A DNA stretch of 64,000 nt, taken from Sediminibacterium sp. Gen4. GTDB taxonomy: Bacteria > Bacteroidota > Bacteroidia > Chitinophagales > Chitinophagaceae. The stretch spans positions 16,673 to 80,672 of the forward strand of contig JACBFI010000014.1 in assembly GCA_013391385.1 (NCBI GenBank), given 5' to 3'. This document shows, piece by piece, positions 1-64,000 of this stretch. The position numbers and the translations under genes were made by a program. The notes beneath the pieces were generated by a model, which saw only the letters and a list, made by a program, of their open reading frames with translations, made no database searches and had not been told where the DNA came from. Position 1 is the stretch's first letter, and every line of letters starts with the position of its first letter.

Positions 1-33
1 TCAAAAGTCTGATGCAGCCTCTTTTTTACTATG

Positions 34-68
34 GACCATGGCCTATCGACCATAAGCCATCAACTATA
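34..68. repeat. degenerate heptamer array 1
   Basis: Five consecutive 7-bp words: GACCATG, GCCTATC, GACCATA, AGCCATC, AACTATA. They are degenerate but keep exact 7-bp phase. The array lies just upstream of the promoter of the E1 gene. It uses the CCAT/CTAT word family also found at 6438-6500 and 17366-17417. Function unknown. Confidence 0.8.
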
Positions 69-80
69 AACGATTACAAG

Positions 81-88
81 TATCTTAG
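81..88 (+). promoter_or_regulatory. -7 promoter element of the E1 gene
   Basis: TATCTTAG, a variant of the Bacteroidota -7 element TAnnTTTG, lies 21 nt before the start codon at 110. The identical octamer precedes the next gene at 2261-2268. No clear -33 element was identified. Confidence 0.45.
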
Positions 89-109
89 TCGCATCATAAT
101 AGGTACCCC

Positions 110-2131
110 ATGGAATTCAATCGCAAAACATTGTCTGATCCCGAACTGGTTTTTATCTATCGCAATATTCTGTTACCCCGAATGATTGAAGAGAAAATGC
201 TGGTATTGCTGCGACAGGGCAAAATCAGTAAATGGTTTAGCGGTATTGGACAAGAAGCCATTGCGGTTGGAAGTACACTTGCGTTACAAAAAGATGAATG
301 GATCATGCCATTGCATCGTAACCTGGGTGTATTCACCAGCAGACAAATGGGTTTAGAAAAATTATTCAAACAATGGCAAGGCAATAAAGACGGTTACAGT
401 AATGGTCGTGAACGTAGTTTTCATTTTGGCAGTAAGCCGCATTATATCTGTGGAATGATATCGCACCTCGGTCCACAATTGGCATTGGCTGACGGGGTGG
501 CATTGGCATATAAACTCAGACAAGAAAATAAAGTATCACTTGCTTATTCAGGAGATGGTGGTACCAGCGAAGGTGATTTTCATGAAGCACTCAATGTGGC
601 AGCTGTATGGGAGCTACCGGTGATTTTTGTGATTGAAAACAATGGTTATGGATTGAGTACACCTGTCAATGAACAGTACCGCTGTGAAAGCTTGGTTGAC
701 AAAGCCAAAGGATATGGTATGGACGGTGTGCGTATAGACGGCAATAATATTTTAGAAGTATATGATACCATCAGAGGTGTGCGTGATTATTGCATACAAA
801 ATCAAAAACCTTATTTGATTGAGTGTATGACTTTCCGCATGCGCGGACATGAAGAAGCCAGTGGAACCAAATATGTACCGCAAGAGCTCTTTGAGGAATG
901 GGGTAAAAAAGATCCGGTAAAAAATTATGAGCAATACCTGATTGCAGAAGGGATTCTGAATGAAATGCAGGTAGCTGATATCAGACATGAATTCAAAGAA
1001 TATATAGAGTCAGAACTCAAAGCCGCCTTCGAAGCAGAAGCCATTTTTCCGAATAGTGAAGAAGAATTGAGAGATGTGTATGCTAAGAAGTCCATGGTGA
1101 ATGGTGAATTGTCAATGGTGAATATTGAGGATAGCCAATCCTTCATTGACCATTCACCATTCACCATTCACGAAAAACGTTTCGTCGATGCCATACAGGA
1201 AGCTTTGCGGATGAGTATGGAAAAACATGAGAACCTGATTTTGATGGGACAGGATATTGCTGAGTATGGCGGTGCATTCAAAATAACAGAAGGTTTTGTA
1301 CAACAGTTTGGTAAAGAGCGTGTGCGCAATACACCATTGTGTGAAAGCGCTATTGTGGGGACTGCTCTGGGATTGAGTTTGGAAGGGTTTAAGAGTATGA
1401 TGGAAATGCAGTTTGCAGATTTTGTGACGGTAGGATTTAATCAGATCGTCAACAACCTCGCCAAAATACATTATCGCTGGGGACAAAATGCTGATGTGGT
1501 GATTCGTATGCCCACCGGTGGTGGTGTAGGTGCCGGACCTTTTCATTCACAGAGTAATGAAGCTTGGTTTACCCATGTACCGGGATTAAAAGTAGTGTAT
1601 CCTTCTAATCCACAAGATGCAAAAGGATTGTTGATCGCAGCCATTAATGATCCAAATCCGGTATTATATTTTGAGCACAAAGCATTGTACAGAAGCGTGA
1701 GTGGACCTGTACCGGAGATCTATTATGAAACACCCATTGGTAAAGCGGCAATTACAAAAGAAGGAACAGATATTACTATCATCACTTACGGATCGGGTGT
1801 GCATTGGGCTCTGGAATACCAGGAGCAACATTCAGACATTTCATTACACATACTTGATCTGAGAACATTATTGCCATTGGATGTTGAAAGCATTCGTGAA
1901 GCGGTTGCAAAGACCGGAAAAGTATTGATACTCCATGAAGATACACTTACCGGAGGTATTGGTGGAGAAGTAAGTGCATGGATCAGTGAGCATTGTTTTG
2001 AGTCATTAGATGCGCCGGTGTTGCGTTGCGCTTCATTAGATACACCGGTTCCATTCAATATGGATCTCGAAAAGAATTTCATGGCGAAAAGCAGACTGCA
2101 AGAGTTTGTAGAAAAACTCATGAAATATTAA
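110..2131 (+). CDS. 2-oxoacid dehydrogenase E1, alpha and beta subunits fused
   Basis: The 673-residue protein joins E1 alpha (about residues 1-325) to E1 beta (about 356-673) of a thiamine-diphosphate 2-oxoacid dehydrogenase, the decarboxylating component that feeds acyl groups to a lipoyl E2. The alpha part shows the ThDP/Mg motif GDG (148-150) ending in ENN (176-178). The beta part shows the MPTGGGVGAGPFHSQS region. Sequence character is closer to branched-chain (2-oxoisovalerate) than to pyruvate enzymes, but substrate cannot be fixed. Fused E1 is common in Bacteroidota. The linker, residues 329-355, is encoded by a heptamer-repeat hairpin, which is unusual. No E2 or E3 gene is adjacent. 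Confidence 0.9.
   Translation: MEFNRKTLSDPELVFIYRNILLPRMIEEKMLVLLRQGKISKWFSGIGQEAIAVGSTLALQKDEWIMPLHRNLGVFTSRQMGLEKLFKQWQGNKDGYSNGRERSFHFGSKPHYICGMISHLGPQLALADGVALAYKLRQENKVSLAYSGDGGTSEGDFHEALNVAAVWELPVIFVIENNGYGLSTPVNEQYRCESLVDKAKGYGMDGVRIDGNNILEVYDTIRGVRDYCIQNQKPYLIECMTFRMRGHEEASGTKYVPQELFEEWGKKDPVKNYEQYLIAEGILNEMQVADIRHEFKEYIESELKAAFEAEAIFPNSEEELRDVYAKKSMVNGELSMVNIEDSQSFIDHSPFTIHEKRFVDAIQEALRMSMEKHENLILMGQDIAEYGGAFKITEGFVQQFGKERVRNTPLCESAIVGTALGLSLEGFKSMMEMQFADFVTVGFNQIVNNLAKIHYRWGQNADVVIRMPTGGGVGAGPFHSQSNEAWFTHVPGLKVVYPSNPQDAKGLLIAAINDPNPVLYFEHKALYRSVSGPVPEIYYETPIGKAAITKEGTDITIITYGSGVHWALEYQEQHSDISLHILDLRTLLPLDVESIREAVAKTGKVLILHEDTLTGGIGGEVSAWISEHCFESLDAPVLRCASLDTPVPFNMDLEKNFMAKSRLQEFVEKLMKY
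1094..1171. repeat. heptamer array 2, inside the E1 coding sequence
   Basis: The left arm has ATGGTGA, ATGGTGA, ATTGTCA, ATGGTGA. The right arm has CATTGAC then three CATTCAC. The arms are reverse complements over about 24 bp with one mismatch, so the mRNA can form a long hairpin. The array is translated and encodes residues 329-355, exactly between the alpha and beta domains. It is the only array found within a coding sequence rather than at a gene edge. Confidence 0.85.
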
Positions 2132-2146
2132 ACAGAGGTATAGAGA

Positions 2147-2181
2147 AATGATGAATAATGAACATAGAATGTTGAATAAAA
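2147..2181. repeat. heptamer array 3
   Basis: Words in 7-bp phase: AATGATG, AATAATG, AACATAG, AATGTTG, AATAAAA. It begins 16 nt after the stop codon of the E1 gene. There is no matching inverted arm. Confidence 0.6.
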
Positions 2182-2302
2182 AATTCTTGTAGTCATATAA
2201 AGTAGATCAGATAATTAGATATTTTTTTGTTAATGTATCGCCAAGGATAATCAGTATTTGTATCTTAGTATTCCCCCTTTTTTCTAACTTAAAAGAACAC
2301 TC

Positions 2303-3829
2303 ATGTCCAACAGACAAAGGGGTATACATTACTTTTTATTCTTTCTTCAAATAATTGCTGCATCTACAATTGCTGCGCAACATAATGTGAAAATTAATGG
2401 TAAGCTTGAGAATGAGACATTAAAGTATGCTTCCATTGAATTTATGGGGAGAGTATATCCACCTGATGACGCAGCTAAAGCAGAGCTGATCATTCCCGTC
2501 AAAAACAACAGATTTTCTATCAGCATCGAAATTGATGAACCGGAAATTGCCATTCTCTATTTGGAAACGGAGAACGGTTTTTTTAGTCAGCCTTTGTTCT
2601 TAGCCAAAGACTATCAACTGAATCTAAAAATAGCCATTCAACACAACCAACTTCTTCTTGAAACAACGGGTATTGGCGCTAATGATAATCGAAGATTAGA
2701 TATACAAACTGATCATGAGTTAAAGCCTATCGTAGAGCGATTGGATTCCATACCTGATAATATTTATCTGGAATTAAGAAAACTTTTTACCAAAGACAGT
2801 ATATCCATCGAAAGCCACATTCAAACATATCAACCTTCAGAAGCATTTAAGACTGCCTGGCGATTACAATACCAGTATTCTCTTGTTAGAGATTATGTAA
2901 TCATCAATGAAACCAGGAAGACATTTATACCTTTCACTTATGCCAATAATAAAAATCAATGGAAGCAAATTCAATACAACCTATTACGGAACTATCCGAT
3001 CGTTAATGAAAAAGCATTCAAAGCGAAGGTGCCTGCTTATTTTAAGTTAATCGATCGTATTATTGGTATTATAAAAGACAGCATTCGAAATGAATACACT
3101 GATCCAACTTTATTTGTTAATGAATGGTTTGGTGAAGAAATCAAAAAAGAGGGTAATTCTTTCAGACCAGACTCGCAGAATTTATTTCTTAAAAAAATCA
3201 TTGACAGATTGTTCATTGGCGATATACTGCATTATCAGTATGCGTTACTATTCAGAAATGCATTAGCAGAAATCAATATGACCAATCTGGAAAACATTTA
3301 TAAAGAATATGCGTCTAAATATCCGAACAGTAAATATTTACCCATTTTTGACAAATCCATGGAGGATTTTTTCAGTAAAACGACCCGTCGCTTTACTCCA
3401 GCCATGAAGTTTATTGAGAGAAGAGATACCATCCATACTTTCAAACAATTGATACAATTAGTCAAAGGCAAAACCATATTGCTGGATATGTGGGGCACTT
3501 GGTGCGGACCTTGCAGGAGCGATATCAGCAAACACAGTGCTATTATCAAAGCTCATTTTAAAAATAAGCCTGTAGATTACCTATATGTTGCCAACCTTGA
3601 AGAAGAGAATGAAAAAGGATGGAAAGAAATGATTTCATTTTATCAGATGGAAGGATATCATATTCTCGCCTCTGCAGCGCTCACAAAAGACATCATGAAC
3701 ATTGTGAAAGGAACCGGCTATCCAACCTATGCCATTATACGACCGGATGGATCTATTGAACTGTCTAAAACACAATATCCAATGAAGAGAGAAGTGTTGA
3801 TTCAGCAGATAGAAGAATTATTAAAGTAA
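2303..3829 (+). CDS. secreted TlpA-type thioredoxin-fold protein
   Basis: A 508-residue exported protein. A hydrophobic N-terminus (about residues 8-25) looks like a signal peptide, followed by a long region of about 330 residues without a recognised fold in which the first 100 residues resemble the beta-rich N-terminal domain of Bacteroidota TlpA relatives. The C-terminus is a thioredoxin domain with W-C-G-P-C, cysteines at 401 and 404, and a cis-proline region near GTGYPTYA. TlpA relatives reduce disulfides in the periplasm. The gene is a single unit with its own -7 element (TATCTTAG, 2261-2268). The physiological substrate is unknown. Confidence 0.82.
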   Translation: MSNRQRGIHYFLFFLQIIAASTIAAQHNVKINGKLENETLKYASIEFMGRVYPPDDAAKAELIIPVKNNRFSISIEIDEPEIAILYLETENGFFSQPLFLAKDYQLNLKIAIQHNQLLLETTGIGANDNRRLDIQTDHELKPIVERLDSIPDNIYLELRKLFTKDSISIESHIQTYQPSEAFKTAWRLQYQYSLVRDYVIINETRKTFIPFTYANNKNQWKQIQYNLLRNYPIVNEKAFKAKVPAYFKLIDRIIGIIKDSIRNEYTDPTLFVNEWFGEEIKKEGNSFRPDSQNLFLKKIIDRLFIGDILHYQYALLFRNALAEINMTNLENIYKEYASKYPNSKYLPIFDKSMEDFFSKTTRRFTPAMKFIERRDTIHTFKQLIQLVKGKTILLDMWGTWCGPCRSDISKHSAIIKAHFKNKPVDYLYVANLEEENEKGWKEMISFYQMEGYHILASAALTKDIMNIVKGTGYPTYAIIRPDGSIELSKTQYPMKREVLIQQIEELLK

Positions 3830-3976
3830 AATATATTTATACAAAAGGAAAGATCTTATTTATTCCAATTCACCGGCGAGTATCAACTCGCAACGTGCTC
3901 TCGACGATTAATAAAAAATGTATGGATTGTTTTAACACAAACCCTTAGGCAGAACAATATCAAACATTTTTTAAGT

Positions 3977-4570
3977 CTATTCACCACATATCACAATGGC
4001 ATTATTATCTTTCAATGCCGCAAAGTAAAATTCTGTCAATGGCTGTACATACCCTTCGAACAAGCTTTTTTTATCCCCAGAACCTATGTCTTCAAGCTCT
4101 TGTTTGGCTTCTTGTGATAAAGCATCATACATTTTCGAAAAACCTTCAAAGCTGTCGATCTTGTGCTCATGTATCCAATTACAAATTTTTACAACCTCAG
4201 ATGTAGAAATAAACCCATTAATTATCCGGTATCCTACTTGCTTTTCTACATAATTTCCTAAAAGCATTTTGTAGGGCAAGGCCGCTGTGTCACTATAAGT
4301 GTCTACGGTATTCATAAAGATGATAGCTAAATCCTCTGTCATCTTATAAAGGTTAACACTTTTTGATTTATCTATCTCCTTTTCCAGATTGGATAAATCT
4401 TCAATTCGATCCGCTTTCCCGACTCGGTATAGTATGATTGAAATTCCCAAAGGCTGTGATTTTGTTTTGAGATAATAGTGGGTTGATATGTTAACTTTTG
4501 ACTGATGACTAAATGCAGACAAAAAAAATATTACCGAAGCAAAAAAAAGTGGAAATAAACACCGTTTCAT
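3977..4570 (-). CDS. exported protein, possible DUF1877-type domain
   Basis: I place the start at 4570, where MKRCLFPLFFASVIFFLSAF gives a normal signal peptide; an upstream ATG at 4606 would put 12 residues before it. The mature part is about 175 residues. A segment like YRIINGFISTSEV followed by helices and a final FYFAALKDNNAIVI resembles the layout of the DUF1877/YfbM family, which has no known activity. That assignment is tentative. The gene stands alone, divergent from the serine hydrolase downstream, and no operon partner is evident. Confidence 0.55.
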   Translation of the reverse strand: MKRCLFPLFFASVIFFLSAFSHQSKVNISTHYYLKTKSQPLGISIILYRVGKADRIEDLSNLEKEIDKSKSVNLYKMTEDLAIIFMNTVDTYSDTAALPYKMLLGNYVEKQVGYRIINGFISTSEVVKICNWIHEHKIDSFEGFSKMYDALSQEAKQELEDIGSGDKKSLFEGYVQPLTEFYFAALKDNNAIVICGE

Positions 4571-4816
4571 AGCTTTTATTAAAACTTGTGGTGAATTTTG
4601 AAACATTGATTATGACTTGGTATCTTGTCTTCTCTTTGCTGCTTTAGATTAAAGTTATAAAAATTTAACTTGAATACGAGATTGTAAGGCAATACGAAGA
4701 TGTTTATTCGATGCAAGTTGAAGTGAGAAAAAGTATTGTTGATTTTAACCTATACATTCTTAGAAACAAACTATCTTCCCATACAAGTATATACCCAATC
4801 CAACAACACATCCACC

Positions 4817-6358
4817 ATGAAAAAAAATTATTTTCTTCTAGTATATTTCTTCATACCCATTCTCTCTTTCGCCCAAACCACCCAATCCTACAAAGCCCCA
4901 TTCTTCAAAGACAATAACCGTCTTGAAAAAATAAAACCCTTCTTCCCGATCATCGAAAAAATATATCGGGAACATGCAGAGAAAAATCATTTTCCCGGAT
5001 ACAGTTTTGGGGTTGTAATGGATGGTGCTTTGGTATTCTCAGGAAACGGTGGATATACGGATGTGGTGTCTAAAAATCAGGTTAACAACCAAACTATGTT
5101 TCGCATTGCATCCATGTCTAAAAGTTTCACTGCCATGGCTATTTTGAAACTAAGAGATGAGGGTAAGCTTAGATTGGATGATGCTGTTGAAAATTATATT
5201 CCTGAATTACGCAACCAACAATTAACCAAAGACGCTCCCACCATTACCATCAGAGATCTTATGACTCATTCCGCCGGTTTTCCGCAAGATGATCCCTGGG
5301 CTGATCGTCAATTGGCAGATACGGAAGAAGAATTGTTAGATGTGATCAAAAAAGGATTGCATTTTTCCAATGTTCCCGGCTTGCGTTATGAATACAGCAA
5401 CCTTGGCTTTACCATGTTGGGTTATATCATTCATAAAGTATCGGGTAAACCTTACAGCACCTATATTAAAGAAAATATCTGGCAACCCTTGGGTATGTCT
5501 CAGGCTGAATGGGAGTTCAATAAGGCACCTGCTTCCCAATTGGCCAAAGGTCATCGCTGGATCAACAACCAATGGGTCGACGAACCTTTATTACACGATG
5601 GCATCTATGGTTCTATGGGTGGTATGATCACTTCGATGGAGTCATTCAGCAAATACATCGCTTTCCATTTGAATGCATGGCCTCCTTCCAATACAGATGA
5701 TGTAGGTCCGGTGAAACGTAGCACCGTCAGAGAAATGCATCAACCCTGGCGCTATAGTGGACTGAATGCACAATATCGCTACCCTAACGGAAGAACTTGT
5801 GCTACAGCATCTGCCTACACGTACGGTCTTCGGTGGACCAATGATTGCGAGGGTAGAACTGCCGTTGGACACAGCGGTGGCTTACCCGGTTTCGGCAGTA
5901 ACTGGCTGATATTGCCCGAGTATGGTATTGGCGTAGCTTTCTTCGCCAATGTGACCTATGCGCCTACTGCAGATCCGAATATTCAAGTATTGGATACTTT
6001 GGTAAGAGCTGCACAACTGGAGCCACGTGTCTTACCTCCTTCGGATGTCCTTTTAAAAGCGCAAAAAGAATTACTGTTTCTATTACCTGATTGGAAAAAT
6101 GCTGCCAACTCTTCACTCTTTGCAGAAAATTTCTTTCTTGATAAGCCCATTCAAGACTTGATCAAAGAATGTCGAGATATTTTTAATGCAGCCGGTAATA
6201 TTATTCATGTAGATGATATCGTACCCCTGAACCAACTACGCGGACAAGTAACCCTACGTTGCGAGAATGGAGATATTCAAATTTTCTTTACACTAACCCC
6301 TACCAATCCGGCTCAGATCCAAGATTTTAGGATTAGAAGGGTGCAGAGGGGGAGGTGA
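4817..6358 (+). CDS. exported serine hydrolase, beta-lactamase/class C PBP-like
   Basis: The start is set at 4817 because MKKNYFLLVYFFIPILSFAQ is a clean signal peptide; an earlier in-frame ATG at 4736 would add 27 residues before it. The mature protein carries the active-site triad of the class C beta-lactamase/esterase/D-peptidase fold: S-M-S-K (Ser99, Lys102), Y-S-N (Tyr193) and H-S-G near residue 352. About 80 residues after the catalytic domain are typical of accessory tails in this family. Members act on peptides or esters in the periplasm; a true beta-lactamase role is not supported. It is monocistronic. Confidence 0.85.
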   Translation: MKKNYFLLVYFFIPILSFAQTTQSYKAPFFKDNNRLEKIKPFFPIIEKIYREHAEKNHFPGYSFGVVMDGALVFSGNGGYTDVVSKNQVNNQTMFRIASMSKSFTAMAILKLRDEGKLRLDDAVENYIPELRNQQLTKDAPTITIRDLMTHSAGFPQDDPWADRQLADTEEELLDVIKKGLHFSNVPGLRYEYSNLGFTMLGYIIHKVSGKPYSTYIKENIWQPLGMSQAEWEFNKAPASQLAKGHRWINNQWVDEPLLHDGIYGSMGGMITSMESFSKYIAFHLNAWPPSNTDDVGPVKRSTVREMHQPWRYSGLNAQYRYPNGRTCATASAYTYGLRWTNDCEGRTAVGHSGGLPGFGSNWLILPEYGIGVAFFANVTYAPTADPNIQVLDTLVRAAQLEPRVLPPSDVLLKAQKELLFLLPDWKNAANSSLFAENFFLDKPIQDLIKECRDIFNAAGNIIHVDDIVPLNQLRGQVTLRCENGDIQIFFTLTPTNPAQIQDFRIRRVQRGR

Positions 6359-6361
6359 TGG

Positions 6362-6403
6362 GTTATCGGGGAATCGGGAAATCAGGTGATCGGGTGTTGG
6401 GTG
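6362..6403. repeat. heptamer array 4
   Basis: G-rich words in 7-bp phase (GTTATCG, GGGAATC, GGGAAAT, CAGGTGA, TCGGGTG, TTGGGTG) begin 4 nt after the stop codon of the serine hydrolase. No inverted arm. Confidence 0.6.
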
Positions 6404-6437
6404 CTAGTTTTTTAAATATTCGAAGTGTTTTCTATTT

Positions 6438-6500
6438 GCCATGATCCATACGCCATAAGCCATAAGCCATGGACCATGGACTATCGACTATACTCTATTA
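6438..6500. repeat. heptamer array 5
   Basis: Nine words in unbroken 7-bp phase, including GCCATGA, TCCATAC, GCCATAA (twice), GCCATGG, ACCATGG, ACTATCG, ACTATAC. Same word family as arrays 1 and 8. It sits between array 4 and the Pho-box-like repeats of the porin promoter. Confidence 0.85.
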
Positions 6501-6510
6501 ACTCACCCAT

Positions 6511-6565
6511 GTTATCAAATCGTTACCAAATCATTATGAAATAGCTACTAAATAGTTAACGAGTA
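6511..6565 (+). promoter_or_regulatory. five 11-bp direct repeats, Pho-box-like, upstream of the porin
   Basis: Five units follow each other with exact 11-bp spacing: GTTATCAAATC, GTTACCAAATC, ATTATGAAATA, GCTACTAAATA, GTTAACGAGTA. Each is a 7-bp core followed by a 4-bp A/T-rich spacer, the geometry of PhoB boxes and of other OmpR-family sites. The last unit runs into the -7 element, replacing the -33 region, as expected for an activator site. The gene downstream is a phosphate-type porin, and a PhoB/PhoR-like pair lies 11-13 kb away. Binding by PhoB is inferred. Confidence 0.65.
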
Positions 6566-6571
6566 GTTTTG
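6564..6571 (+). promoter_or_regulatory. -7 promoter element of the porin
   Basis: TAGTTTTG matches TAnnTTTG. It lies 19 nt before the start codon at 6591 and overlaps the last 11-bp repeat by two bases. Confidence 0.6.
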
Positions 6572-6590
6572 CCGCCGTTAAACAGTTGAT

Positions 6591-7808
6591 ATGAAAACAG
6601 TTTACGTGGCGATTATTTGTTTGTTTTGGATACAGATCGGCTTTACACAATCATTAAGTGAGGCTGTTAAATCGACCCCTAAACCACCGGTAGAGAAAAA
6701 ATGGTTTGAAAGTTTTTCGATTCGCGGTTACGTACAGGCACGTTATAATCGCCTGTTAGAAACCAATCCGGATTTGGGTAACGAACAGGGCGACCGTAGT
6801 TGGGGTAAAGGCGGCGGTTTCTTTTTACGTCGGATGCGTATCATATTTTTTGGACAGATCAGCAAACAGGTATACTTCTATATTCAACCCGACTTTGCCA
6901 GTTCAGCCTCTTCTACCAATCTACATTATGGTCAATTAAGAGATGCTTACTTTGATCTGGGGGTAGACAAAAAAAATGAGTTTCGTTTCCGTATCGGACA
7001 AAGCAAAGTGCCTTATGGTTTTGAGAATATGCAATCGAGCCAGAATCGTTTGCCATTAGATCGTAATGATGCATTGAACAGTGCTGTTGCCAATGAACGT
7101 GATATTGGTGCTTTTTTCTATTGGGCGCCTACCAAACAAAGAGAGTTGTTTTCATCGTTGGTGAGAGATGGATTGAAAGGTTCAGGTGACTATGGTGTAT
7201 TCGCTTTTGGTGTATACAACGGACAAACCGCTAATAGACCGGAGCAAAATGACAAACTTCATGTGGTTACACGTTTCTCTTATCCATTACAAATCGGCGA
7301 TCAGATTATTGAACCCGGTATTCAAGCTTATACAGGTCAGTACGTAGTTACCAGAGAACAAACCAGCAATGGCGCTAAGTTCAAAGCTGATCGAAACTAC
7401 CTCGACCAACGCGCTGCCGCCACTTTTGTATTGTATCCAAAACCTTTTGGTATCCTCACAGAATACACGATCGGTAAAGGGCCGGAATTCAATCCGGCTA
7501 CTGATTCTATTGAAACAAGATCATTGCACGGAGGCTATATCACATTGTCTTATATGCTGAAGAAAAAAGAACAAGTGTTTATTCCTTTCATTCGTGGACA
7601 ATACTATAATGGCGGTAAGAAACATGAATTGGACGCACGCAGTTACCGTGTAAGAGAAATGGAAATTGGTATTGAATGGCAGCCGGTGAAACAATTTGAA
7701 TTGGTAGCCATGTATACCATCTCCTCTCGCAGGTATGAAGACTTCGCTTTACAAAATAATTTACAGCGTGGAAATTCACTTCGCTTGCAAGCGCAGATAA
7801 ATTTCTAA
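6591..7808 (+). CDS. outer-membrane porin of the phosphate-selective O/P family
   Basis: A 405-residue protein with a signal peptide ending near FTQS. It then shows the alternating pattern of a beta-barrel, with FSIRGYVQARYN near the N-terminus and FRFRIGQSKVPYGFENMQSS, both typical of Porin_O/P (OprO/OprP relatives). It ends in an aromatic residue (QAQINF), the usual barrel C-terminus. Members carry phosphate or polyphosphate across the outer membrane. The 11-bp repeat array at its promoter supports regulation by phosphate starvation. Substrate selectivity is not shown by the sequence. Confidence 0.85.
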   Translation: MKTVYVAIICLFWIQIGFTQSLSEAVKSTPKPPVEKKWFESFSIRGYVQARYNRLLETNPDLGNEQGDRSWGKGGGFFLRRMRIIFFGQISKQVYFYIQPDFASSASSTNLHYGQLRDAYFDLGVDKKNEFRFRIGQSKVPYGFENMQSSQNRLPLDRNDALNSAVANERDIGAFFYWAPTKQRELFSSLVRDGLKGSGDYGVFAFGVYNGQTANRPEQNDKLHVVTRFSYPLQIGDQIIEPGIQAYTGQYVVTREQTSNGAKFKADRNYLDQRAAATFVLYPKPFGILTEYTIGKGPEFNPATDSIETRSLHGGYITLSYMLKKKEQVFIPFIRGQYYNGGKKHELDARSYRVREMEIGIEWQPVKQFELVAMYTISSRRYEDFALQNNLQRGNSLRLQAQINF

Positions 7809-7839
7809 CTTAGGGTTATTCATCAATTCATCCATTACA

Positions 7840-8271
7840 ATGGCCGAGATCAAAACTAAAGTCGGACAAGAAAACATCACTGACTTTCTGAATACCATTA
7901 CACCTGAACAAAAAAGGAAAGACGCCTTTCAATTACTGGAACTTTTTCAAAAGATCACCGGATTAACACCTCAATTATGGGGTGGCGCTATTGTTGGTTT
8001 TGGGAAATACCAGTACCAACAAAAAGGCGGTCAAAAAGGCGAATGGTTTTTGGCAGGTTTTGCTCCTCGCAAATCAAATATCAGTATCTATACCATGGCA
8101 GGCTTCGACCAATATGAATCATTGCTGAAACAATTGGGTAAATACAAAACAGGTATGGGCTGTTTGTACATCAACAAACTGGCAGATGTGGACGTTGCTA
8201 TCTTAGAAAAGATTGCACATGCTTCTTTTGATGAGATGAAGAAAAAATCTACTACACTCGTACGTTACTGA
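7840..8271 (+). CDS. DUF1801 domain protein
   Basis: 143 residues covering a complete DUF1801 domain (YdhG-like, iron-chaperone/CyaY-like fold): an N-terminal helix region, then LWGGAIVGFGKYQY, the strand APRKSNISIYT and a C-terminal KTGMGCLYINKL segment. Function in the cell is not established. Start ATG 32 nt after the porin stop. The 3' end overlaps the convergent lipoprotein gene by 7 nt. Confidence 0.82.
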   Translation: MAEIKTKVGQENITDFLNTITPEQKRKDAFQLLELFQKITGLTPQLWGGAIVGFGKYQYQQKGGQKGEWFLAGFAPRKSNISIYTMAGFDQYESLLKQLGKYKTGMGCLYINKLADVDVAILEKIAHASFDEMKKKSTTLVRY

Positions 8272-8687
8272 CGCACAGGTATTGGCTTCCCTACTTCAAC
8301 CGAACAATCATGCCCTGGCTGACCATGTGGCGGATTGATCAACACCTTTCCTCCGGCACTGGGTGCAGACTGCATCATCGGGGCATTTTGTGTTGCCGGT
8401 GCTGCATTCATTTGGACAGGAGCGGGTGCTGAACTTGCATTGGGTGCACTGTTCAAAGGAGCGCCCACGGCAATATCACAACGATGTCCTGGTAATCCAT
8501 GTGCAGGGTTCAAGGCTATAGGTTCTGCATTGGGTGTGTTTACTTTAGGAACTGAATCACTGACAGTCGGCGCAGCCACAGTTTGCGGTTCCGGCGCTAC
8601 GGTATTCATGTCTACATTCCCTTCTCCTTCATTGCTATTACAGGCGGCTGCGAATATGGTTATTACCAACAGACTTAGAATTCTCAT
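8265..8687 (-). CDS. lipoprotein with two HGxPGHxC motifs
   Basis: A 140-residue protein with a lipobox (FAAAC, Cys16) and low-complexity Pro/Ala-rich linkers. Two copies of the motif N-P-x-H-G-x-P-G-H-x-C-x-x-x-V-G-x-P occur at residues 60-77 (NPAHGLPGHRC) and 118-135 (NPPHGQPGHDC). Each copy has two His and one Cys in fixed positions, which would suit metal or heme-type ligation, but no function is known to me. The gene lies 27 nt downstream of the dipeptidase and may be cotranscribed. Confidence 0.75.
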   Translation of the reverse strand: MRILSLLVITIFAAACNSNEGEGNVDMNTVAPEPQTVAAPTVSDSVPKVNTPNAEPIALNPAHGLPGHRCDIAVGAPLNSAPNASSAPAPVQMNAAPATQNAPMMQSAPSAGGKVLINPPHGQPGHDCSVEVGKPIPVRQ

Positions 8688-8714
8688 GATTTTGTTTTTA
8701 GTAAAGCTAATGGT

Positions 8715-9893
8715 TTACGATTTCATATTGGCTTTAAAGACACGAATAAAATTACCACCCAATATTTTTCGGATGTCTTTTTTCTTATACCCTCTCTCCA
8801 ATAATGCTTTGGTGAGCAACGGCAATCCGGTTACATCATCCAATTGTTGGGGTGACGAACTGATCCCATCAAAATCAGAACCCAATCCAACATGATCTAC
8901 ACCGATCAACTTTACGATATAGTCCAGATGATCTAACAACAATGACAAAGGCGGACGAAGACTTTTCACCTCATCCGGATATTTTTCAAATAATACCTGC
9001 GATGCATAATAAGGTTCCGGATTAATTTTTCGTAATGAATCTCTTTCCACCTTATGTGCTTGCAGAAAAGCATTGTTACGGGCATTGAACCCACTATCCA
9101 GAAATCCGGAATAAAAATTCAAATGAACCACACCATTGTTCTTGGCAATGGCTTTTAATTGATCATCTTTCAAATTACGAGACACCGGACAAATAGCATG
9201 CACACAACTATGAGAAGCAATTACAGGTTTGGTAGTAGTAGCGATGGCATCCCAAAAAGTACGCTCTCCAACATGCGATACATCTACAATCATTCCCAAT
9301 TCGTTCATCCGTTGAACAATTTGCTTACCGAAAGCAGTGAGTCCTCTTTTCTCCATTGGTAATGTGTCTTTAACTTCATCGGCAGCAGAAGTTGCCCATG
9401 CAGTAGAATTGTTCCAGGTCAGTGTCATATAGCGAACACCTCTTTCAAAGAGTTGATCTAATTTTTGTAGGTCATCTTCAATCATGTGCCCACCTTCCAC
9501 ACCCATCATGGTACCTAACTTTTTTTCTTTTACGGCACGTTGCAGGTCTGATGGCGTTTTTACCAGCATCATTGCAGACGGATTTCTTTCCAACCAAGCA
9601 TACACTGAATCTATTTCCTGATTGGCTCTTTTGTAAGCGGCTCCTTTTCCAAAACCGCCATCGCAGAAAATGGAAAATACTTGTATATCCATACCGCCTT
9701 CTTTCATTCGTTGTAAATCTGAATGCGTTCTGCCTTTCAAGTTCTGATCAAATCGAACACCTTTATCAGCTGCTTGTGTAGGAAAATCGTTATGCGTATC
9801 GATGACGATGGATCGTTGGTGCAATTTTTTATAAGATTGCGACATCACCAATAGTGGCATTAGCAATAAAGAAAATAAAACTGTTTTTTTCAT
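8715..9893 (-). CDS. exported membrane-type dipeptidase, peptidase M19
   Basis: A 392-residue protein with a signal peptide (MKKTVLFSLLLMPLLVMSQ) and the metal-binding landmarks of renal-dipeptidase relatives: VIDTHNDFP (His-x-Asp), GVEGGHMI (bridging Glu), DVSHVG, ASHSCVHA and GSDFDG. M19 enzymes cleave dipeptides, often with a D-residue at the C-terminal side. The gene follows a D-aminoacylase by 24 nt on the same strand. Together the two suggest salvage of D-amino-acid-containing peptides in the periplasm (inference). Confidence 0.9.
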   Translation of the reverse strand: MKKTVLFSLLLMPLLVMSQSYKKLHQRSIVIDTHNDFPTQAADKGVRFDQNLKGRTHSDLQRMKEGGMDIQVFSIFCDGGFGKGAAYKRANQEIDSVYAWLERNPSAMMLVKTPSDLQRAVKEKKLGTMMGVEGGHMIEDDLQKLDQLFERGVRYMTLTWNNSTAWATSAADEVKDTLPMEKRGLTAFGKQIVQRMNELGMIVDVSHVGERTFWDAIATTTKPVIASHSCVHAICPVSRNLKDDQLKAIAKNNGVVHLNFYSGFLDSGFNARNNAFLQAHKVERDSLRKINPEPYYASQVLFEKYPDEVKSLRPPLSLLLDHLDYIVKLIGVDHVGLGSDFDGISSSPQQLDDVTGLPLLTKALLERGYKKKDIRKILGGNFIRVFKANMKS

Positions 9894-9917
9894 AGCATGA
9901 ACTTAAAAAGATACGAC

Positions 9918-11480
9918 TTACTCGATTGATTTACGCAATGCTTTACCCGCGCGCATTCCGGTGTGCTGACCTTCGTTAACTGTTAATTGTCCATTCACCA
10001 ATACATAACTGAACCCGGATGAATATTGATGTGGTTGATCAAATGTAGAACGATCGATCACCATTTTTTCATCAAAAATGACAATATCTGCTGCCATCCC
10101 TTCTAACAATAATCCACGATCTTTTAATCTGAATTTGGTTGCAGGCAGTGAAGTCATTCTGCGAATGGCTTCTTCGAGTCCAATTACTTTTTCCTCACGA
10201 ACATATTTCCCCAATACCCTTGCATTGGTTCCATATCCTCTCGGATGAGGATTGCCTTGTTGATAGATACGAATGCTGGCATCAGAAGCAAACATATTGA
10301 AGGGATATTGCATGATCGTTTTTACATCATCTTCACTCATTCCATGAAATACCATTCCCGCACCACCTTGCTCCATCATTTGAATAATGACTTCTGCCTC
10401 TGACACTGCGGTATGCGGATTACCTTTTGATAGATTCACTTGTTCAATACTCTTTCCATTCAAAGTAGTATCCGCTTCAAAATAAGCGACTACCGGATAA
10501 CTGAAATGTTGCAATTTTCTTTTCGCAAGTTTTTGTAACATATACTGCTTCACTTCCTCACGAATCTTCGGATTTTTTAGTCTGGCGTTAATTGAATCTC
10601 TGCCGTCAGCCAAAACCCAATCAGGTAATAAAGTACTGAGTGAAGTACTGGAAGCAGTATAAGGATATTGATCGACGGTTACATCCAAGCCTTGTTCTCT
10701 TGCCTGCATCACCATTGGAATGGTTTCTTTACTTCTTCCCCAGTTTTGTTGTCCACTAAGTTTGAAATGCGATATCTGAACCGGCAATCCTGCTTCTTTA
10801 CCAATGTACAATGCCTCTTCGATGGCTTGCACCACACTATCACCTTCATCTCTCATGTGACTAGCATAAACGCCCTGATACTTTGCCGTTACTTTTGCTA
10901 AACGCACCACTTCCTCGGTTTTAGAATATGTGCCGGGAATATAGATGAGTCCGGTAGACATTCCCACAGCACCGCTTTTCATGGCCTTTTCTACCAACTG
11001 CTCCATTTGTAACATTTCTGCTTCGGTAGGATCTCTGTTCACTGTTCCCATCACAGCTTTGCGTACATCATTATGTCCGATCAACGCTGCAACATTCACC
11101 GAAGTACGCAAGCTATCTACCATGGTTAGGTAAGCATCAATGTCTGCTTGTGATAATCCACAATTACCTGTGATAACGGTTGTAACACCATCATAAATAA
11201 AATTGGCTGCTTCCGGATGCTTTTTTTCATCTTTTTCAATATGGGTATGTACATCTATAAAACCCGGAGCTACCATTTGTTGTCTAGCATCAATGACACG
11301 ATTAGCCGTCCATTTACCCAGGTTCCCGATGCGTACAATTTTTCCATTGCTGATGGCAATATCACCATAGTACCAGGAATTGCCTGTTCCATCAAGTATG
11401 CGACCATTTTTTATGAGTATTTCTGCCTGCTGCGCCTTCGCAGTACCACATAAAAGAAGAAGAATGACCAATAAACGCAT
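9918..11480 (-). CDS. exported N-acyl-D-amino-acid deacylase, amidohydrolase family 3
   Basis: 520 residues with a signal peptide (MRLLVILLLLCGTAKAQ). The amidohydrolase core shows ILIKNGRILDGTG, the metal site FIDVHTHIE, the GNCGLS loop, SHFKLSG and a late ASDASI. These match D-aminoacylases, zinc enzymes that release D-amino acids from N-acyl forms. It is the first gene of a minus-strand set with the M19 dipeptidase and the HGxPGHxC lipoprotein. Relatives include dihydroorotase-like and N-acyl-D-glutamate deacylases, so the exact substrate is open. Confidence 0.88.
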   Translation of the reverse strand: MRLLVILLLLCGTAKAQQAEILIKNGRILDGTGNSWYYGDIAISNGKIVRIGNLGKWTANRVIDARQQMVAPGFIDVHTHIEKDEKKHPEAANFIYDGVTTVITGNCGLSQADIDAYLTMVDSLRTSVNVAALIGHNDVRKAVMGTVNRDPTEAEMLQMEQLVEKAMKSGAVGMSTGLIYIPGTYSKTEEVVRLAKVTAKYQGVYASHMRDEGDSVVQAIEEALYIGKEAGLPVQISHFKLSGQQNWGRSKETIPMVMQAREQGLDVTVDQYPYTASSTSLSTLLPDWVLADGRDSINARLKNPKIREEVKQYMLQKLAKRKLQHFSYPVVAYFEADTTLNGKSIEQVNLSKGNPHTAVSEAEVIIQMMEQGGAGMVFHGMSEDDVKTIMQYPFNMFASDASIRIYQQGNPHPRGYGTNARVLGKYVREEKVIGLEEAIRRMTSLPATKFRLKDRGLLLEGMAADIVIFDEKMVIDRSTFDQPHQYSSGFSYVLVNGQLTVNEGQHTGMRAGKALRKSIE

Positions 11481-11540
11481 ATAAAAAGATTATGCTGAAA
11501 GATAAGCAATCTTGACAGACTGGTTTAGCAGCTATTTTTA

Positions 11541-11615
11541 GCTATGAGCTTCGAGCCAAGAGCTATGAGCAATCTAACAATACGCTCATAGAAAGATAGC
11601 TGGCCTTAGAAGCCA
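11541..11615. repeat. heptamer array 6
   Basis: GCTATGA, GCTTCGA, GCCAAGA, GCTATGA, GCAATCT in 7-bp phase, then a looser downstream arm with GCTCATA and GATAGCTGGC. It lies in the divergent region between the D-aminoacylase and prfA, so a terminator role alone would not explain it. Confidence 0.7.
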
Positions 11616-11634
11616 AAACTCAGCCCGAAAGCTG

Positions 11635-11642
11635 TAATTTTG
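11635..11642 (+). promoter_or_regulatory. -7 promoter element of prfA
   Basis: TAATTTTG, an exact TAnnTTTG match, 20 nt before the start codon at 11663. Confidence 0.6.
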
Positions 11643-11662
11643 CACTCCATAAAAAAACGGAT

Positions 11663-12724
11663 ATGCTGGATAAGCTCGATGCCATCAAAGCCAGATTTGA
11701 ACAAGTAGGTGTAGCACTTACCAATCCTGAGATCATCAATGATCAGAAGCAGTTTGGTGCATACAGCAAAGAGTATCGTTCTTTGGAGAAGATCGTAAAA
11801 CCTTATGATGAATATCAAAAGGTGATGGCCGACTACACTTTTGCCAAAGACAATCAGAACAGCAGTGATCCTGATATGCGTGAGTTAGCCAAAATGGAAT
11901 TGCCTGAACTGGAAGAAAAGAAAGAAGCGCTGGAAAAAGAATTGACCAAACTCCTCATACCGAAAGACCCACAGGATGATAAAAATGCCATTCTGGAAAT
12001 ACGTGCAGGAACAGGTGGTGATGAAGCGAGTCTATTTGCCGGTGATCTCTTAGGCATGTATTTGCGCTATTGCGCTAAAAAAGGATGGAAAGCCGCAGTA
12101 GTCAGTGAAAGTGAAGGAACTGTGGGCGGATATAAAGAAGTAGTGGTAGAAGTAACCGGTGAAGATGTATATGGCACTTTGAAATTTGAAAGTGGTGTAC
12201 ATCGTGTTCAACGTGTTCCCGATACTGAAACACAAGGACGGGTACACACTTCAGCAGCAACTGTTGCCGTAATGCCGGAAGCTGAGGAAGTAGATTTTGA
12301 ATTGAAAGAAAGTGATGTGAAAATGGAAACTGCCCGAAGTGGTGGTGCGGGCGGACAAAACGTTAACAAAGTAGAGACCAAAGTATTCTTGACCCATATT
12401 CCTACCGGTGTGGTAGTGGTTTGTCAGACCGAGCGTTCTCAGTTAGGTAACCGCGAGAAAGCCATGGCCATGTTGCGTACGAAATTGTATGAAGAACAGG
12501 TACGTAAACAAGAAGAAGAAATTGCACGCCATAGAAAGACATTGGTAAGTACAGGCGACCGGAGTGCAAAGATCAGAACCTATAACTGGCCGCAGGGTCG
12601 TGTCACCGATCATCGTATTGGCTTGACTTCCTACAACTTAGATGCGGTGATCAATGGTGAGATCGATGAATTTATCGAAGCCTTACAAGTGGCTGAAAAC
12701 GCCGAGAAAATGCTGGTGCAATAA
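11663..12724 (+). CDS. prfA: peptide chain release factor 1
   Basis: 353 residues, normal for RF1. It decodes UAA and UAG and triggers peptide release at the ribosome. The GGQ motif is at 230-232 ([15 protein letters not shown]). The codon-reading PxT motif is P-D-T at 186-188; E. coli RF1 has P-A-T, so the middle residue differs while the two defining residues are kept. The pattern [12 protein letters not shown] and the C-terminal [11 protein letters not shown] are standard. It is the first gene after a clear -7 element. Confidence 0.97.
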
Positions 12725-12795
12725 GTTTTCCTTCTATCTGTTTTGCAACGATTTTATGACAGAGGTTGTCTATATTTATATAGAAAAAATCTGTT

Positions 12796-13509
12796 ATGCA
12801 GAAATCGCTTATATATATTTTCTTGTTCGTGCTAATGGCAGGCAGTAGTCAGGCACAAATAGGTTCCTATTCATTTTCAGGAAGCTCTAAAGTATTGTAC
12901 AATGATGGCTATGGTGTACCATGGTCAAATTCTACTCTGTACAATACTGATGGCTCTCCTTTTTATGATACATCTTTTTGTATAGGATCCATTCAACTGA
13001 CCAATGGAAAAATGTACGGCGGTATTAAACTAAAGCTGAATCTAGAAGAACAGAAGATCATTTTTGAAGTGGAAGATGGCAAAGCATTCGTTCTATCGAT
13101 TCCGGTTTCGCGTGTTGAACTCGGATGCGCAGCTTCGTCAAAACCTACAGTATTCCGCTCCGGATTCACAGCCATAGATAAACAAAATGATCGTTCCTTA
13201 TACCAGGTACTCGATTCCGGAAAAGTATTACTCCTGAAATATACAGAGATCAGGTTCAAAGACTCGAAAGCCTATAATAGTAATGATATGACGAGAACTT
13301 ATCGACAACTTCCCAGCTATTATTTATGGGTACCGGGGAAAGACATGGTGAAAGTTTCAACCAATGAAAATGATTTATTAGCCACACTTTCCGATCAGCA
13401 AAAACTATTGAATGATGCTATATTGAAAGAGAAATTAAAAGTGAGAAAAGAAGCAGACCTCATTAAGATCATTGCTTTATACAATCGTTCTTCTGTAAAG
13501 GGCTCTTAA
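12796..13509 (+). CDS. secreted protein, paralogue A of a tandem pair
   Basis: A 237-residue protein with a signal peptide ending near SSQA. I recognise no named domain. It shares a layout with the next gene: NDGYGVPWSN..GSPFYDT, then STVQL/SIQLTNGK, a strand pair, FRSGFTAIDKQND, a lysine-rich LLKYTEIRFKDSKAYN, and a C-terminal ETDLIK/EADLIK helix. The pair therefore arose by duplication. Probably periplasmic or surface located; function unknown. Confidence 0.7.
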   Translation: MQKSLIYIFLFVLMAGSSQAQIGSYSFSGSSKVLYNDGYGVPWSNSTLYNTDGSPFYDTSFCIGSIQLTNGKMYGGIKLKLNLEEQKIIFEVEDGKAFVLSIPVSRVELGCAASSKPTVFRSGFTAIDKQNDRSLYQVLDSGKVLLLKYTEIRFKDSKAYNSNDMTRTYRQLPSYYLWVPGKDMVKVSTNENDLLATLSDQQKLLNDAILKEKLKVRKEADLIKIIALYNRSSVKGS

Positions 13510-13512
13510 AAA

Positions 13513-14235
13513 ATGTATATGAAAAAAAATCTTTTGCTCCTACTCATCATCAGTTTTATGGGTCTTATAGCCTCAGCTCAGAGTTTTGAAAGAATAGACC
13601 CTTTGCGCCATACAAAAGAAACGATCCAGTTTATGAGTGACGGTAATGGTCAACCTTTCAAACCTACTCGTGGTTTTGAAGAAGAAGGCTCCCCATTTTT
13701 TGCGAATGACTATTTGGAAAGTACGGTTCAACTGATGAATGGGAAAAGCTACCACCGTATTCCGGTGAAGATCAATTATCTAACAGGTCAGTTATTATTT
13801 AAAACAGAAGATGGACAGGAAATGACCGTCATCAAACCTTTTCAACGTATTGAACTCTTCCGCGAAGGACAGAAATATATTTTTAGAAGTGGATTTCCTC
13901 CGATCGACAAACAAAATGAATTCACTTTATATGAAATGCTTGATTCCGGTGCTGCGGTATTATTGAAACATACATCCGTAACATTTCAAGACAAGCAACC
14001 CTATAACGGAGTGAATATTATCAGGACCTACACAAAAAAAGAAGTGTATTATTCTTACATACCTTCCAACGGATTGATTGCATTACCCACTGAACCAACA
14101 GAACTGATTCGTTTATTTGGGAAGGAAGCTGTTGTGATGAATGATTATCTACTGGCGCATAAACTCAAGACTAAAAAAGAAACCGATCTGATCAAATTAT
14201 TTGCGCATTATAATTCCCTCAAAAAATCAAATTGA
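13513..14235 (+). CDS. secreted protein, paralogue B of a tandem pair
   Basis: 240 residues, 3 nt after the stop of paralogue A, so almost surely cotranscribed. A second ATG at 13519 gives MKKNLLLLLIISFMGLIASA directly and may be the true start. Shared features with A include GSPFF, STVQLMNGKSYH, FRSGFPPIDKQNE, LYEMLDSGAAVLLKHT and the KKETDLIKLFAHY tail. No known domain; function unknown. Confidence 0.7.
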   Translation: MYMKKNLLLLLIISFMGLIASAQSFERIDPLRHTKETIQFMSDGNGQPFKPTRGFEEEGSPFFANDYLESTVQLMNGKSYHRIPVKINYLTGQLLFKTEDGQEMTVIKPFQRIELFREGQKYIFRSGFPPIDKQNEFTLYEMLDSGAAVLLKHTSVTFQDKQPYNGVNIIRTYTKKEVYYSYIPSNGLIALPTEPTELIRLFGKEAVVMNDYLLAHKLKTKKETDLIKLFAHYNSLKKSN

Positions 14236-14238
14236 TCT

Positions 14239-15279
14239 TTAGTTCTTGTTGATACTGTCCTCTTCTTTTTTGATTTTTTGCTCCCATGCCCAGGCAGTCT
14301 GCATCATCTGGTCCAGATCGTAGCGTATCGTCCATCCTAATTGCTGAATTGCTTTTTCATTATTGGCATAGATGGCTTCAACATCACCCGGTCTTCTTTG
14401 CCCTAGTTCATAATTGAGTTGTAGACCACTTACTTTTTCAAATGTATGAATGGCTTCTAGTACGGTGATTCCATTACCCGTACCCAGGTTAAATACTTCA
14501 CACTTGTTTTGATGAGTACCGGCACGCAGATAATCAACAGCAAGCGTATGGGCATGTGCAATATCTGATACATGGATATAATCACGGATACAACTACCAT
14601 CTCGTGTTTGGTAATCATTACCGTATACCATCATCTTGGGCAATTTACCGATTGCAGTTTGTGTAATCACAGGAACCAGATTTTGTGGTTTCCCTAAAGG
14701 CAATTCTCCAATTAAACAAGAAGGATGAGCTCCTACCGGATTGAAATAACGTAATAAAACGACTTGGGTATTGGAGGCTTTTGTAAAATCACGAAGTATT
14801 TGTTCCCCCATTTGTTTGGTAGCGCCATATGGTGAAACTGCCTGTTGCAAAGCTGTTTCCTCAGTTACGGGGAAACGATCCGGATTGCCATACACTGTAC
14901 AGGAAGAGGAAAATACCAACTGTTGAATATTAAACTCCTTCACACATTTCAAAATACTCACCAATGAACCCATATTGTTTTCGTAATACAATAAAGGTTG
15001 TTCTACCGATTCGCCTACTGCTTTATATGCGGCAAAATGAATCACAGCGCTGATATCGGGATTCTCTTGAAATACAGCTAAAGTTTCATCAAAATTTTTG
15101 AGATCAACTTTATAATTCTTGATACGCTTCCCGGTAATCAATTGTATGCCGGTAAGTGGATAAGAAGTGGAACGTGATTGATCATCAATAGAAATTACGT
15201 CATATCCATTTTCGATCAGATCCACAATGGTATGTGAACCGATATATCCGCAGCCTCCGGTAACCAATATTTTTGCCAT
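14239..15279 (-). CDS. galE: UDP-glucose 4-epimerase
   Basis: 346 residues from MAKILVTGGCGYIGSH; an upstream in-frame ATG at 15300 would add 7 residues ahead of the NAD-binding strand and is less likely. The Rossmann motif GGCGYIGS is at the N-terminus, the catalytic S and Y-x3-K appear as SSSCTVYG and SPYGATK, and FNLGTGNG and RRPGD complete the extended-SDR pattern. GalE interconverts UDP-glucose and UDP-galactose for Leloir metabolism and surface polysaccharides. It is convergent with the secreted pair. Confidence 0.93.
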   Translation of the reverse strand: MAKILVTGGCGYIGSHTIVDLIENGYDVISIDDQSRSTSYPLTGIQLITGKRIKNYKVDLKNFDETLAVFQENPDISAVIHFAAYKAVGESVEQPLLYYENNMGSLVSILKCVKEFNIQQLVFSSSCTVYGNPDRFPVTEETALQQAVSPYGATKQMGEQILRDFTKASNTQVVLLRYFNPVGAHPSCLIGELPLGKPQNLVPVITQTAIGKLPKMMVYGNDYQTRDGSCIRDYIHVSDIAHAHTLAVDYLRAGTHQNKCEVFNLGTGNGITVLEAIHTFEKVSGLQLNYELGQRRPGDVEAIYANNEKAIQQLGWTIRYDLDQMMQTAWAWEQKIKKEEDSINKN

Positions 15280-15321
15280 GCTCAAAACTTGATACGGCAA
15301 AATACACAGCGCCGCTTAGAA

Positions 15322-16362
15322 TCAGATAAAAAATTTGATGATATAGTAAATCAATGCTGCCATAGCTGCAGAAACAGGAATGGTTAAAATCCATGCCCAA
15401 AGAAGATTCACCGTTACTCCCCAACGTACTGCACTCAATCTTTTAGTGGCACCTACACCTATGATAGCCCCTGTAATGGTATGTGTAGTACTTACCGGGA
15501 TGGCTAATTTCTCTGTAAGGAATAAAGTGATAGCTCCTGCCGTTTCAGCACTTACGCCTTCCAGCGGTGTTACTTTTGTAATTCTAGTACCCATCGTCTT
15601 AACAATTTTCCATCCTCCACTCATGGTTCCTAATCCGATCACTAGAAAACTACAAAAAGGTACCCAGCTATACTCACTTACAAATTGATTGAATGTCATA
15701 TCCACACCCAATGATTGTTCGTAGTAAATAATGGCAGCTCCAATAATACCCATTACTTTTTGCGCATCATTACCACCATGCCCTAAACTAAATGCTGCAG
15801 ATGAAACCAACTGAAGTCTTTTAAACCAAGTTTCTGCTTTATACGGATTGGCTCGTTTGCAGAGGTGCACAATTAAAATGGTAATGAAAAATGCCATAAA
15901 CATCCCTATCAATGGGGCCATGAAAATGAATAAGAATGTTGGAATGACTTTAGCATAGTTTACCACATCAATTCCCCCTTCACTAAAACCACCCGCATGT
16001 GCCAATGCTGCCCCCATGAAACCACCCAATAAAGTATGTGATGAGCTAGAGGGAATACCAAACCACCAAGTAACCAGATTCCAGGTAATGGCTGCAATCA
16101 ACCCTGCCAGAATAACTTCGAGTGTGATGAAATTTTCGTTGACAGATTTAGCAATCGTATTACCAATTTTAAATTCCCCGATCAGGTATTTCGAAATAAA
16201 GAAGGCTGCAAAGTTGAATATCGCAGCCCAAAGTACAGCCTGAAATGGTGTCAATACTTTTGTGGAAACGATGGTAGCAATAGAGTTTGCCGCATCATGA
16301 AATCCATTGATATAATCGAAAATAAAAGCCAGAACAATGATGATGACCAGGAGGGTGAACAT
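15322..16362 (-). CDS. pit: PiT-family inorganic phosphate permease
   Basis: 346 residues, all membrane segments. The N-terminal signature FDYINGFHDAANSIAT and the C-terminal repeat VSTTHTITGAIIGVGA are the duplicated PiT motifs; WWFGIPSSSSHTLLGG is also typical. PiT proteins import phosphate with a cation. Short length is normal for Bacteroidota. It follows the DUF47 gene by about 80 nt on the same strand, a common pairing, with heptamer array 7 between them. The regulatory pair upstream makes this a phosphate module. Confidence 0.93.
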   Translation of the reverse strand: MFTLLVIIIVLAFIFDYINGFHDAANSIATIVSTKVLTPFQAVLWAAIFNFAAFFISKYLIGEFKIGNTIAKSVNENFITLEVILAGLIAAITWNLVTWWFGIPSSSSHTLLGGFMGAALAHAGGFSEGGIDVVNYAKVIPTFLFIFMAPLIGMFMAFFITILIVHLCKRANPYKAETWFKRLQLVSSAAFSLGHGGNDAQKVMGIIGAAIIYYEQSLGVDMTFNQFVSEYSWVPFCSFLVIGLGTMSGGWKIVKTMGTRITKVTPLEGVSAETAGAITLFLTEKLAIPVSTTHTITGAIIGVGATKRLSAVRWGVTVNLLWAWILTIPVSAAMAALIYYIIKFFI

Positions 16363-16390
16363 AGGGTTAATTTTTCTGGGAAGAAAAAAT

Positions 16391-16444
16391 GAAAGGTGAA
16401 AGGTGAAAAGTGAAACGATTTTGTTTCACCTTTCACTTTTCACG
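16391..16444. repeat. heptamer array 7, hairpin inside the DUF47-pit unit
   Basis: The left arm is GAAAGGT, GAAAGGT, GAAAGT-type words; the right arm, after the loop GATTTT, has TTTCACC, TTTCACT, TTTCACG. The arms pair over about 20 bp with few mismatches. The array ends at the stop codon of the DUF47 gene. It could reduce or stabilise transcription into pit. Confidence 0.85.
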
Positions 16445-17092
16445 CTAAGCATACTTAATAATGATAGATTCAATAACATTGGCTGCGTCTTCACATTTAT
16501 CAGTCGCAATTTCCATGACCTGATAAATTTCTCTTTTCTTGATCACTTCTTTAAAGTCGTTCTCTTGCTGGAACAACATTTCAATACTCATATCAAATAC
16601 ATCATCAGCCTGATTCTCGATGCTGTTTACTTTTACCATAGCCTCGGTCATCTCACGCAGGTTTTTCATATCACGTAGTCCATTCACCGCTTTTTTGATC
16701 TCGATGGTACCCTGCAGGATCAGATCCGCCATTTTCTGAATACCGGTATCATTCGGATTCACACTGTAGAAATTGATCTTTTTAGAAGATGCGAAAATAT
16801 AATCGGCAATATCATCCAAAGCTGTTGCCAGATAGTGGATGTCTTCACGATCAAACGGTGTGATGAAATTTCTGCCTAATTCAGTAAAAATACGGTGTGT
16901 ATTATCGTCGTTTTTGTGCTCAAGGTCTTCAATCTGAGCCAGTACCGCAGCACGCTTATTATTATCGGGTTCACTCACCATCTCCTTGAGTTTCAAGCCC
17001 ATTTCGTGCACTTTTTCGGCTACATCTTCAAATAATTCATAGAAAACTTTGTTTTTTGGCATGAACAAACGGCCGAAAGTATTGATACCCAT
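16445..17092 (-). CDS. DUF47 (PhoU-like) protein
   Basis: 215 residues, all helical. The pattern FYELFEDVAEKVHEMG, KRAAVLAQIEDLEHKNDD, FITPFDREDIHYLATALDDIADYIFAS is that of the DUF47/YkaA family, PhoU-like proteins often encoded beside PiT permeases and thought to modulate them. Metal-binding D/E repeats are present. It is the first gene of the DUF47-pit unit and has its own -7 element at 17108-17115. Confidence 0.9.
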   Translation of the reverse strand: MGINTFGRLFMPKNKVFYELFEDVAEKVHEMGLKLKEMVSEPDNNKRAAVLAQIEDLEHKNDDNTHRIFTELGRNFITPFDREDIHYLATALDDIADYIFASSKKINFYSVNPNDTGIQKMADLILQGTIEIKKAVNGLRDMKNLREMTEAMVKVNSIENQADDVFDMSIEMLFQQENDFKEVIKKREIYQVMEIATDKCEDAANVIESIIIKYA

Positions 17093-17107
17093 AGGTTAAA
17101 ATTTACG

Positions 17108-17115
17108 CAAAAATA
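17108..17115 (-). promoter_or_regulatory. -7 promoter element of the DUF47-pit unit
   Basis: On the minus strand TATTTTTG, an exact match to TAnnTTTG, 16 nt before the start. Upstream of it, minus strand from 17167, GTTACCTAATT and ATTAATTCCTT resemble two units of the porin array (GTTACCAAATC, ATTATGAAATA), a weak sign of shared control. Confidence 0.5.
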
Positions 17116-17210
17116 GGCTTACGGTACCGATGTAGAAAGGAAAACAAGGAATTAATAATTAGGTAACATTAAAATTTGCTGAATTTCTGTATATGTTCCT
17201 GATCGCAATC

Positions 17211-17267
17211 GTTAACGGTTTGTTCTCATTAAGGACATTTCCGGTTAACACAGTCCCTCCAATTTTG
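17211..17267 (+). promoter_or_regulatory. GTTAAC-type 11-bp repeats and -7 element of an orphan transcript
   Basis: Four 11-bp units: GTTAACGGTTT, GTTCTCATTAA, GGACATTTCCG, GTTAACACAGT. Units 1 and 4 match the last unit of the porin array (GTTAACG). A -7-like CAATTTTG (one mismatch to TAnnTTTG) follows at 17260-17267. No plus-strand gene lies downstream, only a terminator at 17318, so the promoter would make a short RNA. The middle units are weak. Confidence 0.4.
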
Positions 17268-17271
17268 CAAC

Positions 17272-17345
17272 ACAGTTTATCGTAATTGAGCAACGAAAGT
17301 AGATTTTCTCATGTGTCAGCCCCGATGTCTATCGGGGCTTTTGCG
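17272..17345 (+). ncRNA. candidate small RNA, about 70-75 nt
   Basis: The region lies between two minus-strand genes yet carries a plus-strand promoter-like element (17260-17267) and a strong plus-strand terminator (17318-17343). No ORF of note lies between. The simplest reading is a short non-coding transcript with its 3' end at the terminator. Its place in the phosphate module, and the GTTAAC repeats before it, suggest a phosphate-responsive RNA. The 5' end is estimated from the promoter only. Confidence 0.4.
17318..17343 (+). terminator. intrinsic terminator without an upstream plus-strand gene
   Basis: Perfect 9-bp stem AGCCCCGAT / ATCGGGGCT with loop GTCT (17327-17330), followed by TTT on the plus strand. 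The minus strand has no U-run after the stem. It supports an unannotated plus-strand transcript. Confidence 0.75.
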
Positions 17346-17365
17346 TGGGAGGGCTGATAGATTCC

Positions 17366-17417
17366 TACCATGGACTATCGACTATGGACCATGGACCATA
17401 GTCGATAGTCCATGGTA
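17366..17417. repeat. heptamer array 8, perfect 22-bp inverted repeat
   Basis: Seven words in phase: TACCATG, GACTATC, GACTATG, GACCATG, GACCATA, GTCGATA, GTCCATG. Bases 17366-17387 and 17396-17417 are exact reverse complements over 22 bp, with an 8-nt loop. It lies 21 nt beyond the stop codon of the PhoR-like kinase and may end its transcript. Together with the candidate RNA it fills the 346-bp gap before the DUF47 gene. Confidence 0.9.
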
Positions 17418-17438
17418 AGAAAATATTTTCACCCTCAC

Positions 17439-18488
17439 TCACTCCCTCTTCGCATCCAACGTAAACCCAATCGTAGTTCCTACATCCAGTTTACTACGAA
17501 CATGCATGGTTTGTCCGTGGGCTTCAATGATATGTTTACAGATGGCTAGTCCGAGTCCGGTACCCCCTTTATCTCTGCTCCTACCTCGATCTGTGCGGTA
17601 AAATCGTTCGAATATCCTAGGCAAATGTTCTTCAGCAATCCCAATACCATCATCACTGAATTCAATTAATACATGTTCATCATCGGTTCGATAAATACTC
17701 GCAACAATGGTTCCATCCTGCTTACCATATTTCACTGCATTTTCCAACAGATTATTCATGACCTGTCTGATCTTCTCTTGATCTGCGAATACTGTGATGG
17801 GATATTCGCAACCCTTTTTTATAGAACACTTGATATTTTTAGCAGTTGTTTTAATAGACAATGTTTCATACACTTCTTTGATCAATTCCTGGATCACGAA
17901 ATTCTCTTTATACAAAGGCTGTTCCCCGCTTTCCAGTCTGGATATCTCATCCAGATCTTTTACAAGGTTCACCATGCGATCCACATTCCTGGCTGTATTT
18001 TCCAGGAAACGTTTACGTACATCAGTCGATTCCATTGCGCCACTCAATAGCGTATCTACATATCCTTGAATAGCGAAAATGGGTGTTTTAAATTCATGCG
18101 CCAAGTTCTGTAGAAATTCTTTGCGGTATGCTTCATTGTTCTTGAGTAATTCAATCTCTGCACTTCTTTGTTCCGCCCATTTTTCTACATCTTCTCTCAC
18201 CTCATCAATTCCTTTTTGGGGTAAGATATACTTGTAATAAGTTTCTTCTCTTTTGCTTGCTTTTGTTTGATAGATGAATTTATAGATCAACTTGATCTTG
18301 CGATAGATAAAAGACTCTAATACCGTTCTGATCAGTAAATAACTACCTAAAAAAGTCAACACCAAAGAACCCACTGCTATTTTCCAATCCGGCTCAATGA
18401 TCCAAATCCCTAATGAAATAGGAATCGACAAAATCAAAGCAGTAAATGCCGATAACTGTTGCGGAGAAAGATTCTTGGTTTTGAACAT
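17439..18488 (-). CDS. PhoR-like sensor histidine kinase
   Basis: Start placed at the ATG 18488; two codons earlier is only a GTG. 349 residues: two membrane helices at about 12-31 and 38-58 separated by a very short loop, so no real periplasmic sensor, then a linker of about 70 residues, HisKA with the phospho-acceptor His131 (NLAHEFKTP), and an ATPase domain with N-box NNLLENAVKY, DDGIGI and GGTGLGLAI. Together with the OmpR-family regulator upstream and the phosphate genes downstream it is probably PhoR. The small sensor part fits PhoR-type kinases that sense through transporter partners. Confidence 0.85.
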   Translation of the reverse strand: MFKTKNLSPQQLSAFTALILSIPISLGIWIIEPDWKIAVGSLVLTFLGSYLLIRTVLESFIYRKIKLIYKFIYQTKASKREETYYKYILPQKGIDEVREDVEKWAEQRSAEIELLKNNEAYRKEFLQNLAHEFKTPIFAIQGYVDTLLSGAMESTDVRKRFLENTARNVDRMVNLVKDLDEISRLESGEQPLYKENFVIQELIKEVYETLSIKTTAKNIKCSIKKGCEYPITVFADQEKIRQVMNNLLENAVKYGKQDGTIVASIYRTDDEHVLIEFSDDGIGIAEEHLPRIFERFYRTDRGRSRDKGGTGLGLAICKHIIEAHGQTMHVRSKLDVGTTIGFTLDAKRE

Positions 18489-18512
18489 TACCACTAAGGT
18501 AGGGAAAGAGAG

Positions 18513-18575
18513 AAATCAGAAATAGAGAATAAGAAATAAGGAACAGAGGAATGAAGAATAATGAATTTTGAAATA
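18513..18575. repeat. heptamer array 9
   Basis: A-rich words such as AAATCAG, AAATAGA, GAATAAG, AAATAAG, GAACAGA, GGAATGA in 7-bp phase, in the gap between regulator and kinase. No inverted arm. Confidence 0.6.
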
Positions 18576-18593
18576 GCTTTATACAATCACTTG

Positions 18594-18635
18594 TGGCCTA
18601 CGGCTTGCAGCATGCAGCCAACTGCTCACAGCTCA
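18594..18635. repeat. heptamer array 10 overlapping the regulator 3' end
   Basis: TGGCCTA, CGGCTTG, CAGCATG, CAGCCAA, CTGCTCA, CAGCTCA. It runs into the last two codons of the response regulator and supplies its TGA stop (18626-18628). Confidence 0.65.
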
Positions 18636-19306
18636 AACTTATACCCCACCCCCTTCACCGTCGTAATACAATCCACTCCTAATTTCTGACGCACTTTGCG
18701 GATATGAACATCAATGGTTCTGTCGCCTACGATTACATCGTTACCCCAGATCTGAGAAAGGATCTCATTGCGAAGGAAAACTCGTCCCGGACGAGATGCC
18801 AGCAAGTACAGCAACTCAAACTCTTTTTTTGCCAATACCACTTCCTGTTCATCAATGATAACATTGAATTTTACAGGATCAATCTGGATATTGGCGATTT
18901 TGATGGTTTTACCGGTGTCTTTTGAATTCACGCGTCTAAATAATGCGTTGACGCGACTCACCAGTACTTTCGGACTAATGGGTTTGCTCACATAATCATC
19001 CGCACCCGTTTCCAGTCCTTTAATTTGAGAGGCTTCATCGCTGAGTGCGGTAAGGAAAATGATCAAGGTATCCTGAAACAAAGGTTGTGAACGGAGTATC
19101 TGGCAAACTTCTACACCTGTTTTTTTAGGCATCATGATATCCAAAATGATCAGATCTGGATGAATTTGCTTGGCTTTTTCGATGGCTTCATTTCCATCTT
19201 TGGCGGTGTAGACCTCATACCCTTCTTTGGTGAGGTTATAAGAGATGATCTCTAATATGTCCTGCTCGTCGTCTGCAATCAAAATCTGTTTCGGCTTGCC
19301 TTCCAT
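18626..19306 (-). CDS. OmpR-family response regulator, probable PhoB
   Basis: 226 residues: receiver domain with ADDE acidic pocket, phospho-acceptor Asp56 (LIILDIMMP), a Thr at LTALSD and Lys at VSKPISP, then a winged-helix DNA-binding domain with FELLYLLASRPGRVF, RNEILSQIWG and the RTIDVHIRKVRQKLG recognition helix. The kinase gene follows. Pit and DUF47 genes downstream suggest that the pair is PhoBR. It would be the natural protein to bind the 11-bp repeats at the porin promoter. Confidence 0.87.
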   Translation of the reverse strand: MEGKPKQILIADDEQDILEIISYNLTKEGYEVYTAKDGNEAIEKAKQIHPDLIILDIMMPKKTGVEVCQILRSQPLFQDTLIIFLTALSDEASQIKGLETGADDYVSKPISPKVLVSRVNALFRRVNSKDTGKTIKIANIQIDPVKFNVIIDEQEVVLAKKEFELLYLLASRPGRVFLRNEILSQIWGNDVIVGDRTIDVHIRKVRQKLGVDCITTVKGVGYKFEL

Positions 19307-19325
19307 TGTTAACCTTATGTTTACA

Positions 19326-19333
19326 CAAAATTA
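19326..19333 (-). promoter_or_regulatory. -7 promoter element of the PhoB-like gene
   Basis: Minus-strand TAATTTTG, an exact TAnnTTTG match, 19 nt before the start codon. A GTTAACA lies about 45 nt further upstream, but the 11-bp phasing is not convincing. Confidence 0.55.
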
Positions 19334-19488
19334 ATTTTAAACATTGGCATAAAAGGTTTTTGGCACTATTATGTTATTGTTAACTGATTAAGCCGCTTTT
19401 AAGCTGTCTAAATGAGGGAGTTATAAGCCTTTTTATGCAAATCCTCCTATTCCATCATTTGGCAGTATTTTTGTATAAGTGTATGAGC

Positions 19489-21687
19489 ATGAAGAAATTT
19501 TACTTGATCGTTCTGTTATGGGCTGTATCCATCACTTCTTTTGCACAACAGGAAATGGCCATGCCGCCGATTCCTTTGATGCGTGAGGTACACCATTCGT
19601 ATATCGAAACCAGTCTTCGTAATATCGCCAAACTGAGCAGTATTGCTGACACTGTTTTCCCCGTCACCAATGATCCTAAACTCAATCAGTCCATCCATAA
19701 AAGCATTCGAACCTATGTACACAATATGCGTGCGATCGTTGAATCGAGTTCGAAGCTGAGTGATAATGAAAAATATATCTGGCTAAGAGGTATCAATGAT
19801 CTGCTTACCGGTTTTCAGTCTGCTTGGCAGGCCCGTATCATTCGTAATATCATGTATCCCGGACTCATCAAAGCCTTTTACGAGTGTATGCAATTGGAAC
19901 TGGACGGAAGATCAATTCTTCCTATCATTGAACAAAATGAATTGGAGATCGGCAATGTATTGATCCAAAATTATTGCTTAAAAAACAATAGCGGTATAGA
20001 AGCAGCAAAAGACGTATTGGTTTTGAAGACCTGTCAACGTGAGCCTGATAATATCCTCAAAATCCTTACTCGTTTCCCCAATAATCGATATGCCGATAGT
20101 TTGATTACCATCAGCGCATTTCGAAATCAGGAAGAGCTCTATAATTATGCTGCTTCAACAAATGCGCTCGGACAAAAAATTCAGCAGGTACAACATCCTT
20201 TGGTGAAATTGATTGCAACATTGGCCAGGTCAAAAAATGGCAGAATGTATTTTCCTTTTTTAGATGACCTCTATCAAAATAAAATCACCATCAATCAAAT
20301 TGCGCCAATATTGAACAATGAGTCTTCTGATAACTATTATAAATTATTGGTGAAAACCCGGATAGGCTATGCTGAAAGAATGAGGAAAGGAGACACACCT
20401 ATGGCTGCCAAAACCTTGGTGGGTAAGCTTCGTAGTAAAGCTGTAGAACTTTATATTAATGAAATCAATGCTTTACATGATGAATCAAATCCTAATATTC
20501 GCTTTAAGAAAATAGATTCATTAAATCCACAGGAACTCTATTATTTAGCCGTATTGGGAGAAGAGGAAATTTATACTTCCAGTTTTGTATCAGGCGTGTA
20601 TCCACGCATTTTTGCACGCTTTAAAAATGGAGATGCTGATTCACTCTTACAAACATTGCATTATGATTTTTATCGTAAGTTTTTAAAAATGTCGGCAGCT
20701 TATAATACACTTGATGATTTTTTGAAACGCATGAGTAAGCCTGCTGCTCAAAAACTAGTACGGAATTTTGTTAATGGATTAGAGAAAACCGGCTCATTGG
20801 AAGATGCTGTTGATGTAGCTGATTCTTATGCCAGTATTTACAATAAAGATATCCGCAAACTCATACTATCGCAGGTACAACAAAATCTTCGAAGCAGTAA
20901 AACACAGCAAGATAAAAGAGGAGAAGTGATTTATCATTTACTCAATACTATTTTCGTTTCTGCAGATTCATCCGGTAAAACAAATCTTTCTGCATCTCTT
21001 GGCATTAACACGGTATACAATATGCCATTAAAGGAATTACAGAATGCATCAGGAAGAATCATCATTCAGCAATATGCTTATGGCGACAAAGATGCAGAAA
21101 GTTACTTTGGTGCTTTTTTGGCTCGTTTTAGCAATAGCAATTGGCGTATTGTGCGAAAACCTTATTGGGTAGAGATCAATTCTGCGCGTGGCACACCTGT
21201 AACCATCTATGCAAACCTCCCACTGGATGAAACCAAAGACCTGGATGCAATGGCACAAGACAGTCTCAACTATTATTTAGAAACAAATGGGCTACAACCA
21301 ACCATGGTCATCCATCGCGGACACAGCTATTATCTCCAACAAACCATTGATCAACTGGCACCTTCTGCCAAAGTTGTCCTACTGGGTAGTTGCGGAGGCT
21401 ATCAAAAACTGAACTTGGTATTGGATATTTGTCCAAGCGCCCATATCATATCATCCAAACAAGTAGCAGCCGGTGTACTCAATCAAGCTTTGATCGATGC
21501 TATTACTGACCAAATCAGACTGAATAAAGATCTGGTGTGGGAAGAGATCTGGCAAAAACTTCAGAACCGCGTAACCGGCGGGTACAAAGAAAAGTTTGAA
21601 GACTATATTCCACCACACAAAAACCTAGGTGCCATTTTCATCATGGCCTTTAATAAGGCTATGGAAAATGGAAGCGGGTTAAACTAA
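19489..21687 (+). CDS. large exported protein with a clan-CD-like His/Cys motif
   Basis: The start at 19489 gives the signal peptide MKKFYLIVLLWAVSITSFAQ; an in-frame ATG at 19435 precedes the -7-like TATTTTTG at 19466 region and is unlikely. 732 residues, mostly helical, with no recognised domain up to about 590. Then two hydrophobic strands end in VIHRGHS (His609, His612) and VVLLGSCGG (Cys635), the H-G / S-C arrangement of caspase, gingipain and CHAT peptidases. The His-Cys spacing of about 25 is shorter than usual. Activity is a hypothesis. Confidence 0.6.
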   Translation: MKKFYLIVLLWAVSITSFAQQEMAMPPIPLMREVHHSYIETSLRNIAKLSSIADTVFPVTNDPKLNQSIHKSIRTYVHNMRAIVESSSKLSDNEKYIWLRGINDLLTGFQSAWQARIIRNIMYPGLIKAFYECMQLELDGRSILPIIEQNELEIGNVLIQNYCLKNNSGIEAAKDVLVLKTCQREPDNILKILTRFPNNRYADSLITISAFRNQEELYNYAASTNALGQKIQQVQHPLVKLIATLARSKNGRMYFPFLDDLYQNKITINQIAPILNNESSDNYYKLLVKTRIGYAERMRKGDTPMAAKTLVGKLRSKAVELYINEINALHDESNPNIRFKKIDSLNPQELYYLAVLGEEEIYTSSFVSGVYPRIFARFKNGDADSLLQTLHYDFYRKFLKMSAAYNTLDDFLKRMSKPAAQKLVRNFVNGLEKTGSLEDAVDVADSYASIYNKDIRKLILSQVQQNLRSSKTQQDKRGEVIYHLLNTIFVSADSSGKTNLSASLGINTVYNMPLKELQNASGRIIIQQYAYGDKDAESYFGAFLARFSNSNWRIVRKPYWVEINSARGTPVTIYANLPLDETKDLDAMAQDSLNYYLETNGLQPTMVIHRGHSYYLQQTIDQLAPSAKVVLLGSCGGYQKLNLVLDICPSAHIISSKQVAAGVLNQALIDAITDQIRLNKDLVWEEIWQKLQNRVTGGYKEKFEDYIPPHKNLGAIFIMAFNKAMENGSGLN

Positions 21688-22317
21688 AAATGGATTGTTT
21701 CTTTTTTCATAACCGATAGTGGTGGTGATACCATGACCTGGAAATACTTTGACCTCATCCGGTAATACCCATAATTTCTCCCGAATACTATTAAGCAAGG
21801 TTTGATGGTCTCCACCCGGCAGGTCGGTTCTGCCAATACTTTGATGGAACAATACATCTCCCCCAATCAATAATTGTTGTTCTTGATGGTAAAAACAGAT
21901 GCTTCCCGGCGAGTGTCCGGGTGCCCAAATCACCTGCAAAGCATCATTTCCCAGTTTCACGGTATCTCCTTCCTGAAGAAAGTGTAAGGGGCCATCATAA
22001 TTTTCAAAAGGAAGCCCCCAACGTTCTCCGGAACGCGGAGCATGAGCTAATACCTGTTCTTCCAAGGGATGTAAATAAAGTTCTAGATTGAACTCATCAT
22101 ACACCCATTTGTTACCAAAAACATGGTCTAAATGACAATGCGTATTGAGCAACTGAACAGGATCCAGCTTCGTATCTTTTATAAAGTTTTTTAACGTTTC
22201 CTGTTCAGCGGAAAAGTAACAACCGGGATCAATTATGATAGCTTTGCCTTGTTCATTATAAAGCACATAGGTGTTTTCCTGAACAGGGCTGAAAATAAAG
22301 GCCTTTACCTTGAGCAT
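21679..22317 (-). CDS. metallo-beta-lactamase-fold hydrolase, glyoxalase II-like
   Basis: 212 residues with the zinc motif THCHLDHVFG (HxHxDH), GHSPGS, GGDVLF and FPGHG. These are the landmarks of the glyoxalase II/YcbL group of MBL hydrolases, cytoplasmic thioester hydrolases. The length is that of YcbL-type proteins rather than full glyoxalase II. Its 3' end overlaps the preceding convergent gene by 9 nt. Confidence 0.85.
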   Translation of the reverse strand: MLKVKAFIFSPVQENTYVLYNEQGKAIIIDPGCYFSAEQETLKNFIKDTKLDPVQLLNTHCHLDHVFGNKWVYDEFNLELYLHPLEEQVLAHAPRSGERWGLPFENYDGPLHFLQEGDTVKLGNDALQVIWAPGHSPGSICFYHQEQQLLIGGDVLFHQSIGRTDLPGGDHQTLLNSIREKLWVLPDEVKVFPGHGITTTIGYEKRNNPFLV

Positions 22318-22378
22318 AGCGTTTTTTATGAAGGTTTTACAGGGTAATTGACTAATTTTAAAACACTAAAGTTCGGAT

Positions 22379-25300
22379 ATGCAATTGAATCGAATGATGA
22401 AAGGATGGGTTTTGGCCATTTTTTTATTTCCAGTCCTTTCCATGGCCCAGGTAAACTCAGTTGAATTTGGGAAAAACAGGGTACAACATAAAAAACTGAT
22501 ATGGAAGTTCTATCAGTCGCCCAATTTTAATACATACACCAGTCAAGGTGGTGTAGAACTAGGAAAATTTGCCGCACAAGTTGCCGAAGAAGAGCTTCGT
22601 TCATTGGAAAATTTTATTGAATATTCCTTACAACGTCGTGCTAATATCGTTGTGTACAATAATTACAATGATTATAAAAGTAGCAATATCGGTTTGGGTA
22701 TCGATTGGCAGAATTCGGGCGGACTTACCAAACTGGTGAACAATAAAATTGTCGTGTATTTTGATGGTAACCATGCCAACCTGAAGCGACAAATCAGAGA
22801 AGGCATTGCCAAGGTATTGACTGATAATTTATTGTTTGGAGACGATATTGGCGAATTTGCCAGTAATCAGGCATTGTTGGATTTACCGAAATGGTTGGTT
22901 GATGGATATGTTTCCTATGCTGCTGAACCATGGAGTACCACCAAAGATGATGAACTTAAAAGTGCTATACTCAGTGGCACTTATCGTTCCTTTTATCAAT
23001 TTGCTTTTGAAAAGCCCATTCTTGCTGGGCACTCATTCTGGCAATATATCGGTGAAAAATACCGCAAAGAAAATATCACATACTTATTATACCTCGCACG
23101 TATTTATAAAAACCTGAATCAGGCTTGTATGCGTGTATGCAAAAAGAAATTCAAGGAAGTACTGGAAGATTTCATGCAATTTCAACAAGAGCGTTATTCG
23201 AGAGATATTCGTCAGAGAAGAAATGCACCCAGAGGACAACTGAATGTTTCTGAAGAAGTAACCAAAAAAGATTTCATTCGCTTTCAAGCCAATCCAAATC
23301 CACGCAGCACAACCTACGCCGTAGTAGAATTCAACAAAGGAATTTATTGCGTGAAACTGATGGAGAATTTTTATGATGGCAAAATATTGTTGAAAAGTGG
23401 CGTAAGAACCAATCAGGGTGATATCAATCCCAATTATCCGATTCTGGCATGGGACGGAAAAGGCACTCGTTTATTGGTTGCTTATTGGGAAGATGGCAAA
23501 ATCAAAATGTTTGTATATGATCTGATTGCACGCATCAAAAGATACAAGCAGGAAATTGAAGGTGTAGATCAGATACTGGATGCAAGTTTTATGCTGGATG
23601 CCAACTCACTTATTTTCAGTGCTGTGAAAAATGGACATAGTGATATCTTTACTTATAAGATCGAACAAAATAAACTGGAGCAGATCACAGATGATGTGTA
23701 CGATGATTTGAACCCCACTTTTGTTTCTTTCCCCAATCGCTCAGGAATCATCTTTAGTTCAAACAGACCTTCCCCTGTTGCGCCCAATGCCGATACCGTA
23801 CTGCCCAGTAACTATCGATTTAATGTATTCATGGTGGATATCCTGAATACCAGCAAACAAAAACAGATTACCCAATTAACGAATTTGAAATATGGTAATG
23901 CATCTTATCCAATGCAATACAATACCAATCACTTCACATTTGTAGCAGATGAGAATGGTATAGGTAATCGTTGGGCCGGTTTCTTTTCTACCAAACGAGA
24001 TGGATTGGATACTTTATATTATATCGGTGAAGAATTGTTGAGAAATCCTTCTCCTAAAGAATTCGACTCAACATTACGCGCATGGCAAAAAGATGAACCG
24101 GACAGTGTTAGTTATTTCCAAGTATATAAAGACTCTACCTATACCTTCCCCATCACGAATTATCAAAGCTCCTTACTCGAAACCAGAATTGCGGGTGATA
24201 ACGGGCAAGTAAGTGAGGTAAGAAGAGAAGGTGATTTTAAATTCTTGTATAAACTGCGTGTAGATGAACAGGCTTTGAATAAGCGAAATGTCAATAGCCG
24301 ACCTACAGAATACATGAAACGAATCATGGATGAGAAAAAAGCAGTAGATGGTAAAGCGATCATTTATAACAACGGTGTTGCCACCAATGACACTACCAAC
24401 CGTGCTTCGAAAGACTTTTTCCAAAATGAGTTTGCGAATGAAAAACCAGACAGTTCACGCAGGTATGATACTGAAGTGATTACACAAAAGAAATCTGTTT
24501 TAGAAAGATCGCGTCTGTATGATTACAGTTTAAAATTCAGCAGTGATTATATCCTTAGTGGATTTACCAATAATGTACTTGTCAACAGGTATCAGCCTTA
24601 TGCAGGAGGTTCAGGACCTATTCAACTGAACAATGGTAATGATTTCAATTTCACCTTCCGTGTGGGCGTGAGTGATTTATTTGAAGACCAGAAATTTGTA
24701 GGGGGCTTCCGATTTGGAACCAACTTGAGTGATAAAGATGTATTCTTCTCTTATCAAAATTTGCGTAAACGTTTTGATTGGGGAATGACTTACTACAGAA
24801 GTAATGTTACCAACTTCTTCAACACACCTTTCAACAGTATGTTGATTACAAACCTGTATCAGGGTAATATCACTTATCCTTTCAATGAAGTGAAGAGTTT
24901 GCGCGCTACTGTTGCATTGAGAACAGATCGTGGCATCCTTCGTTCGTTTGATAATGCCAGTGGTTCACCGGATCCGGGTGCATTGGCATTCCAGGATACG
25001 ATCAGCAGGTATATTGTTTCCAGAATTGAATATGTACACGATAATACCATTAATCCAACACAGAATATTTGGAATGGCTTGCGCTATAAAGTCTATTTCG
25101 ATGTAAATATGCCAACTTTCAAAACTGCTTTGAACAATGGAAAAGGCACATTCAATTTCGGTTTTGATGGACGCTACTATCATAAAATCTATCGCAATTT
25201 CATTTGGGCCGGACGTGCCGCTGCTGATTTCTCATGGGGTGGACAAAAACTCATTTACTACCTCGGTGGTGTGGATGGATGGATTGGACCTAAGTTCAAT

Positions 25301-25750
25301 AATCAAAATACACCGGCACCGGATCAGTCTTATGCTTTCCAGTCTTTGGCTGTGAATATGCGTGGCTACAGACAGAATATTGCCAATGGTAATAATGCAT
25401 TTGTGATCAACAGTGAGTTTAGATTTCCACTGTTCTCTACACTCATTAACCGACCCATCAATAATGCTTTCCTGAGAAACTTCCAATTGGTTCAATTCCT
25501 GGATTTAGGAACTGCGTGGAATGGTAAATACAATGGTATTAAACGTCCGGGTGATGTTATCAGTGACCCTAACTCACCTGTGATCGTTCGTATTGATGCA
25601 GGTGGACTCGGCCCATTTGCCGGTGGTTATGGATTTGGTGCTCGTAGTACCTTGTTGGGCTATTTCATGAAGTTTGATGCAGGCTGGCCGATGAAGGGCA
25701 TATTTAAGGGAGCGCCGGTTTACTATTTTGCAATAGGATTTGACTTTTAA
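22379..25750 (+). CDS. outer-membrane protein: TolB-like propeller plus C-terminal barrel
   Basis: 1123 residues with a signal peptide ending near SMAQ. A peptidase-MA-like N-terminal region is followed by WD40/TolB-type propeller repeats around 270-560 (TYAVVEF, DDLNPTFVSFPNRSGIIFSSNRPS). The last 400 residues alternate polar and hydrophobic like an Omp85-type barrel and end in an aromatic residue (YFAIGFDF). It sits alone with a -7-like TAAAGTTCG immediately before the start, implying a very short leader. Role unknown; such hybrids are common in Bacteroidota. Confidence 0.75.
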   Translation: MQLNRMMKGWVLAIFLFPVLSMAQVNSVEFGKNRVQHKKLIWKFYQSPNFNTYTSQGGVELGKFAAQVAEEELRSLENFIEYSLQRRANIVVYNNYNDYKSSNIGLGIDWQNSGGLTKLVNNKIVVYFDGNHANLKRQIREGIAKVLTDNLLFGDDIGEFASNQALLDLPKWLVDGYVSYAAEPWSTTKDDELKSAILSGTYRSFYQFAFEKPILAGHSFWQYIGEKYRKENITYLLYLARIYKNLNQACMRVCKKKFKEVLEDFMQFQQERYSRDIRQRRNAPRGQLNVSEEVTKKDFIRFQANPNPRSTTYAVVEFNKGIYCVKLMENFYDGKILLKSGVRTNQGDINPNYPILAWDGKGTRLLVAYWEDGKIKMFVYDLIARIKRYKQEIEGVDQILDASFMLDANSLIFSAVKNGHSDIFTYKIEQNKLEQITDDVYDDLNPTFVSFPNRSGIIFSSNRPSPVAPNADTVLPSNYRFNVFMVDILNTSKQKQITQLTNLKYGNASYPMQYNTNHFTFVADENGIGNRWAGFFSTKRDGLDTLYYIGEELLRNPSPKEFDSTLRAWQKDEPDSVSYFQVYKDSTYTFPITNYQSSLLETRIAGDNGQVSEVRREGDFKFLYKLRVDEQALNKRNVNSRPTEYMKRIMDEKKAVDGKAIIYNNGVATNDTTNRASKDFFQNEFANEKPDSSRRYDTEVITQKKSVLERSRLYDYSLKFSSDYILSGFTNNVLVNRYQPYAGGSGPIQLNNGNDFNFTFRVGVSDLFEDQKFVGGFRFGTNLSDKDVFFSYQNLRKRFDWGMTYYRSNVTNFFNTPFNSMLITNLYQGNITYPFNEVKSLRATVALRTDRGILRSFDNASGSPDPGALAFQDTISRYIVSRIEYVHDNTINPTQNIWNGLRYKVYFDVNMPTFKTALNNGKGTFNFGFDGRYYHKIYRNFIWAGRAAADFSWGGQKLIYYLGGVDGWIGPKFNNQNTPAPDQSYAFQSLAVNMRGYRQNIANGNNAFVINSEFRFPLFSTLINRPINNAFLRNFQLVQFLDLGTAWNGKYNGIKRPGDVISDPNSPVIVRIDAGGLGPFAGGYGFGARSTLLGYFMKFDAGWPMKGIFKGAPVYYFAIGFDF

Positions 25751-25751
25751 A

Positions 25752-25840
25752 GTTTGATTTCTTGATCTTTGATTTCTTGATTGAAGAAGAAGTTTATGTA
25801 CAAATCAAAAAATCAAAGATCAAGAAATCAAAGATCAAAC
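25752..25840. repeat. heptamer array 11, 23-bp inverted repeat between convergent genes
   Basis: TTTGATT, TCTTGAT, CTTTGAT words on the left and their complements on the right. Bases 25753-25775 pair exactly with 25810-25832. It starts right after the barrel gene stop and overlaps the stop codon of nth (25835-25837). Position and structure suit a two-way terminator. Confidence 0.85.
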
Positions 25841-26488
25841 TTCCTTCTTCTTGTTTTTAGCATAGAACCTACAAACTGTCGTAAGCCCACAATTGTTGCA
25901 TTGGGGATTTCGGGCAAGACAGGTATATCGTCCGTGAAGTATTAGCCAGTGATGCGCTTTGTGGACCAATTCTTCCGGGATGTATTTGATCAGTTCTTTT
26001 TCGACAGCCAAGGGAGTACTTGCTTTTTCAGTGACCAATCCTAATCTTTTGCTTACCCGAAACACATGTGTATCAACAGCCATATTGGGTTGTTGATCGA
26101 TGACACTGGTAATTACATTGGCTGTTTTTCTTCCAACACCCGGTAATTTCACCAACTCTTCTACTGTCATGGGTACTTCACCATTGAACTGATCGAGAAG
26201 CATATTGGCCATTCCGATGAGGTGTTTGGTTTTATTATTGGGATATGAGATACTTCTAATAAGCGGAAATAAATCATCAAAGTTGGCTTGCGCCATGGTA
26301 TGTGGCGACGGGTAATGAGCAAAAATGGCAGGGGTAGTCATGTTCACTCGTTTGTCGGTACACTGCGCCGATAATATGACTGCCACCAATAATTGAAAGG
26401 GATTATCATACACCAATTCTGTTTCAGCAACGGGTATTTGTTTGCTGAAATACTCAATGACCTGAGCGTATCGTTCTTTTTTTGTCAT
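25835..26488 (-). CDS. nth: endonuclease III, DNA base-excision glycosylase
   Basis: 217 residues from MTKKERYAQ; a longer frame upstream to 26584 contains a hairpin and is unlikely. HhH motif LPGVGRKTANV with catalytic Lys121, then VDTHVFRV with Asp139, equivalent to E. coli Lys120 and Asp138. The C-terminal [4Fe-4S] motif C-x6-C-x2-C-x5-C appears as CLARNPQCNNCGLTTVC. It removes oxidised pyrimidines and nicks the abasic site. The stop codon comes from heptamer array 11. Confidence 0.95.
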   Translation of the reverse strand: MTKKERYAQVIEYFSKQIPVAETELVYDNPFQLLVAVILSAQCTDKRVNMTTPAIFAHYPSPHTMAQANFDDLFPLIRSISYPNNKTKHLIGMANMLLDQFNGEVPMTVEELVKLPGVGRKTANVITSVIDQQPNMAVDTHVFRVSKRLGLVTEKASTPLAVEKELIKYIPEELVHKAHHWLILHGRYTCLARNPQCNNCGLTTVCRFYAKNKKKEV

Positions 26489-26529
26489 AACCTTCTTCAA
26501 AAATAAAGACTTCGACGGATGTAAATGAT

Positions 26530-26574
26530 TAAGCCAAAGATTCATCCGCCTTAGGCATACAAATCTTTGGCTTA
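26530..26574 (-). terminator. hairpin between the 77-residue gene and nth
   Basis: 13-bp stem TAAGCCAAAGATT / AATCTTTGGCTTA, loop of 19 nt. The loop contains ATTCATCCGCC, shared with the hairpin at 52348-52388. On the minus strand it follows the 26598 gene. Confidence 0.6.
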
Positions 26575-26597
26575 AAACAATCATTCAAGCAACAAGT

Positions 26598-26831
26598 TTA
26601 TTTCTTTCTTATTGCCGAACGTGCATGATCCATAATGGTTTTGATAGAAAGTTTAGAAGGAGACTTCATTTTCAGTTGATCTAACTGACGAATGCTTCTT
26701 TCTAAAACTGACAGTTTCTCGGTTAATTCAATATCTCCCTCTTCCAGCGCTTCGTCTACTGCTTTTTCCATGGCAGGTGAACACTCCTTATACAGGTACA
26801 ATATCAAATCCTCTTCTGTAAACTTTTTCAT
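26598..26831 (-). CDS. small conserved-looking protein, function unknown
   Basis: 77 residues, highly charged and predicted helical. The start FTEEDLILYLYKE recalls the N-terminus of anti-sigma-type proteins (DDLLRYLDGE), but there is no zinc motif and no membrane segment, so I do not assign it. It lies between a divIC-like gene and nth on the same strand, with a gap of 201 nt upstream, so it may have its own promoter. Confidence 0.6.
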   Translation of the reverse strand: MKKFTEEDLILYLYKECSPAMEKAVDEALEEGDIELTEKLSVLERSIRQLDQLKMKSPSKLSIKTIMDHARSAIRKK

Positions 26832-27003
26832 AACAGGGTTATATTAATTGAGCTAAGAGGATACGGTATGTACTAAAACGGGAGGCGAAACAATATTATT
26901 GCGGCAGGCCTTTCCGTAATCAGTAATTTAGTCATTCAAATCAAAGAATTACTAAGAAATAGGGATAACTTACTGAAAATCAATTTATTAATTTTCAATA
27001 AAA

Positions 27004-27031
27004 CTTGCAGCTTGTAGCTTGCCGCCTGAAG
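27004..27031. repeat. heptamer array 12
   Basis: CTTGCAG, CTTGTAG, CTTGCCG, CCTGAAG in phase, abutting the stop codon of the FtsB-like gene. Same words as array 13, 320 bp away. Confidence 0.7.
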
Positions 27032-27032
27032 C

Positions 27033-27332
27033 TTATTTCGCTTCTACAGAATCTTCAATGATAAAAATATCTTCCCCGTCTTTTTTCATGAGATAGCGTT
27101 CACGGGCAAATTTTTCGAGCGCAGCGGGGTTGCTTTGTATATCGTTTAATTCCTGTTGGGTCTTATTGATTTCGTCGAGATAGTATTGCTTCTTGGCTTC
27201 TAACTTTTTGAGTTCGGCATTCCGTTCTCTTTGTTGAAAAAAATCACGCTGATCAAAGAACAGCATCCATACCACAAAAAAGCCCCCGGCTAGGAAGTAT
27301 TTGTTGGTGATGATGGAAGTGAGTTTTTTCAT
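27033..27332 (-). CDS. septum formation initiator, FtsB/DivIC family
   Basis: 99 residues: one membrane helix at about 12-23 (FLAGGFFVVWMLFF), then a coiled coil rich in Arg, Glu and Lys (residues about 33-65) and the conserved LEKFARERYLMKKDGEDIFII end, the DivIC/FtsB signature. The family links to FtsL and FtsQ at the division septum. It follows eno by about 100 nt on the same strand, a frequent arrangement in Bacteroidota. Confidence 0.88.
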   Translation of the reverse strand: MKKLTSIITNKYFLAGGFFVVWMLFFDQRDFFQQRERNAELKKLEAKKQYYLDEINKTQQELNDIQSNPAALEKFARERYLMKKDGEDIFIIEDSVEAK

Positions 27333-27352
27333 AATTCAAAAATAGGAGAAAA

Positions 27353-27432
27353 GCTGCAAGCTGTACGCTACAAGCCACAAGTAGAAATATTTTCCTTGCT
27401 TGAAGCTTGTAGCGTGCAGCTTGCGGCTAAAA
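27353..27432. repeat. heptamer array 13, hairpin between eno and the FtsB-like gene
   Basis: Left arm GCTGCAA, GCTGTAC, GCTACAA, GCCACAA; right arm GCTTGAA, GCTTGTA, GCGTGCA, GCTTGCG. The arms pair over about 30 bp with four mismatches. The array ends one base from the eno stop codon. A processing or partial termination role between the two genes is possible. Confidence 0.85.
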
Positions 27433-27433
27433 T

Positions 27434-28744
<1,311 letters not shown>

Positions 28745-28781
28745 TCAATTGGGTTGATAAATGATGTTGCAATTTACGGAA

Positions 28782-29501
28782 TTAGACGGTTGGTTGTGTA
28801 GCCGTTAGGTTACGGAACACTTCTTCCAATGTATTCCCTTTATGTTGCAGCAGATTGCGCACCTCATCATCGGCTACAATATTGCCTTTATCAATGATGA
28901 TTACCCGCTCACAAATAGCCTGAACTTCCTGAAGAATATGCGATGAAAACAGGATGGTTTTTTCTTTTCCCTGCTCTTTGATCACATTCCTGATTTCAAT
29001 GATTTGATTAGGGTCTAAACCACTGGTAGGCTCATCCAAGATCAATACTTCCGGATCGTGAATCAATGCCGCAGCCAATCCCACACGTTGCTTATATCCT
29101 TTGGATAGTTGTCCGGTTTTTTTATGTACTTCCGTACCCAACCCTGTTAATTGAATGGCTCGATCTACCGCCTTTGACACCTGATCCAATTGATGAACAC
29201 CTCCAATAAATGACAAGTACTCTTTTACATACATGTCATAATACAAAGGATTTGCTTCCGGTAAATAGCCAATTTTTCGTTTGGCTGCCACCGGATCTTT
29301 CTGCACGTCTATCCCACAAACCTGAATAGTACCTGTATCCGGCAATAAGTATCCGGTGATCATTTTCATAGTCGTACTTTTTCCCGCTCCATTCGGACCG
29401 AGAAATCCAATGACCCCGCCTTTTTGGGCTGAAAAAGAAATCGCATTCACTGCTTTTTGACTGCCATAGGTTTTGATAATACCGTTAACTTCAATAGACA
29501 T
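28782..29501 (-). CDS. gldA: ABC transporter ATP-binding protein, GldA-like
   Basis: 239 residues from MSIEVNGIIKTYG; the extra 23 hydrophobic residues of the longer frame are unlikely. Walker A GPNGAGKST, signature LSKGYKQR, Walker B LILDEPTSGLDPNQ and the H-loop SSHILQE are intact. Sequence and length resemble GldA, the ATPase needed for gliding in Flavobacterium, and the window also has gldH. No permease gene is adjacent, so a general ABC-2 ATPase remains possible. Confidence 0.75.
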   Translation of the reverse strand: MSIEVNGIIKTYGSQKAVNAISFSAQKGGVIGFLGPNGAGKSTTMKMITGYLLPDTGTIQVCGIDVQKDPVAAKRKIGYLPEANPLYYDMYVKEYLSFIGGVHQLDQVSKAVDRAIQLTGLGTEVHKKTGQLSKGYKQRVGLAAALIHDPEVLILDEPTSGLDPNQIIEIRNVIKEQGKEKTILFSSHILQEVQAICERVIIIDKGNIVADDEVRNLLQHKGNTLEEVFRNLTATQPTV

Positions 29502-29628
29502 GCGGTAAAGATATAAATTCAAGGGGTAGCGCGGGTGAAAGAAAAGATAAAAATAGATCAGCAAAAACAATGACTATTTACACTGAATAATCAAGATATT
29601 TATAACTGATAATCAACTTGTTTCATCC

Positions 29629-30084
29629 ATGCATGAACAGACTTATTCAATAGAATTAGTATCTGAACAAACAGTTGCTGCACTTACTATACTCAGTCTA
29701 GAACTCTGGCCAGACTGCGACTATGATGAAGAAAAAAATCAATGGGAACAATTGATGCATTCAGCAAAAGACTATTGTGCTTTGGTAAAAATAGATGATG
29801 CGTATGTAGGTTTTATTCATATCAGTATAAGATACGACCATGTAGAAGGTGCTGAATCAAATAATACTGCTTATTTGGAAGGCATCTATGTGAGGCCTGC
29901 TTATAGAAAAAAACAGATAGCATCGGCATTGTTATCAAGTGGAGAAACATGGGCTAGTTCTATGGGACTAACCCAATTGGCATCGGACACAGAAATAGAT
30001 AATCAAATCAGTCAACTATTTCATCAACAAGCCGGATTTAGAGAAGTGAGTAGACTTGTTTGTTTTATCAAAACAATACAATAA
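29629..30084 (+). CDS. GNAT acetyltransferase resembling AAC(6')
   Basis: 151 residues, a single GNAT domain. Similarity to aminoglycoside 6'-N-acetyltransferases is clear in pattern: LWPDCDYDEE, DYCALVKIDDAYVGFIHISIRYDHVEG, then YLEGIYVRPAYRKKQIASALL (acetyl-CoA loop), WASSMGLTQLASDTEIDNQIS and HQQAGFREVSRLVCFIK. Known AAC(6') enzymes acetylate amikacin- and kanamycin-type drugs. It is a chromosomal single gene without mobile-element sequence nearby. Whether it acts on drugs or on a cell metabolite is unknown. Confidence 0.75.
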   Translation: MHEQTYSIELVSEQTVAALTILSLELWPDCDYDEEKNQWEQLMHSAKDYCALVKIDDAYVGFIHISIRYDHVEGAESNNTAYLEGIYVRPAYRKKQIASALLSSGETWASSMGLTQLASDTEIDNQISQLFHQQAGFREVSRLVCFIKTIQ

Positions 30085-30088
30085 AGGT

Positions 30089-30310
30089 TTAATCTTCTTG
30101 ATCATACTCACCTTTCACAGCATAATATCCAAACAAACTCAGTGCAAAAGCGATCGGCAAGAATACCAACACAAAAACACCCCACTGGATCCAGGTATCC
30201 GCTGAAGGCTTTGCTGCTATTTCTGAAGATGCTGTACGAATCAAAAAGAAAACTGCTAATGGACCTAACAACATCCATACAATACCGGCTATTCTTTTCA
30301 GTTGTGTCAT
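30089..30310 (-). CDS. small two-helix membrane protein beside an MFS transporter
   Basis: 73 residues with two membrane helices (about 8-26 and 42-62). It starts 10 nt after the MFS gene on the same strand, so the two are cotranscribed. Such short partners (DUF6814-like) recur next to MFS genes in Bacteroidota and may be accessory subunits; this is inference. Confidence 0.7.
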   Translation of the reverse strand: MTQLKRIAGIVWMLLGPLAVFFLIRTASSEIAAKPSADTWIQWGVFVLVFLPIAFALSLFGYYAVKGEYDQED

Positions 30311-30320
30311 GTTGAATATT

Positions 30321-31838
30321 TTAATGGATGGTTTTCCGGTTACTCAAATAAATGGCTCCTACCAATACACAAACACCTGCAATGATGATCGGATACATCA
30401 ATCCCACCAATGGATCGCCTGTATAGATGGTAGTCAATAGTGTTGCAATAAAAGGTGTTAATCCACCAAATACACCATTGCCAATATGATAAGGCAGTGA
30501 CATAGAGGTATAACGAATTCTGGTAGGAAATAATTCTACCAGAAAAGCCGCAATAGGTCCATAGACCATTGTAACATAGATGATCATCACAAAAACAATT
30601 GCTACCATTTTCCAATAAACACCACTGCCCAATTGTTTGGTTTGTTGTACGATTGGTTTTGTATACTTATTGTAATCATCATACAATGTGTCTTTTGCGA
30701 TCACATGCAATTGAGTTCCGTCAGTATAGGATTGATGTATTTCAATGGTGCGTACAGAATCGGTTGAGCCGGCAATTGGTTGTAGTGTCGTTTGTTCTGT
30801 TCTCTCTTCCGTTATTTCAGTTTTTTGTTCAACATCACTCAACTGCAATAATTGCTGAAACAAAGGTTTGTAGGTTACAACAGCTAAAAACATCCCTGCC
30901 AACATGATCCACTTCCTTCCCACTTTATCACTCCAATGACCGAAGAATACAAAAAAAGGAGTGCCAAAAAGTATGGCCCAAATCAAGATGGTTCGCGACT
31001 GATCAAAATCAATCTTACATACATTCTCCAAAAAAGATTGGGCATAAAACTGCCCTGTGTACCAAACAACGCCTTGTCCCATCGTAGCACCAAACAAAGC
31101 CAATAAAACCATTTTCAAATTGGCTTTATGACCGAAACTTTCTTTTAAAGGATTGGTAGCTGTTTTCCCCTCTGCTTTCAATTGTGAAAACAAAGGAGAC
31201 TCTTGCATTTTCAAACGTATATAAATAGAAACGATCACCAATACAATTGATAATAAAAAAGGAATACGCCATCCCCAGTCATTGAATTTGGCGATAGATG
31301 CTTGTGGATCATCATCCAATGCATGCCGGGTAATAAGAATAACGCCTAATGAAACAAAGAGACCGAGTGTTGCTGTGGTTTGTATCCACGAAGTAAAATA
31401 TCCTCTTCGTTCTTTTGGCGCATGTTCTGCCACATAAGTAGCCGCGCCCCCGTACTCACCCCCCAGTGCAAGTCCTTGTAATAAGCGTAATAATAAAACG
31501 ATCACAGGAGCCGCAAAACCAATACTTTCATAAGAAGGAACCAATCCAATAGCAAAAGTGGAGCCTCCCATGAGGACGAGTGTTAGCAGAAAAGTATATT
31601 TTCTTCCAACAATATCTCCCAGTCTGCCAAATACCAAGGCACCAAACGGACGAACAATAAACCCGGCAGCAAATGTGGCCAAGGTGGAAAGCAAAGCAGC
31701 GGTTGGGTTGGTCTTTGGAAAAAATTGTCCGGCAATAACAGTAGCCAGACTTCCAAAAATGTAAAAATCATACCACTCGATAAGGGTTCCTAATGAGGAA
31801 GCGGTAATGACTTTCCAAATGCCTTTTTCTTTTTTCAT
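30321..31838 (-). CDS. MFS transporter, metabolite:H+ symporter type, with an inserted loop
   Basis: 505 residues, 12 membrane segments. The motifs SSLGTLIEWYDFYIFGSLA, RPFGALVFGRLGDIVGRKYTF and LLRLLQGLALGGEYGGAATYVAEHAP are those of the MHS family (ProP, KgtP, ShiA). About 75 hydrophilic residues near 325-400 (QKTEITEERTEQTTLQ to KQLGSG) interrupt the C-terminal half; normal members lack them. Substrate unknown. Cotranscribed with the small protein downstream. Confidence 0.87.
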   Translation of the reverse strand: MKKEKGIWKVITASSLGTLIEWYDFYIFGSLATVIAGQFFPKTNPTAALLSTLATFAAGFIVRPFGALVFGRLGDIVGRKYTFLLTLVLMGGSTFAIGLVPSYESIGFAAPVIVLLLRLLQGLALGGEYGGAATYVAEHAPKERRGYFTSWIQTTATLGLFVSLGVILITRHALDDDPQASIAKFNDWGWRIPFLLSIVLVIVSIYIRLKMQESPLFSQLKAEGKTATNPLKESFGHKANLKMVLLALFGATMGQGVVWYTGQFYAQSFLENVCKIDFDQSRTILIWAILFGTPFFVFFGHWSDKVGRKWIMLAGMFLAVVTYKPLFQQLLQLSDVEQKTEITEERTEQTTLQPIAGSTDSVRTIEIHQSYTDGTQLHVIAKDTLYDDYNKYTKPIVQQTKQLGSGVYWKMVAIVFVMIIYVTMVYGPIAAFLVELFPTRIRYTSMSLPYHIGNGVFGGLTPFIATLLTTIYTGDPLVGLMYPIIIAGVCVLVGAIYLSNRKTIH

Positions 31839-31946
31839 ATGCGTTTACAACTTACAGTAAAGAACTGATTTTCCCAAGCGCATCCTCGCCATCCGATACT
31901 TGAATGAAACTTCCCCACACTGTTCTGATTAATTCAACAGTTCCCT

Positions 31947-31954
31947 TACTTTCG
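31947..31954 (+). promoter_or_regulatory. -7 promoter element of holB
   Basis: TACTTTCG, a variant of TAnnTTTG, 8 nt before the start codon. The transcript would have almost no leader. Confidence 0.5.
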
Positions 31955-31962
31955 TTCTGTAC

Positions 31963-33162
31963 ATGTTATTCAAAGACATCATAGGGCAAGCGGCTGTAAA
32001 GCAACACCTGGCTGAAATGGTTCAGCAGAATCGATTGAGTCATGCTTTACTCTTTTTGGGTAAAGAAGGGAGTGGCGCTTTACCCCTGGCGCTGGCTTTC
32101 GCAGAGTTTGTGATTTGTCAGCCCAATGCTAGCGAACCTGTTGCAGATTTGTTTGGTGGGTTCACACCCATGGAAGCGGGTCCGGCTTATATTCCACCTG
32201 ATGATATTCATAGCCAACCTGCATTTGCTAGAGCTGCACAACTGATGCATCCTGATTTGCATTTTTCTTATCCGGTGATCCCCAAAAAGGCAGGTGATAA
32301 ACCGATCAGTACAGATTACATTTCGGAATGGCGTGAGTTTATTCAGCAATATCCGTACGGAAATGTATACGATTGGTTACAGTTTATTGGCGCTGAGAAT
32401 AAACAGGGAAATATTACTGCCAATGAATGTAATGACATCATCCATAAGCTAAGTTTAAAAAGTTTTGAAAGCGATTACAAGGCTTTGGTTTTATGGATGC
32501 CTGAATATTTGGGTAAAGAAGGCAATAAATTGCTCAAACTAATCGAAGAGCCGCCACCCAATACCTTATTTATTCTGGTGGCAGAAAACGATGAACAAAT
32601 ACTACCTACCATCTTAAGCCGTTGTCAACTGGTAAAAATTCCCATGCCGGAAGATGCTGAAATTGAACGGGCGCTTATTGAAAGGGCAAAAGCCAATCCG
32701 GATACTGCTAAACAAATTGCTGCCATAGCTGAGGGGAATTATAGGGAGGCGCTGCAGTTATTACAACATGCTGAAGAAGACTGGCAAAGTTTGCTGCGCG
32801 ATTGGTTGAATGCAACCCTCAAAGGTGGTCCCTTGGCCCAGATCAAGTTTACGGCGGATATCAGTGAATTGGGACGGGAAAAACAAAAGCAGTTTCTGCG
32901 CTATTTCAATCACTTGCTGGAAATGAGTATCCGTATACGGGTAATGGGGTCTGAACAGGTGGCAGCCGGTGACCAGGAACGCGATTTTGCGAACAGATTG
33001 AATAAAATAGCTTCTGTAAGTCAGCAACAAGCCATTATAGAGGAACTGGATCGGGCTTCCTATTATATTGAGCGAAATGCCAATGCCAAAATGCTGTTTC
33101 AGGCTTTGACCCTGAAACTCTATCACATCATTCAGAACAAAACCCTAATTTTGAACGGATAG
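31963..33162 (+). CDS. holB: DNA polymerase III delta-prime subunit
   Basis: 399 residues. A clamp-loader AAA+ protein that opens the sliding clamp ring. Seen: IIGQAAVKQHLAEMVQQNRLSHALLF, then GKEGSGALPLALAFAEF in place of a true Walker A (no GK[ST], as normal for delta-prime), YLGKEGNKLLKLIEEPPPNTLFILVAEN (sensor region) and ILSRCQLVKIPMP. The zinc-binding cysteines found in E. coli are not evident. Transcribed from a promoter with a very short leader. Confidence 0.88.
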   Translation: MLFKDIIGQAAVKQHLAEMVQQNRLSHALLFLGKEGSGALPLALAFAEFVICQPNASEPVADLFGGFTPMEAGPAYIPPDDIHSQPAFARAAQLMHPDLHFSYPVIPKKAGDKPISTDYISEWREFIQQYPYGNVYDWLQFIGAENKQGNITANECNDIIHKLSLKSFESDYKALVLWMPEYLGKEGNKLLKLIEEPPPNTLFILVAENDEQILPTILSRCQLVKIPMPEDAEIERALIERAKANPDTAKQIAAIAEGNYREALQLLQHAEEDWQSLLRDWLNATLKGGPLAQIKFTADISELGREKQKQFLRYFNHLLEMSIRIRVMGSEQVAAGDQERDFANRLNKIASVSQQQAIIEELDRASYYIERNANAKMLFQALTLKLYHIIQNKTLILNG

Positions 33163-33167
33163 CCTCG

Positions 33168-33182
33168 GCCGCCATAGGCGGC
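33168..33182. repeat. GC-rich hairpin downstream of holB
   Basis: GCCGCC / GGCGGC with loop ATA, followed by TTGGGG rather than a U-run, so only a weak terminator. The core CCGCCATAGGCGG resembles CCGCCATAGAC in the hairpin at 52348. The rest of the gap to 33412 shows no gene. Confidence 0.45.
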
Positions 33183-33412
33183 TTGGGGAAATAGAGCGGG
33201 GAAAATGTGTTTTGTATTATTTGCTAAGTGCTGATCCATCATACCACTGAAAATATGAACGGTTATTTGACCATCCTATCATCGTAAATCACTGATTACC
33301 AGTGTACAGAACGTTGAAGTGAGTTACACAACCGCAGCCACATAGCAGTACTACAGTCTATGCACAATAAAATTTCCCCTATTCAGTTATTAACCTGATT
33401 AATGATTTTAAT

Positions 33413-34786
33413 ATGGGATGTGGATCATGTGGAACGGGTAAACCGAACGGATGTAAAAGCAATGGCGGCTGCAGCACGGGTGGCTGTAATCGTTTGAATG
33501 TACACGATTGGCTGATGAACCTTCCTTTCAGCGACCCTGAAAGTTCCTGTAAAGTAGTAGAAGTAAGTTTCAAACAAGGCAGTCGCAAAGAATTCTTTCG
33601 CAATACAACACTACAATTTTTTGAGAAAGGTGATTATGTAACCGTAGAAGGTGTGAGTGGATATGATGTGGGCGAAGTGAGTTTGACAGGAGAACTGGTT
33701 CGTATTCAAATGAAGAAAAAAGGGGTGGATGAGTTCAACCCTGAAATGAAAAAAATTCTCCGCAGAAGTACCGAAAGAGATATTGAAAGTTTTCAGATCA
33801 GTAAATCTAGAGAGAAAGAGATGCTGGCAAGAAGCAGGGCGATGGCACGTACCCTGAATCTGGAAATGAAACTGAGTGAAGTAGAAGTACAGGCCGATGG
33901 CAAAAAAGCTACTTTCTTTTATACCGCCGATGACCGTGTTGATTTTCGTGAACTCATCAAGCAGTATGCGAATGATTTCAAGGTAAAAGTAGAAATGCGT
34001 CAGATTGGTATCCGTCAGGAAGCTGCGAAAGTGGGTGGTATTGGAAGTTGCGGACGTGAACTGTGTTGCAGTACCTGGTTACATGATTTTAAAAGTGTAA
34101 ATACTACTGCTGCTCGTTATCAGAATTTATCGATCAATCAGACCAAACTCAGCGGACAGTGTGGCCGTTTGAAATGTTGTTTGAATTATGAGTTGGATAC
34201 TTATTTAGATGCGTTGCAGCATTTCCCGGATTATGCCGATCAATTGGATACTGCTATGGGTCCTGCATATCTCATCAAGAAAGATATTTTCAAAAATTTG
34301 ATGTGGTATGTATTACCCAATAATACCAAACACTATCCACTCACCATTCAGCGTGTGAAGGAAATCAAACGCCTGAATCAGCAAGGACAAAAAGTAGAAG
34401 AACTGCAACCGGTAGAAGTCACCAGCAGTAAGCCTAAAGAAGTAGAACCTGCTTTTGTAGATGTAGTTGGACAAATTAGTTTACGCAGTCTGGAGCGCAA
34501 TGATAAACGTAGAAAGGATCAGCAGCGTGGTGATAGAAGAAACGGAGGGCAGCAGCAGGGGACAAGGGGACAAGATTCAAGACCACAAGGAAATCAAGGA
34601 AGAGGACAAGGACCAAGACCGCAGGGAAATCAGCAAGGGAATAGGCCACAAGGTCCAAGACCTCAAGGAAATCAGCAGGGAAATAGGCCTCAAGGTCCAA
34701 GACCACAAGGGAATCAAGGAAGAGGACAAGGACCAAGACCGCAGGGAAATCAAGGTGGTGAACAGCAGCCTAAGCCGGATGCTTAA
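33413..34786 (+). CDS. ricT: RicT-like protein (PSP1 domain) with a repetitive tail
   Basis: 457 residues. The N-terminus is cysteine-rich (MGCGSCGTGKPNGC). The central PSP1 domain holds GGIGSCGRELCCSTWL and LSGQCGRLKCCLNYE, the signature of YaaT/RicT, an iron-sulfur subunit of a complex that in Bacillus helps mature mRNA. Bacteroidota carry it without the sporulation context, next to holB as here. The last 85 residues are Pro/Gln/Gly/Asn/Arg repeats, an unusual RNA-binding-like tail. Confidence 0.85.
   Translation: MGCGSCGTGKPNGCKSNGGCSTGGCNRLNVHDWLMNLPFSDPESSCKVVEVSFKQGSRKEFFRNTTLQFFEKGDYVTVEGVSGYDVGEVSLTGELVRIQMKKKGVDEFNPEMKKILRRSTERDIESFQISKSREKEMLARSRAMARTLNLEMKLSEVEVQADGKKATFFYTADDRVDFRELIKQYANDFKVKVEMRQIGIRQEAAKVGGIGSCGRELCCSTWLHDFKSVNTTAARYQNLSINQTKLSGQCGRLKCCLNYELDTYLDALQHFPDYADQLDTAMGPAYLIKKDIFKNLMWYVLPNNTKHYPLTIQRVKEIKRLNQQGQKVEELQPVEVTSSKPKEVEPAFVDVVGQISLRSLERNDKRRKDQQRGDRRNGGQQQGTRGQDSRPQGNQGRGQGPRPQGNQQGNRPQGPRPQGNQQGNRPQGPRPQGNQGRGQGPRPQGNQGGEQQPKPDA
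34587..34760. repeat. internal repeats encoding the PQGNQ tail of RicT
   Basis: Imperfect repeats of the 42-nt unit that codes for PQGPRPQGNQQGNR. Bases 34592-34632 and 34712-34752 are identical over 41 nt, 120 nt apart. Slippage or recombination could change the tail length. Confidence 0.8.
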
Positions 34787-34810
34787 TTAATAGGAAAAAA
34801 AATGTATTTA

Positions 34811-34840
34811 AAAGGTATCATTCATGTGATACCTTTTTTT
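34811..34840 (+). terminator. intrinsic terminator of ricT
   Basis: Perfect 10-bp stem AAAGGTATCA / TGATACCTTT, loop TTCATG, then a run of T on the plus strand, 25 nt after the ricT stop. Confidence 0.88.
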
Positions 34841-34983
34841 GTGCCGTTAGTACTACTTCGTATAAATACCTGATTTTTTAGACTACGCTTGGTACGGATG
34901 GGTTGAGTGTAGATTTGATGATCCGAAAGAATACAATTATTCATCCCAAACTCAACAAATGAAATTAATGAGCAGCAATTCGA

Positions 34984-35008
34984 AAAGTTACCAAAATTTG
35001 GTAACTTT
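34984..35008. promoter_or_regulatory. 25-bp palindromic operator of parDE
   Basis: AAAGTTACCAAA and TTTGGTAACTTT are perfect reverse complements around one central base. It lies 16 nt before the parD start. Palindromes at this place usually bind the ParD antitoxin or the ParDE complex for autoregulation. Binding here is inferred. Confidence 0.7.
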
Positions 35009-35024
35009 AACCGAAACAGGTTTT

Positions 35025-35273
35025 ATGGGTAGAAATACATCTGTATCTCTTGGAGATTATTTTGAAAAATTTGTAGACGCAAAAGTCGAAGAAGGAAGGT
35101 ATAAAAATGCAAGTGAAGTCATTCGTGCTGGCTTACGGTTATTGGAAGAAGAAGAAACAAAAGTGAGAGCTTTAAAAAAAGCATTAGAAGACGGTATGAC
35201 AAGCGGGGTAGTCAAAAACTTTGATCCGAAAAAACACCTGAAATCTTTAAAGTCAGCAAAGACAGGTGGCTAA
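35025..35273 (+). CDS. parD: ParD-type antitoxin
   Basis: 82 residues from MGRNTSVSLGDYFEKFV; an earlier in-frame ATG at 34959 would place 22 residues, and the operator, inside the coding region. The ribbon-helix-helix core SVSLGDYFEKFVDAKVEEGRYKNASEVIRAGLRLLEEEE is that of ParD. The C-terminal part is disordered and basic and should wrap the toxin. It overlaps parE by 8 nt. Confidence 0.9.
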   Translation: MGRNTSVSLGDYFEKFVDAKVEEGRYKNASEVIRAGLRLLEEEETKVRALKKALEDGMTSGVVKNFDPKKHLKSLKSAKTGG

Positions 35274-35580
35274 TTATATTATTTCAAGAAAAGCACTGGA
35301 TGATCTTTCAGATATATGGAAGTACAGTTTGGAAGTCTGGTCTGAAAAACAAGCAGATCGATATTACAATGAGATTGTACAAGCATTTGAAGCTGTATCT
35401 ATCAATCCCTCAATAGGAAAAAAGTATTTGCAGTTAGATGTATTGATTAAAGGTTACAAGGTAAATCGACACATCATTTTTTATTCTTTAGACAAAGAAA
35501 ATACGCTATACATCATTCGCATACTTCATGAGAAGATGGACACTAAGAGTCATATCGCTACTGAAGTTAATCGTGAATAG
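35266..35580 (+). CDS. parE: ParE-type toxin
   Basis: 104 residues starting at GTG 35266 inside the end of parD, a coupled arrangement. ParE toxins poison DNA gyrase. Typical pattern: ALDDLSDIWKYSLEVWSEKQADRYY, then GYKVNRHIIFYSL and YIIRILHEKMD. The toxin looks intact. There are no transposase remains around the pair. Confidence 0.9.
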   Translation: MANYIISRKALDDLSDIWKYSLEVWSEKQADRYYNEIVQAFEAVSINPSIGKKYLQLDVLIKGYKVNRHIIFYSLDKENTLYIIRILHEKMDTKSHIATEVNRE

Positions 35581-35637
35581 CAATAAAAAATCGGCTGTCG
35601 AGTTGACAACCGATTACTGTAAAATTTATAATAATTA

Positions 35638-37359
35638 TTAAACAACCTTCTCCATCTCTTTCGCAGTAAACTCCATCAATGTTTTAATATGTGCCGGTGA
35701 AAGATCAAATTTCAATCCGGCAGCTGCGTAGAGTTCAGGCAGTGTACGAGTTCCACCTAATGAAAGGGCTTTGATATAATGATCTAAAGCTTGTTGTGGA
35801 TTTTCCTGATACTGCATCCATAAACCAATGGCACCCAATTGCGCAATACCATATTCGATATAATAAAAAGGCACTTCAAACAAATGCAACTGACGTTGCC
35901 AGCCAATCTCACGATACATGTCTAATCCTGTGTAATCAATACTATTTGTCGAAAACTCTTGCAAAATTTCCATCCACTTTGTAGTTCTTTCTTCAATAGT
36001 ATGTGTGGGATGTTCATATACCCAATGCTGGAACTTGTCTATAATTGCGATCCATGGGAAGATCGTAATCGTTCTTTCCAATTGATGTTCTTTTGCTCTC
36101 TTCAGATCTTCTTCATTATCAAAAAATGCTTGCCAATGATTCATACTGAATAATTCCATCGCCATACTGGCCACTTCAGCGATCTCCATCGGATACTCTT
36201 TAAAAGCACTCAGCTCCAATTCATGCGCCAAAAAAGAATGAATGGCATGTCCACCTTCATGTACCATGGTTGTGACATCACTCATTTGTCCGGCTGCATT
36301 CATAAAAATAAAAGGTGCCCCGCTTTCCGTTAGCGGACAATTATATCCTCCCGGCGCTTTTCCTTTTCTGCTTTCCAGATCAAAATGCCCGAGTTCATTC
36401 ATCTTGCGTAAACAGTTGGCGAAAAAAGGATTCAATTGTTCAAAACAAGCTACAGATTTTTCATAGAGGTCTTGCCCGTTGCTAAAGGGTTTCAAAGGTT
36501 GAACTCCTTCGGGTTCTGCCTCTGTATCCCATGGACGCAGCACATCCAATCTCAATTTTTCCTTTTTCTTCTGATAAATTTTTTCGATCAGTGGCAGCAC
36601 ATGCAATTTCACAGCTTCATGAAACTGGAAGCAATCTTCTTTGGTATAATCGAAGCGACCGAGTTCTACAAACTTGTAGTCACGGTAATTAGCGTAACCT
36701 GCATTTTGTGCTACCTGATGTCTCTTTGTGATAAGCTGTGTATAGAGATCATGCATCGCATCTTTATCCTGCAGCCTGCGTTCTTGAATTTTACGATACA
36801 CTTGTTCACGCAATTCACGATCATGACTTTCCAAAAATTTAGCAGCTTGTTGTAAAGTATATTCTTCGCCATTCACTTCTACCGTCATTTTACCTGCGAT
36901 AGCGCCATACTGTTGTTGCATGACACTCAATTCTGCCTGCAATGGAATATTGGCTTCGCGGAATAGGTCGATGCTTTTCTTAACGCCACGGAGATAAGTA
37001 AAATATTTCTGCTGATCCAATTCCTTGGTAAAAGGCGAATTGATCAATTTCTTATTGAGTTGATCTGCATAGGGCTGTAACTTGGGTTGAATTTCCATGC
37101 AGAAATAAGTAAATGCTTCTTCCAGCTTGGGGTCGGTTGTATCACAGGTCATTTTGATCTGTCGCCAACAGGCATCTTCACTTACAACAGCTTCTACTTC
37201 ACTCATATCCCTCATCCACTGCTCCAATGCAGCTTTGCTGTCAATCGGGCGCTCTGCCAGATCCCTGAAAAAAGGCTCCAGCGATTCCCAGGTAGTCACC
37301 ACAAAGTCTTTGGGCACAAAGCGACGCTCTAGTTTTTTGATATCCGCACTTAAAGTCAT
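35638..37359 (-). CDS. M3 family oligoendopeptidase (PepF-like)
   Basis: 573 residues from MTLSADIKKLERRF; an upstream ATG at 37500 would add 47 residues that overlap the mutL promoter and start. The zinc motif HEGGHAIHSF (HExxH form) and the third ligand region EIAEVASMAMELF are present. M3 enzymes degrade short peptides in the cytoplasm. It has no signal peptide. It is divergent from mutL, with about 120 nt between starts. Confidence 0.92.
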   Translation of the reverse strand: MTLSADIKKLERRFVPKDFVVTTWESLEPFFRDLAERPIDSKAALEQWMRDMSEVEAVVSEDACWRQIKMTCDTTDPKLEEAFTYFCMEIQPKLQPYADQLNKKLINSPFTKELDQQKYFTYLRGVKKSIDLFREANIPLQAELSVMQQQYGAIAGKMTVEVNGEEYTLQQAAKFLESHDRELREQVYRKIQERRLQDKDAMHDLYTQLITKRHQVAQNAGYANYRDYKFVELGRFDYTKEDCFQFHEAVKLHVLPLIEKIYQKKKEKLRLDVLRPWDTEAEPEGVQPLKPFSNGQDLYEKSVACFEQLNPFFANCLRKMNELGHFDLESRKGKAPGGYNCPLTESGAPFIFMNAAGQMSDVTTMVHEGGHAIHSFLAHELELSAFKEYPMEIAEVASMAMELFSMNHWQAFFDNEEDLKRAKEHQLERTITIFPWIAIIDKFQHWVYEHPTHTIEERTTKWMEILQEFSTNSIDYTGLDMYREIGWQRQLHLFEVPFYYIEYGIAQLGAIGLWMQYQENPQQALDHYIKALSLGGTRTLPELYAAAGLKFDLSPAHIKTLMEFTAKEMEKVV

Positions 37360-37448
37360 AATCTTGAATTTTACAGCGCAAAAGTACCTGCAAAACGTTT
37401 GGAAAGTTTTAAAAGTTTTCAAAACTTCAATGCCACCGTCATTTGCCG

Positions 37449-37456
37449 TATTTTTG
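37449..37456 (+). promoter_or_regulatory. -7 promoter element of mutL
   Basis: TATTTTTG, exact TAnnTTTG, 26 nt before the start. A Shine-Dalgarno-like AAGGAG at 37469-37474 supports the GTG start at 37483, one of few such sites here. Confidence 0.55.
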
Positions 37457-37482
37457 CAGGCTGAATTCAAGGAGATTTTTTT

Positions 37483-39333
37483 GTGAGCGATATCATTCAA
37501 TTATTACCCGATAACATTGCCAACCAGATTGCAGCCGGTGAGGTCATTCAACGACCGGCCAGTGCTGTCAAAGAACTATTGGAAAATGCGGTGGATGCCG
37601 GTGCTACTGATATCCGATTATTGGTATCAGATGCCGGTAAAGCATTGATTCAGGTAATTGATAATGGCAAGGGGATGAGTGATACCGATGCCCGCATGTC
37701 ATTTGAACGCCACGCCACCAGTAAAATCCGACAAATTGAAGACCTGTTTCGTATCAAAACCATGGGGTTTCGGGGTGAGGCACTAGCTTCAATAGCCGCC
37801 GTAGCCCAAGTGGAAATGAAAACAAAACGTGCAGAAGATGAACTGGGCACATATATTGAAATTGAAAACAGCAAAGTCATTAAACAGGAAGTATGTGCTT
37901 GTCCACTTGGTACCAGCATCAGCATGAAAAACCTGTTCTTCAATGTTCCTGCCCGCAGAAACTTTCTCAAGAGCAATGCAGCAGAACTTCGCCATATCAT
38001 GGATGAATTCATTCGTGTAGCCATGGCTTTTCCTGAGATCTTTTTTTCACTCACCAGTAATGGACAAGAAGTATTTCATTTAGAACCCGGAACACTTAAA
38101 CAAAGAATTGTACAAATACTCGGTAATACTTACAATGCCAAACTTGTTAGCGTTGGAGAGAAAACCGATTACATGAATATTTATGGTTTTGTAGGTAAAC
38201 CGGAAACAGCCCGCAAAACAAGAGGTGATCAGTATTTTTTTGTGAATAACAGATTCATCAAAAGCGCTTATCTCAATCATGCTGTGAATACGGCTTTTGA
38301 TGAAATGATTGCCAAAGACAGTTTCCCTGGTTATGTTCTTTTCATTGATCTGGATCCTTCACAAGTAGATATCAATGTTCACCCTACCAAACAGGAGATC
38401 AAGTTTGAAGATGAGAAAATCATCTATGCATTTGTGCAAGCAGCCGTAAAACATGCTTTAGCCCAATTTAGTATTGCTCCTTCACTTGATTTTACACTCA
38501 ATGCAGATATTCAGGGATTAGATGCAGTCAACAAACCGTTTACTGACGATAAAAAACAAGCGGTTGCCTCTTCTAATCTATACCAGACTTTCACACAAAA
38601 AAATCAGGCGCATTTTATTGAGCGAGAAAAAACATCCGGTGAACTGAAACATTGGAAGAGTTTTTTTGAGCGTTCAGAAACAACCCCTGAAGAAAAAAAG
38701 ACAGATCATTTTCCCGGGTCTCTTTTACAAAGCATCACACCCAAGATGCCCGGCATACAGGTTTTACCGGATACCCCTTTGCTTCAACTGCATCAAACCT
38801 ATATCATCGCATCTACCAATAGTGGCTTTATACTGGTTCATCAGCAATTGGCACATGAAAGAATATTGTATGATAAATACAGTGTAGCTGCTCATGGACA
38901 ACAAATGGCCACGCAGAAAAGTCTCTTTCCTGCTACTTTGGAACTGGCTACTGCTGATGCTGCATTATTGCAAGACCTATTACCGGATCTTACCAGCATT
39001 GGCTATCAGGTAGAACCTTTTGGACATAACAGTTTTGTAATTCAAGGTATTCCGGCTGATATCCTTCCCGGTAATGAAAAGCATGCCATTGAATTATTGA
39101 TCGAACAGTTCAAACATTTTAGTTCGGATATTAAATTCAGCAAACGTGAAAAACTGATCCGTTGTATGGCTCGGCAACAAGCCATCAAGGCCGGACAAAC
39201 ACTGTCGCAAAAAGAAATGCTGGTGTTGGTGGAAGAACTGTTTGCTTGCACGAGTCCGAATGTTACACCTACTGGTTCTCCTACTTATCTTGAATTCAAA
39301 GAAGATTATTTAGACCGTATGTTTGGCAAATGA
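37483..39333 (+). CDS. mutL: DNA mismatch repair protein MutL
   Basis: 616 residues from GTG. N-terminal GHKL ATPase: LLPDNIANQIAAGEV, ELLENAVDAGA, DNGKGM, RHATSKI, TMGFRGEALASI. It couples mismatch recognition by MutS to strand incision. The C-terminal endonuclease motif, normally DQHAxxExxxxE, reads HQQLAHERILYD at residues 453-464, so the first Asp, the His and the last Glu are all changed. The C-terminal CPHGRPT-like motif is also absent. Endonuclease activity is therefore doubtful. Confidence 0.95.
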   Translation: MSDIIQLLPDNIANQIAAGEVIQRPASAVKELLENAVDAGATDIRLLVSDAGKALIQVIDNGKGMSDTDARMSFERHATSKIRQIEDLFRIKTMGFRGEALASIAAVAQVEMKTKRAEDELGTYIEIENSKVIKQEVCACPLGTSISMKNLFFNVPARRNFLKSNAAELRHIMDEFIRVAMAFPEIFFSLTSNGQEVFHLEPGTLKQRIVQILGNTYNAKLVSVGEKTDYMNIYGFVGKPETARKTRGDQYFFVNNRFIKSAYLNHAVNTAFDEMIAKDSFPGYVLFIDLDPSQVDINVHPTKQEIKFEDEKIIYAFVQAAVKHALAQFSIAPSLDFTLNADIQGLDAVNKPFTDDKKQAVASSNLYQTFTQKNQAHFIEREKTSGELKHWKSFFERSETTPEEKKTDHFPGSLLQSITPKMPGIQVLPDTPLLQLHQTYIIASTNSGFILVHQQLAHERILYDKYSVAAHGQQMATQKSLFPATLELATADAALLQDLLPDLTSIGYQVEPFGHNSFVIQGIPADILPGNEKHAIELLIEQFKHFSSDIKFSKREKLIRCMARQQAIKAGQTLSQKEMLVLVEELFACTSPNVTPTGSPTYLEFKEDYLDRMFGK

Positions 39334-40815
39334 TCACATCCAATTTTGCTGAGTGGATTCTGTTTTATACAAGGCATAGTCACTGATCTGTAACCCTTGT
39401 TCATACTGAATAAAAGGCAATTCAAATTTACCCCCTGCTGTATGCAGCAACAAAGTCACCAATCCTTTCTTTTTTTGGAAGAGTGATTGTCTGAGTTGTA
39501 CGTATTGAATATTATTCCAGTTTAACAATATTTCGTTTTTCCCAAAAGTGCTGGCATATCGCTGAACACCGGTATCAGAGATCCAAAACCGAAAATTATT
39601 CCAATACCACCAATTTTTTAAAATACTTAAAGGCCACCATAACAAAATGATTAACGCATTCCATTTCCATACAAAATAGGCGCCTACCGTGAGTACCAGT
39701 AAAAAAGGAAGCGTGATGAAAAAAGCTCTTTGAAGAATATAAGTATGGTGCATTTGATAGCCCTCACCCTCTTCTTGTGCCGGTAATGATGATTGATAGG
39801 TTTGAATAATAGCGGTAACCTGTTCAGGAGAAGTGATCGGCAGTTCCAATCTCAACTTTACTTTTTCCTTATCCTGACCTGCAATTTTAAGATGGAGCAA
39901 CCCCATTCCAATTAATCGTCTGATAAAATTACTTCTCCAGCTAACCATTTGAATTTTATTAAATGGGATCATTTTTTGTTTGATCTGCAACAATCCCCAA
40001 CGTATATGAAACCCTTTCCCATCTTTTCTCACCGTGTAATCGTAAAACCGAAAGAAAGTTCTGACAATGGAGATCAACATAGTAATCACCAGACTTATGA
40101 TCGCCAAACTTGCAATAACTGTCCATGTAAACTGAACCGTATCACTATAAGATTCTAACTCTTTTAATAGTGGGATTTTATGAATAAGGGGTTTGATGTC
40201 TTCATATTTACCGATTACAAAAGCAGCAATAATACCCATGGTTTCCAAGTGGTTGGCAGATAGACTTAACTTGAGTAGTCCACCGATATTCAATTTACTG
40301 ACGGTTTCATAATTACCACCGGTTGCAGTAGTGATGGCTTGTTCAGCATCCCCTCTTGGCTGCATGGCATTAAGCAGTATATGCCGTAATGCAGTAGCAT
40401 CTTCAGCCGCTATCGCATAAATCTTTAATTCCTCTTCATCGGTTCCGGCTGTATCGATCAACACTTTGTATGTTTTTGTCAGCGAATGTAGTAAGCTCTG
40501 TTCCAGATGTACTGCTTGTATTCTTTCTAATGGAATGGTCACTTTCTTTTTTGTAAATAAACCTTTTCGCACTAGTAATTGCCCCTGCTGAATACTAAAC
40601 TTCATGAACCAGTAATCTAATAGGGTTTTGATCAAAATAAAAAGCACGAGCCCTCCTCCAATAATCAGGAATTTCATCCCGATATTCTCTTTCTTCCCAA
40701 AAAATAAACCTATTGCAGCAGGCCATACTTGTCCGATCACCACACGAAAAATGTGAAAGAACATCATGAACACTGCAAATGGTGATTGTCGTTGTGGCTG
40801 ATCAAATGTTTTCAT
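39334..40815 (-). CDS. PH-domain membrane protein, YdbT-like
   Basis: 493 residues with membrane helices and three bPH2 (DUF304) domains, seen as LERIQAVHLEQSLLHSL, FNKIQMVSWRSNFIRRL and WNNIQYVQLRQSLFQKK, each with a pattern of a strand ending in R/Q and hydrophobic residues. Matches the YdbT partner of YdbS in Bacillus. Function unknown. It overlaps the upstream YdbS-like gene by 14 nt, so the two are coupled. Confidence 0.85.
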   Translation of the reverse strand: MKTFDQPQRQSPFAVFMMFFHIFRVVIGQVWPAAIGLFFGKKENIGMKFLIIGGGLVLFILIKTLLDYWFMKFSIQQGQLLVRKGLFTKKKVTIPLERIQAVHLEQSLLHSLTKTYKVLIDTAGTDEEELKIYAIAAEDATALRHILLNAMQPRGDAEQAITTATGGNYETVSKLNIGGLLKLSLSANHLETMGIIAAFVIGKYEDIKPLIHKIPLLKELESYSDTVQFTWTVIASLAIISLVITMLISIVRTFFRFYDYTVRKDGKGFHIRWGLLQIKQKMIPFNKIQMVSWRSNFIRRLIGMGLLHLKIAGQDKEKVKLRLELPITSPEQVTAIIQTYQSSLPAQEEGEGYQMHHTYILQRAFFITLPFLLVLTVGAYFVWKWNALIILLWWPLSILKNWWYWNNFRFWISDTGVQRYASTFGKNEILLNWNNIQYVQLRQSLFQKKKGLVTLLLHTAGGKFELPFIQYEQGLQISDYALYKTESTQQNWM

Positions 40816-41335
40816 GTGACTGCAGCGGTTGAATTTGTTGCATGATCAGGTCTTTGAGTTGCTCAGCTTCTTCTTGCGGCAAGCCATGTATGGTAATATC
40901 TTTACCCTCCGATGCAGCTGTATACAAACTAACAGATGCCAATCCGAATTTCCTTTCAATGGGACCTGAGTTCACAACACAATGCTGCATTCGATTGAAG
41001 GGGACCATATGTGTATTTTGAAAAAGCCAACCGGTACTATACAAAATATCTCTTTCACGTACTGCATATTTCTTTCTTTTAAAAGAGCGTGTGCCTGATA
41101 CAATGGTAACAGTAGTTATTATCGAATACAAACTGATTCCTAATGCTATAAGCAACACCGTTTGCAGCTTGGTCACAAATACAAAAAGTACGATCAGACC
41201 TGCTAAAATAATACCGAACGTAATTAGCCATGTGATCCGTAGTACTTTCAGATAGTCGGGATGAATGCCTTTAAAAGGGACAGACTGCACCTGCGGTAAG
41301 GATGTATCCGTTATGGGTAAATTGGAAAATGACAT
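40802..41335 (-). CDS. PH-domain membrane protein, YdbS-like
   Basis: 177 residues: two membrane helices at about 34-52 and 56-78, then one bPH2 domain (FNRMQHCVVNSGPIERKFGLASVSLYTA). The arrangement is that of YdbS. It is the first gene of a two-gene unit with the YdbT-like protein. Function unknown. Confidence 0.85.
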   Translation of the reverse strand: MSFSNLPITDTSLPQVQSVPFKGIHPDYLKVLRITWLITFGIILAGLIVLFVFVTKLQTVLLIALGISLYSIITTVTIVSGTRSFKRKKYAVRERDILYSTGWLFQNTHMVPFNRMQHCVVNSGPIERKFGLASVSLYTAASEGKDITIHGLPQEEAEQLKDLIMQQIQPLQSHENI

Positions 41336-41390
41336 ATATGAAAATACAGTATTTAACTGTATGTCGGCTTAGCAACGAAAACATTACAGA

Positions 41391-42743
41391 TCAATAAATA
41401 GCATGCAGGTTCATCAAGAATGCCTCTACAGCCCTTCTTACTGTTACAGCGGATGTTTGGTGATTGTTTACTAAAACAGAAAAAATGAGCTTTCGATTTT
41501 TCTTCGTGATCAGATAGCCGCTTAGTGCTACTTGTCCACTGAGGGTTCCTGTTTTCGCAAAAATTTTATACTGAAGAGGCTTATAAAAATTATTCAAAGT
41601 GCCGGTTCCGCCGGTAGGCAGGATGGTTGTTATTCTTTCCCATGAAAACTCTTCATTCATTTTTTGTAAAAGACTTATAAAATGCATCGGTGTAAATAAG
41701 TTATATCGGCTAAGCCCGCTACCATCCACCCAATTGGGTTTTTGAACTAACTCTGAGAAGTTCATCTTCAATAATGTATCGATCACTTTTCGGTCATTTA
41801 TCACACCCAGTATCTCGTCACTTACCATCAGGAGCATTTGTTCTGCAAAAAAGTTGTCACTTTGGTACATCATAGGTCGAAGCACAGAATCTGTGGGTTG
41901 TGAATGCAGAATGCGTATCGCTTCCTTTGATGGAGCAGGTATGGATTTGAATTGTGATGCATAACTATTCGTCCACTTTAACCCTTTGATTTCCGATTGT
42001 AGCACTTTAGCTGAAAAAGTATCACTGGTTACAAAAGGAATTTGCTGTTGTCTAAAAGGAGATGTACTGGTAGTGTATATCAATGTATTGACATGCTGTG
42101 CTCTTCGAAAGCTGTACATATTTGAGCGACGATTCAAATCTTCTGTATAATCTGCTTTACTTCCATCCGCTGCTTTTATAGTAGAGGGATGCCATTGTAT
42201 GCTACTATCCTTGTAACGAATCCATATCAAATTCCCATAAACAGGAAAAGCACTGCGTTCAGCCATATAGTTTTGCTGATAGTCATTCCATGACCAGCCA
42301 CTACCCCATTGTGTGGTTTGAAAAGGAAGATCAATTCTTGCATAAACACGGCTGGTATCTGAGCGAAGAAATTCCATTACAGGTTGTCTTACAAAATCAG
42401 GATGCAACAGTGTAGGATCGCCTGTAGGTCTTACCCATGTTACGCCGGAAGATGGATCAGTATAATAACGTAACCCTTTGATACTATCTCCCAAATATTT
42501 CATGGCAGCATAACAAGTAAAAAGCTTGGTATTACTCGCCGGAAGGAAGAGTTTATCTGCCTGGTAATTATAGAGGTATTGATTTTTTTCAGGATCGAAA
42601 ATACTGATACCGATATGGGCTGATTTAAGGTCAGCTTCTTTGAAGATAGCGTGATCAGCTTGTTTTTGAATGGTTCGCTGTACTGAACATGCTGTAAGTG
42701 AGATGATGGAAAGTAGTAAAAAGCGCACCCTGAATGGCATCAT
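41391..42743 (-). CDS. dacB: D-alanyl-D-alanine carboxypeptidase/endopeptidase, PBP4 (S13)
   Basis: 450 residues with a lipoprotein-type N-terminus (LTAC at residues 17-20). Active-site triad of family S13: S-N-T-K (PASNTKLFTC), S-x-N as SRYN, and K-T-G (FAKTGTLSGQ). PBP4 trims or cleaves D-Ala cross-links in peptidoglycan. A second ATG three bases later is equally possible. It is somewhat shorter than E. coli DacB. Monocistronic. Confidence 0.9.
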   Translation of the reverse strand: MMPFRVRFLLLSIISLTACSVQRTIQKQADHAIFKEADLKSAHIGISIFDPEKNQYLYNYQADKLFLPASNTKLFTCYAAMKYLGDSIKGLRYYTDPSSGVTWVRPTGDPTLLHPDFVRQPVMEFLRSDTSRVYARIDLPFQTTQWGSGWSWNDYQQNYMAERSAFPVYGNLIWIRYKDSSIQWHPSTIKAADGSKADYTEDLNRRSNMYSFRRAQHVNTLIYTTSTSPFRQQQIPFVTSDTFSAKVLQSEIKGLKWTNSYASQFKSIPAPSKEAIRILHSQPTDSVLRPMMYQSDNFFAEQMLLMVSDEILGVINDRKVIDTLLKMNFSELVQKPNWVDGSGLSRYNLFTPMHFISLLQKMNEEFSWERITTILPTGGTGTLNNFYKPLQYKIFAKTGTLSGQVALSGYLITKKNRKLIFSVLVNNHQTSAVTVRRAVEAFLMNLHAIY

Positions 42744-42792
42744 ACAAAAGTGATTTTATGATGACTAATGTACTGACTCTTCGTCAAAGCCC

Positions 42793-43926
42793 CTAGATTC
42801 TTTCAGCAGCGCGCATCCATCTTTCAGGAATATCATTATTGGAGGCTGTGAGATAATCTCTATAACTGCAGGCAATATATTTACCATCATGTAATTGCAT
42901 CCACCAGCGACCTGTTTTTTTACTTTGTAGAAATACGGTTTCTACTTCTGCAAAAGCCAGGGTAAATTCATTGAAAGCATTTCTGTCTTCCATGGATGCT
43001 TCTTGCTTTCCTCTTTGAATACCATCCATAGTATACCAAATCAGATGGGAGATTTGTTTGGCTGTCATTTGATGAACATCCTGAGCTGGCATATATCCAT
43101 AAATACCAATGGTTCTGCAAGTATGACTCATCCCAGCATATTGCATCAATGTACAGGCTTCTTCTCCATTAAAACCATTGGGTGTAACATGATTAGCAGG
43201 TGCGTGTGCATGTTGAATGGCCGCAATATCGAAACTAAAAAGATCACTATTTCTGATAGCAGGTTCCATTTCGGAAATATCTTCTTTCACCTTTCCTACA
43301 CGATAACAATCAAAGCGAAGCTTATCAATGGTTTCCAACATTTGCGGATGCATGAAATAGCTCTGGAAACCAATATGGTTATAGTGTCTTAAATAATTGG
43401 GCATACCGGTGAATAAGTCTACCAGAAAATTATCTGCCGGAGTCATACTCTCCATATCCATATCAATTCTTGCATCTACACAAGCTGCATCAATGATTTT
43501 TCCTTCTCCCGTTTGTGCCTGGTATTGAGCAGTAGTAATATCATGCGAGCCACCTAAAATCAATACTTTCTTTCCAAGCGCCAACAATTCCTGCAACACC
43601 ATACGAAGTGCTGCATAACTATCTTGCAATGTTACACCACATTTCACATTACCTAAGTCTGCAACGTTTACTTCTGTATGCCAATGATAGAGGCGATAAA
43701 ATTCACTTCGGATGGTATCCGGACTATCTGTATGTGTGAACTGAATACCCGCTCCACGCATTTCTCCACATCCTACGATTACCAGATCTGCATGATCAAT
43801 ATCGGGAAAACTTTCATCAAATACAGCGATATGCTTACCCAACTGCGTGTCTTTATAACCCTCATCATTGGAAAGCTGTGCAATATTCACCGGCTCTAAA
43901 AAATCTATAATCGTATCTAGGGACAT
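42793..43926 (-). CDS. arginase-fold (ureohydrolase) protein with altered metal site
   Basis: 377 residues. The ureohydrolase fold is clear from LGKKVLILGGSHDITTAQY (His128), VDARIDMD (Asp151, Asp155) and FSFDIAAIQ (Asp233). In active arginases and formimidoylglutamases the second motif is DAHxD and the third SxDxDxxDP. Here the middle His is Arg153 and the third-motif second Asp is Ala235, so two metal ligands are lost. It is probably catalytically inactive or changed. It is an isolated gene. Confidence 0.82.
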   Translation of the reverse strand: MSLDTIIDFLEPVNIAQLSNDEGYKDTQLGKHIAVFDESFPDIDHADLVIVGCGEMRGAGIQFTHTDSPDTIRSEFYRLYHWHTEVNVADLGNVKCGVTLQDSYAALRMVLQELLALGKKVLILGGSHDITTAQYQAQTGEGKIIDAACVDARIDMDMESMTPADNFLVDLFTGMPNYLRHYNHIGFQSYFMHPQMLETIDKLRFDCYRVGKVKEDISEMEPAIRNSDLFSFDIAAIQHAHAPANHVTPNGFNGEEACTLMQYAGMSHTCRTIGIYGYMPAQDVHQMTAKQISHLIWYTMDGIQRGKQEASMEDRNAFNEFTLAFAEVETVFLQSKKTGRWWMQLHDGKYIACSYRDYLTASNNDIPERWMRAAERI

Positions 43927-44028
43927 GCGTAATTTTTTCAGAGAGATAACGCTCAGTCACGCCAAAAATTGTGTAGAAATAACAAAAGATAAGCTTAAGC
44001 GTGTGTTTAGAATATACTTCTGTTATCA

Positions 44029-44142
44029 GCTATAAGCCACGAGCTGTGAGCTACGGGCTCATACACATTTTATTAGCAATAATTTGAACTAGAAAACTCC
44101 AGCATAGCTCGAGGCTCGCAGCTCATGGCTCATAGCTCAAAA
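44029..44142. repeat. heptamer array 14, hairpin between the arginase-fold gene and a two-component operon
   Basis: Left arm GCTATAA, GCCACGA, GCTGTGA, GCTACGG, GCTCATA; right arm CTCGAGG, CTCGCAG, CTCATGG, CTCATAG. About 24 of 30 bases pair, and most differences are transitions that give G-U pairs on one strand. It lies 37 nt beyond the stop of the response regulator. Confidence 0.8.
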
Positions 44143-44178
44143 TCAGATTGGAAATTTTAATACCCGTTAAGAGATCAA

Positions 44179-44880
44179 CTAATCCATGTATTTATACCCC
44201 ACTCCTCTAACCGAGTGAAAATAACGTGGGTGTCTGCTGTCTTCTTCAAAATACTTACGGAAGCTGAGGATGAAATTATCGATGGTGCGGGTAGTAGGAT
44301 AGACATTATAACCCCAAACCACTTGCAGAATTTTTTCGCGTGTAACAACCTCTCCTTTATTCTCAATGAGCAATTTTAAGAGCATGGCTTCTTTCTTGCT
44401 TAGCTCTATATGTTGTCCATTCCAGGTAATGGCGTCCTGTGCTTTAAAATCCACTTTATTATTACCGAATTCATAGGTATCACCTATGGTTTCCTTTTCT
44501 TGTAGTTTTTTATTCTTGTTGATGAGCTTTTCTACCCTTAACAATAACTCTTCCAGGTTAAAAGGTTTGGTGAGGTAATCATCTGCTCCTTTTTTTAACC
44601 CTAACACACGATCACTCCCTGCATTTTTTGCGCTGAGCATTAAAATGGGGACTTCATTGTTATTGACACGAATACTTTCTGTGACTGCTATACCATCTAC
44701 TTCCGGCAACATGATATCCATGATGATGAGATCGAAGTATTCATTGGCTATTTTTTTTAATGCCTCGGTTCCATTAAATGCGGAACTCACTTCATAGCCT
44801 TCCATCTCTAAGTTCAACTTGAGTGTTTCATGAAGATTCTCTTCATCTTCTACCAGTAATATATTCGCTTTTGATGCCAT
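44179..44880 (-). CDS. OmpR-family response regulator, RprY-like
   Basis: Start taken at the second ATG (44880), which overlaps the kinase stop as ATGA. 233 residues: receiver with VEDEE, phospho-acceptor Asp55 (LIIMDIMLPE), LSAKNAG and TKPFN, then a winged helix with LSKKEAMLLKLLIENKGEVVTR and TRTIDNFILSFRKYFE. Resembles RprY of Bacteroides, but the target genes are unknown. Last gene of the yicC-gldH-kinase-regulator set. Confidence 0.86.
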   Translation of the reverse strand: MASKANILLVEDEENLHETLKLNLEMEGYEVSSAFNGTEALKKIANEYFDLIIMDIMLPEVDGIAVTESIRVNNNEVPILMLSAKNAGSDRVLGLKKGADDYLTKPFNLEELLLRVEKLINKNKKLQEKETIGDTYEFGNNKVDFKAQDAITWNGQHIELSKKEAMLLKLLIENKGEVVTREKILQVVWGYNVYPTTRTIDNFILSFRKYFEEDSRHPRYFHSVRGVGYKYMD

Positions 44881-45857
44881 CATGCCTGTTGTAAGGTTAC
44901 CACAAAATTACTCCCCTGTGGCTGATTATCTGTCACAGAAATGTAGCCATTATGACTTTTAACGATTCGGCTACATAAATAAAGCCCCAGACCTGTTCCT
45001 TTCGTAGTACGCGTATTTTCATTGCCGACGCGGTAGAACTTATCAAATACCTTCTTTTTTTCTTCATCGGGTATACCTACTCCCTGATCAGAGATACTCA
45101 GTATCAATTCATTTTTCTCTGCACGCAGTGAAATTTGAATTGGTGAATCTTTGGGTGAGTATTTCATGGCATTTTCAAGCAAGTTATTGACCAACATCTG
45201 CAGCAATAAGGTTTCGCCTTGAATGTATAAGCCTTCTGTAATCAACTCTCTTACTTCCCTTTGCGGAAATCGTGTTGTAAAATCATCGATACAACCTTCT
45301 ACCAGATCAGAGAAATTGATCTCTTCTTTATTAGAGGTATAAGCACCGGCATCTAACTGCGCTGCCAGTAAAATATTATTACAAAGTATATTCAGTCGAT
45401 TGGCTTCCTGTAAGGTATTACTGATCAATTTTTGTTGCTTCTCTTCTTCCAGTTTTCTTTTCTGAAGGGTTTCCAGATTCAATCTCGTAATGGCAATGGG
45501 TGTTTTTAATTCGTGGGTAACTGCCATCATGAAGTTTTGCTGTTGCTGAGAAAGTCTTAATTGACGACGGGTGGCTCTGAAAACAAATACGGCACCTACT
45601 AAAATCAATGCTAAAAAAGTAACACCTTCACCAATATATTGAGCCGTCTTTCTCTTCTTGGCATCTTCTATCACAGTTACTTTTTCGATATAATCGGGAT
45701 CATCTTTTGTAAGCTCAGCCAATCGAATTTGAGTAATGCTGGTATTTTGTCGCTCTAATGCAATAAACCACCAGATCAATGCTGCCACCATGTAACTGAG
45801 TAATACCCAGTAAACAACAATCACAACTGTTAATCCTTTGGTCTTAGTGAGACTCAT
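44880..45857 (-). CDS. sensor histidine kinase, RprX-like
   Basis: 325 residues. Two membrane helices (about 11-32 and 76-93) flank a short extracytoplasmic loop of about 45 residues. HisKA with His115 (AVTHELKTP), N-box LVNNLLENAMKYS, SDQGVGI and GTGLGLYL ATPase motifs are intact. Its 5' end overlaps gldH by 4 nt. Coupling to gldH suggests a link to envelope or gliding state (inference). Confidence 0.86.
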   Translation of the reverse strand: MSLTKTKGLTVVIVVYWVLLSYMVAALIWWFIALERQNTSITQIRLAELTKDDPDYIEKVTVIEDAKKRKTAQYIGEGVTFLALILVGAVFVFRATRRQLRLSQQQQNFMMAVTHELKTPIAITRLNLETLQKRKLEEEKQQKLISNTLQEANRLNILCNNILLAAQLDAGAYTSNKEEINFSDLVEGCIDDFTTRFPQREVRELITEGLYIQGETLLLQMLVNNLLENAMKYSPKDSPIQISLRAEKNELILSISDQGVGIPDEEKKKVFDKFYRVGNENTRTTKGTGLGLYLCSRIVKSHNGYISVTDNQPQGSNFVVTLQQA

Positions 45858-46321
45858 GGCTGTACTTTTTCTACCCTTACACCAGCACTCAATATATAGG
45901 CAAGCGGGTCTTCACGCATCGCTTGCTTCAATTTGAAAGTATATAAACCTTTTTTGAGCGCAATAGGTTCACGGGTAATGCGTGCTCTTCTATCGTAAAT
46001 ATCATCCATACCACTTCCCAACCAGCCTTTGGTATTGTCTGCCAAAGCTATATTTAGCAACTGGGTTTTAGGTGAGTCATTGGGTGACTGGGTAATAACA
46101 TTGACCCAGATGTTATTATAACGATATGCATCTGTATGTCTTAATACCACATAAATATGATACAATGCAGAAGTATCCTGTATATCAAAAGAGGCGGTTG
46201 GTTCTACCGCAGCAGACCACTCTTGTTGAGGGAATCTTTCGGTTCTTTCAAAAAAATTGACTTTACCACATGCAGATAATAGCAGGGCACAAACACTGGC
46301 TATATAAATACTATTTTTCAC
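45854..46321 (-). CDS. gldH: gliding motility lipoprotein GldH
   Basis: 155 residues with lipobox LLSAC (Cys18). The following FFERTERFPQQEWSAAVEPTASFDIQDT and the IWVNVITQSPN and GLYTFKLKQAMREDPLAYILSAGVRVEK pattern match GldH, a lipoprotein needed for gliding and type IX secretion in Flavobacterium. No other Gld or Por gene is next to it. It follows yicC on the same strand. Confidence 0.87.
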   Translation of the reverse strand: MKNSIYIASVCALLLSACGKVNFFERTERFPQQEWSAAVEPTASFDIQDTSALYHIYVVLRHTDAYRYNNIWVNVITQSPNDSPKTQLLNIALADNTKGWLGSGMDDIYDRRARITREPIALKKGLYTFKLKQAMREDPLAYILSAGVRVEKVQP

Positions 46322-46365
46322 AATGCTAAATTAATTACAAGAAAACTTTCACTAATTCAGAGATA

Positions 46366-47241
46366 TTATAAAACATTCAGGATTTGCTCTTTGGCTTTTT
46401 CCAATTCATCTTTCATGAGTATCACACATTGTTGGATCTGTGAATCATATGCTTTAGAGCCCATGGTATTAATTTCTCTGCCAAACTCCTGAAGTATAAA
46501 TGATAATTTTTTGCCTTTACTTGTTTCTTTTTCCGCTAAAATCGAACGAAAATAATCACAATGATTTTTCAGCCTTACCTGTTCTTCACTGATATCAATC
46601 TTTTCAATATAGTAGATCAATTCCTGTTCCATTCTATTGGGATCATAATTCTCCTTGCCTACATTTTCTTCCAACACTTTAATGATACCTTCTTTGATTT
46701 TTCCTCTTCTCAAAGGTTCTAATGTGGTAATAGTGGCCTGATGTGTTTCAATATTAGCGAGTCGTTGATTGAGATCTGCTTTCAATGATTTTCCTTCATC
46801 TTTGCGATGTTCATTGAGTTGCGCTATAGCTTCTTTCAACACTTTTTCGAATGATTTCCATTCATCATCTGTGATCATTTCTGTAGAAGGAGTGATCACA
46901 TCAGGGAGTTTTAGAATGGTACTTAGGATATCGCCTTTTTGCAATTGTAGCTCATCTGCCAATTCAGCTACCGGTTGATAGTAGGCTTTTGCCAATTCTT
47001 TATTGATACTTACCGGCTTACTGGCTCCATTTTGTTTGATGGTAATACTACACTCTACGCTACCACGTTGTAGTCCTTCATTTAAAATATTTCTGATCTC
47101 AAACTCAAAAGGTTTGAGTAAAGAAGGAATGGTTAAACGCAGATCAAATTGTTTGCCATTCAGAGAGCGAACTTCTACCAGATAAGTTTTATCTGCCAAT
47201 GTTTGTTCTGCTCTTCCATAACCGGTCATTGAATATAACAT
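46366..47241 (-). CDS. yicC: YicC/YloC family endoribonuclease
   Basis: 291 residues with the typical ends MLYSMTGYGRAE and NTMGSKAYDSQIQQCVILMKDELEKAKEQILNVL (family signature: invariant hexapeptide start and Glu/Lys-rich end). YicC proteins are RNases implicated in sRNA and mRNA turnover. It heads the operon with gldH and the two-component genes. Confidence 0.9.
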   Translation of the reverse strand: MLYSMTGYGRAEQTLADKTYLVEVRSLNGKQFDLRLTIPSLLKPFEFEIRNILNEGLQRGSVECSITIKQNGASKPVSINKELAKAYYQPVAELADELQLQKGDILSTILKLPDVITPSTEMITDDEWKSFEKVLKEAIAQLNEHRKDEGKSLKADLNQRLANIETHQATITTLEPLRRGKIKEGIIKVLEENVGKENYDPNRMEQELIYYIEKIDISEEQVRLKNHCDYFRSILAEKETSKGKKLSFILQEFGREINTMGSKAYDSQIQQCVILMKDELEKAKEQILNVL

Positions 47242-47322
47242 AGCTGTTCCGTTAGCAAGTAAAAGTACTTGAAATGATCCAAACCTGAACAGAGAACAGG
47301 TATACAGAAGTCAGGTAAACAA

Positions 47323-48435
47323 TTATTGCCTGTTTAAATGAATATGAAATAAATAATTACCCGGTATAGAAAGATCAAGCTCTATGGTGTAATTACCTGA
47401 TTTGTTGATCCTGATGCCATCTGCATCGTAATCAGGAATATGATCAATTGCCGGCCATTTATTTCCAAACACTATGTTATTCTGATTATTCGCTTTGAAC
47501 TTGAATTCGCCCTCAATTAAATTCACATTTATACGCCAAATACATTCATTAGCAGGGTCGGGTGTCATTTCAATATCTTTATCCTTAGATAACTGCCCGC
47601 CAAGTGCAGTTCCGGATATCCCCCAACTTTTGATCTTTTCATAAGACCATGTATTCGTATTGGTACTAGCTCGAACCAAATAAAATCCTTTCCCTCCAAA
47701 AATCGATAATGGTGTTCCCCCAAAGCCAAATTTCTTATTCCCAATATGACCAAAAGTAAAATCGCTCCATTGATTTCCCCATATAAATAAAAACTGCGGA
47801 TACTCAATAGGAAAATAAACATACCCCTCATACTCTTTTTCGCCCGGTTTAGATACCAATCTGGGAGCCAGTAGTGGGTTCCAGGATTGATAATTACCAG
47901 GTATGGTCATATAATTCGGAGCATCATATTGAATGATATTACGATAAGTTGAAACTTGCAATAAGATAGGATCTGAGTAATATATTTCCTCACCAGTCAG
48001 TTTTTTTAAATTATTATAAGTTACCTGACGCATGTATTTGATCCTTGCAATTACATCACCCCCATCTCCGGGTTCTATGATTTTATGCATCAACTGGTTA
48101 AATTCTTCCACTGTAAAACCGGCGGCTACACTACTACCCAATGCAATTTCAATAGGGTTGGCAAACTGATCCTCCTTTAATGAAAATTCTAGTAAATAAT
48201 AAATAGCATCCGCAGGTGTTTGACCAATGTACCCCCAATCAAAACGAACTGCCATCAGTTTAGCGTTGGATTGATACAAAACAATTTTAGAGGATGAAGC
48301 CCGAAGTGATAATTCCGGCAAATGTTGATGGGCTACCGTAGCTGTGAAATCAATCTGTTTTTTGCAATAGAAAAAGGGAATTACAAATAGACAAGAAAAA
48401 AATAAAAACTTGTGTGGCAGCTTTCTCATGATCAT
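47323..48435 (-). CDS. SusE-like outer-surface lipoprotein
   Basis: 370 residues. The N-terminus (FLFFSCLFVIPFFYC) is a signal-type segment ending in Cys24, possibly lipidated. About residues 30-210 hold SusE-like Ig/fibronectin-type strands and 215-370 a starch-binding-like pattern with NKWPAIDHIPDYDADGIRI. SusE/SusF proteins bind polysaccharide on the cell surface. No SusC or SusD gene is present, so this is an orphan. A Nudix regulator lies upstream. A start at 48429 is also possible. Confidence 0.75.
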   Translation of the reverse strand: MIMRKLPHKFLFFSCLFVIPFFYCKKQIDFTATVAHQHLPELSLRASSSKIVLYQSNAKLMAVRFDWGYIGQTPADAIYYLLEFSLKEDQFANPIEIALGSSVAAGFTVEEFNQLMHKIIEPGDGGDVIARIKYMRQVTYNNLKKLTGEEIYYSDPILLQVSTYRNIIQYDAPNYMTIPGNYQSWNPLLAPRLVSKPGEKEYEGYVYFPIEYPQFLFIWGNQWSDFTFGHIGNKKFGFGGTPLSIFGGKGFYLVRASTNTNTWSYEKIKSWGISGTALGGQLSKDKDIEMTPDPANECIWRINVNLIEGEFKFKANNQNNIVFGNKWPAIDHIPDYDADGIRINKSGNYTIELDLSIPGNYLFHIHLNRQ

Positions 48436-48504
48436 CCAATTTTAGCCAGTAAAAAGGTTTTAGACTGGTTGCATATTGGATTTCAAACTGAATTATCTAC
48501 TACC

Positions 48505-48588
48505 ACTACAATGCAGTAATTAGATAACACAAAATTACACCGGGGGGATCAGAGCATGTTTAGTTAAAACTACTGTATTTATTGTAGT
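48505..48588. promoter_or_regulatory. possible operator sites in the SusE-like gene promoter region
   Basis: The imperfect palindrome ACTAC(N10)GTAGT at 48569-48588 (7 of 10 arm positions match) and the similar ACTACAATGCAGTAAT at 48505-48520 lie between the SusE-like start and the Nudix regulator gene. They could be binding sites for that regulator. Evidence is weak. Confidence 0.3.
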
Positions 48589-48679
48589 CGCCCTGTAAGA
48601 GCCATGTAGAACAAGAACTACAAAACTGGCGAATTGTTTAAAAAAGTATGAAGAATTGAAACGAGAAAAATACAACTGA

Positions 48680-49417
48680 TTAAAAATCAATACCTACCCA
48701 TTTGCGTTTATTCTTAGCGTATTTCTCAAAATTGAACTTATAGAGTTTACCGGGTCGATGTGGCACATCCTGTTCCATTTCATTGATATCGATCAGTAAA
48801 TCCATGGAAGCGAATTTTTTTCTAAAATTTCTTCTATCCAAACTTACCCCTAGAATCGCTTCATATAAATTTTGCAGTTCACGTAAAGAAAATTTCTCCG
48901 GTAAAAGATTAAACCCAAGTGGATGTTCCTGAATTCTTTTTTGTAACCATTTGTGACAAACATCTACAATATCCATGTGATCGAAAGCCATTGTTTTAAT
49001 ACCGTTCACACTGTACCAGTCTAAATCATTATCATGGATTTTTAACTCATGATGATTAATATTCAACAATGAACAATAAGCGATCGTGATCACTCGTCCG
49101 CCGGGATGTCTATCCGGATTACCGAACACTTTTACCTGTTCCAGAAACACATCATTCATCCCTGTTCTTTGTTTTAATATACGATACGCTGCATCATCCA
49201 AGTCTTCGTTTTCCTGAACGATATCTCCCAATAAAGAATATTGACCTTTATATACTTCCAAATCACTTTTGATCAATAATACTTTCAACTTATTTTCTTC
49301 AAAACCAAAAATGACACAGTCAACTGTAATGGCAGCGGAAGGGTATGATTGTACCAGTTTTACAGCATCTTTCACCTGGTGAGGCTCATGGGTGTTTTTT
49401 CCGGAATGTTTCTTCAT
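48680..49417 (-). CDS. Nudix-domain transcriptional regulator, NrtR/AraR type
   Basis: 245 residues. N-terminal Nudix domain from AAITVDCVIFGFEENKLKVLLI; the Nudix box is incomplete (GDIVQENEDLDDAAYRILKQRTG lacks the E-x-x-E-E catalytic set), as expected for a regulator that binds but does not hydrolyse. C-terminal winged helix FSLRELQNLYEAILGVSLDRRNFRKKF. Bacteroidota use such proteins to control sugar use. It lies about 245 nt from the SusE-like gene on the same strand, a plausible target. Confidence 0.8.
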   Translation of the reverse strand: MKKHSGKNTHEPHQVKDAVKLVQSYPSAAITVDCVIFGFEENKLKVLLIKSDLEVYKGQYSLLGDIVQENEDLDDAAYRILKQRTGMNDVFLEQVKVFGNPDRHPGGRVITIAYCSLLNINHHELKIHDNDLDWYSVNGIKTMAFDHMDIVDVCHKWLQKRIQEHPLGFNLLPEKFSLRELQNLYEAILGVSLDRRNFRKKFASMDLLIDINEMEQDVPHRPGKLYKFNFEKYAKNKRKWVGIDF

Positions 49418-49630
49418 CGGGGGTATCCGTTTTAAGCAATCTTGCAGTCTCAGGGTGCGGCAAGATACAAAGATTAACCATAGCCTGTATCTTGCTTTTA
49501 GATGTTTTCACTAAAACAATTAGCCACTAACTTTATCGCGTAAACTATACTTATGTATTCGACCGGACTTACCCAGCAATTACAGTCTGCAACCAGTGAT
49601 TGGTTACCAAAAATAACCCAGGAAACTTTC

Positions 49631-51667
49631 ATGAATACTGCTGAAGAATGTCAACAACTCAGAAAGCTTTTACAGTTTCATGAGTACAGATATTATGTTT
49701 TAAATGAGCCATTGATCTCAGATTATGAATACGATCAGTTATATAAACTACTTCAACGATCTGAGGAAAAAAATCCTTCACTCATTACTTCAGATTCTCC
49801 AACACAAAGAGTGGGGAGCAGTTTGAATAGTCAGTTTACTACTGTCAGTCATCTGGTTCCGATGTTGAGTTTAGATAATAGTTATAATGCAGATGATCTA
49901 ACTGATTTTGATCGCAAAGCAAGGGAACTAACGGGATTGGATGAAATTGAGTATTGTATCGAACCCAAGTTTGATGGCGCCAGTATTTCTCTTATTTATG
50001 AACATGATCAGTTGGTAAGGGCCGCTACGCGCGGTGATGGTGTAGAAGGTGAAGAGATCACCAATAATATCAAACAGATCAGATCCATTCCCCTCTCTGC
50101 ATCTTTTTCTTCCTTCGGTATTCAACAAGTTGAGATCAGAGGAGAAGTGATCATGAGTAAATCATCTTTTGACCAATACAATCAATTACAAGCCGGCAGA
50201 AATCTTCCCCCCTTAGCCAATCCAAGAAATGCTGCTTCAGGAAGTTTACGTATGAAGGATCCGAAAGATGTTGCAGAGCGTGGACTGGATGCTTTCTTAT
50301 ATCATATTAGTTTTTACACCAAGGAAACCAATACTACGTCCGCGAATTCCTCATTACTTGATACCCATGGAGGAAATCTTTCCTTATTATGGCAACTTGG
50401 ATTTCGTTCACCGGAAAAAGAAAAGAAAGTAGTTAAGGGAATTCAAGCTGTGATCGATTACTGTTTGGCTTTTGAAGCAGGTCGTGATGACCTGCCTTAT
50501 GAAATTGATGGAATGGTGGTAAAAGTGAATGACTTGCAACTACAGGAAAAAATGGGCATGACTTCTCATCATCCCAGATGGGCCATCGCTTTTAAGTTCA
50601 AAGCCAGACAAGCCACCACCCAACTCAGAGGTATTGAATTTCAAGTTGGGAGAACAGGCGCTGTAACTCCGGTTGCTAAATTAGACCCGGTATATCTGGG
50701 GGGGGTTACGGTTAGTAGTATTTCCGTTCATAATGAAGAATACATCAAAGAAAAAGATTTAAAGATCGGTGATACTGTTTTAATAGAAAGAGCAGGTGAC
50801 GTCATCCCACAGATTGTTAAGTCGATGCCTGAACTGCGCACAGGGAATGAAGAAAATATTTTGTTTCCGAAAAACTGTCCGGTTTGTCATTCCCTCTTAT
50901 TCAAAGAAGAAACAGAAGCTGTTTGGAGATGTATCAATATAGAATGCGAAGCACAGGTAGTAGAAAGGATCATTCACTTTGTGAGTAAAGATGCCATGGA
51001 CATTAAAAGCTTTGGTGAAGCCAACGTGCGTAAATTTTATGAATTGGGATTATTAAAAGATATTCCGGGTATTTACACCCTTGACTTTGAGAAGATTGGC
51101 CAGTTGGAGGGATTTGGTAAAAAAAGTTTGGATAATCTACGCACCGCTATTGAAGCATCCAAACAACAACCCTTGTACCGATTGATATATGGGCTTGGTA
51201 TTCGTTTTGTGGGGGAAACCACAGCGAAAACACTGGCTAATGCGATTGAGCATTTATTAGATTACCAGAAAAAAACAGAAGAGGAATTACAACAACTAGA
51301 AGATGTAGGTACTAAAGTAGCCAAAAGTATTTTTCAGTTCTTCAGCAATGAACAGAATATTGAAATGCTTCAACAATTGGAATCATTGGGTCTTCAACTC
51401 AAGAATACCAAAAAAGATACCGGAGGAAGCGATAGTTTACAAGGACAAACATTTCTTTTTACCGGCACGCTTACCCAATTAAAAAGAAGTGAAGCTGAAG
51501 CCATGGCAGAAGCACATGGTGGACAAATTTTAAGTGGTGTCAGCAACAAACTCAATTACTTAGTTGTTGGAGAAGATGCTGGCAGCAAGTTAGAGAAAGC
51601 CAAAAAAATCAACAGTATTAAAATTATCAGCGAAGCTGAATTTCTTCAGTTGGTTTCTGAACACTAA
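49631..51667 (+). CDS. ligA: NAD-dependent DNA ligase
   Basis: Start set at 49631 because MNTAEECQQLRKLL fits the family N-terminus; an ATG at 49553 would add 26 residues. 678 residues: adenylation Lys113 in K-x-D-G (EPKFDG), zinc site CPVC...CINIEC, HhH helices (LEGFGKKSLDNL), and a BRCT domain at the C-terminus (FLFTGTLTQLKRSEAEAMAEAHGG). It seals nicks in replication and repair. Confidence 0.96.
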   Translation: MNTAEECQQLRKLLQFHEYRYYVLNEPLISDYEYDQLYKLLQRSEEKNPSLITSDSPTQRVGSSLNSQFTTVSHLVPMLSLDNSYNADDLTDFDRKARELTGLDEIEYCIEPKFDGASISLIYEHDQLVRAATRGDGVEGEEITNNIKQIRSIPLSASFSSFGIQQVEIRGEVIMSKSSFDQYNQLQAGRNLPPLANPRNAASGSLRMKDPKDVAERGLDAFLYHISFYTKETNTTSANSSLLDTHGGNLSLLWQLGFRSPEKEKKVVKGIQAVIDYCLAFEAGRDDLPYEIDGMVVKVNDLQLQEKMGMTSHHPRWAIAFKFKARQATTQLRGIEFQVGRTGAVTPVAKLDPVYLGGVTVSSISVHNEEYIKEKDLKIGDTVLIERAGDVIPQIVKSMPELRTGNEENILFPKNCPVCHSLLFKEETEAVWRCINIECEAQVVERIIHFVSKDAMDIKSFGEANVRKFYELGLLKDIPGIYTLDFEKIGQLEGFGKKSLDNLRTAIEASKQQPLYRLIYGLGIRFVGETTAKTLANAIEHLLDYQKKTEEELQQLEDVGTKVAKSIFQFFSNEQNIEMLQQLESLGLQLKNTKKDTGGSDSLQGQTFLFTGTLTQLKRSEAEAMAEAHGGQILSGVSNKLNYLVVGEDAGSKLEKAKKINSIKIISEAEFLQLVSEH

Positions 51668-51675
51668 TCAATGTT

Positions 51676-52347
51676 ATGTTACAAAAGACTACTCTTAGTT
51701 TTTTAAAAGAGCTTAAAAAGAATAATAATAAAGACTGGTTTGATACCAATAGAAAAAAGTATGAAGCTGCGAAGGCTGATTTTACATCGTTAACGAATGC
51801 AGTGATCAAAGACTTAGGTAAAAAAGATCCATTTATTGCATCACTACAAGCAAAAGACTGCACTTTTCGTATCAATAGGGATATTCGTTTTAGCAAGAAT
51901 AAAGATCCTTACAAAACCAATATGGGCATGTATTTGAGCAGAGGAGGGAAAAAATCTCTGTTCTCGGGTTATTACTTTCACCTTGAACCCGGCGGGAATA
52001 GTTTTATGGGTGGCGGATTGTATATGCCCGAACCGGATGTAATCAAGAAAATAAGACAGGAGATTGACTACAACTGGGATGAATTCAATAAAATCATCAG
52101 TCAAAAAAAGTTCAAAGCGACTTACGGAACTTTGCAAAGAGAGGAAGGCATGGCATTAAGTCGTGAACCAAAAGGATATGAAAAAGACAATCCGGCTATT
52201 GAATATATCAAGTTGAAAAGTTGGGTTGCTACAGCTCCAATAGCTGATCAGTTATTGACATCAGATCATTTGGTGAAAGAAATCATAGACACGTTTGCGA
52301 CACTGCACCCTTTGATTACATTTTTAAATCATGCTTTGGAAGAATAA
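51676..52347 (+). CDS. DUF2461 (TIGR02453) family protein
   Basis: 223 residues, a whole DUF2461 domain: FLKELKKNNNKDWFDTNRKKYEAAK, TFRINRDIRFSKNKDPYKTNMGMYLSRGGKK, YYFHLEPGGNSFMGGGLYMPEPDVIKKIR, and ALSREPKGYEKDNP. No biochemical function is known. It follows ligA by 8 nt and is probably cotranscribed. Confidence 0.88.
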   Translation: MLQKTTLSFLKELKKNNNKDWFDTNRKKYEAAKADFTSLTNAVIKDLGKKDPFIASLQAKDCTFRINRDIRFSKNKDPYKTNMGMYLSRGGKKSLFSGYYFHLEPGGNSFMGGGLYMPEPDVIKKIRQEIDYNWDEFNKIISQKKFKATYGTLQREEGMALSREPKGYEKDNPAIEYIKLKSWVATAPIADQLLTSDHLVKEIIDTFATLHPLITFLNHALEE

Positions 52348-52388
52348 AGCAACAGATTCATCCGCCATAGACAGATGAATCTGTTGCT
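52348..52388. terminator. two-way terminator between a DUF2461 gene and asd
   Basis: Perfect 15-bp stem AGCAACAGATTCATC / GATGAATCTGTTGCT, 11-nt loop containing CCGCCATAGAC. T-runs flank it on the plus side and A-run on the other. It sits between convergent genes. The stem-loop shares GATTCATCCGCC with the hairpin at 26530-26574. Confidence 0.8.
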
Positions 52389-52393
52389 AAAAA

Positions 52394-53383
52394 CTATACC
52401 AATTTATGCTCCATGAGATACTCAGCAATCTGAACCGCATTGGTAGCAGCTCCTTTGCGAAGATTGTCACTAACGATCCACATATTCAATGTATTCGGTT
52501 GTGTTTCATCTCTTCTTAATCGACCAACAAACACTTCATCTTTTTCATGTGCCCATAAAGGCATGGGATATTGTTGGTTTGTAAGATCGTCTTGAACAAT
52601 CACACCGGGTGATTTTTCTAGTATTGAACGAACCTCTTCCAATGCGAAGTCATTTTCAAATTCAACATTCACACTCTCACTGTGCCCGCCAATAACAGGG
52701 ATACGAACGGTGGTAGCAGTAACACGGATGCTATCATCTTTCATGATCTTTTTGGTCTCATTCACCATTTTCATTTCTTCTTTGGTGTAACCATTGTCTG
52801 TAAACACATCAATTTGAGGAATTACATTTAGATCGATTGGATATTTATAGGCCATTTCACCTTCAACACCTTTTCTTTCATTAAATAACTGATCCACTGC
52901 TTTTTTACCTGTACCTGTTACACTTTGATACGTGCTTACTACTACTCGCTTAATTTGATAACGAAGATGCAGCGGCTGTAATGCAACGACCATTTGAATA
53001 GTAGAACAGTTAGGATTAGCGATGATGAAATCATCTTTCGTGAGTACATCGGCATTCACCTCAGGAACTATCAATTTTTTTGTAGGATCCATTCTCCATG
53101 CAGAAGAATTATCGATCACCCGAATACCGGCTTCAGCAAATTTGGGTGCCCATTCCAGTGAAGTACTTCCACCGGCAGAGAAAATAGCAATAGCAGGTTT
53201 AGCAGCAATACCATCATTCATACTCACTACCTTGTAAGGCTTCCCTTTAAAGAACACTTCTTTACCAACGGATCTCTCCGAAGCTACCGGAATGAGTTCT
53301 GTTACCGGGAAGTTACGCTCTGCCAGTACTTCCAACATTTTGGTACCTACTAGTCCAGTGGCACCTACAACTGCTACTTTCAT
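52394..53383 (-). CDS. asd: aspartate-semialdehyde dehydrogenase
   Basis: 329 residues from MKVAVVGATGLVG; the longer frame to 53428 crosses the leader terminator region and is unlikely. It reduces aspartyl phosphate to aspartate semialdehyde, precursor of lysine, threonine, methionine, isoleucine and diaminopimelate. GATGLVG NADP loop, NPNCSTIQ with catalytic Cys126, and GGHSESV. It is preceded by a leader ORF and attenuator (53436-53550), so expression should respond to these amino acids. Confidence 0.96.
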   Translation of the reverse strand: MKVAVVGATGLVGTKMLEVLAERNFPVTELIPVASERSVGKEVFFKGKPYKVVSMNDGIAAKPAIAIFSAGGSTSLEWAPKFAEAGIRVIDNSSAWRMDPTKKLIVPEVNADVLTKDDFIIANPNCSTIQMVVALQPLHLRYQIKRVVVSTYQSVTGTGKKAVDQLFNERKGVEGEMAYKYPIDLNVIPQIDVFTDNGYTKEEMKMVNETKKIMKDDSIRVTATTVRIPVIGGHSESVNVEFENDFALEEVRSILEKSPGVIVQDDLTNQQYPMPLWAHEKDEVFVGRLRRDETQPNTLNMWIVSDNLRKGAATNAVQIAEYLMEHKLV

Positions 53384-53435
53384 GATTTTTGTTTGTTTTG
53401 TTTTATTGGTTGTTGTTAAATGATTCACAGCAAAA

Positions 53436-53503
53436 AGGCCTTCCTGTTAGGGAAGGCCTCTGAGTATATTCGTTATCATACACAAACGTTCAGGCACCTT
53501 CCC
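53436..53503 (-). promoter_or_regulatory. transcription attenuator of asd: antiterminator and terminator
   Basis: On the minus strand, a terminator has stem AGGCCTTCC (53459-53451) / GGAAGGCCT (53444-53436), loop CTAACA, and then TTTTG. Two bases after the leader stop, GGGAAGGTGCCT (53503-53492) can pair with AGGCCTTCCC (53459-53450): seven G/C-rich pairs, a TG bulge and three more. The two structures share the same left arm, so only one can form. A ribosome at the leader stop would cover the first segment and favour termination; a stall upstream would free it. Confidence 0.75.
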
Positions 53504-53505
53504 GG

Positions 53506-53550
53506 TCAGAGAGGTTTCTTGGTACGTTTTGTATGTTTCATGATCATCAT
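53506..53550 (-). CDS. leader peptide of the asd attenuator (14 residues)
   Basis: Minus-strand ATG 53550, stop TGA at 53508-53506. Sequence MMIMKHTKRTKKPL: four Lys, two Thr, three Met and one Ile, ten of 14, all products of the aspartate-semialdehyde branch. Charged-tRNA shortage for Lys or Thr would stall the ribosome here. Alternative starts are Met2 and Met4. The -7 element 8 nt upstream suggests an almost leaderless transcript. Too short for ordinary gene finders. Confidence 0.65.
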   Translation of the reverse strand: MMIMKHTKRTKKPL

Positions 53551-53557
53551 TGCTTTG

Positions 53558-53589
53558 CGAAAATACTTGTGTTTGTTTTTTGAGCCAAA
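53558..53589 (-). promoter_or_regulatory. promoter of the asd leader
   Basis: Minus-strand TATTTTCG (53565-53558), variant of TAnnTTTG, with TTTG (53589-53586) 20 nt upstream, standard -33/-7 spacing for Bacteroidota. Its place fixes the leader ORF at the RNA 5' end. Confidence 0.6.
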
Positions 53590-53602
53590 AGATTTTTTAG
53601 TA

Positions 53603-53617
53603 AAGCCCAGAGGGCTT
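53603..53617 (-). terminator. weak hairpin between the PfkB gene and the asd promoter
   Basis: AAGCCC / GGGCTT with loop of three, 6 bp, followed on the minus strand by TACTAAAAAATC. A short stem with no continuous U-run. Confidence 0.35.
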
Positions 53618-53621
53618 GTTA

Positions 53622-53684
53622 GCTAATAGTTCATAGCAAATAGCAAAAAACCATACGCTATGACCCATAATCCATACGCTACCC
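53622..53684. repeat. heptamer array 15, overlapping the PfkB gene end
   Basis: GCTAATA, GTTCATA, GCAAATA, GCAAAAA, ACCATAC, GCTATGA, CCCATAA, TCCATAC, GCTACCC in phase over 63 nt. The array provides the TAG stop of the PfkB gene (53681-53679). Confidence 0.8.
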
Positions 53685-54602
53685 TACTAGATCAATATCA
53701 AAATTCACCAACTGCACAAACTCATCAATTCTGTTACCAATATCTTCTTTGCTGATCTCTCTTAGACGCTGGGTACCGAATTTTTCTACGCAGTAAGAAG
53801 CCATGGCACTACCAACGATAATGGCAGTCTTCATGTTTTCGAAAGAAATATCTTTTGTACGGGCAATATGTCCGATAAAACCACCGGCAAAAGTATCACC
53901 CGCTCCTGTTGGATCGAATACTTCTTCCAATGGTAATGCAGGTGCAAAGAATACTTTAGACTCGTGGAATAATAAAGCACCGTGTTCCCCCTTCTTAATG
54001 ATCAGGTATTTAGGACCCATTTTCATGATGGCAGCTGCTGCTTTTACCAGTGAATACTCACCACTTAACTGACGTGCTTCACTGTCATTGACCATGAGCA
54101 GGTCAACCATCGCCAATGTTTTCTTCAACTCATCCATCATGATTTCCATCCAGAAATTCATGGTATCCATCACGATCAGTTTCGGACGAGTCTTCAATTG
54201 TTCAATCACACTGCGTTGAACAGCTGGTACCAGATTACCCAACATCAGGAACTCACAATCTTGAAAACTATCAGGAACTACCGGTTCAAAATTTTCCAGT
54301 ACGTTAAGTTGGGTCTCCAATGTATCACGTGAATTCATATCCATGTGATAACGGCCACTCCAGAAAAATGTCTTTTCGTCTTTTTTGATCTGTACCCCAG
54401 ACAAATCCACCCCGCGGGCTGTTAACTGGTCTAATTCTTCTTGGGGGAAATCGCCACCAACTACTGAGATTTGCTTAACAGGGGTAAAATTGGAAGCACA
54501 CCAGGCAATATAAGTACCTGCACCACCAATGATTTTATCACTTTTTCCAAACGGAGTTTCAATGGCATCAAACGCCATGGATCCGACAACGACTAAAGAC
54601 AT
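53679..54602 (-). CDS. PfkB-family carbohydrate kinase
   Basis: 307 residues. The PfkB pattern is seen in GGAGTYIAW at the substrate end and DPTGAGDTFAGGFIG with the catalytic Asp of the second signature. ATP and a sugar or nucleoside would be the substrates; ribokinase, adenosine kinase and fructokinase relatives cannot be told apart. It has no direct partner: asd follows with its own promoter. Confidence 0.87.
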   Translation of the reverse strand: MSLVVVGSMAFDAIETPFGKSDKIIGGAGTYIAWCASNFTPVKQISVVGGDFPQEELDQLTARGVDLSGVQIKKDEKTFFWSGRYHMDMNSRDTLETQLNVLENFEPVVPDSFQDCEFLMLGNLVPAVQRSVIEQLKTRPKLIVMDTMNFWMEIMMDELKKTLAMVDLLMVNDSEARQLSGEYSLVKAAAAIMKMGPKYLIIKKGEHGALLFHESKVFFAPALPLEEVFDPTGAGDTFAGGFIGHIARTKDISFENMKTAIIVGSAMASYCVEKFGTQRLREISKEDIGNRIDEFVQLVNFDIDLVG

Positions 54603-54748
54603 AGATTAATTTTTGTTATCGGGGTGCGAAACTAGCGTATTTGGAGGGTAAATGCTAGTAACAGCCGCTTAATTTGTGCTTAGTATCACTTATTGGACAA
54701 GCATTCTACAAAAAACTAACGAAATAATATTTTAAGCCCATATTTATT

Positions 54749-54764
54749 GCTAACACGCGTTAGC
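54749..54764. promoter_or_regulatory. operator of the TetR gene, GCTAAC-N4-GTTAGC
   Basis: GCTAACACGCGTTAGC, two 6-bp arms around ACGC. The -7-like TATCTTCG at 54769-54776 follows 4 nt later and the ATG at 54781 is almost at the RNA start. The same CTAAC-N4-GTTAG lies at the paaA promoter (57277-57290). It suggests self-repression by the TetR protein. Confidence 0.65.
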
Positions 54765-54780
54765 TGACTATCTTCGTGTT

Positions 54781-55371
54781 ATGGCTAGAATCAAAACAGA
54801 TAAAAACATTTCACGCAAAGACGTGATTGTAACAAAAGCAGCTACTCTTTTCAGAGAAAAGGGTTTTAAAGCGGCTAGCATGAGAGATCTGGCAGAAGCG
54901 GTAGGTGTTGAAGCTGCCAGTTTGTACAATCACATAAAGTCGAAGACGGAGTTATTACATGAACTCTGTTTTAGTGTTGCCAATCGTTTTCTGCAAAAGA
55001 TTGATGAGGTGGAGGCAGAAAAAATTTCCGCGATTGAAAAAATTGAAAAATTACTCCGTTTCCATATCAATGAAATGATTCACCACTATGAAGAAGTATA
55101 CGTGAGTGATCGTGAATGGAAACATTTGGCAGATCCTTATCTATCAAACTTCCAAAACCAACGTCGCATCTACCGCAAACGTTTTGCAGCCATCATTGAA
55201 ACAGGTATACGCAATCAAGAAGTCAAAAAGATTGATGCCCCTACTGCTGTTCTCATCATGCTGCACGCCATTAGCGGTATTGAAAGTTGGCATCGCTCCA
55301 CACAAAAGATCAGCGCTGCTGAACTCGAAGAAAATATGGTAACCATTCTTGTAGGCGGATTAACACAATAA
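54781..55371 (+). CDS. TetR-family regulator, likely phenylacetate repressor (PaaR-like)
   Basis: 196 residues. The N-terminal HTH is standard: VTKAATLFREKGFKAASMRDLAEAVGVEAASLYNHIKSK. The rest is the ligand pocket with SDREWKHLADPYLS. It is followed after 13 nt by paaE, and lies upstream of the paa genes. Palindromic sites with the same core sit at its own and the paaA promoters. In other bacteria such proteins respond to phenylacetyl-CoA; that ligand is inferred here. Confidence 0.82.
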   Translation: MARIKTDKNISRKDVIVTKAATLFREKGFKAASMRDLAEAVGVEAASLYNHIKSKTELLHELCFSVANRFLQKIDEVEAEKISAIEKIEKLLRFHINEMIHHYEEVYVSDREWKHLADPYLSNFQNQRRIYRKRFAAIIETGIRNQEVKKIDAPTAVLIMLHAISGIESWHRSTQKISAAELEENMVTILVGGLTQ

Positions 55372-55384
55372 GAGAAAGACCGGT

Positions 55385-56464
55385 ATGTCTATACATTTTG
55401 AGCAACTCACTGTTCGTGAAGTACGCAGAGAAACCAATGATTGCGTTTCGATAGCTTTTGAAATTCCTGATGCACTGAAAAATGCATTTCAGTTTTTACA
55501 AGGACAATACATTACACTAAAAACAAAGATTGACGGTGAAGAAGTACGTCGATCCTATTCCATTTGCAGTAGTCCATTGGATCAAGAATTAAGAGTAGCT
55601 GTAAAAAAAATGCCGAAAGGCGTTTTTTCTACTTATGCCAATGAAGTTTTGAAAGCCGGTGATCAATTGGATGTTATGCCACCGATGGGTAAATTTTTTA
55701 CGCCGCTTTTACCCGAACAAAAAAAGAACTACGTTGGCTTTGCGGCAGGAAGTGGTATAACCCCTTTGTTATCCATCATCAAAACAACCTTACAAACCGA
55801 ACAGGAAAGTACATTCACCCTGGTGTATGGAAATCGCAACAGACATTCCATCATCTTTAGGGAAACATTGGAAGCGCTGAAGAATAAATACATGGATCGT
55901 TTCAGACTCATTCATATTCTTTCCAGAGAAACAACAGATACCCCGCTAAACTCAGGAAGAATTGATGCGGATAAATGTTTGGTTCTTTGCGATAAAACCA
56001 TTGATCTACAAAAAACTGATGAGTTTTTCCTTTGTGGACCTGAAGAAATGATCTTTGCTGTGAAAAATGTTTTAGAACAACAACATGTTCCTGCACAAAA
56101 AATTCATTTCGAACTGTTTACTACTGCCGGACAACAACATAAAAAAAATCATCCACAGGAAGAAGATATTGATAAAGGCCCAAAGAGTAAGATCACTGTT
56201 ACACTTGATGGAATCAGTTTTGATTTTGAATTGAGTCAAAAAGGAGATGCCATATTGGATGCTGCTTTGAAACATGGAGCAGACCTTCCTTATGCCTGTA
56301 AAGGCGGTGTTTGTTGTACTTGCAGAGCTAAGTTAATAGAGGGAGAAGTGGATATGGAAGTAAATTATGGGTTGGAACCTGATGAAATAGAACAAGGATT
56401 TATTCTTACCTGTCAATCACACCCTAAGTCTGAAAAAGTGGTGGTTGACTTTGATGTGAAATAA
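55385..56464 (+). CDS. paaE: phenylacetyl-CoA 1,2-epoxidase reductase subunit
   Basis: 359 residues: FAD-binding domain (RRSYSICS), NAD-binding domain (GSGITPLLSIIK, FLCGPEEM), and C-terminal plant-type [2Fe-2S] motif C-x4-C-x2-C in CKGGVCCTC, with the fourth Cys in LTCQSHP. It passes electrons from NADPH to the PaaABC oxygenase. It is split from the other paa genes and paired with TetR; a minus-strand gene intervenes. Confidence 0.92.
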   Translation: MSIHFEQLTVREVRRETNDCVSIAFEIPDALKNAFQFLQGQYITLKTKIDGEEVRRSYSICSSPLDQELRVAVKKMPKGVFSTYANEVLKAGDQLDVMPPMGKFFTPLLPEQKKNYVGFAAGSGITPLLSIIKTTLQTEQESTFTLVYGNRNRHSIIFRETLEALKNKYMDRFRLIHILSRETTDTPLNSGRIDADKCLVLCDKTIDLQKTDEFFLCGPEEMIFAVKNVLEQQHVPAQKIHFELFTTAGQQHKKNHPQEEDIDKGPKSKITVTLDGISFDFELSQKGDAILDAALKHGADLPYACKGGVCCTCRAKLIEGEVDMEVNYGLEPDEIEQGFILTCQSHPKSEKVVVDFDVK

Positions 56465-56475
56465 TTATTTAGCCA

Positions 56476-56512
56476 CAGATGCGCAGATTACAATAACTAA
56501 TCTTTACATCTG
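56476..56512. terminator. hairpin between paaE and the convergent SGNH gene
   Basis: CAGATG/CATCTG and AGATT/AATCT stems separated by a 3x3 internal loop, 9-nt apical loop. It lies between convergent stops (56464 and 56523). Confidence 0.55.
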
Positions 56513-56522
56513 TTGCAATTCA

Positions 56523-57179
56523 TCATTTGAGTAAAACCGGTTCAATAATTCTCTGCCAAATTGCATACCCTTTGGCGTTCATGTGTAAATTGTCTGTGAT
56601 AAATAATTCCGGATTCACAGTACCGTCAGGAAGTAACATCGCATGGTGAACATCCACATAAACAGTTGCAGCATCTCTTTTTAAATATCTTTTGATCAAA
56701 CGATTGGTCTTCAAAAACTGTTTTTCCAATTTCCATCTGCTTGGACTTGGCTTAATAGAAATAAATGCAACAGGTATATTCCCAAGTTCTGTTCGGATAA
56801 TTTTCAAAAGTGTTTTGAATCTATCACGCACCATTTTAGGTGTTGCTGGTATTGAGTCTGCAATATCATTCTCTCCGCAATAAATAATGATTTGCTTAGG
56901 CTGATAAGGAAGAATAATCTTATCGGCGTATTGAATTACATCCGGTAAGCTAGATCCACCAAATCCACGATTGAGTATAGGATATCCCGGAAAATAGTCC
57001 TGAATGTCTTTCCAATAAGTAAAGGAAGAACTACCAACAAACAATAATTGTCCTTTGGAAGGAAATTGCAAACTATCTGCACTTAGAAAAGCATCAATAT
57101 CCTTTTTAAACCGCGGTGTTTGTGCCGATGCAGATAAACAATACAGTAAAAAAGCTATAATCAGTATCCCTTTTTTCAT
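56523..57179 (-). CDS. exported SGNH/GDSL hydrolase
   Basis: 218 residues with a signal peptide (LLYCLSASAQ). SGNH blocks: VGSSSFTYW (nucleophile Ser), GFGGSSLPDV (Gly), YCGENDIAD (Asn), and TDNLHMNAKGY (Asp/His). Acts on esters or acetylated glycans in the periplasm. It interrupts the phenylacetate genes on the opposite strand and may be unrelated. Confidence 0.87.
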   Translation of the reverse strand: MKKGILIIAFLLYCLSASAQTPRFKKDIDAFLSADSLQFPSKGQLLFVGSSSFTYWKDIQDYFPGYPILNRGFGGSSLPDVIQYADKIILPYQPKQIIIYCGENDIADSIPATPKMVRDRFKTLLKIIRTELGNIPVAFISIKPSPSRWKLEKQFLKTNRLIKRYLKRDAATVYVDVHHAMLLPDGTVNPELFITDNLHMNAKGYAIWQRIIEPVLLK

Positions 57180-57276
57180 ACCGGAAAGATAATCCCCTGT
57201 TCATCATCACTATACCTACGGCAGTAAAAACATCAACAAAAACTAACAAAAAGACAAATTGTTTAGTTTTAATACA

Positions 57277-57290
57277 CTAACATTTGTTAG
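57277..57290. promoter_or_regulatory. operator upstream of paaA, CTAACATTTGTTAG
   Basis: CTAAC-N4-GTTAG with 6-bp arms (CTAACA / TGTTAG), shared with the TetR operator. The -7-like TATTTTTA at 57310-57317 lies 20 nt downstream, so the operator covers the -33 region. A looser AAAACTAA / TTAGTTTT pair lies just upstream (57239-57270). Together they suggest repression of the paaABCD unit by the TetR protein. Confidence 0.65.
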
Positions 57291-57309
57291 CATTATTCAA
57301 TTCTTTTTG

Positions 57310-57317
57310 TATTTTTA
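57310..57317 (+). promoter_or_regulatory. -7 promoter element of paaA
   Basis: TATTTTTA, one mismatch to TAnnTTTG, 18 nt before the ATG. Confidence 0.45.
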
Positions 57318-57335
57318 CAGCCCAAACTGTTATGT

Positions 57336-58280
57336 ATGGAAAAGAATTTGGAACAATTGTTTCAGGAAAAGATCGACAAAGAAATTCGCATTGAACCTAA
57401 GGATTGGATGCCTGAAAAATATCGTCAGACTTTGATCCGTCAGATCAGTCAGCATGCGCATAGTGAAATCGTTGGCATGTTACCGGAAGGCAACTGGATT
57501 ACCCGTGCCCCCAACCTGAGAAGAAAAGCTATTTTATTGGCAAAAGTGCAAGATGAAGCCGGTCATGGATTATACCTCTATTCCGCTGCAGAAACATTGG
57601 GTATTAGTAGAGATGAAATGTATGAGCAATTACACAGCGGTAAAGCGAAATATTCTTCCATTTTTAATTATCCTACTTTAAGTTGGGCCGATATGGGTGC
57701 CATCGGTTGGTTGGTTGATGGTGCGGCTATCATGAACCAAGTACCATTGTGCAGAACCAGTTATGGGCCTTATGCCAGAGCAATGGTGCGGGTTTGTAAA
57801 GAAGAGAGCTTCCATCAGCGTCAGGGTTTTGAAATTTTGTTGACACTAAGTCGTGGAAATGAAGCGCAGCGACGTATGGCACAAGATGCCATCAATCGTT
57901 GGTGGTGGCCTAGTATCATGATGTTTGGTCCAAAAGATGATGAAAGTCCGAATACCATCCAAAGCATGAAATGGAAAATCAAGCGTTTTACCAATGATGA
58001 GTTACGTCAAAAGTTTGTAGACATCTGTGCAGAGCAAATCAAAATATTAAACCTCACAATTCCTGATCCTGATTTGAAATGGAATGAGGAAAGAGGACAT
58101 TATGACTTTGGAGCAATCAACTGGGATGAATTCTGGCAAGTCATTGCAGGCAATGGTCCATGCAACAAACAAAGACTCGATGCCCGCAAAAAAGCCTGGG
58201 AAGACGGTAAATGGGTAAGAGATGCAGCTTCTGCGTATGCAGCAAAACGTGTAGCTAGAAAAGAAGTGAAAGTGGCGTAG
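57336..58280 (+). CDS. paaA: phenylacetyl-CoA 1,2-epoxidase, catalytic subunit
   Basis: 314 residues, typical for PaaA, the diiron subunit that epoxidises the ring of phenylacetyl-CoA. Ligand helices show E-x-x-H in [11 protein letters not shown] and in [10 protein letters not shown]. The start codon is 19 nt after the -7 element. The downstream genes paaB, paaC, paaD complete the oxygenase. The gap to paaB, 120 nt, is filled by heptamer array 16. Confidence 0.95.
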
Positions 58281-58292
58281 GGTCAAAAATCA

Positions 58293-58393
58293 AAAGTGAA
58301 AAGTCAAAAGTCAAAAAGTGAGTAGTGAATAGTGAGTAATAATTAATCAAATAAAAGGCTCGTGGCTCGAAGCTCACAGCTCATAGCTAAATA
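58293..58393. repeat. heptamer array 16, two word families in the paaA-paaB gap
   Basis: First block AAAAGTG, AAAAGTC, AAAAGTC, AGTAGTG, AATAGTG, AGTAATA; second block GCTCGTG, GCTCGAA, GCTCACA, GCTCATA, GCTAAAT. Seven-base phase, with one 8-mer slip. The first block starts 12 nt after the paaA stop; the second ends 7 nt before the paaB start. Confidence 0.8.
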
Positions 58394-58400
58394 GCTAACC

Positions 58401-58769
58401 ATGAAACAGTATATAAAAAAATACTATTACGGCGATTACGGTGAAGGGAAGAACGGTGCTGCCGATATTTCTACTTCCGGCTCTTCTAAACAGGAATGGC
58501 CCTTATGGGAAGTGTTCATCAGAAGCAAGCAAGGATTGGATCATAAACATGTGGGTAGTCTGCATGCTGCTGATGCACAGATGGCCATCGAAAATGCTCG
58601 AGATGTGTATACCAGACGAAATGAAGGTATCAGTATTTGGGTAGTGGAAAGTAAATACATCCATGCCAGCAATCCGGATGAAGCAGATGCATTGTATGAT
58701 CCTGCGAATGACAAAGCCTATCGCCATCCTACTTTTTATGACCTGCCGGATGAATTGACCCATATCTAA
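58401..58769 (+). CDS. paaB: phenylacetyl-CoA 1,2-epoxidase, subunit B
   Basis: 122 residues. From about residue 32 the match to E. coli PaaB is clear (WPLWEVFIRSKQGLDHKHVGSLHAADAQMAIENARDVYTRRNEG, then YRHPTFYDLPDEL). About 28 residues (MKQYIKKYYYGDYGEGKNG) precede, absent in E. coli. PaaB is a small structural subunit. Gap of 120 nt after paaA. Confidence 0.92.
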   Translation: MKQYIKKYYYGDYGEGKNGAADISTSGSSKQEWPLWEVFIRSKQGLDHKHVGSLHAADAQMAIENARDVYTRRNEGISIWVVESKYIHASNPDEADALYDPANDKAYRHPTFYDLPDELTHI

Positions 58770-58788
58770 TCAAAGCCTTTTACTACTG

Positions 58789-59541
58789 ATGAATCCATCA
58801 CTGATCGATTATACATTACACCTTGCAGACAATGCGCTGATTATTGGACATCGCAATAGCGAATGGTGCGGACATGGTCCTGTACTGGAGCAAGACATTG
58901 CCATTTCAAATATTGCGCTCGACTTTATAGGACAAGCAAGAAATTTCTACCAGTATGCGGCAGAACTTGCGGGCAATAATGCTACAGAAGATACTCTTGC
59001 TTTTTTGCGTGATGTTCCTGAGTATAAAAATGTGTTGATCACAGAATTACCCAATGGTGATTGGGCGCAAACCACTTTACGTCAGTTTTTGTTCAGTACG
59101 TATCAATATTATTTCTATCAACAGTTACAAAACTCATCTGATACAAGACTTGCAGCCATTGCAGCTAAATCCTTGAAGGAAGTTACTTACCACCTGCGTT
59201 GGAGCAGTGAATGGGTGATTCGTTTAGGTGATGGTACAGAAGAGAGTAAACAAAGATTACTCACAGCAGTAGATGAGTTATGGAACTTCACGGGTGAATT
59301 GTTTTTACCTGCTGCTTATGAAACTGCTTTAATGCAAGAAGATATCGGTGTTGACCTATCCATTATCCGCGAACAGTGGCATCAAAAAGTACAAGAGGTA
59401 TTTGCAGAAGCCACCATTCAAATCCCAGAAAAAAGCTGGGCACAACAAGGTGGCAAAACCGGTATTCATACAGAACATTTAGGATACATACTCGCTGAAA
59501 TGCAATTCTTACAAAGAGCATATCCCGGAGCTGAATGGTAA
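58789..59541 (+). CDS. paaC: phenylacetyl-CoA 1,2-epoxidase, subunit C
   Basis: 250 residues, helical. Matches PaaC: LADNALIIGHRNSEWCGHGPVLEQDIAISNIALDFIGQARNFYQYAA, RQFLFSTYQYYFYQQL, KEVTYHLRWSSEWVIRLGDGTEESK, HTEHLGYILAEMQFLQRAYPGAEW. PaaC pairs with PaaA to form the catalytic core. It starts 19 nt after paaB. Confidence 0.94.
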   Translation: MNPSLIDYTLHLADNALIIGHRNSEWCGHGPVLEQDIAISNIALDFIGQARNFYQYAAELAGNNATEDTLAFLRDVPEYKNVLITELPNGDWAQTTLRQFLFSTYQYYFYQQLQNSSDTRLAAIAAKSLKEVTYHLRWSSEWVIRLGDGTEESKQRLLTAVDELWNFTGELFLPAAYETALMQEDIGVDLSIIREQWHQKVQEVFAEATIQIPEKSWAQQGGKTGIHTEHLGYILAEMQFLQRAYPGAEW

Positions 59542-59547
59542 AATATT

Positions 59548-60075
59548 ATGACAATTGCTGTTCAACATACAAGTCCTGAAGAAAAAAAGATCTGGAATTT
59601 ACTGGAAACAGTAACAGATCCGGAAGTACCCGTTTTAACCATACTTGATCTTGGAATTGTTAGATCAGTTGAACTAGCTCAACTCAATAATCATCAGTTG
59701 AAACCGATCATTACCATTACTCCAACCTATAGTGGTTGTCCGGCCATGGATGTGATCAGTATGAATATCAGAATGGCACTATTGCAAGCAGGCTATCAAC
59801 AAATGGAAATCAAGCAAGCACTATCACCTGCATGGACAACCGATTGGATGAGTGAGGAAGGAAAAAATAAGCTAAAAGCTTACGGTATTGCCCCACCTCA
59901 GTATAAACAAGCGGTTTGTACTCCTGAAGCATTTCGGGATGAAGAAGCGATCCAATGTCCGCAGTGTAATTCATGGAACACAATATTGGTATCACAATTT
60001 GGCAGCACTGCTTGCAAAGCATTGTACAAATGCAATGATTGTAAAGAGCCTTTTGATTATTTCAAATGTCACTGA
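59548..60075 (+). CDS. paaD: phenylacetate pathway DUF59 protein PaaD
   Basis: 175 residues. N-terminal DUF59/SufT-like domain (LETVTDPEVPVLTILDLGIVRSVE, TITPTYSGCPAMDVI) for iron-sulfur or diiron cluster assembly. C-terminal zinc-type pattern CPQCNSWNTILVSQFGSTACKALYKCNDCKEPFDYFKCH. It starts 6 nt after paaC. Confidence 0.93.
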   Translation: MTIAVQHTSPEEKKIWNLLETVTDPEVPVLTILDLGIVRSVELAQLNNHQLKPIITITPTYSGCPAMDVISMNIRMALLQAGYQQMEIKQALSPAWTTDWMSEEGKNKLKAYGIAPPQYKQAVCTPEAFRDEEAIQCPQCNSWNTILVSQFGSTACKALYKCNDCKEPFDYFKCH

Positions 60076-60137
60076 GATCTTGATATTTTCATTGCCCCTC
60101 CGAAGAGAAGAGCTTATTTTTGAATAAATCATCTTAC

Positions 60138-60914
60138 ATGTCTAGTATTCTTTTCCATATTGAAAATGGTATTGCTTTTATTACCCTGAATCGTGCTGAT
60201 AAGCTCAATTCTTTTAATCGTGAAATGGCGCTTTTACTACAGTCCAAATTAGATGAGTGCGCTTCTTTGCATGAAGTAAGAGCTGTTTACTTAACGGGGG
60301 CAGGAAAAGGTTTTTGTGCCGGACAGGATCTTGCTGAAGTAGTAGATCCGAATGGACCGGGTATGCAAAGAATTTTGAGTGAACATTATAATCCAATTAT
60401 TACCCGATTAAGAAATATGCCTAAACCGGTAGTAGCCGCAGTGAATGGTGTTGCTGCGGGTGCGGGTGCTAATATCGCTTTGGCTTGCGATATCGTGGTA
60501 GCAACTCAATCTGCTTCCTTTATTCAGGCATTTTCAAAAATTGGCTTGATCCCGGATAGCGGAGGTACTTATACATTACCTCGTTTGATTGGCTGGCAAA
60601 AAGCAACTGCCTTGATGATGTTGGGAGATAAAGTAACTGCAGAGGAAGCTGAAAGACTAGGTATGTTATATAAAGTATTTGCTGATGAAGAATTTTCAGA
60701 ATCCTCTAAAAAGATAGCAGCTACTTTGGCACAAATGCCTACCAAAGCATTAGCATATATCAAACATGCTTTGAACCAATCCGCTTCCAATGATTTGGAA
60801 GCACAGTTACAATTGGAAGATGTGTATCAACAGAAAGCCGCTGATACCGCTGATTTCAAAGAAGGTGTACAGGCATTTTTAGAAAAGCGAGCACCTCAAT
60901 TCAAAGGATCTTAA
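60138..60914 (+). CDS. paaG: ring 1,2-epoxyphenylacetyl-CoA isomerase, crotonase fold
   Basis: 258 residues from MSSILFHIENG; TTG 60120 is a less likely start. Closely follows PaaG in pattern: LNRADKLNSFNREM, TGAGKGFCAGQDLAEVVDPNGPG, KPVVAAVNGVAAGAGANIALACDIV and IGLIPDSGGTYTLPRLIGW with the acid Asp. It opens the epoxide to an oxepin before ring cleavage. No PaaZ hydrolase lies in the window. Confidence 0.9.
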   Translation: MSSILFHIENGIAFITLNRADKLNSFNREMALLLQSKLDECASLHEVRAVYLTGAGKGFCAGQDLAEVVDPNGPGMQRILSEHYNPIITRLRNMPKPVVAAVNGVAAGAGANIALACDIVVATQSASFIQAFSKIGLIPDSGGTYTLPRLIGWQKATALMMLGDKVTAEEAERLGMLYKVFADEEFSESSKKIAATLAQMPTKALAYIKHALNQSASNDLEAQLQLEDVYQQKAADTADFKEGVQAFLEKRAPQFKGS

Positions 60915-60923
60915 AATTATTTT

Positions 60924-61337
60924 ATGAGCAACCCATACAGACAAGTTGTTGATTACATGATGATTCATGATAAATTTTCCCAGTGGCTGGGTATTGAGGT
61001 ATTGGATATACAAGAAGGTTACAGTAAAATAAAAATGACTGTAAGAGAAGAAATGATCAACGGATTTGGTATTGCACATGGTGGTATTGCTTTTTCACTG
61101 GCAGACAGCGCTTTTGCATTTGCTTGTAACAATCGAAATAATTTATCGGTTGCACTAGACACTTCCATCAACTTTACAAAAGCCATTCAGGTAGGTGACG
61201 AACTCACAGCAGAAGCCAAAGAAACACACAATGGCAGAAGTACAGGTTTATATTTTATAACTATTACCAATCAAAAAAATGAGCAAGTAGCTATTTTTAA
61301 AGGCACTTGTTTCAGAACCGGCAAAACCTTAATATGA
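60924..61337 (+). CDS. paaI: phenylacetate pathway acyl-CoA thioesterase
   Basis: 137 residues, hot-dog fold. The active-site region GFGIAHGGIAFSLADSAFAFACN matches PaaI (HGG, then the catalytic acid Asp). PaaI releases dead-end CoA intermediates. It starts 9 nt after paaG and its stop overlaps the start of the next gene as ATGA. Confidence 0.92.
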   Translation: MSNPYRQVVDYMMIHDKFSQWLGIEVLDIQEGYSKIKMTVREEMINGFGIAHGGIAFSLADSAFAFACNNRNNLSVALDTSINFTKAIQVGDELTAEAKETHNGRSTGLYFITITNQKNEQVAIFKGTCFRTGKTLI

Positions 61338-61954
61338 TCTATCAATTCAAAGAACATATTCCTGTGGTTCATGAAACAGCTTTTGTTCATCCACAAGCTG
61401 TTGTTACCGGTAATGTCATCATTGGTAAGCATGTATATGTAGGTCCGGGTGCCGCTATACGTGGCGATTGGGGTAAGATCATCATTGAAGATGGTTGTAA
61501 TGTTCAAGAAAACTGTACCATTCATATGTTTCCCGGCATTACTGTTCATTTAAAAGAAAATGCACATATTGGTCATGGAGCCATTATCCATGGAGCAACG
61601 ATTGGAAGCAACTGTTTGATAGGCATGAACAGTGTGATCATGGATAATGTAGTATTGGGAGATGAATGTATTGTAGGTGCTTTGAGTTTTATCAAAGCAG
61701 ATGAAACATTTGACGCCAGAAGTTTGATAGTGGGAAATCCGGCAAAAAAGATCAAAGAAGTAAGTGATGAAATGATCGGCTGGAAAACTCAAGGAACAGA
61801 ACTTTATCAGCAATTACCGGATGATATGCGTAAATATTGGAAAGCCTGTGAACCCTTAAGAGCAATACCTGCTTCTTCCATCAGTGATACTGAGCTACAA
61901 ACCAATAAACTCTACCAAACCTGGAATCAACAAAGGAAAAACCAAGACGGCTGA
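61334..61954 (+). CDS. paaY: hexapeptide-repeat protein, PaaY-like
   Basis: 206 residues from MIYQFKEHIP. A left-handed beta-helix of hexapeptide repeats (GNVIIGKHVYVGPGAAIRGDWG, VQENCTIHMFPG, LIGMNSVIMDNVVLGDECIVGALSF) typical of gamma-carbonic-anhydrase-like PaaY thioesterase/transferase. His residues in IGHGAIIHGATIG should bind metal. ATG overlaps the paaI stop (ATGA), showing coupling. Last gene of the cluster. Confidence 0.88.
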   Translation: MIYQFKEHIPVVHETAFVHPQAVVTGNVIIGKHVYVGPGAAIRGDWGKIIIEDGCNVQENCTIHMFPGITVHLKENAHIGHGAIIHGATIGSNCLIGMNSVIMDNVVLGDECIVGALSFIKADETFDARSLIVGNPAKKIKEVSDEMIGWKTQGTELYQQLPDDMRKYWKACEPLRAIPASSISDTELQTNKLYQTWNQQRKNQDG

Positions 61955-61962
61955 CATTTTTG

Positions 61963-61970
61963 TACCTTTG
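61963..61970 (+). promoter_or_regulatory. -7 promoter element of obgE
   Basis: TACCTTTG, exact TAnnTTTG, 28 nt before the GTG start. It lies 8 nt after the paaY stop, so obgE has its own promoter and is not simply part of the paa unit. Confidence 0.6.
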
Positions 61971-61998
61971 CATCCATTAAACGAGGTAATCTTCAATA

Positions 61999-63009
61999 GT
62001 GTCAGAGAAAACAAACTTCATCGATTATATCCGCATCTTTTGTCGCAGTGGTCACGGTGGCGCCGGTGCCAAGCATTTCATGCGTAATAAACTCACTGCC
62101 AAGGGTGGTCCTGATGGTGGTGATGGTGGTCGCGGTGGTCATATCATCTTAAAGGGCAATGCCCAGATGTGGACATTACTGCATCTACGTTATTTCAAAA
62201 ATGTATTGGCTGAGAACGGAGAGCCCGGTAGTAAAAACAACTGTACCGGACATGATGGAAAAGATATCATCATTGAAGTACCATTGGGAACTGTTGCCAG
62301 AGATGAAGAAACCGGCAAGATAGAAGCCGAGATATTGGAAGATGGACAACAGATTGTGTGGATGAAAGGTGGACGTGGCGGATTGGGTAACAGCAATTTC
62401 GCAACACCTACCAATCAAGTACCGGAACATGCTCAACCCGGAGAACCGGGTATTGAAGGATGGAAGAATCTGGAATTAAAAGTATTGGCAGATGTTGGAT
62501 TGGTAGGTTTCCCCAATGCAGGAAAATCTACTTTGTTATCTGTAATCACAGCCGCTAAACCCAAAATTGCGAATTACGCCTTTACAACATTAACGCCTCA
62601 ATTGGGCATGGTGGAATACCGTGATTCGAAATCATTCTGTATTGCAGATCTTCCGGGAATTATTGAAGGTGCTGCGGAAGGAAAAGGATTGGGACATCGT
62701 TTCCTAAGACATATTGAACGAAATGCAGTTTTACTTTTCTTAATTCCTGCAGATAGTGCTGATCATAAAAAAGAATTTGAGATACTCAGAAATGAATTAG
62801 AGCAATACAATCCTGAAATGCTTCAGAAAGATTTCATCATTGCCATCAGTAAAAGTGATATGCTGGATGATGAACTCAAAGAAGCCATCAGTAAAGAGCT
62901 TCCAAAAAATATTCCTCACTTATTCATTTCATCAGTAACACAAACCGGATTAACAGCTTTGAAAGATGTGTTGTGGGATACTTTGAACAAGCCCATTCCT
63001 TCAAGCTAA
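61999..63009 (+). CDS. obgE: ribosome-assembly GTPase Obg/CgtA
   Basis: 336 residues starting GTG 61999. N-terminal Obg fold rich in glycine ([34 protein letters not shown]), then G-domain: G1 [10 protein letters not shown]2/G3 DLPGIIEGA, and later SKSD (G4). It helps 50S assembly and links to the stringent response. C-terminal extension is short, as in many Bacteroidota. Confidence 0.96.
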
Positions 63010-63265
63010 CACTCGTTAATATATTGTATTTATAGATATCTTAACACCGTTTACCACAAATCGTTTTTTAGCAGGGGTTACCTTTTCTACCTTGCAGGTA
63101 TTAAGGATATACGACAGGCAATCTGATGTACATCCTTGGACATAAAAGTCCAACCTGCTTCGCTTCTACGTTTTTGCTTTTACGAAATTTTTACTTGCAC
63201 TACGAAGGTCTTTGATACCATTCAGAGACAGGTCATCTATTATTCAAAGTAAAAAAAACAACATC

Positions 63266-63670
63266 ATGGAAAAGCAAACGATTCAATCTATTGTAAAAGG
63301 ATTAGCACTGAGCACTGTCTTTGCAGTAGGAACATTATTCAGCGCCACTGCAAACAATGCAGTAAATGGATCTGATGCCGCAGCAAAAGCTGAGATCAAG
63401 TATGCGGGTTCTTCAAAAGAGCAAGTATCATTCAACATCAAATTCAATAACCCTAGCGGCAAGAAATTTACGCTGTTGGTATTGGATGCGAAGGGTGATC
63501 TGTTCTTCAAAGAACACTACAACGCAAAGAGTTTTGATAAGAGATTGGTATTGTCACAAGACGATGCTGATAAACTTACTTTCAGAATTCAGCAAGGAGA
63601 AGAAACTTTTAGTGAAAAGATCAATGTTTTCCTGAGTGAAACTGAATCAAGAAAAAATTCTGGTAAGTAA
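63266..63670 (+). CDS. small exported protein, function unknown
   Basis: 134 residues from MEKQTIQSIV; an ATG at 63212 would add 18 residues before the signal peptide. Signal peptide to about residue 29 (GTLFSATANN). The mature part has beta-strands resembling small secretion-associated or DUF3244-like sandwich domains: KEQVSFNIKFNNPSGKKFTLLVLDAKGDLFFKE. No known domain is certain. It stands alone between obgE and a good terminator. Confidence 0.65.
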   Translation: MEKQTIQSIVKGLALSTVFAVGTLFSATANNAVNGSDAAAKAEIKYAGSSKEQVSFNIKFNNPSGKKFTLLVLDAKGDLFFKEHYNAKSFDKRLVLSQDDADKLTFRIQQGEETFSEKINVFLSETESRKNSGK

Positions 63671-63690
63671 TTCAGGTTATTAAGCAAGCG

Positions 63691-63718
63691 AGCCGCCTTT
63701 TTAGGCGGCTTTTTTTTT
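63691..63718 (+). terminator. intrinsic terminator of the 134-residue gene
   Basis: Perfect 8-bp stem AGCCGCCT / AGGCGGCT, loop TTTT, then TTTTTTTT. 20 nt after the stop codon. Confidence 0.9.
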
Positions 63719-63741
63719 GTGCACAATTACCCATCGAAATA

Positions 63742-63775
63742 AACTTTTGGAAAGTTTCGGAACTTTCCAAAAGTT
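63742..63775. repeat. 15-bp inverted repeat near the window end
   Basis: AACTTTTGGAAAGTT / AACTTTCCAAAAGTT, loop TCGG. No gene follows to 64000; the remaining 225 bases are A/T rich and hold no feature I can support. A related TTGGAAAGTTTTAAAAG occurs at 37399. Confidence 0.6.
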
Positions 63776-64000
63776 GTATCGCAATACTAATCTTAACTAT
63801 TTGATTTTAAACGATTTTAATATTAATAAATTTAAGTATTATAAATTTGACTGCAAATAAAATTGAGCAAATCTGTCCCTCAACTGCTCTCCAAAAATGT
63901 TTTGCCAGCCATTAGATATTTAATATATTTACATATTCCCCCCTAAGAGCCTGTTTAAAATTGTAAAAAAAAGTAATAAAGGGCAAACGTAAGAGAGTAA

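Follow-up and report, generated by a model that had tools for sequence, protein, structure and literature searches.

The window, meaning the whole stretch of 64,000 nucleotides analyzed from Sediminibacterium sp. Gen4, carries asd on its minus strand, and NCBIfam models support the identity of this gene (PRK14874, 446.6 bits; TIGR01296, 429.3 bits). An earlier note on this DNA had described, upstream of asd, a minus-strand series of promoter, 14-codon open reading frame (ORF), stop, GGGAAGG segment, and terminator, and had called it complete; all of these elements are present, each where it had been placed (Table 1). The leader ORF, ATGATGATCATGAAACATACAAAACGTACCAAGAAACCTCTCTGA (53550-53506), contains four Lys, two Thr, three Met, and one Ile, which makes up the ten of 14 residues that had been counted. 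The GGGAAGG of the antiterminator arm occupies 53503-53497 of the minus strand, and the terminator reads AGGCCTTCCC-TAACA-GGAAGGCCT (53459-53436), with a T tract that runs to 53432. The 132-nt leader has a predicted fold of -40.5 kcal/mol, compared with -24.5 kcal/mol (standard deviation, 3.4) for shuffled versions (z = -4.7), and none of 200 shuffles did as well. The terminator is absent from the output of a generic pattern scan of the window, probably because its stem extends into the T tract. A sigma-70 promoter scan was set aside, as it is not designed for Bacteroidota.

Table 1. Elements of the asd leader locus, in window coordinates
Feature	Coordinates	Strand	Remark
-33 element, TTTG	53586..53589	-	Sequence inspection
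-7 element, TATTTTCG, TAnnTTTG type	53558..53565	-	20 nt downstream of TTTG
Whole Bacteroidota-type promoter	53589-53558	-	
Leader ORF, MMIMKHTKRTKKPL, 14 codons, TGA stop	53506..53550	-	ATG at 53550; TGA at 53508-53506
Putative control codons, 5-12 of leader ORF	53538-53515	-	
Segment 1, 5' arm of P1 (leader codons 6-9), CATACAAAACGT	53524..53535	-	Fold and arm swapping
Segment 2a, antiterminator arm, GGGAAGGTGCCTGA	53490..53503	-	Begins 2 nt past leader stop
Segment 2b, 3' arm of P1, ACGTTTGTGTATG	53477..53489	-	Fold and arm swapping
Segment 3, AGGCCTTCCC, 5' arm of terminator, alternatively paired with antiterminator arm	53450..53459	-	
Segment 4 and T tract, GGAAGGCCTTTTT, 3' arm of intrinsic terminator	53432..53444	-	
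asd, aspartate-semialdehyde dehydrogenase, putatively regulated gene	52394..53383	-	ATG at 53383

Comparison with the asd upstream regions of relatives, which the earlier note had proposed as a check, revealed conservation of the short ORF and of its promoter, along with the antiterminator and the terminator. Within the genus, 92 of 101 genomes (the window's own counted) have an asd match at E ≤ 1e-80, and upstream DNA was collected for 70 asd places. The leader element precedes asd at 56 of these, one of which is cut at a contig end. Among the 14 places without it, L003 lies 124 nt from the end of its contig, with the element on another contig of the same genome, and L070 is a second, 71%-identical copy of asd. 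Two others, L025 (genome G077) and L032 (G064), keep the terminator between the kinase gene and asd and have neither promoter nor ORF, which looks like deletion of the promoter plus ORF. The last ten (L036, L044, L048, L052, L055, L058, L060, L062, L064, and L066; assemblies of 1.6 to 2.1 Mb) are free of any element, and their genomes yielded no match at E ≤ 0.01 to the leader model R1, introduced below. In these ten assemblies, asd directly follows the kinase gene.

A hairpin kept without any short ORF had been named in advance as grounds for rejecting attenuation. Such hairpins do occur, at two of the 70 same-genus loci, while the leader is kept at 56. Both cases, along with the location of the hairpin downstream of the kinase gene, fit a rival account in which an ordinary terminator of that upstream gene adjoins an asd promoter and the short ORF is fortuitous. 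However, the promoter and ORF come before the terminator, which must therefore lie inside the asd transcript. Moreover, the ORF, the alternative pairing, and the placement of the stop are kept across genera, and nine copies of the element stand before dapA instead of asd. We consider this account very improbable.

The model R1 was built from 52 same-genus leaders aligned with MAFFT, leaving out L037, which is cut by a contig end, and L027, L054, and L056, which are duplicates or near-duplicates. It is a sequence-only model because RNAalifold returned no consensus structure for this plain alignment of 52 leaders, probably because changes in loop length misalign the terminator columns. At E ≤ 0.1, R1 matched 230 of 294 family genomes, from 90 of 101 genera, and some of the weak matches may be due to chance. 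The best 150 family matches listed, which reach down to E 2e-7 and include five from the genus, the window's own among them, were inspected. In the stretch read, the next gene on that strand is asd for 141 of these 150 and dapA for nine, and none lacks both. The dapA copies belong to genera g3 (five), g86 (three), and g30 (one), at loci L096, L126, L131, L148, L176, L189, L190, L196, and L206. R1 had no match in 64 family genomes. Of these, 20 were checked; 19 had asd, and in none of the 19 did the 330 nt upstream contain the leader. L379, which lies outside the genus and has no R1 match, has a similar terminator and no Lys-rich ORF, and is possibly a third case of a hairpin without an ORF.

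Inspection by eye of the 320 nt upstream of 80 named asd loci identified such a leader in 23. It was seen in loci titled Sediminibacterium roseum, Niastella yeongjuensis, and Limnovirga soli and also in metagenome-assembled genomes (MAGs) titled Filimonas, Flavihumibacter, and Parafilimonas. No leader was found within 320 nt of asd in loci whose titles name Mucilaginibacter, Pedobacter, Sphingobacterium, Flavobacterium, Dyadobacter, or Spirosoma, and the same holds for some MAGs labeled Chitinophaga pinensis or Sediminibacterium sp. (L266, L294, L295, and L318).

Wider draws took in 198 genomes of the order and 247 of the phylum; the two sets share genomes and contain family members. They gave three and two R1 matches, respectively, outside the family at E ≤ 0.001. 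Of these five, two of which are in G453 and G498, the three inspected (L248, L249, and L250) have neither asd nor dapA next to them and were rejected as elements of this type. R1 found nothing convincing beyond the family in the sampled order and phylum genomes. Weak matches in the window's own genome were likewise rejected: the best, L072 (E 0.025), sits on the start of dapA, and no leader was seen at the dapA of this genome.

Sequence features were counted in a family set of 205 leaders, L037 excluded, which gave 197 distinct leaders once identical rows were collapsed. An ATG ORF of 13 to 23 codons is present in 193 of the 197; the four without one by the rule used are L175, L200, L041, and L043, of which the last two have a GTG start. 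Although this rule, which accepted stops between -14 and +45 nt, preferred Lys-rich frames, exactly one frame held a qualifying ORF in all 193 leaders, so the frame was not chosen for its Lys content. Relative to the start of the antiterminator arm, the stop codon lies at -5 to 0 nt in 94 leaders and at +7 to +16 nt in 99, and these two ranges account for 193 of 193. The earlier note had pointed out that the arm begins 2 nt past the stop (at 53503 in this locus), where a terminating ribosome could mask it, and the placement of the stop in relatives is consistent with this. If the ORF is instead begun at the ATG next downstream of the promoter box, 165 of 166 stops fall in the same two ranges, compared with 10.5% after shuffling; for this count, 29 of the 197 leaders had no box in the range used and two had no ATG.

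The promoter is kept too. One of the 193 leaders is short of upstream DNA, and among the other 192, a -7-type box (at least five of six positions) lies 3 to 11 nt before the ATG in 175, compared with 11.5% of shuffles; the other 17 have no such box. The observed distance from box to ATG is 4 to 11 nt, mostly 7 to 9 nt (139 of 175), and TTTG stands 19 or 20 nt upstream of the box in 149 of the 175. In Flavobacterium psychrophilum, the TAnnTTTG box is placed at -12 to -5 (PMC9723704). By that rule, most asd-leader transcripts would start about 0 to 5 nt before the ATG. The transcript is therefore probably leaderless or nearly so, given a start codon only a few nucleotides past the -7 box. Leaderless mRNAs make up only 5.5% of those mapped in F. 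psychrophilum (PMC9723704), and the mRNAs of Bacteroidota lack Shine-Dalgarno sites (PMC6847099).

Predicted RNA structures are conserved alongside the ORF. An intrinsic terminator of -10 kcal/mol or better was found in 197 of 197 distinct leaders and in none of 60 shuffled sequences. Pairing between the antiterminator arm and the 5' arm of the terminator beats shuffles at p ≤ 0.05 in 90% of the 197 (median, -12.2 kcal/mol; shuffle mean, -6.4 kcal/mol). Because this pairing uses the CCTTCC segment, the antiterminator shares its partner arm with the terminator, and the competition that the earlier note had read from the single locus is upheld. A third helix, P1, which the earlier note had not described, joins leader codons 6-9 (53535-53524) to 53489-53477, between the antiterminator and the terminator. 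P1 encloses GGAAGG, and P1 and the antiterminator are therefore mutually exclusive, except as a pseudoknot.

Covariation was examined by swapping arms between leaders of less than 80% identity (n = 76), a design that removes kinship only partly. For P1, own arms pair at -13.03 kcal/mol and swapped arms at -10.71 kcal/mol (0 of 5,000 permutations), and 59 of the 76 leaders do better than their own swap mean. For the antiterminator, the values are -12.33 and -11.37 kcal/mol (0 of 5,000). A stricter redundancy cut weakens both results, to 135 of 5,000 (n = 9) and 822 of 5,000 (n = 3) for P1 and to 134 of 5,000 (n = 9) for the antiterminator. In L007 and L010, GGAAGG/CCTTCC/GGAAGG is replaced by GGGGC/GCCCC/GGGGC, which is a natural three-way compensatory change in the antiterminator and both terminator arms. 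The antiterminator and P1 thus covary. By eye, a small hairpin at the stop codon also seemed to covary within the genus, but it failed the swap test (1,231 of 5,000 as good) and was rejected.

Considering the anatomy, its conservation, the covariation, the placement of the stop, and the association with asd and dapA, we regard it as very probable that the element is a ribosome-mediated, or leader-peptide, attenuator of asd that senses how much charged lysyl-tRNA is available, with Thr and Ile probably contributing. The earlier note had likened the arrangement to thr and trp attenuation, and the conserved ORF, terminator, antiterminator, and stop placement support that logic, which P1 refines by completing its three states. 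When the amino acid is ample, a ribosome would reach the leader stop and mask the adjacent GGAAGG, and the terminator would form. A ribosome stalled at Lys (or Thr/Ile) codons in the stretch from 5 to 12 would occupy the 5' arm of P1 and open this helix; GGAAGG would then pair with CCTTCC, block the terminator, and allow asd to be transcribed. If the ORF were not translated at all, P1 would form and trap GGAAGG in its loop, and the terminator would again form. The footprint of a ribosome extends about 15 nt downstream of its P site. With this usual footprint, a ribosome at the stop would cover GGAAGG, and one at codons 5-12 would cover the 5' arm of P1 and leave GGAAGG largely free. We infer that the stop-positioned ribosome blocks the antiterminator arm.

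The codons themselves suggest which amino acids would be sensed. Lys occupies codons 5, 8, 11, and 12 in 174, 179, 177, and 173 of the 193 leaders, respectively. Codon 6 is His in 159; codon 7 is Thr in 171 and Ile in 19 (190 for the two); codon 8, where not Lys, is Thr in nine and Ile in five, so that Lys, Thr, and Ile fill it in all 193. Codon 9 is Arg in 109, and codon 10 is Thr in 89 and Ile in 60 (149 of 193 together). In a reduced set, codons 5-12 are 46% Lys, 20% Thr, and 6% Ile in frame, whereas the other two frames give 3% and 15% Lys, and the promoter-anchored ATG gives 43% Lys. AAA and AAG exchange at a conserved Lys codon (105 AAA and 74 AAG at codon 8), a sign that selection acts on the amino acid. 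Within the reduced set, codons 5, 8, 11, and 12 carry a residue other than Lys in 34 cases, among them 12 Thr, six Ile, three Met, and no Glu or Arg. Thr, Ile, and Met thus account for 21 of 34 substitutes, whereas one-step neighbors would predict 2 in 7 (P = 5.7e-5 under independence of the rows, an assumption that does not hold here). Transitions from A to G would yield Glu or Arg, and at codon 8 they would preserve a G-U pair in P1. His-6 and Arg or Gln at codon 9 are also conserved, beyond the needs of Lys sensing, which counts against the attenuator reading; P1 pairing may account for this.

The peptide could also act through its own sequence. Under this explanation, the basic stretch KHTKRxKK would stall the ribosome via the exit tunnel, perhaps in response to a small molecule, and would operate the same RNA switch. 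The peptide is indeed kept in position and sequence (K5, H6, T7, and K8 at the counts above). Nevertheless, the codons for H6, T7, K8, and residue 9 double as the P1 arm, so peptide conservation is partly due to RNA pairing. Variants such as KHTTKTKKQ, KHTIITKKH, TNTTIKTIKQ, and TMTKKSIKKH retain the Lys/Thr/Ile content and lose the motif, and changes at Lys codons prefer Thr, Ile, and Met over equally near residues. Nascent-peptide arrest is accordingly improbable in our judgment.

Within the attenuator reading, the earlier note had proposed tuning to the products of asd, and this stands in part. Lys is likely the core signal, and Thr/Ile input is likely accessory; a role for Met in sensing is not supported, because Met makes up 0.7% of codons 5-12. 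dapA serves only the lysine/diaminopimelate (DAP) branch, and shared control of asd and dapA therefore points to Lys as the main signal. A narrower version of this reading, compatible with it, is a pure lysine attenuator in which only Lys codons count and Thr and Ile owe their presence to chance, composition, or P1 pairing. It draws on the nine dapA genes with the same leader among the 150 matches listed, in which codon 10 is Val (eight) or Ser (one) instead of the Thr or Ile of most asd leaders, and Thr/Ile sensing may fall to a thrA leader instead. Against it stand the near-constant Thr/Ile of codon 7, the Lys/Thr/Ile of codon 8, and the prevalent Thr/Ile of codon 10. Also, codon 7 is Thr in nine of nine dapA leaders, as it is in asd leaders, and the dapA copies are limited to three genera among the matches listed. 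We lean away from the purely lysine version while taking it seriously. A fuller picture, which we put forward tentatively and at just under even chances, is that one leader peptide on a near-leaderless transcript combines signals from more than one end product of the branched pathway, Lys with Thr/Ile, at the common enzyme asd. On this picture, the device would date back at least to the common ancestor of the many Chitinophagaceae genera in which it is found, and three genera would have acquired a copy before dapA, where replacement of the Thr/Ile codon 10 retuned it toward lysine.

Other genes of the aspartate pathway were also noted. The thrA gene of the window's own genome has an upstream short ORF, MNQMQSYMSFSFASTAMGTAIITTTTTTL (L333:897-983, on G000:C52), with an Ile-Ile-Thr6 run, which is a candidate Thr/Ile leader peptide, and a related short ORF, MNLKQSNIHLSAQTGLLFVTAIITIITTL, precedes thrA in L337. 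Such an Ile/Thr run was found at these two of the 23 thrA loci examined. The ORF makes leader-peptide control plausible in this organism; the L333 thrA leader folds no better than shuffles, and no strong terminator was seen. Two more aspartokinase-like genes besides thrA lie in the window's genome at G000:C34:7173-8057 and G000:C46:100820-101683.

Amino acid attenuation has been worked out in enteric bacteria, and to our knowledge, little of it has been described in Bacteroidota. The earlier note knew of no described case for asd in Chitinophagaceae; in keeping with this, open-licence literature on attenuation, leader peptides, and leaderless promoters yielded no leader peptide for asd or dapA in Bacteroidota. 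A family-wide, Lys-centered attenuator on these two genes would be a concrete and easily tested case for the phylum, and the leader supplies a rule for annotating many genomes. It would also allow one to ask how a leader peptide with a 5' untranslated region of near-zero length is translated in step with RNA polymerase. Moreover, the evolution of its amino acid tuning can be tested with the natural losses and with the pair of targets, asd and dapA.

Several known systems invite comparison. The lysine riboswitch, or L box, can control lysine-pathway genes via transcription termination and senses lysine directly, without translation. The asd leader resembles it in controlling a lysine-pathway gene by termination, on our reading, but would differ from this direct mode of sensing. 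At the gathering score, Rfam recognized no family, lysine riboswitch and T-box included, in the window or in 15 diverse loci. The best subthreshold match in the window is Phe_leader (26.6 bits against a cutoff of 55; E 0.017), and matches below the gathering score were not taken as membership. The lysine cluster of Thermus thermophilus reportedly has a leader peptide with Lys codons that attenuates lysine biosynthesis; compared by description, it is alike in these codons, but its targets are said to be genes of the alpha-aminoadipate pathway, not asd or dapA.

Closer in lineage, F. psychrophilum shows strong clues for leader-peptide attenuation before amino acid biosynthesis operons, and the available part of that paper, on a member of the same phylum, names neither asd nor dapA (PMC9723704). 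Short ORFs reminiscent of leader peptides are reported in Bacteroides thetaiotaomicron (PMC7366714). Closer in form is the trpL of Sinorhizobium meliloti, an attenuator with a leader peptide of 14 residues and a leaderless transcript that begins at the ATG (PMC7298713). The asd leader is like it in length and in its probable near-leaderless start, but trpL responds to Trp and belongs to the Alphaproteobacteria.

The closest likeness in logic is to the enterobacterial ribosome-mediated attenuators. Like thrL, trpL, hisL, pheL, and ilvL, the asd leader combines an ORF rich in codons for pathway products, competing RNA structures, and an intrinsic terminator. Unlike them, it has asd and dapA as targets, a Lys core, and a Bacteroidota host, and its antiterminator arm lies at the stop, is enclosed by P1, and follows a probable near-leaderless start. 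Judged from its sequence, the element would work as the enteric attenuators do: it has the sequence-level features of theirs that were tested, and it matches none of their Rfam families.
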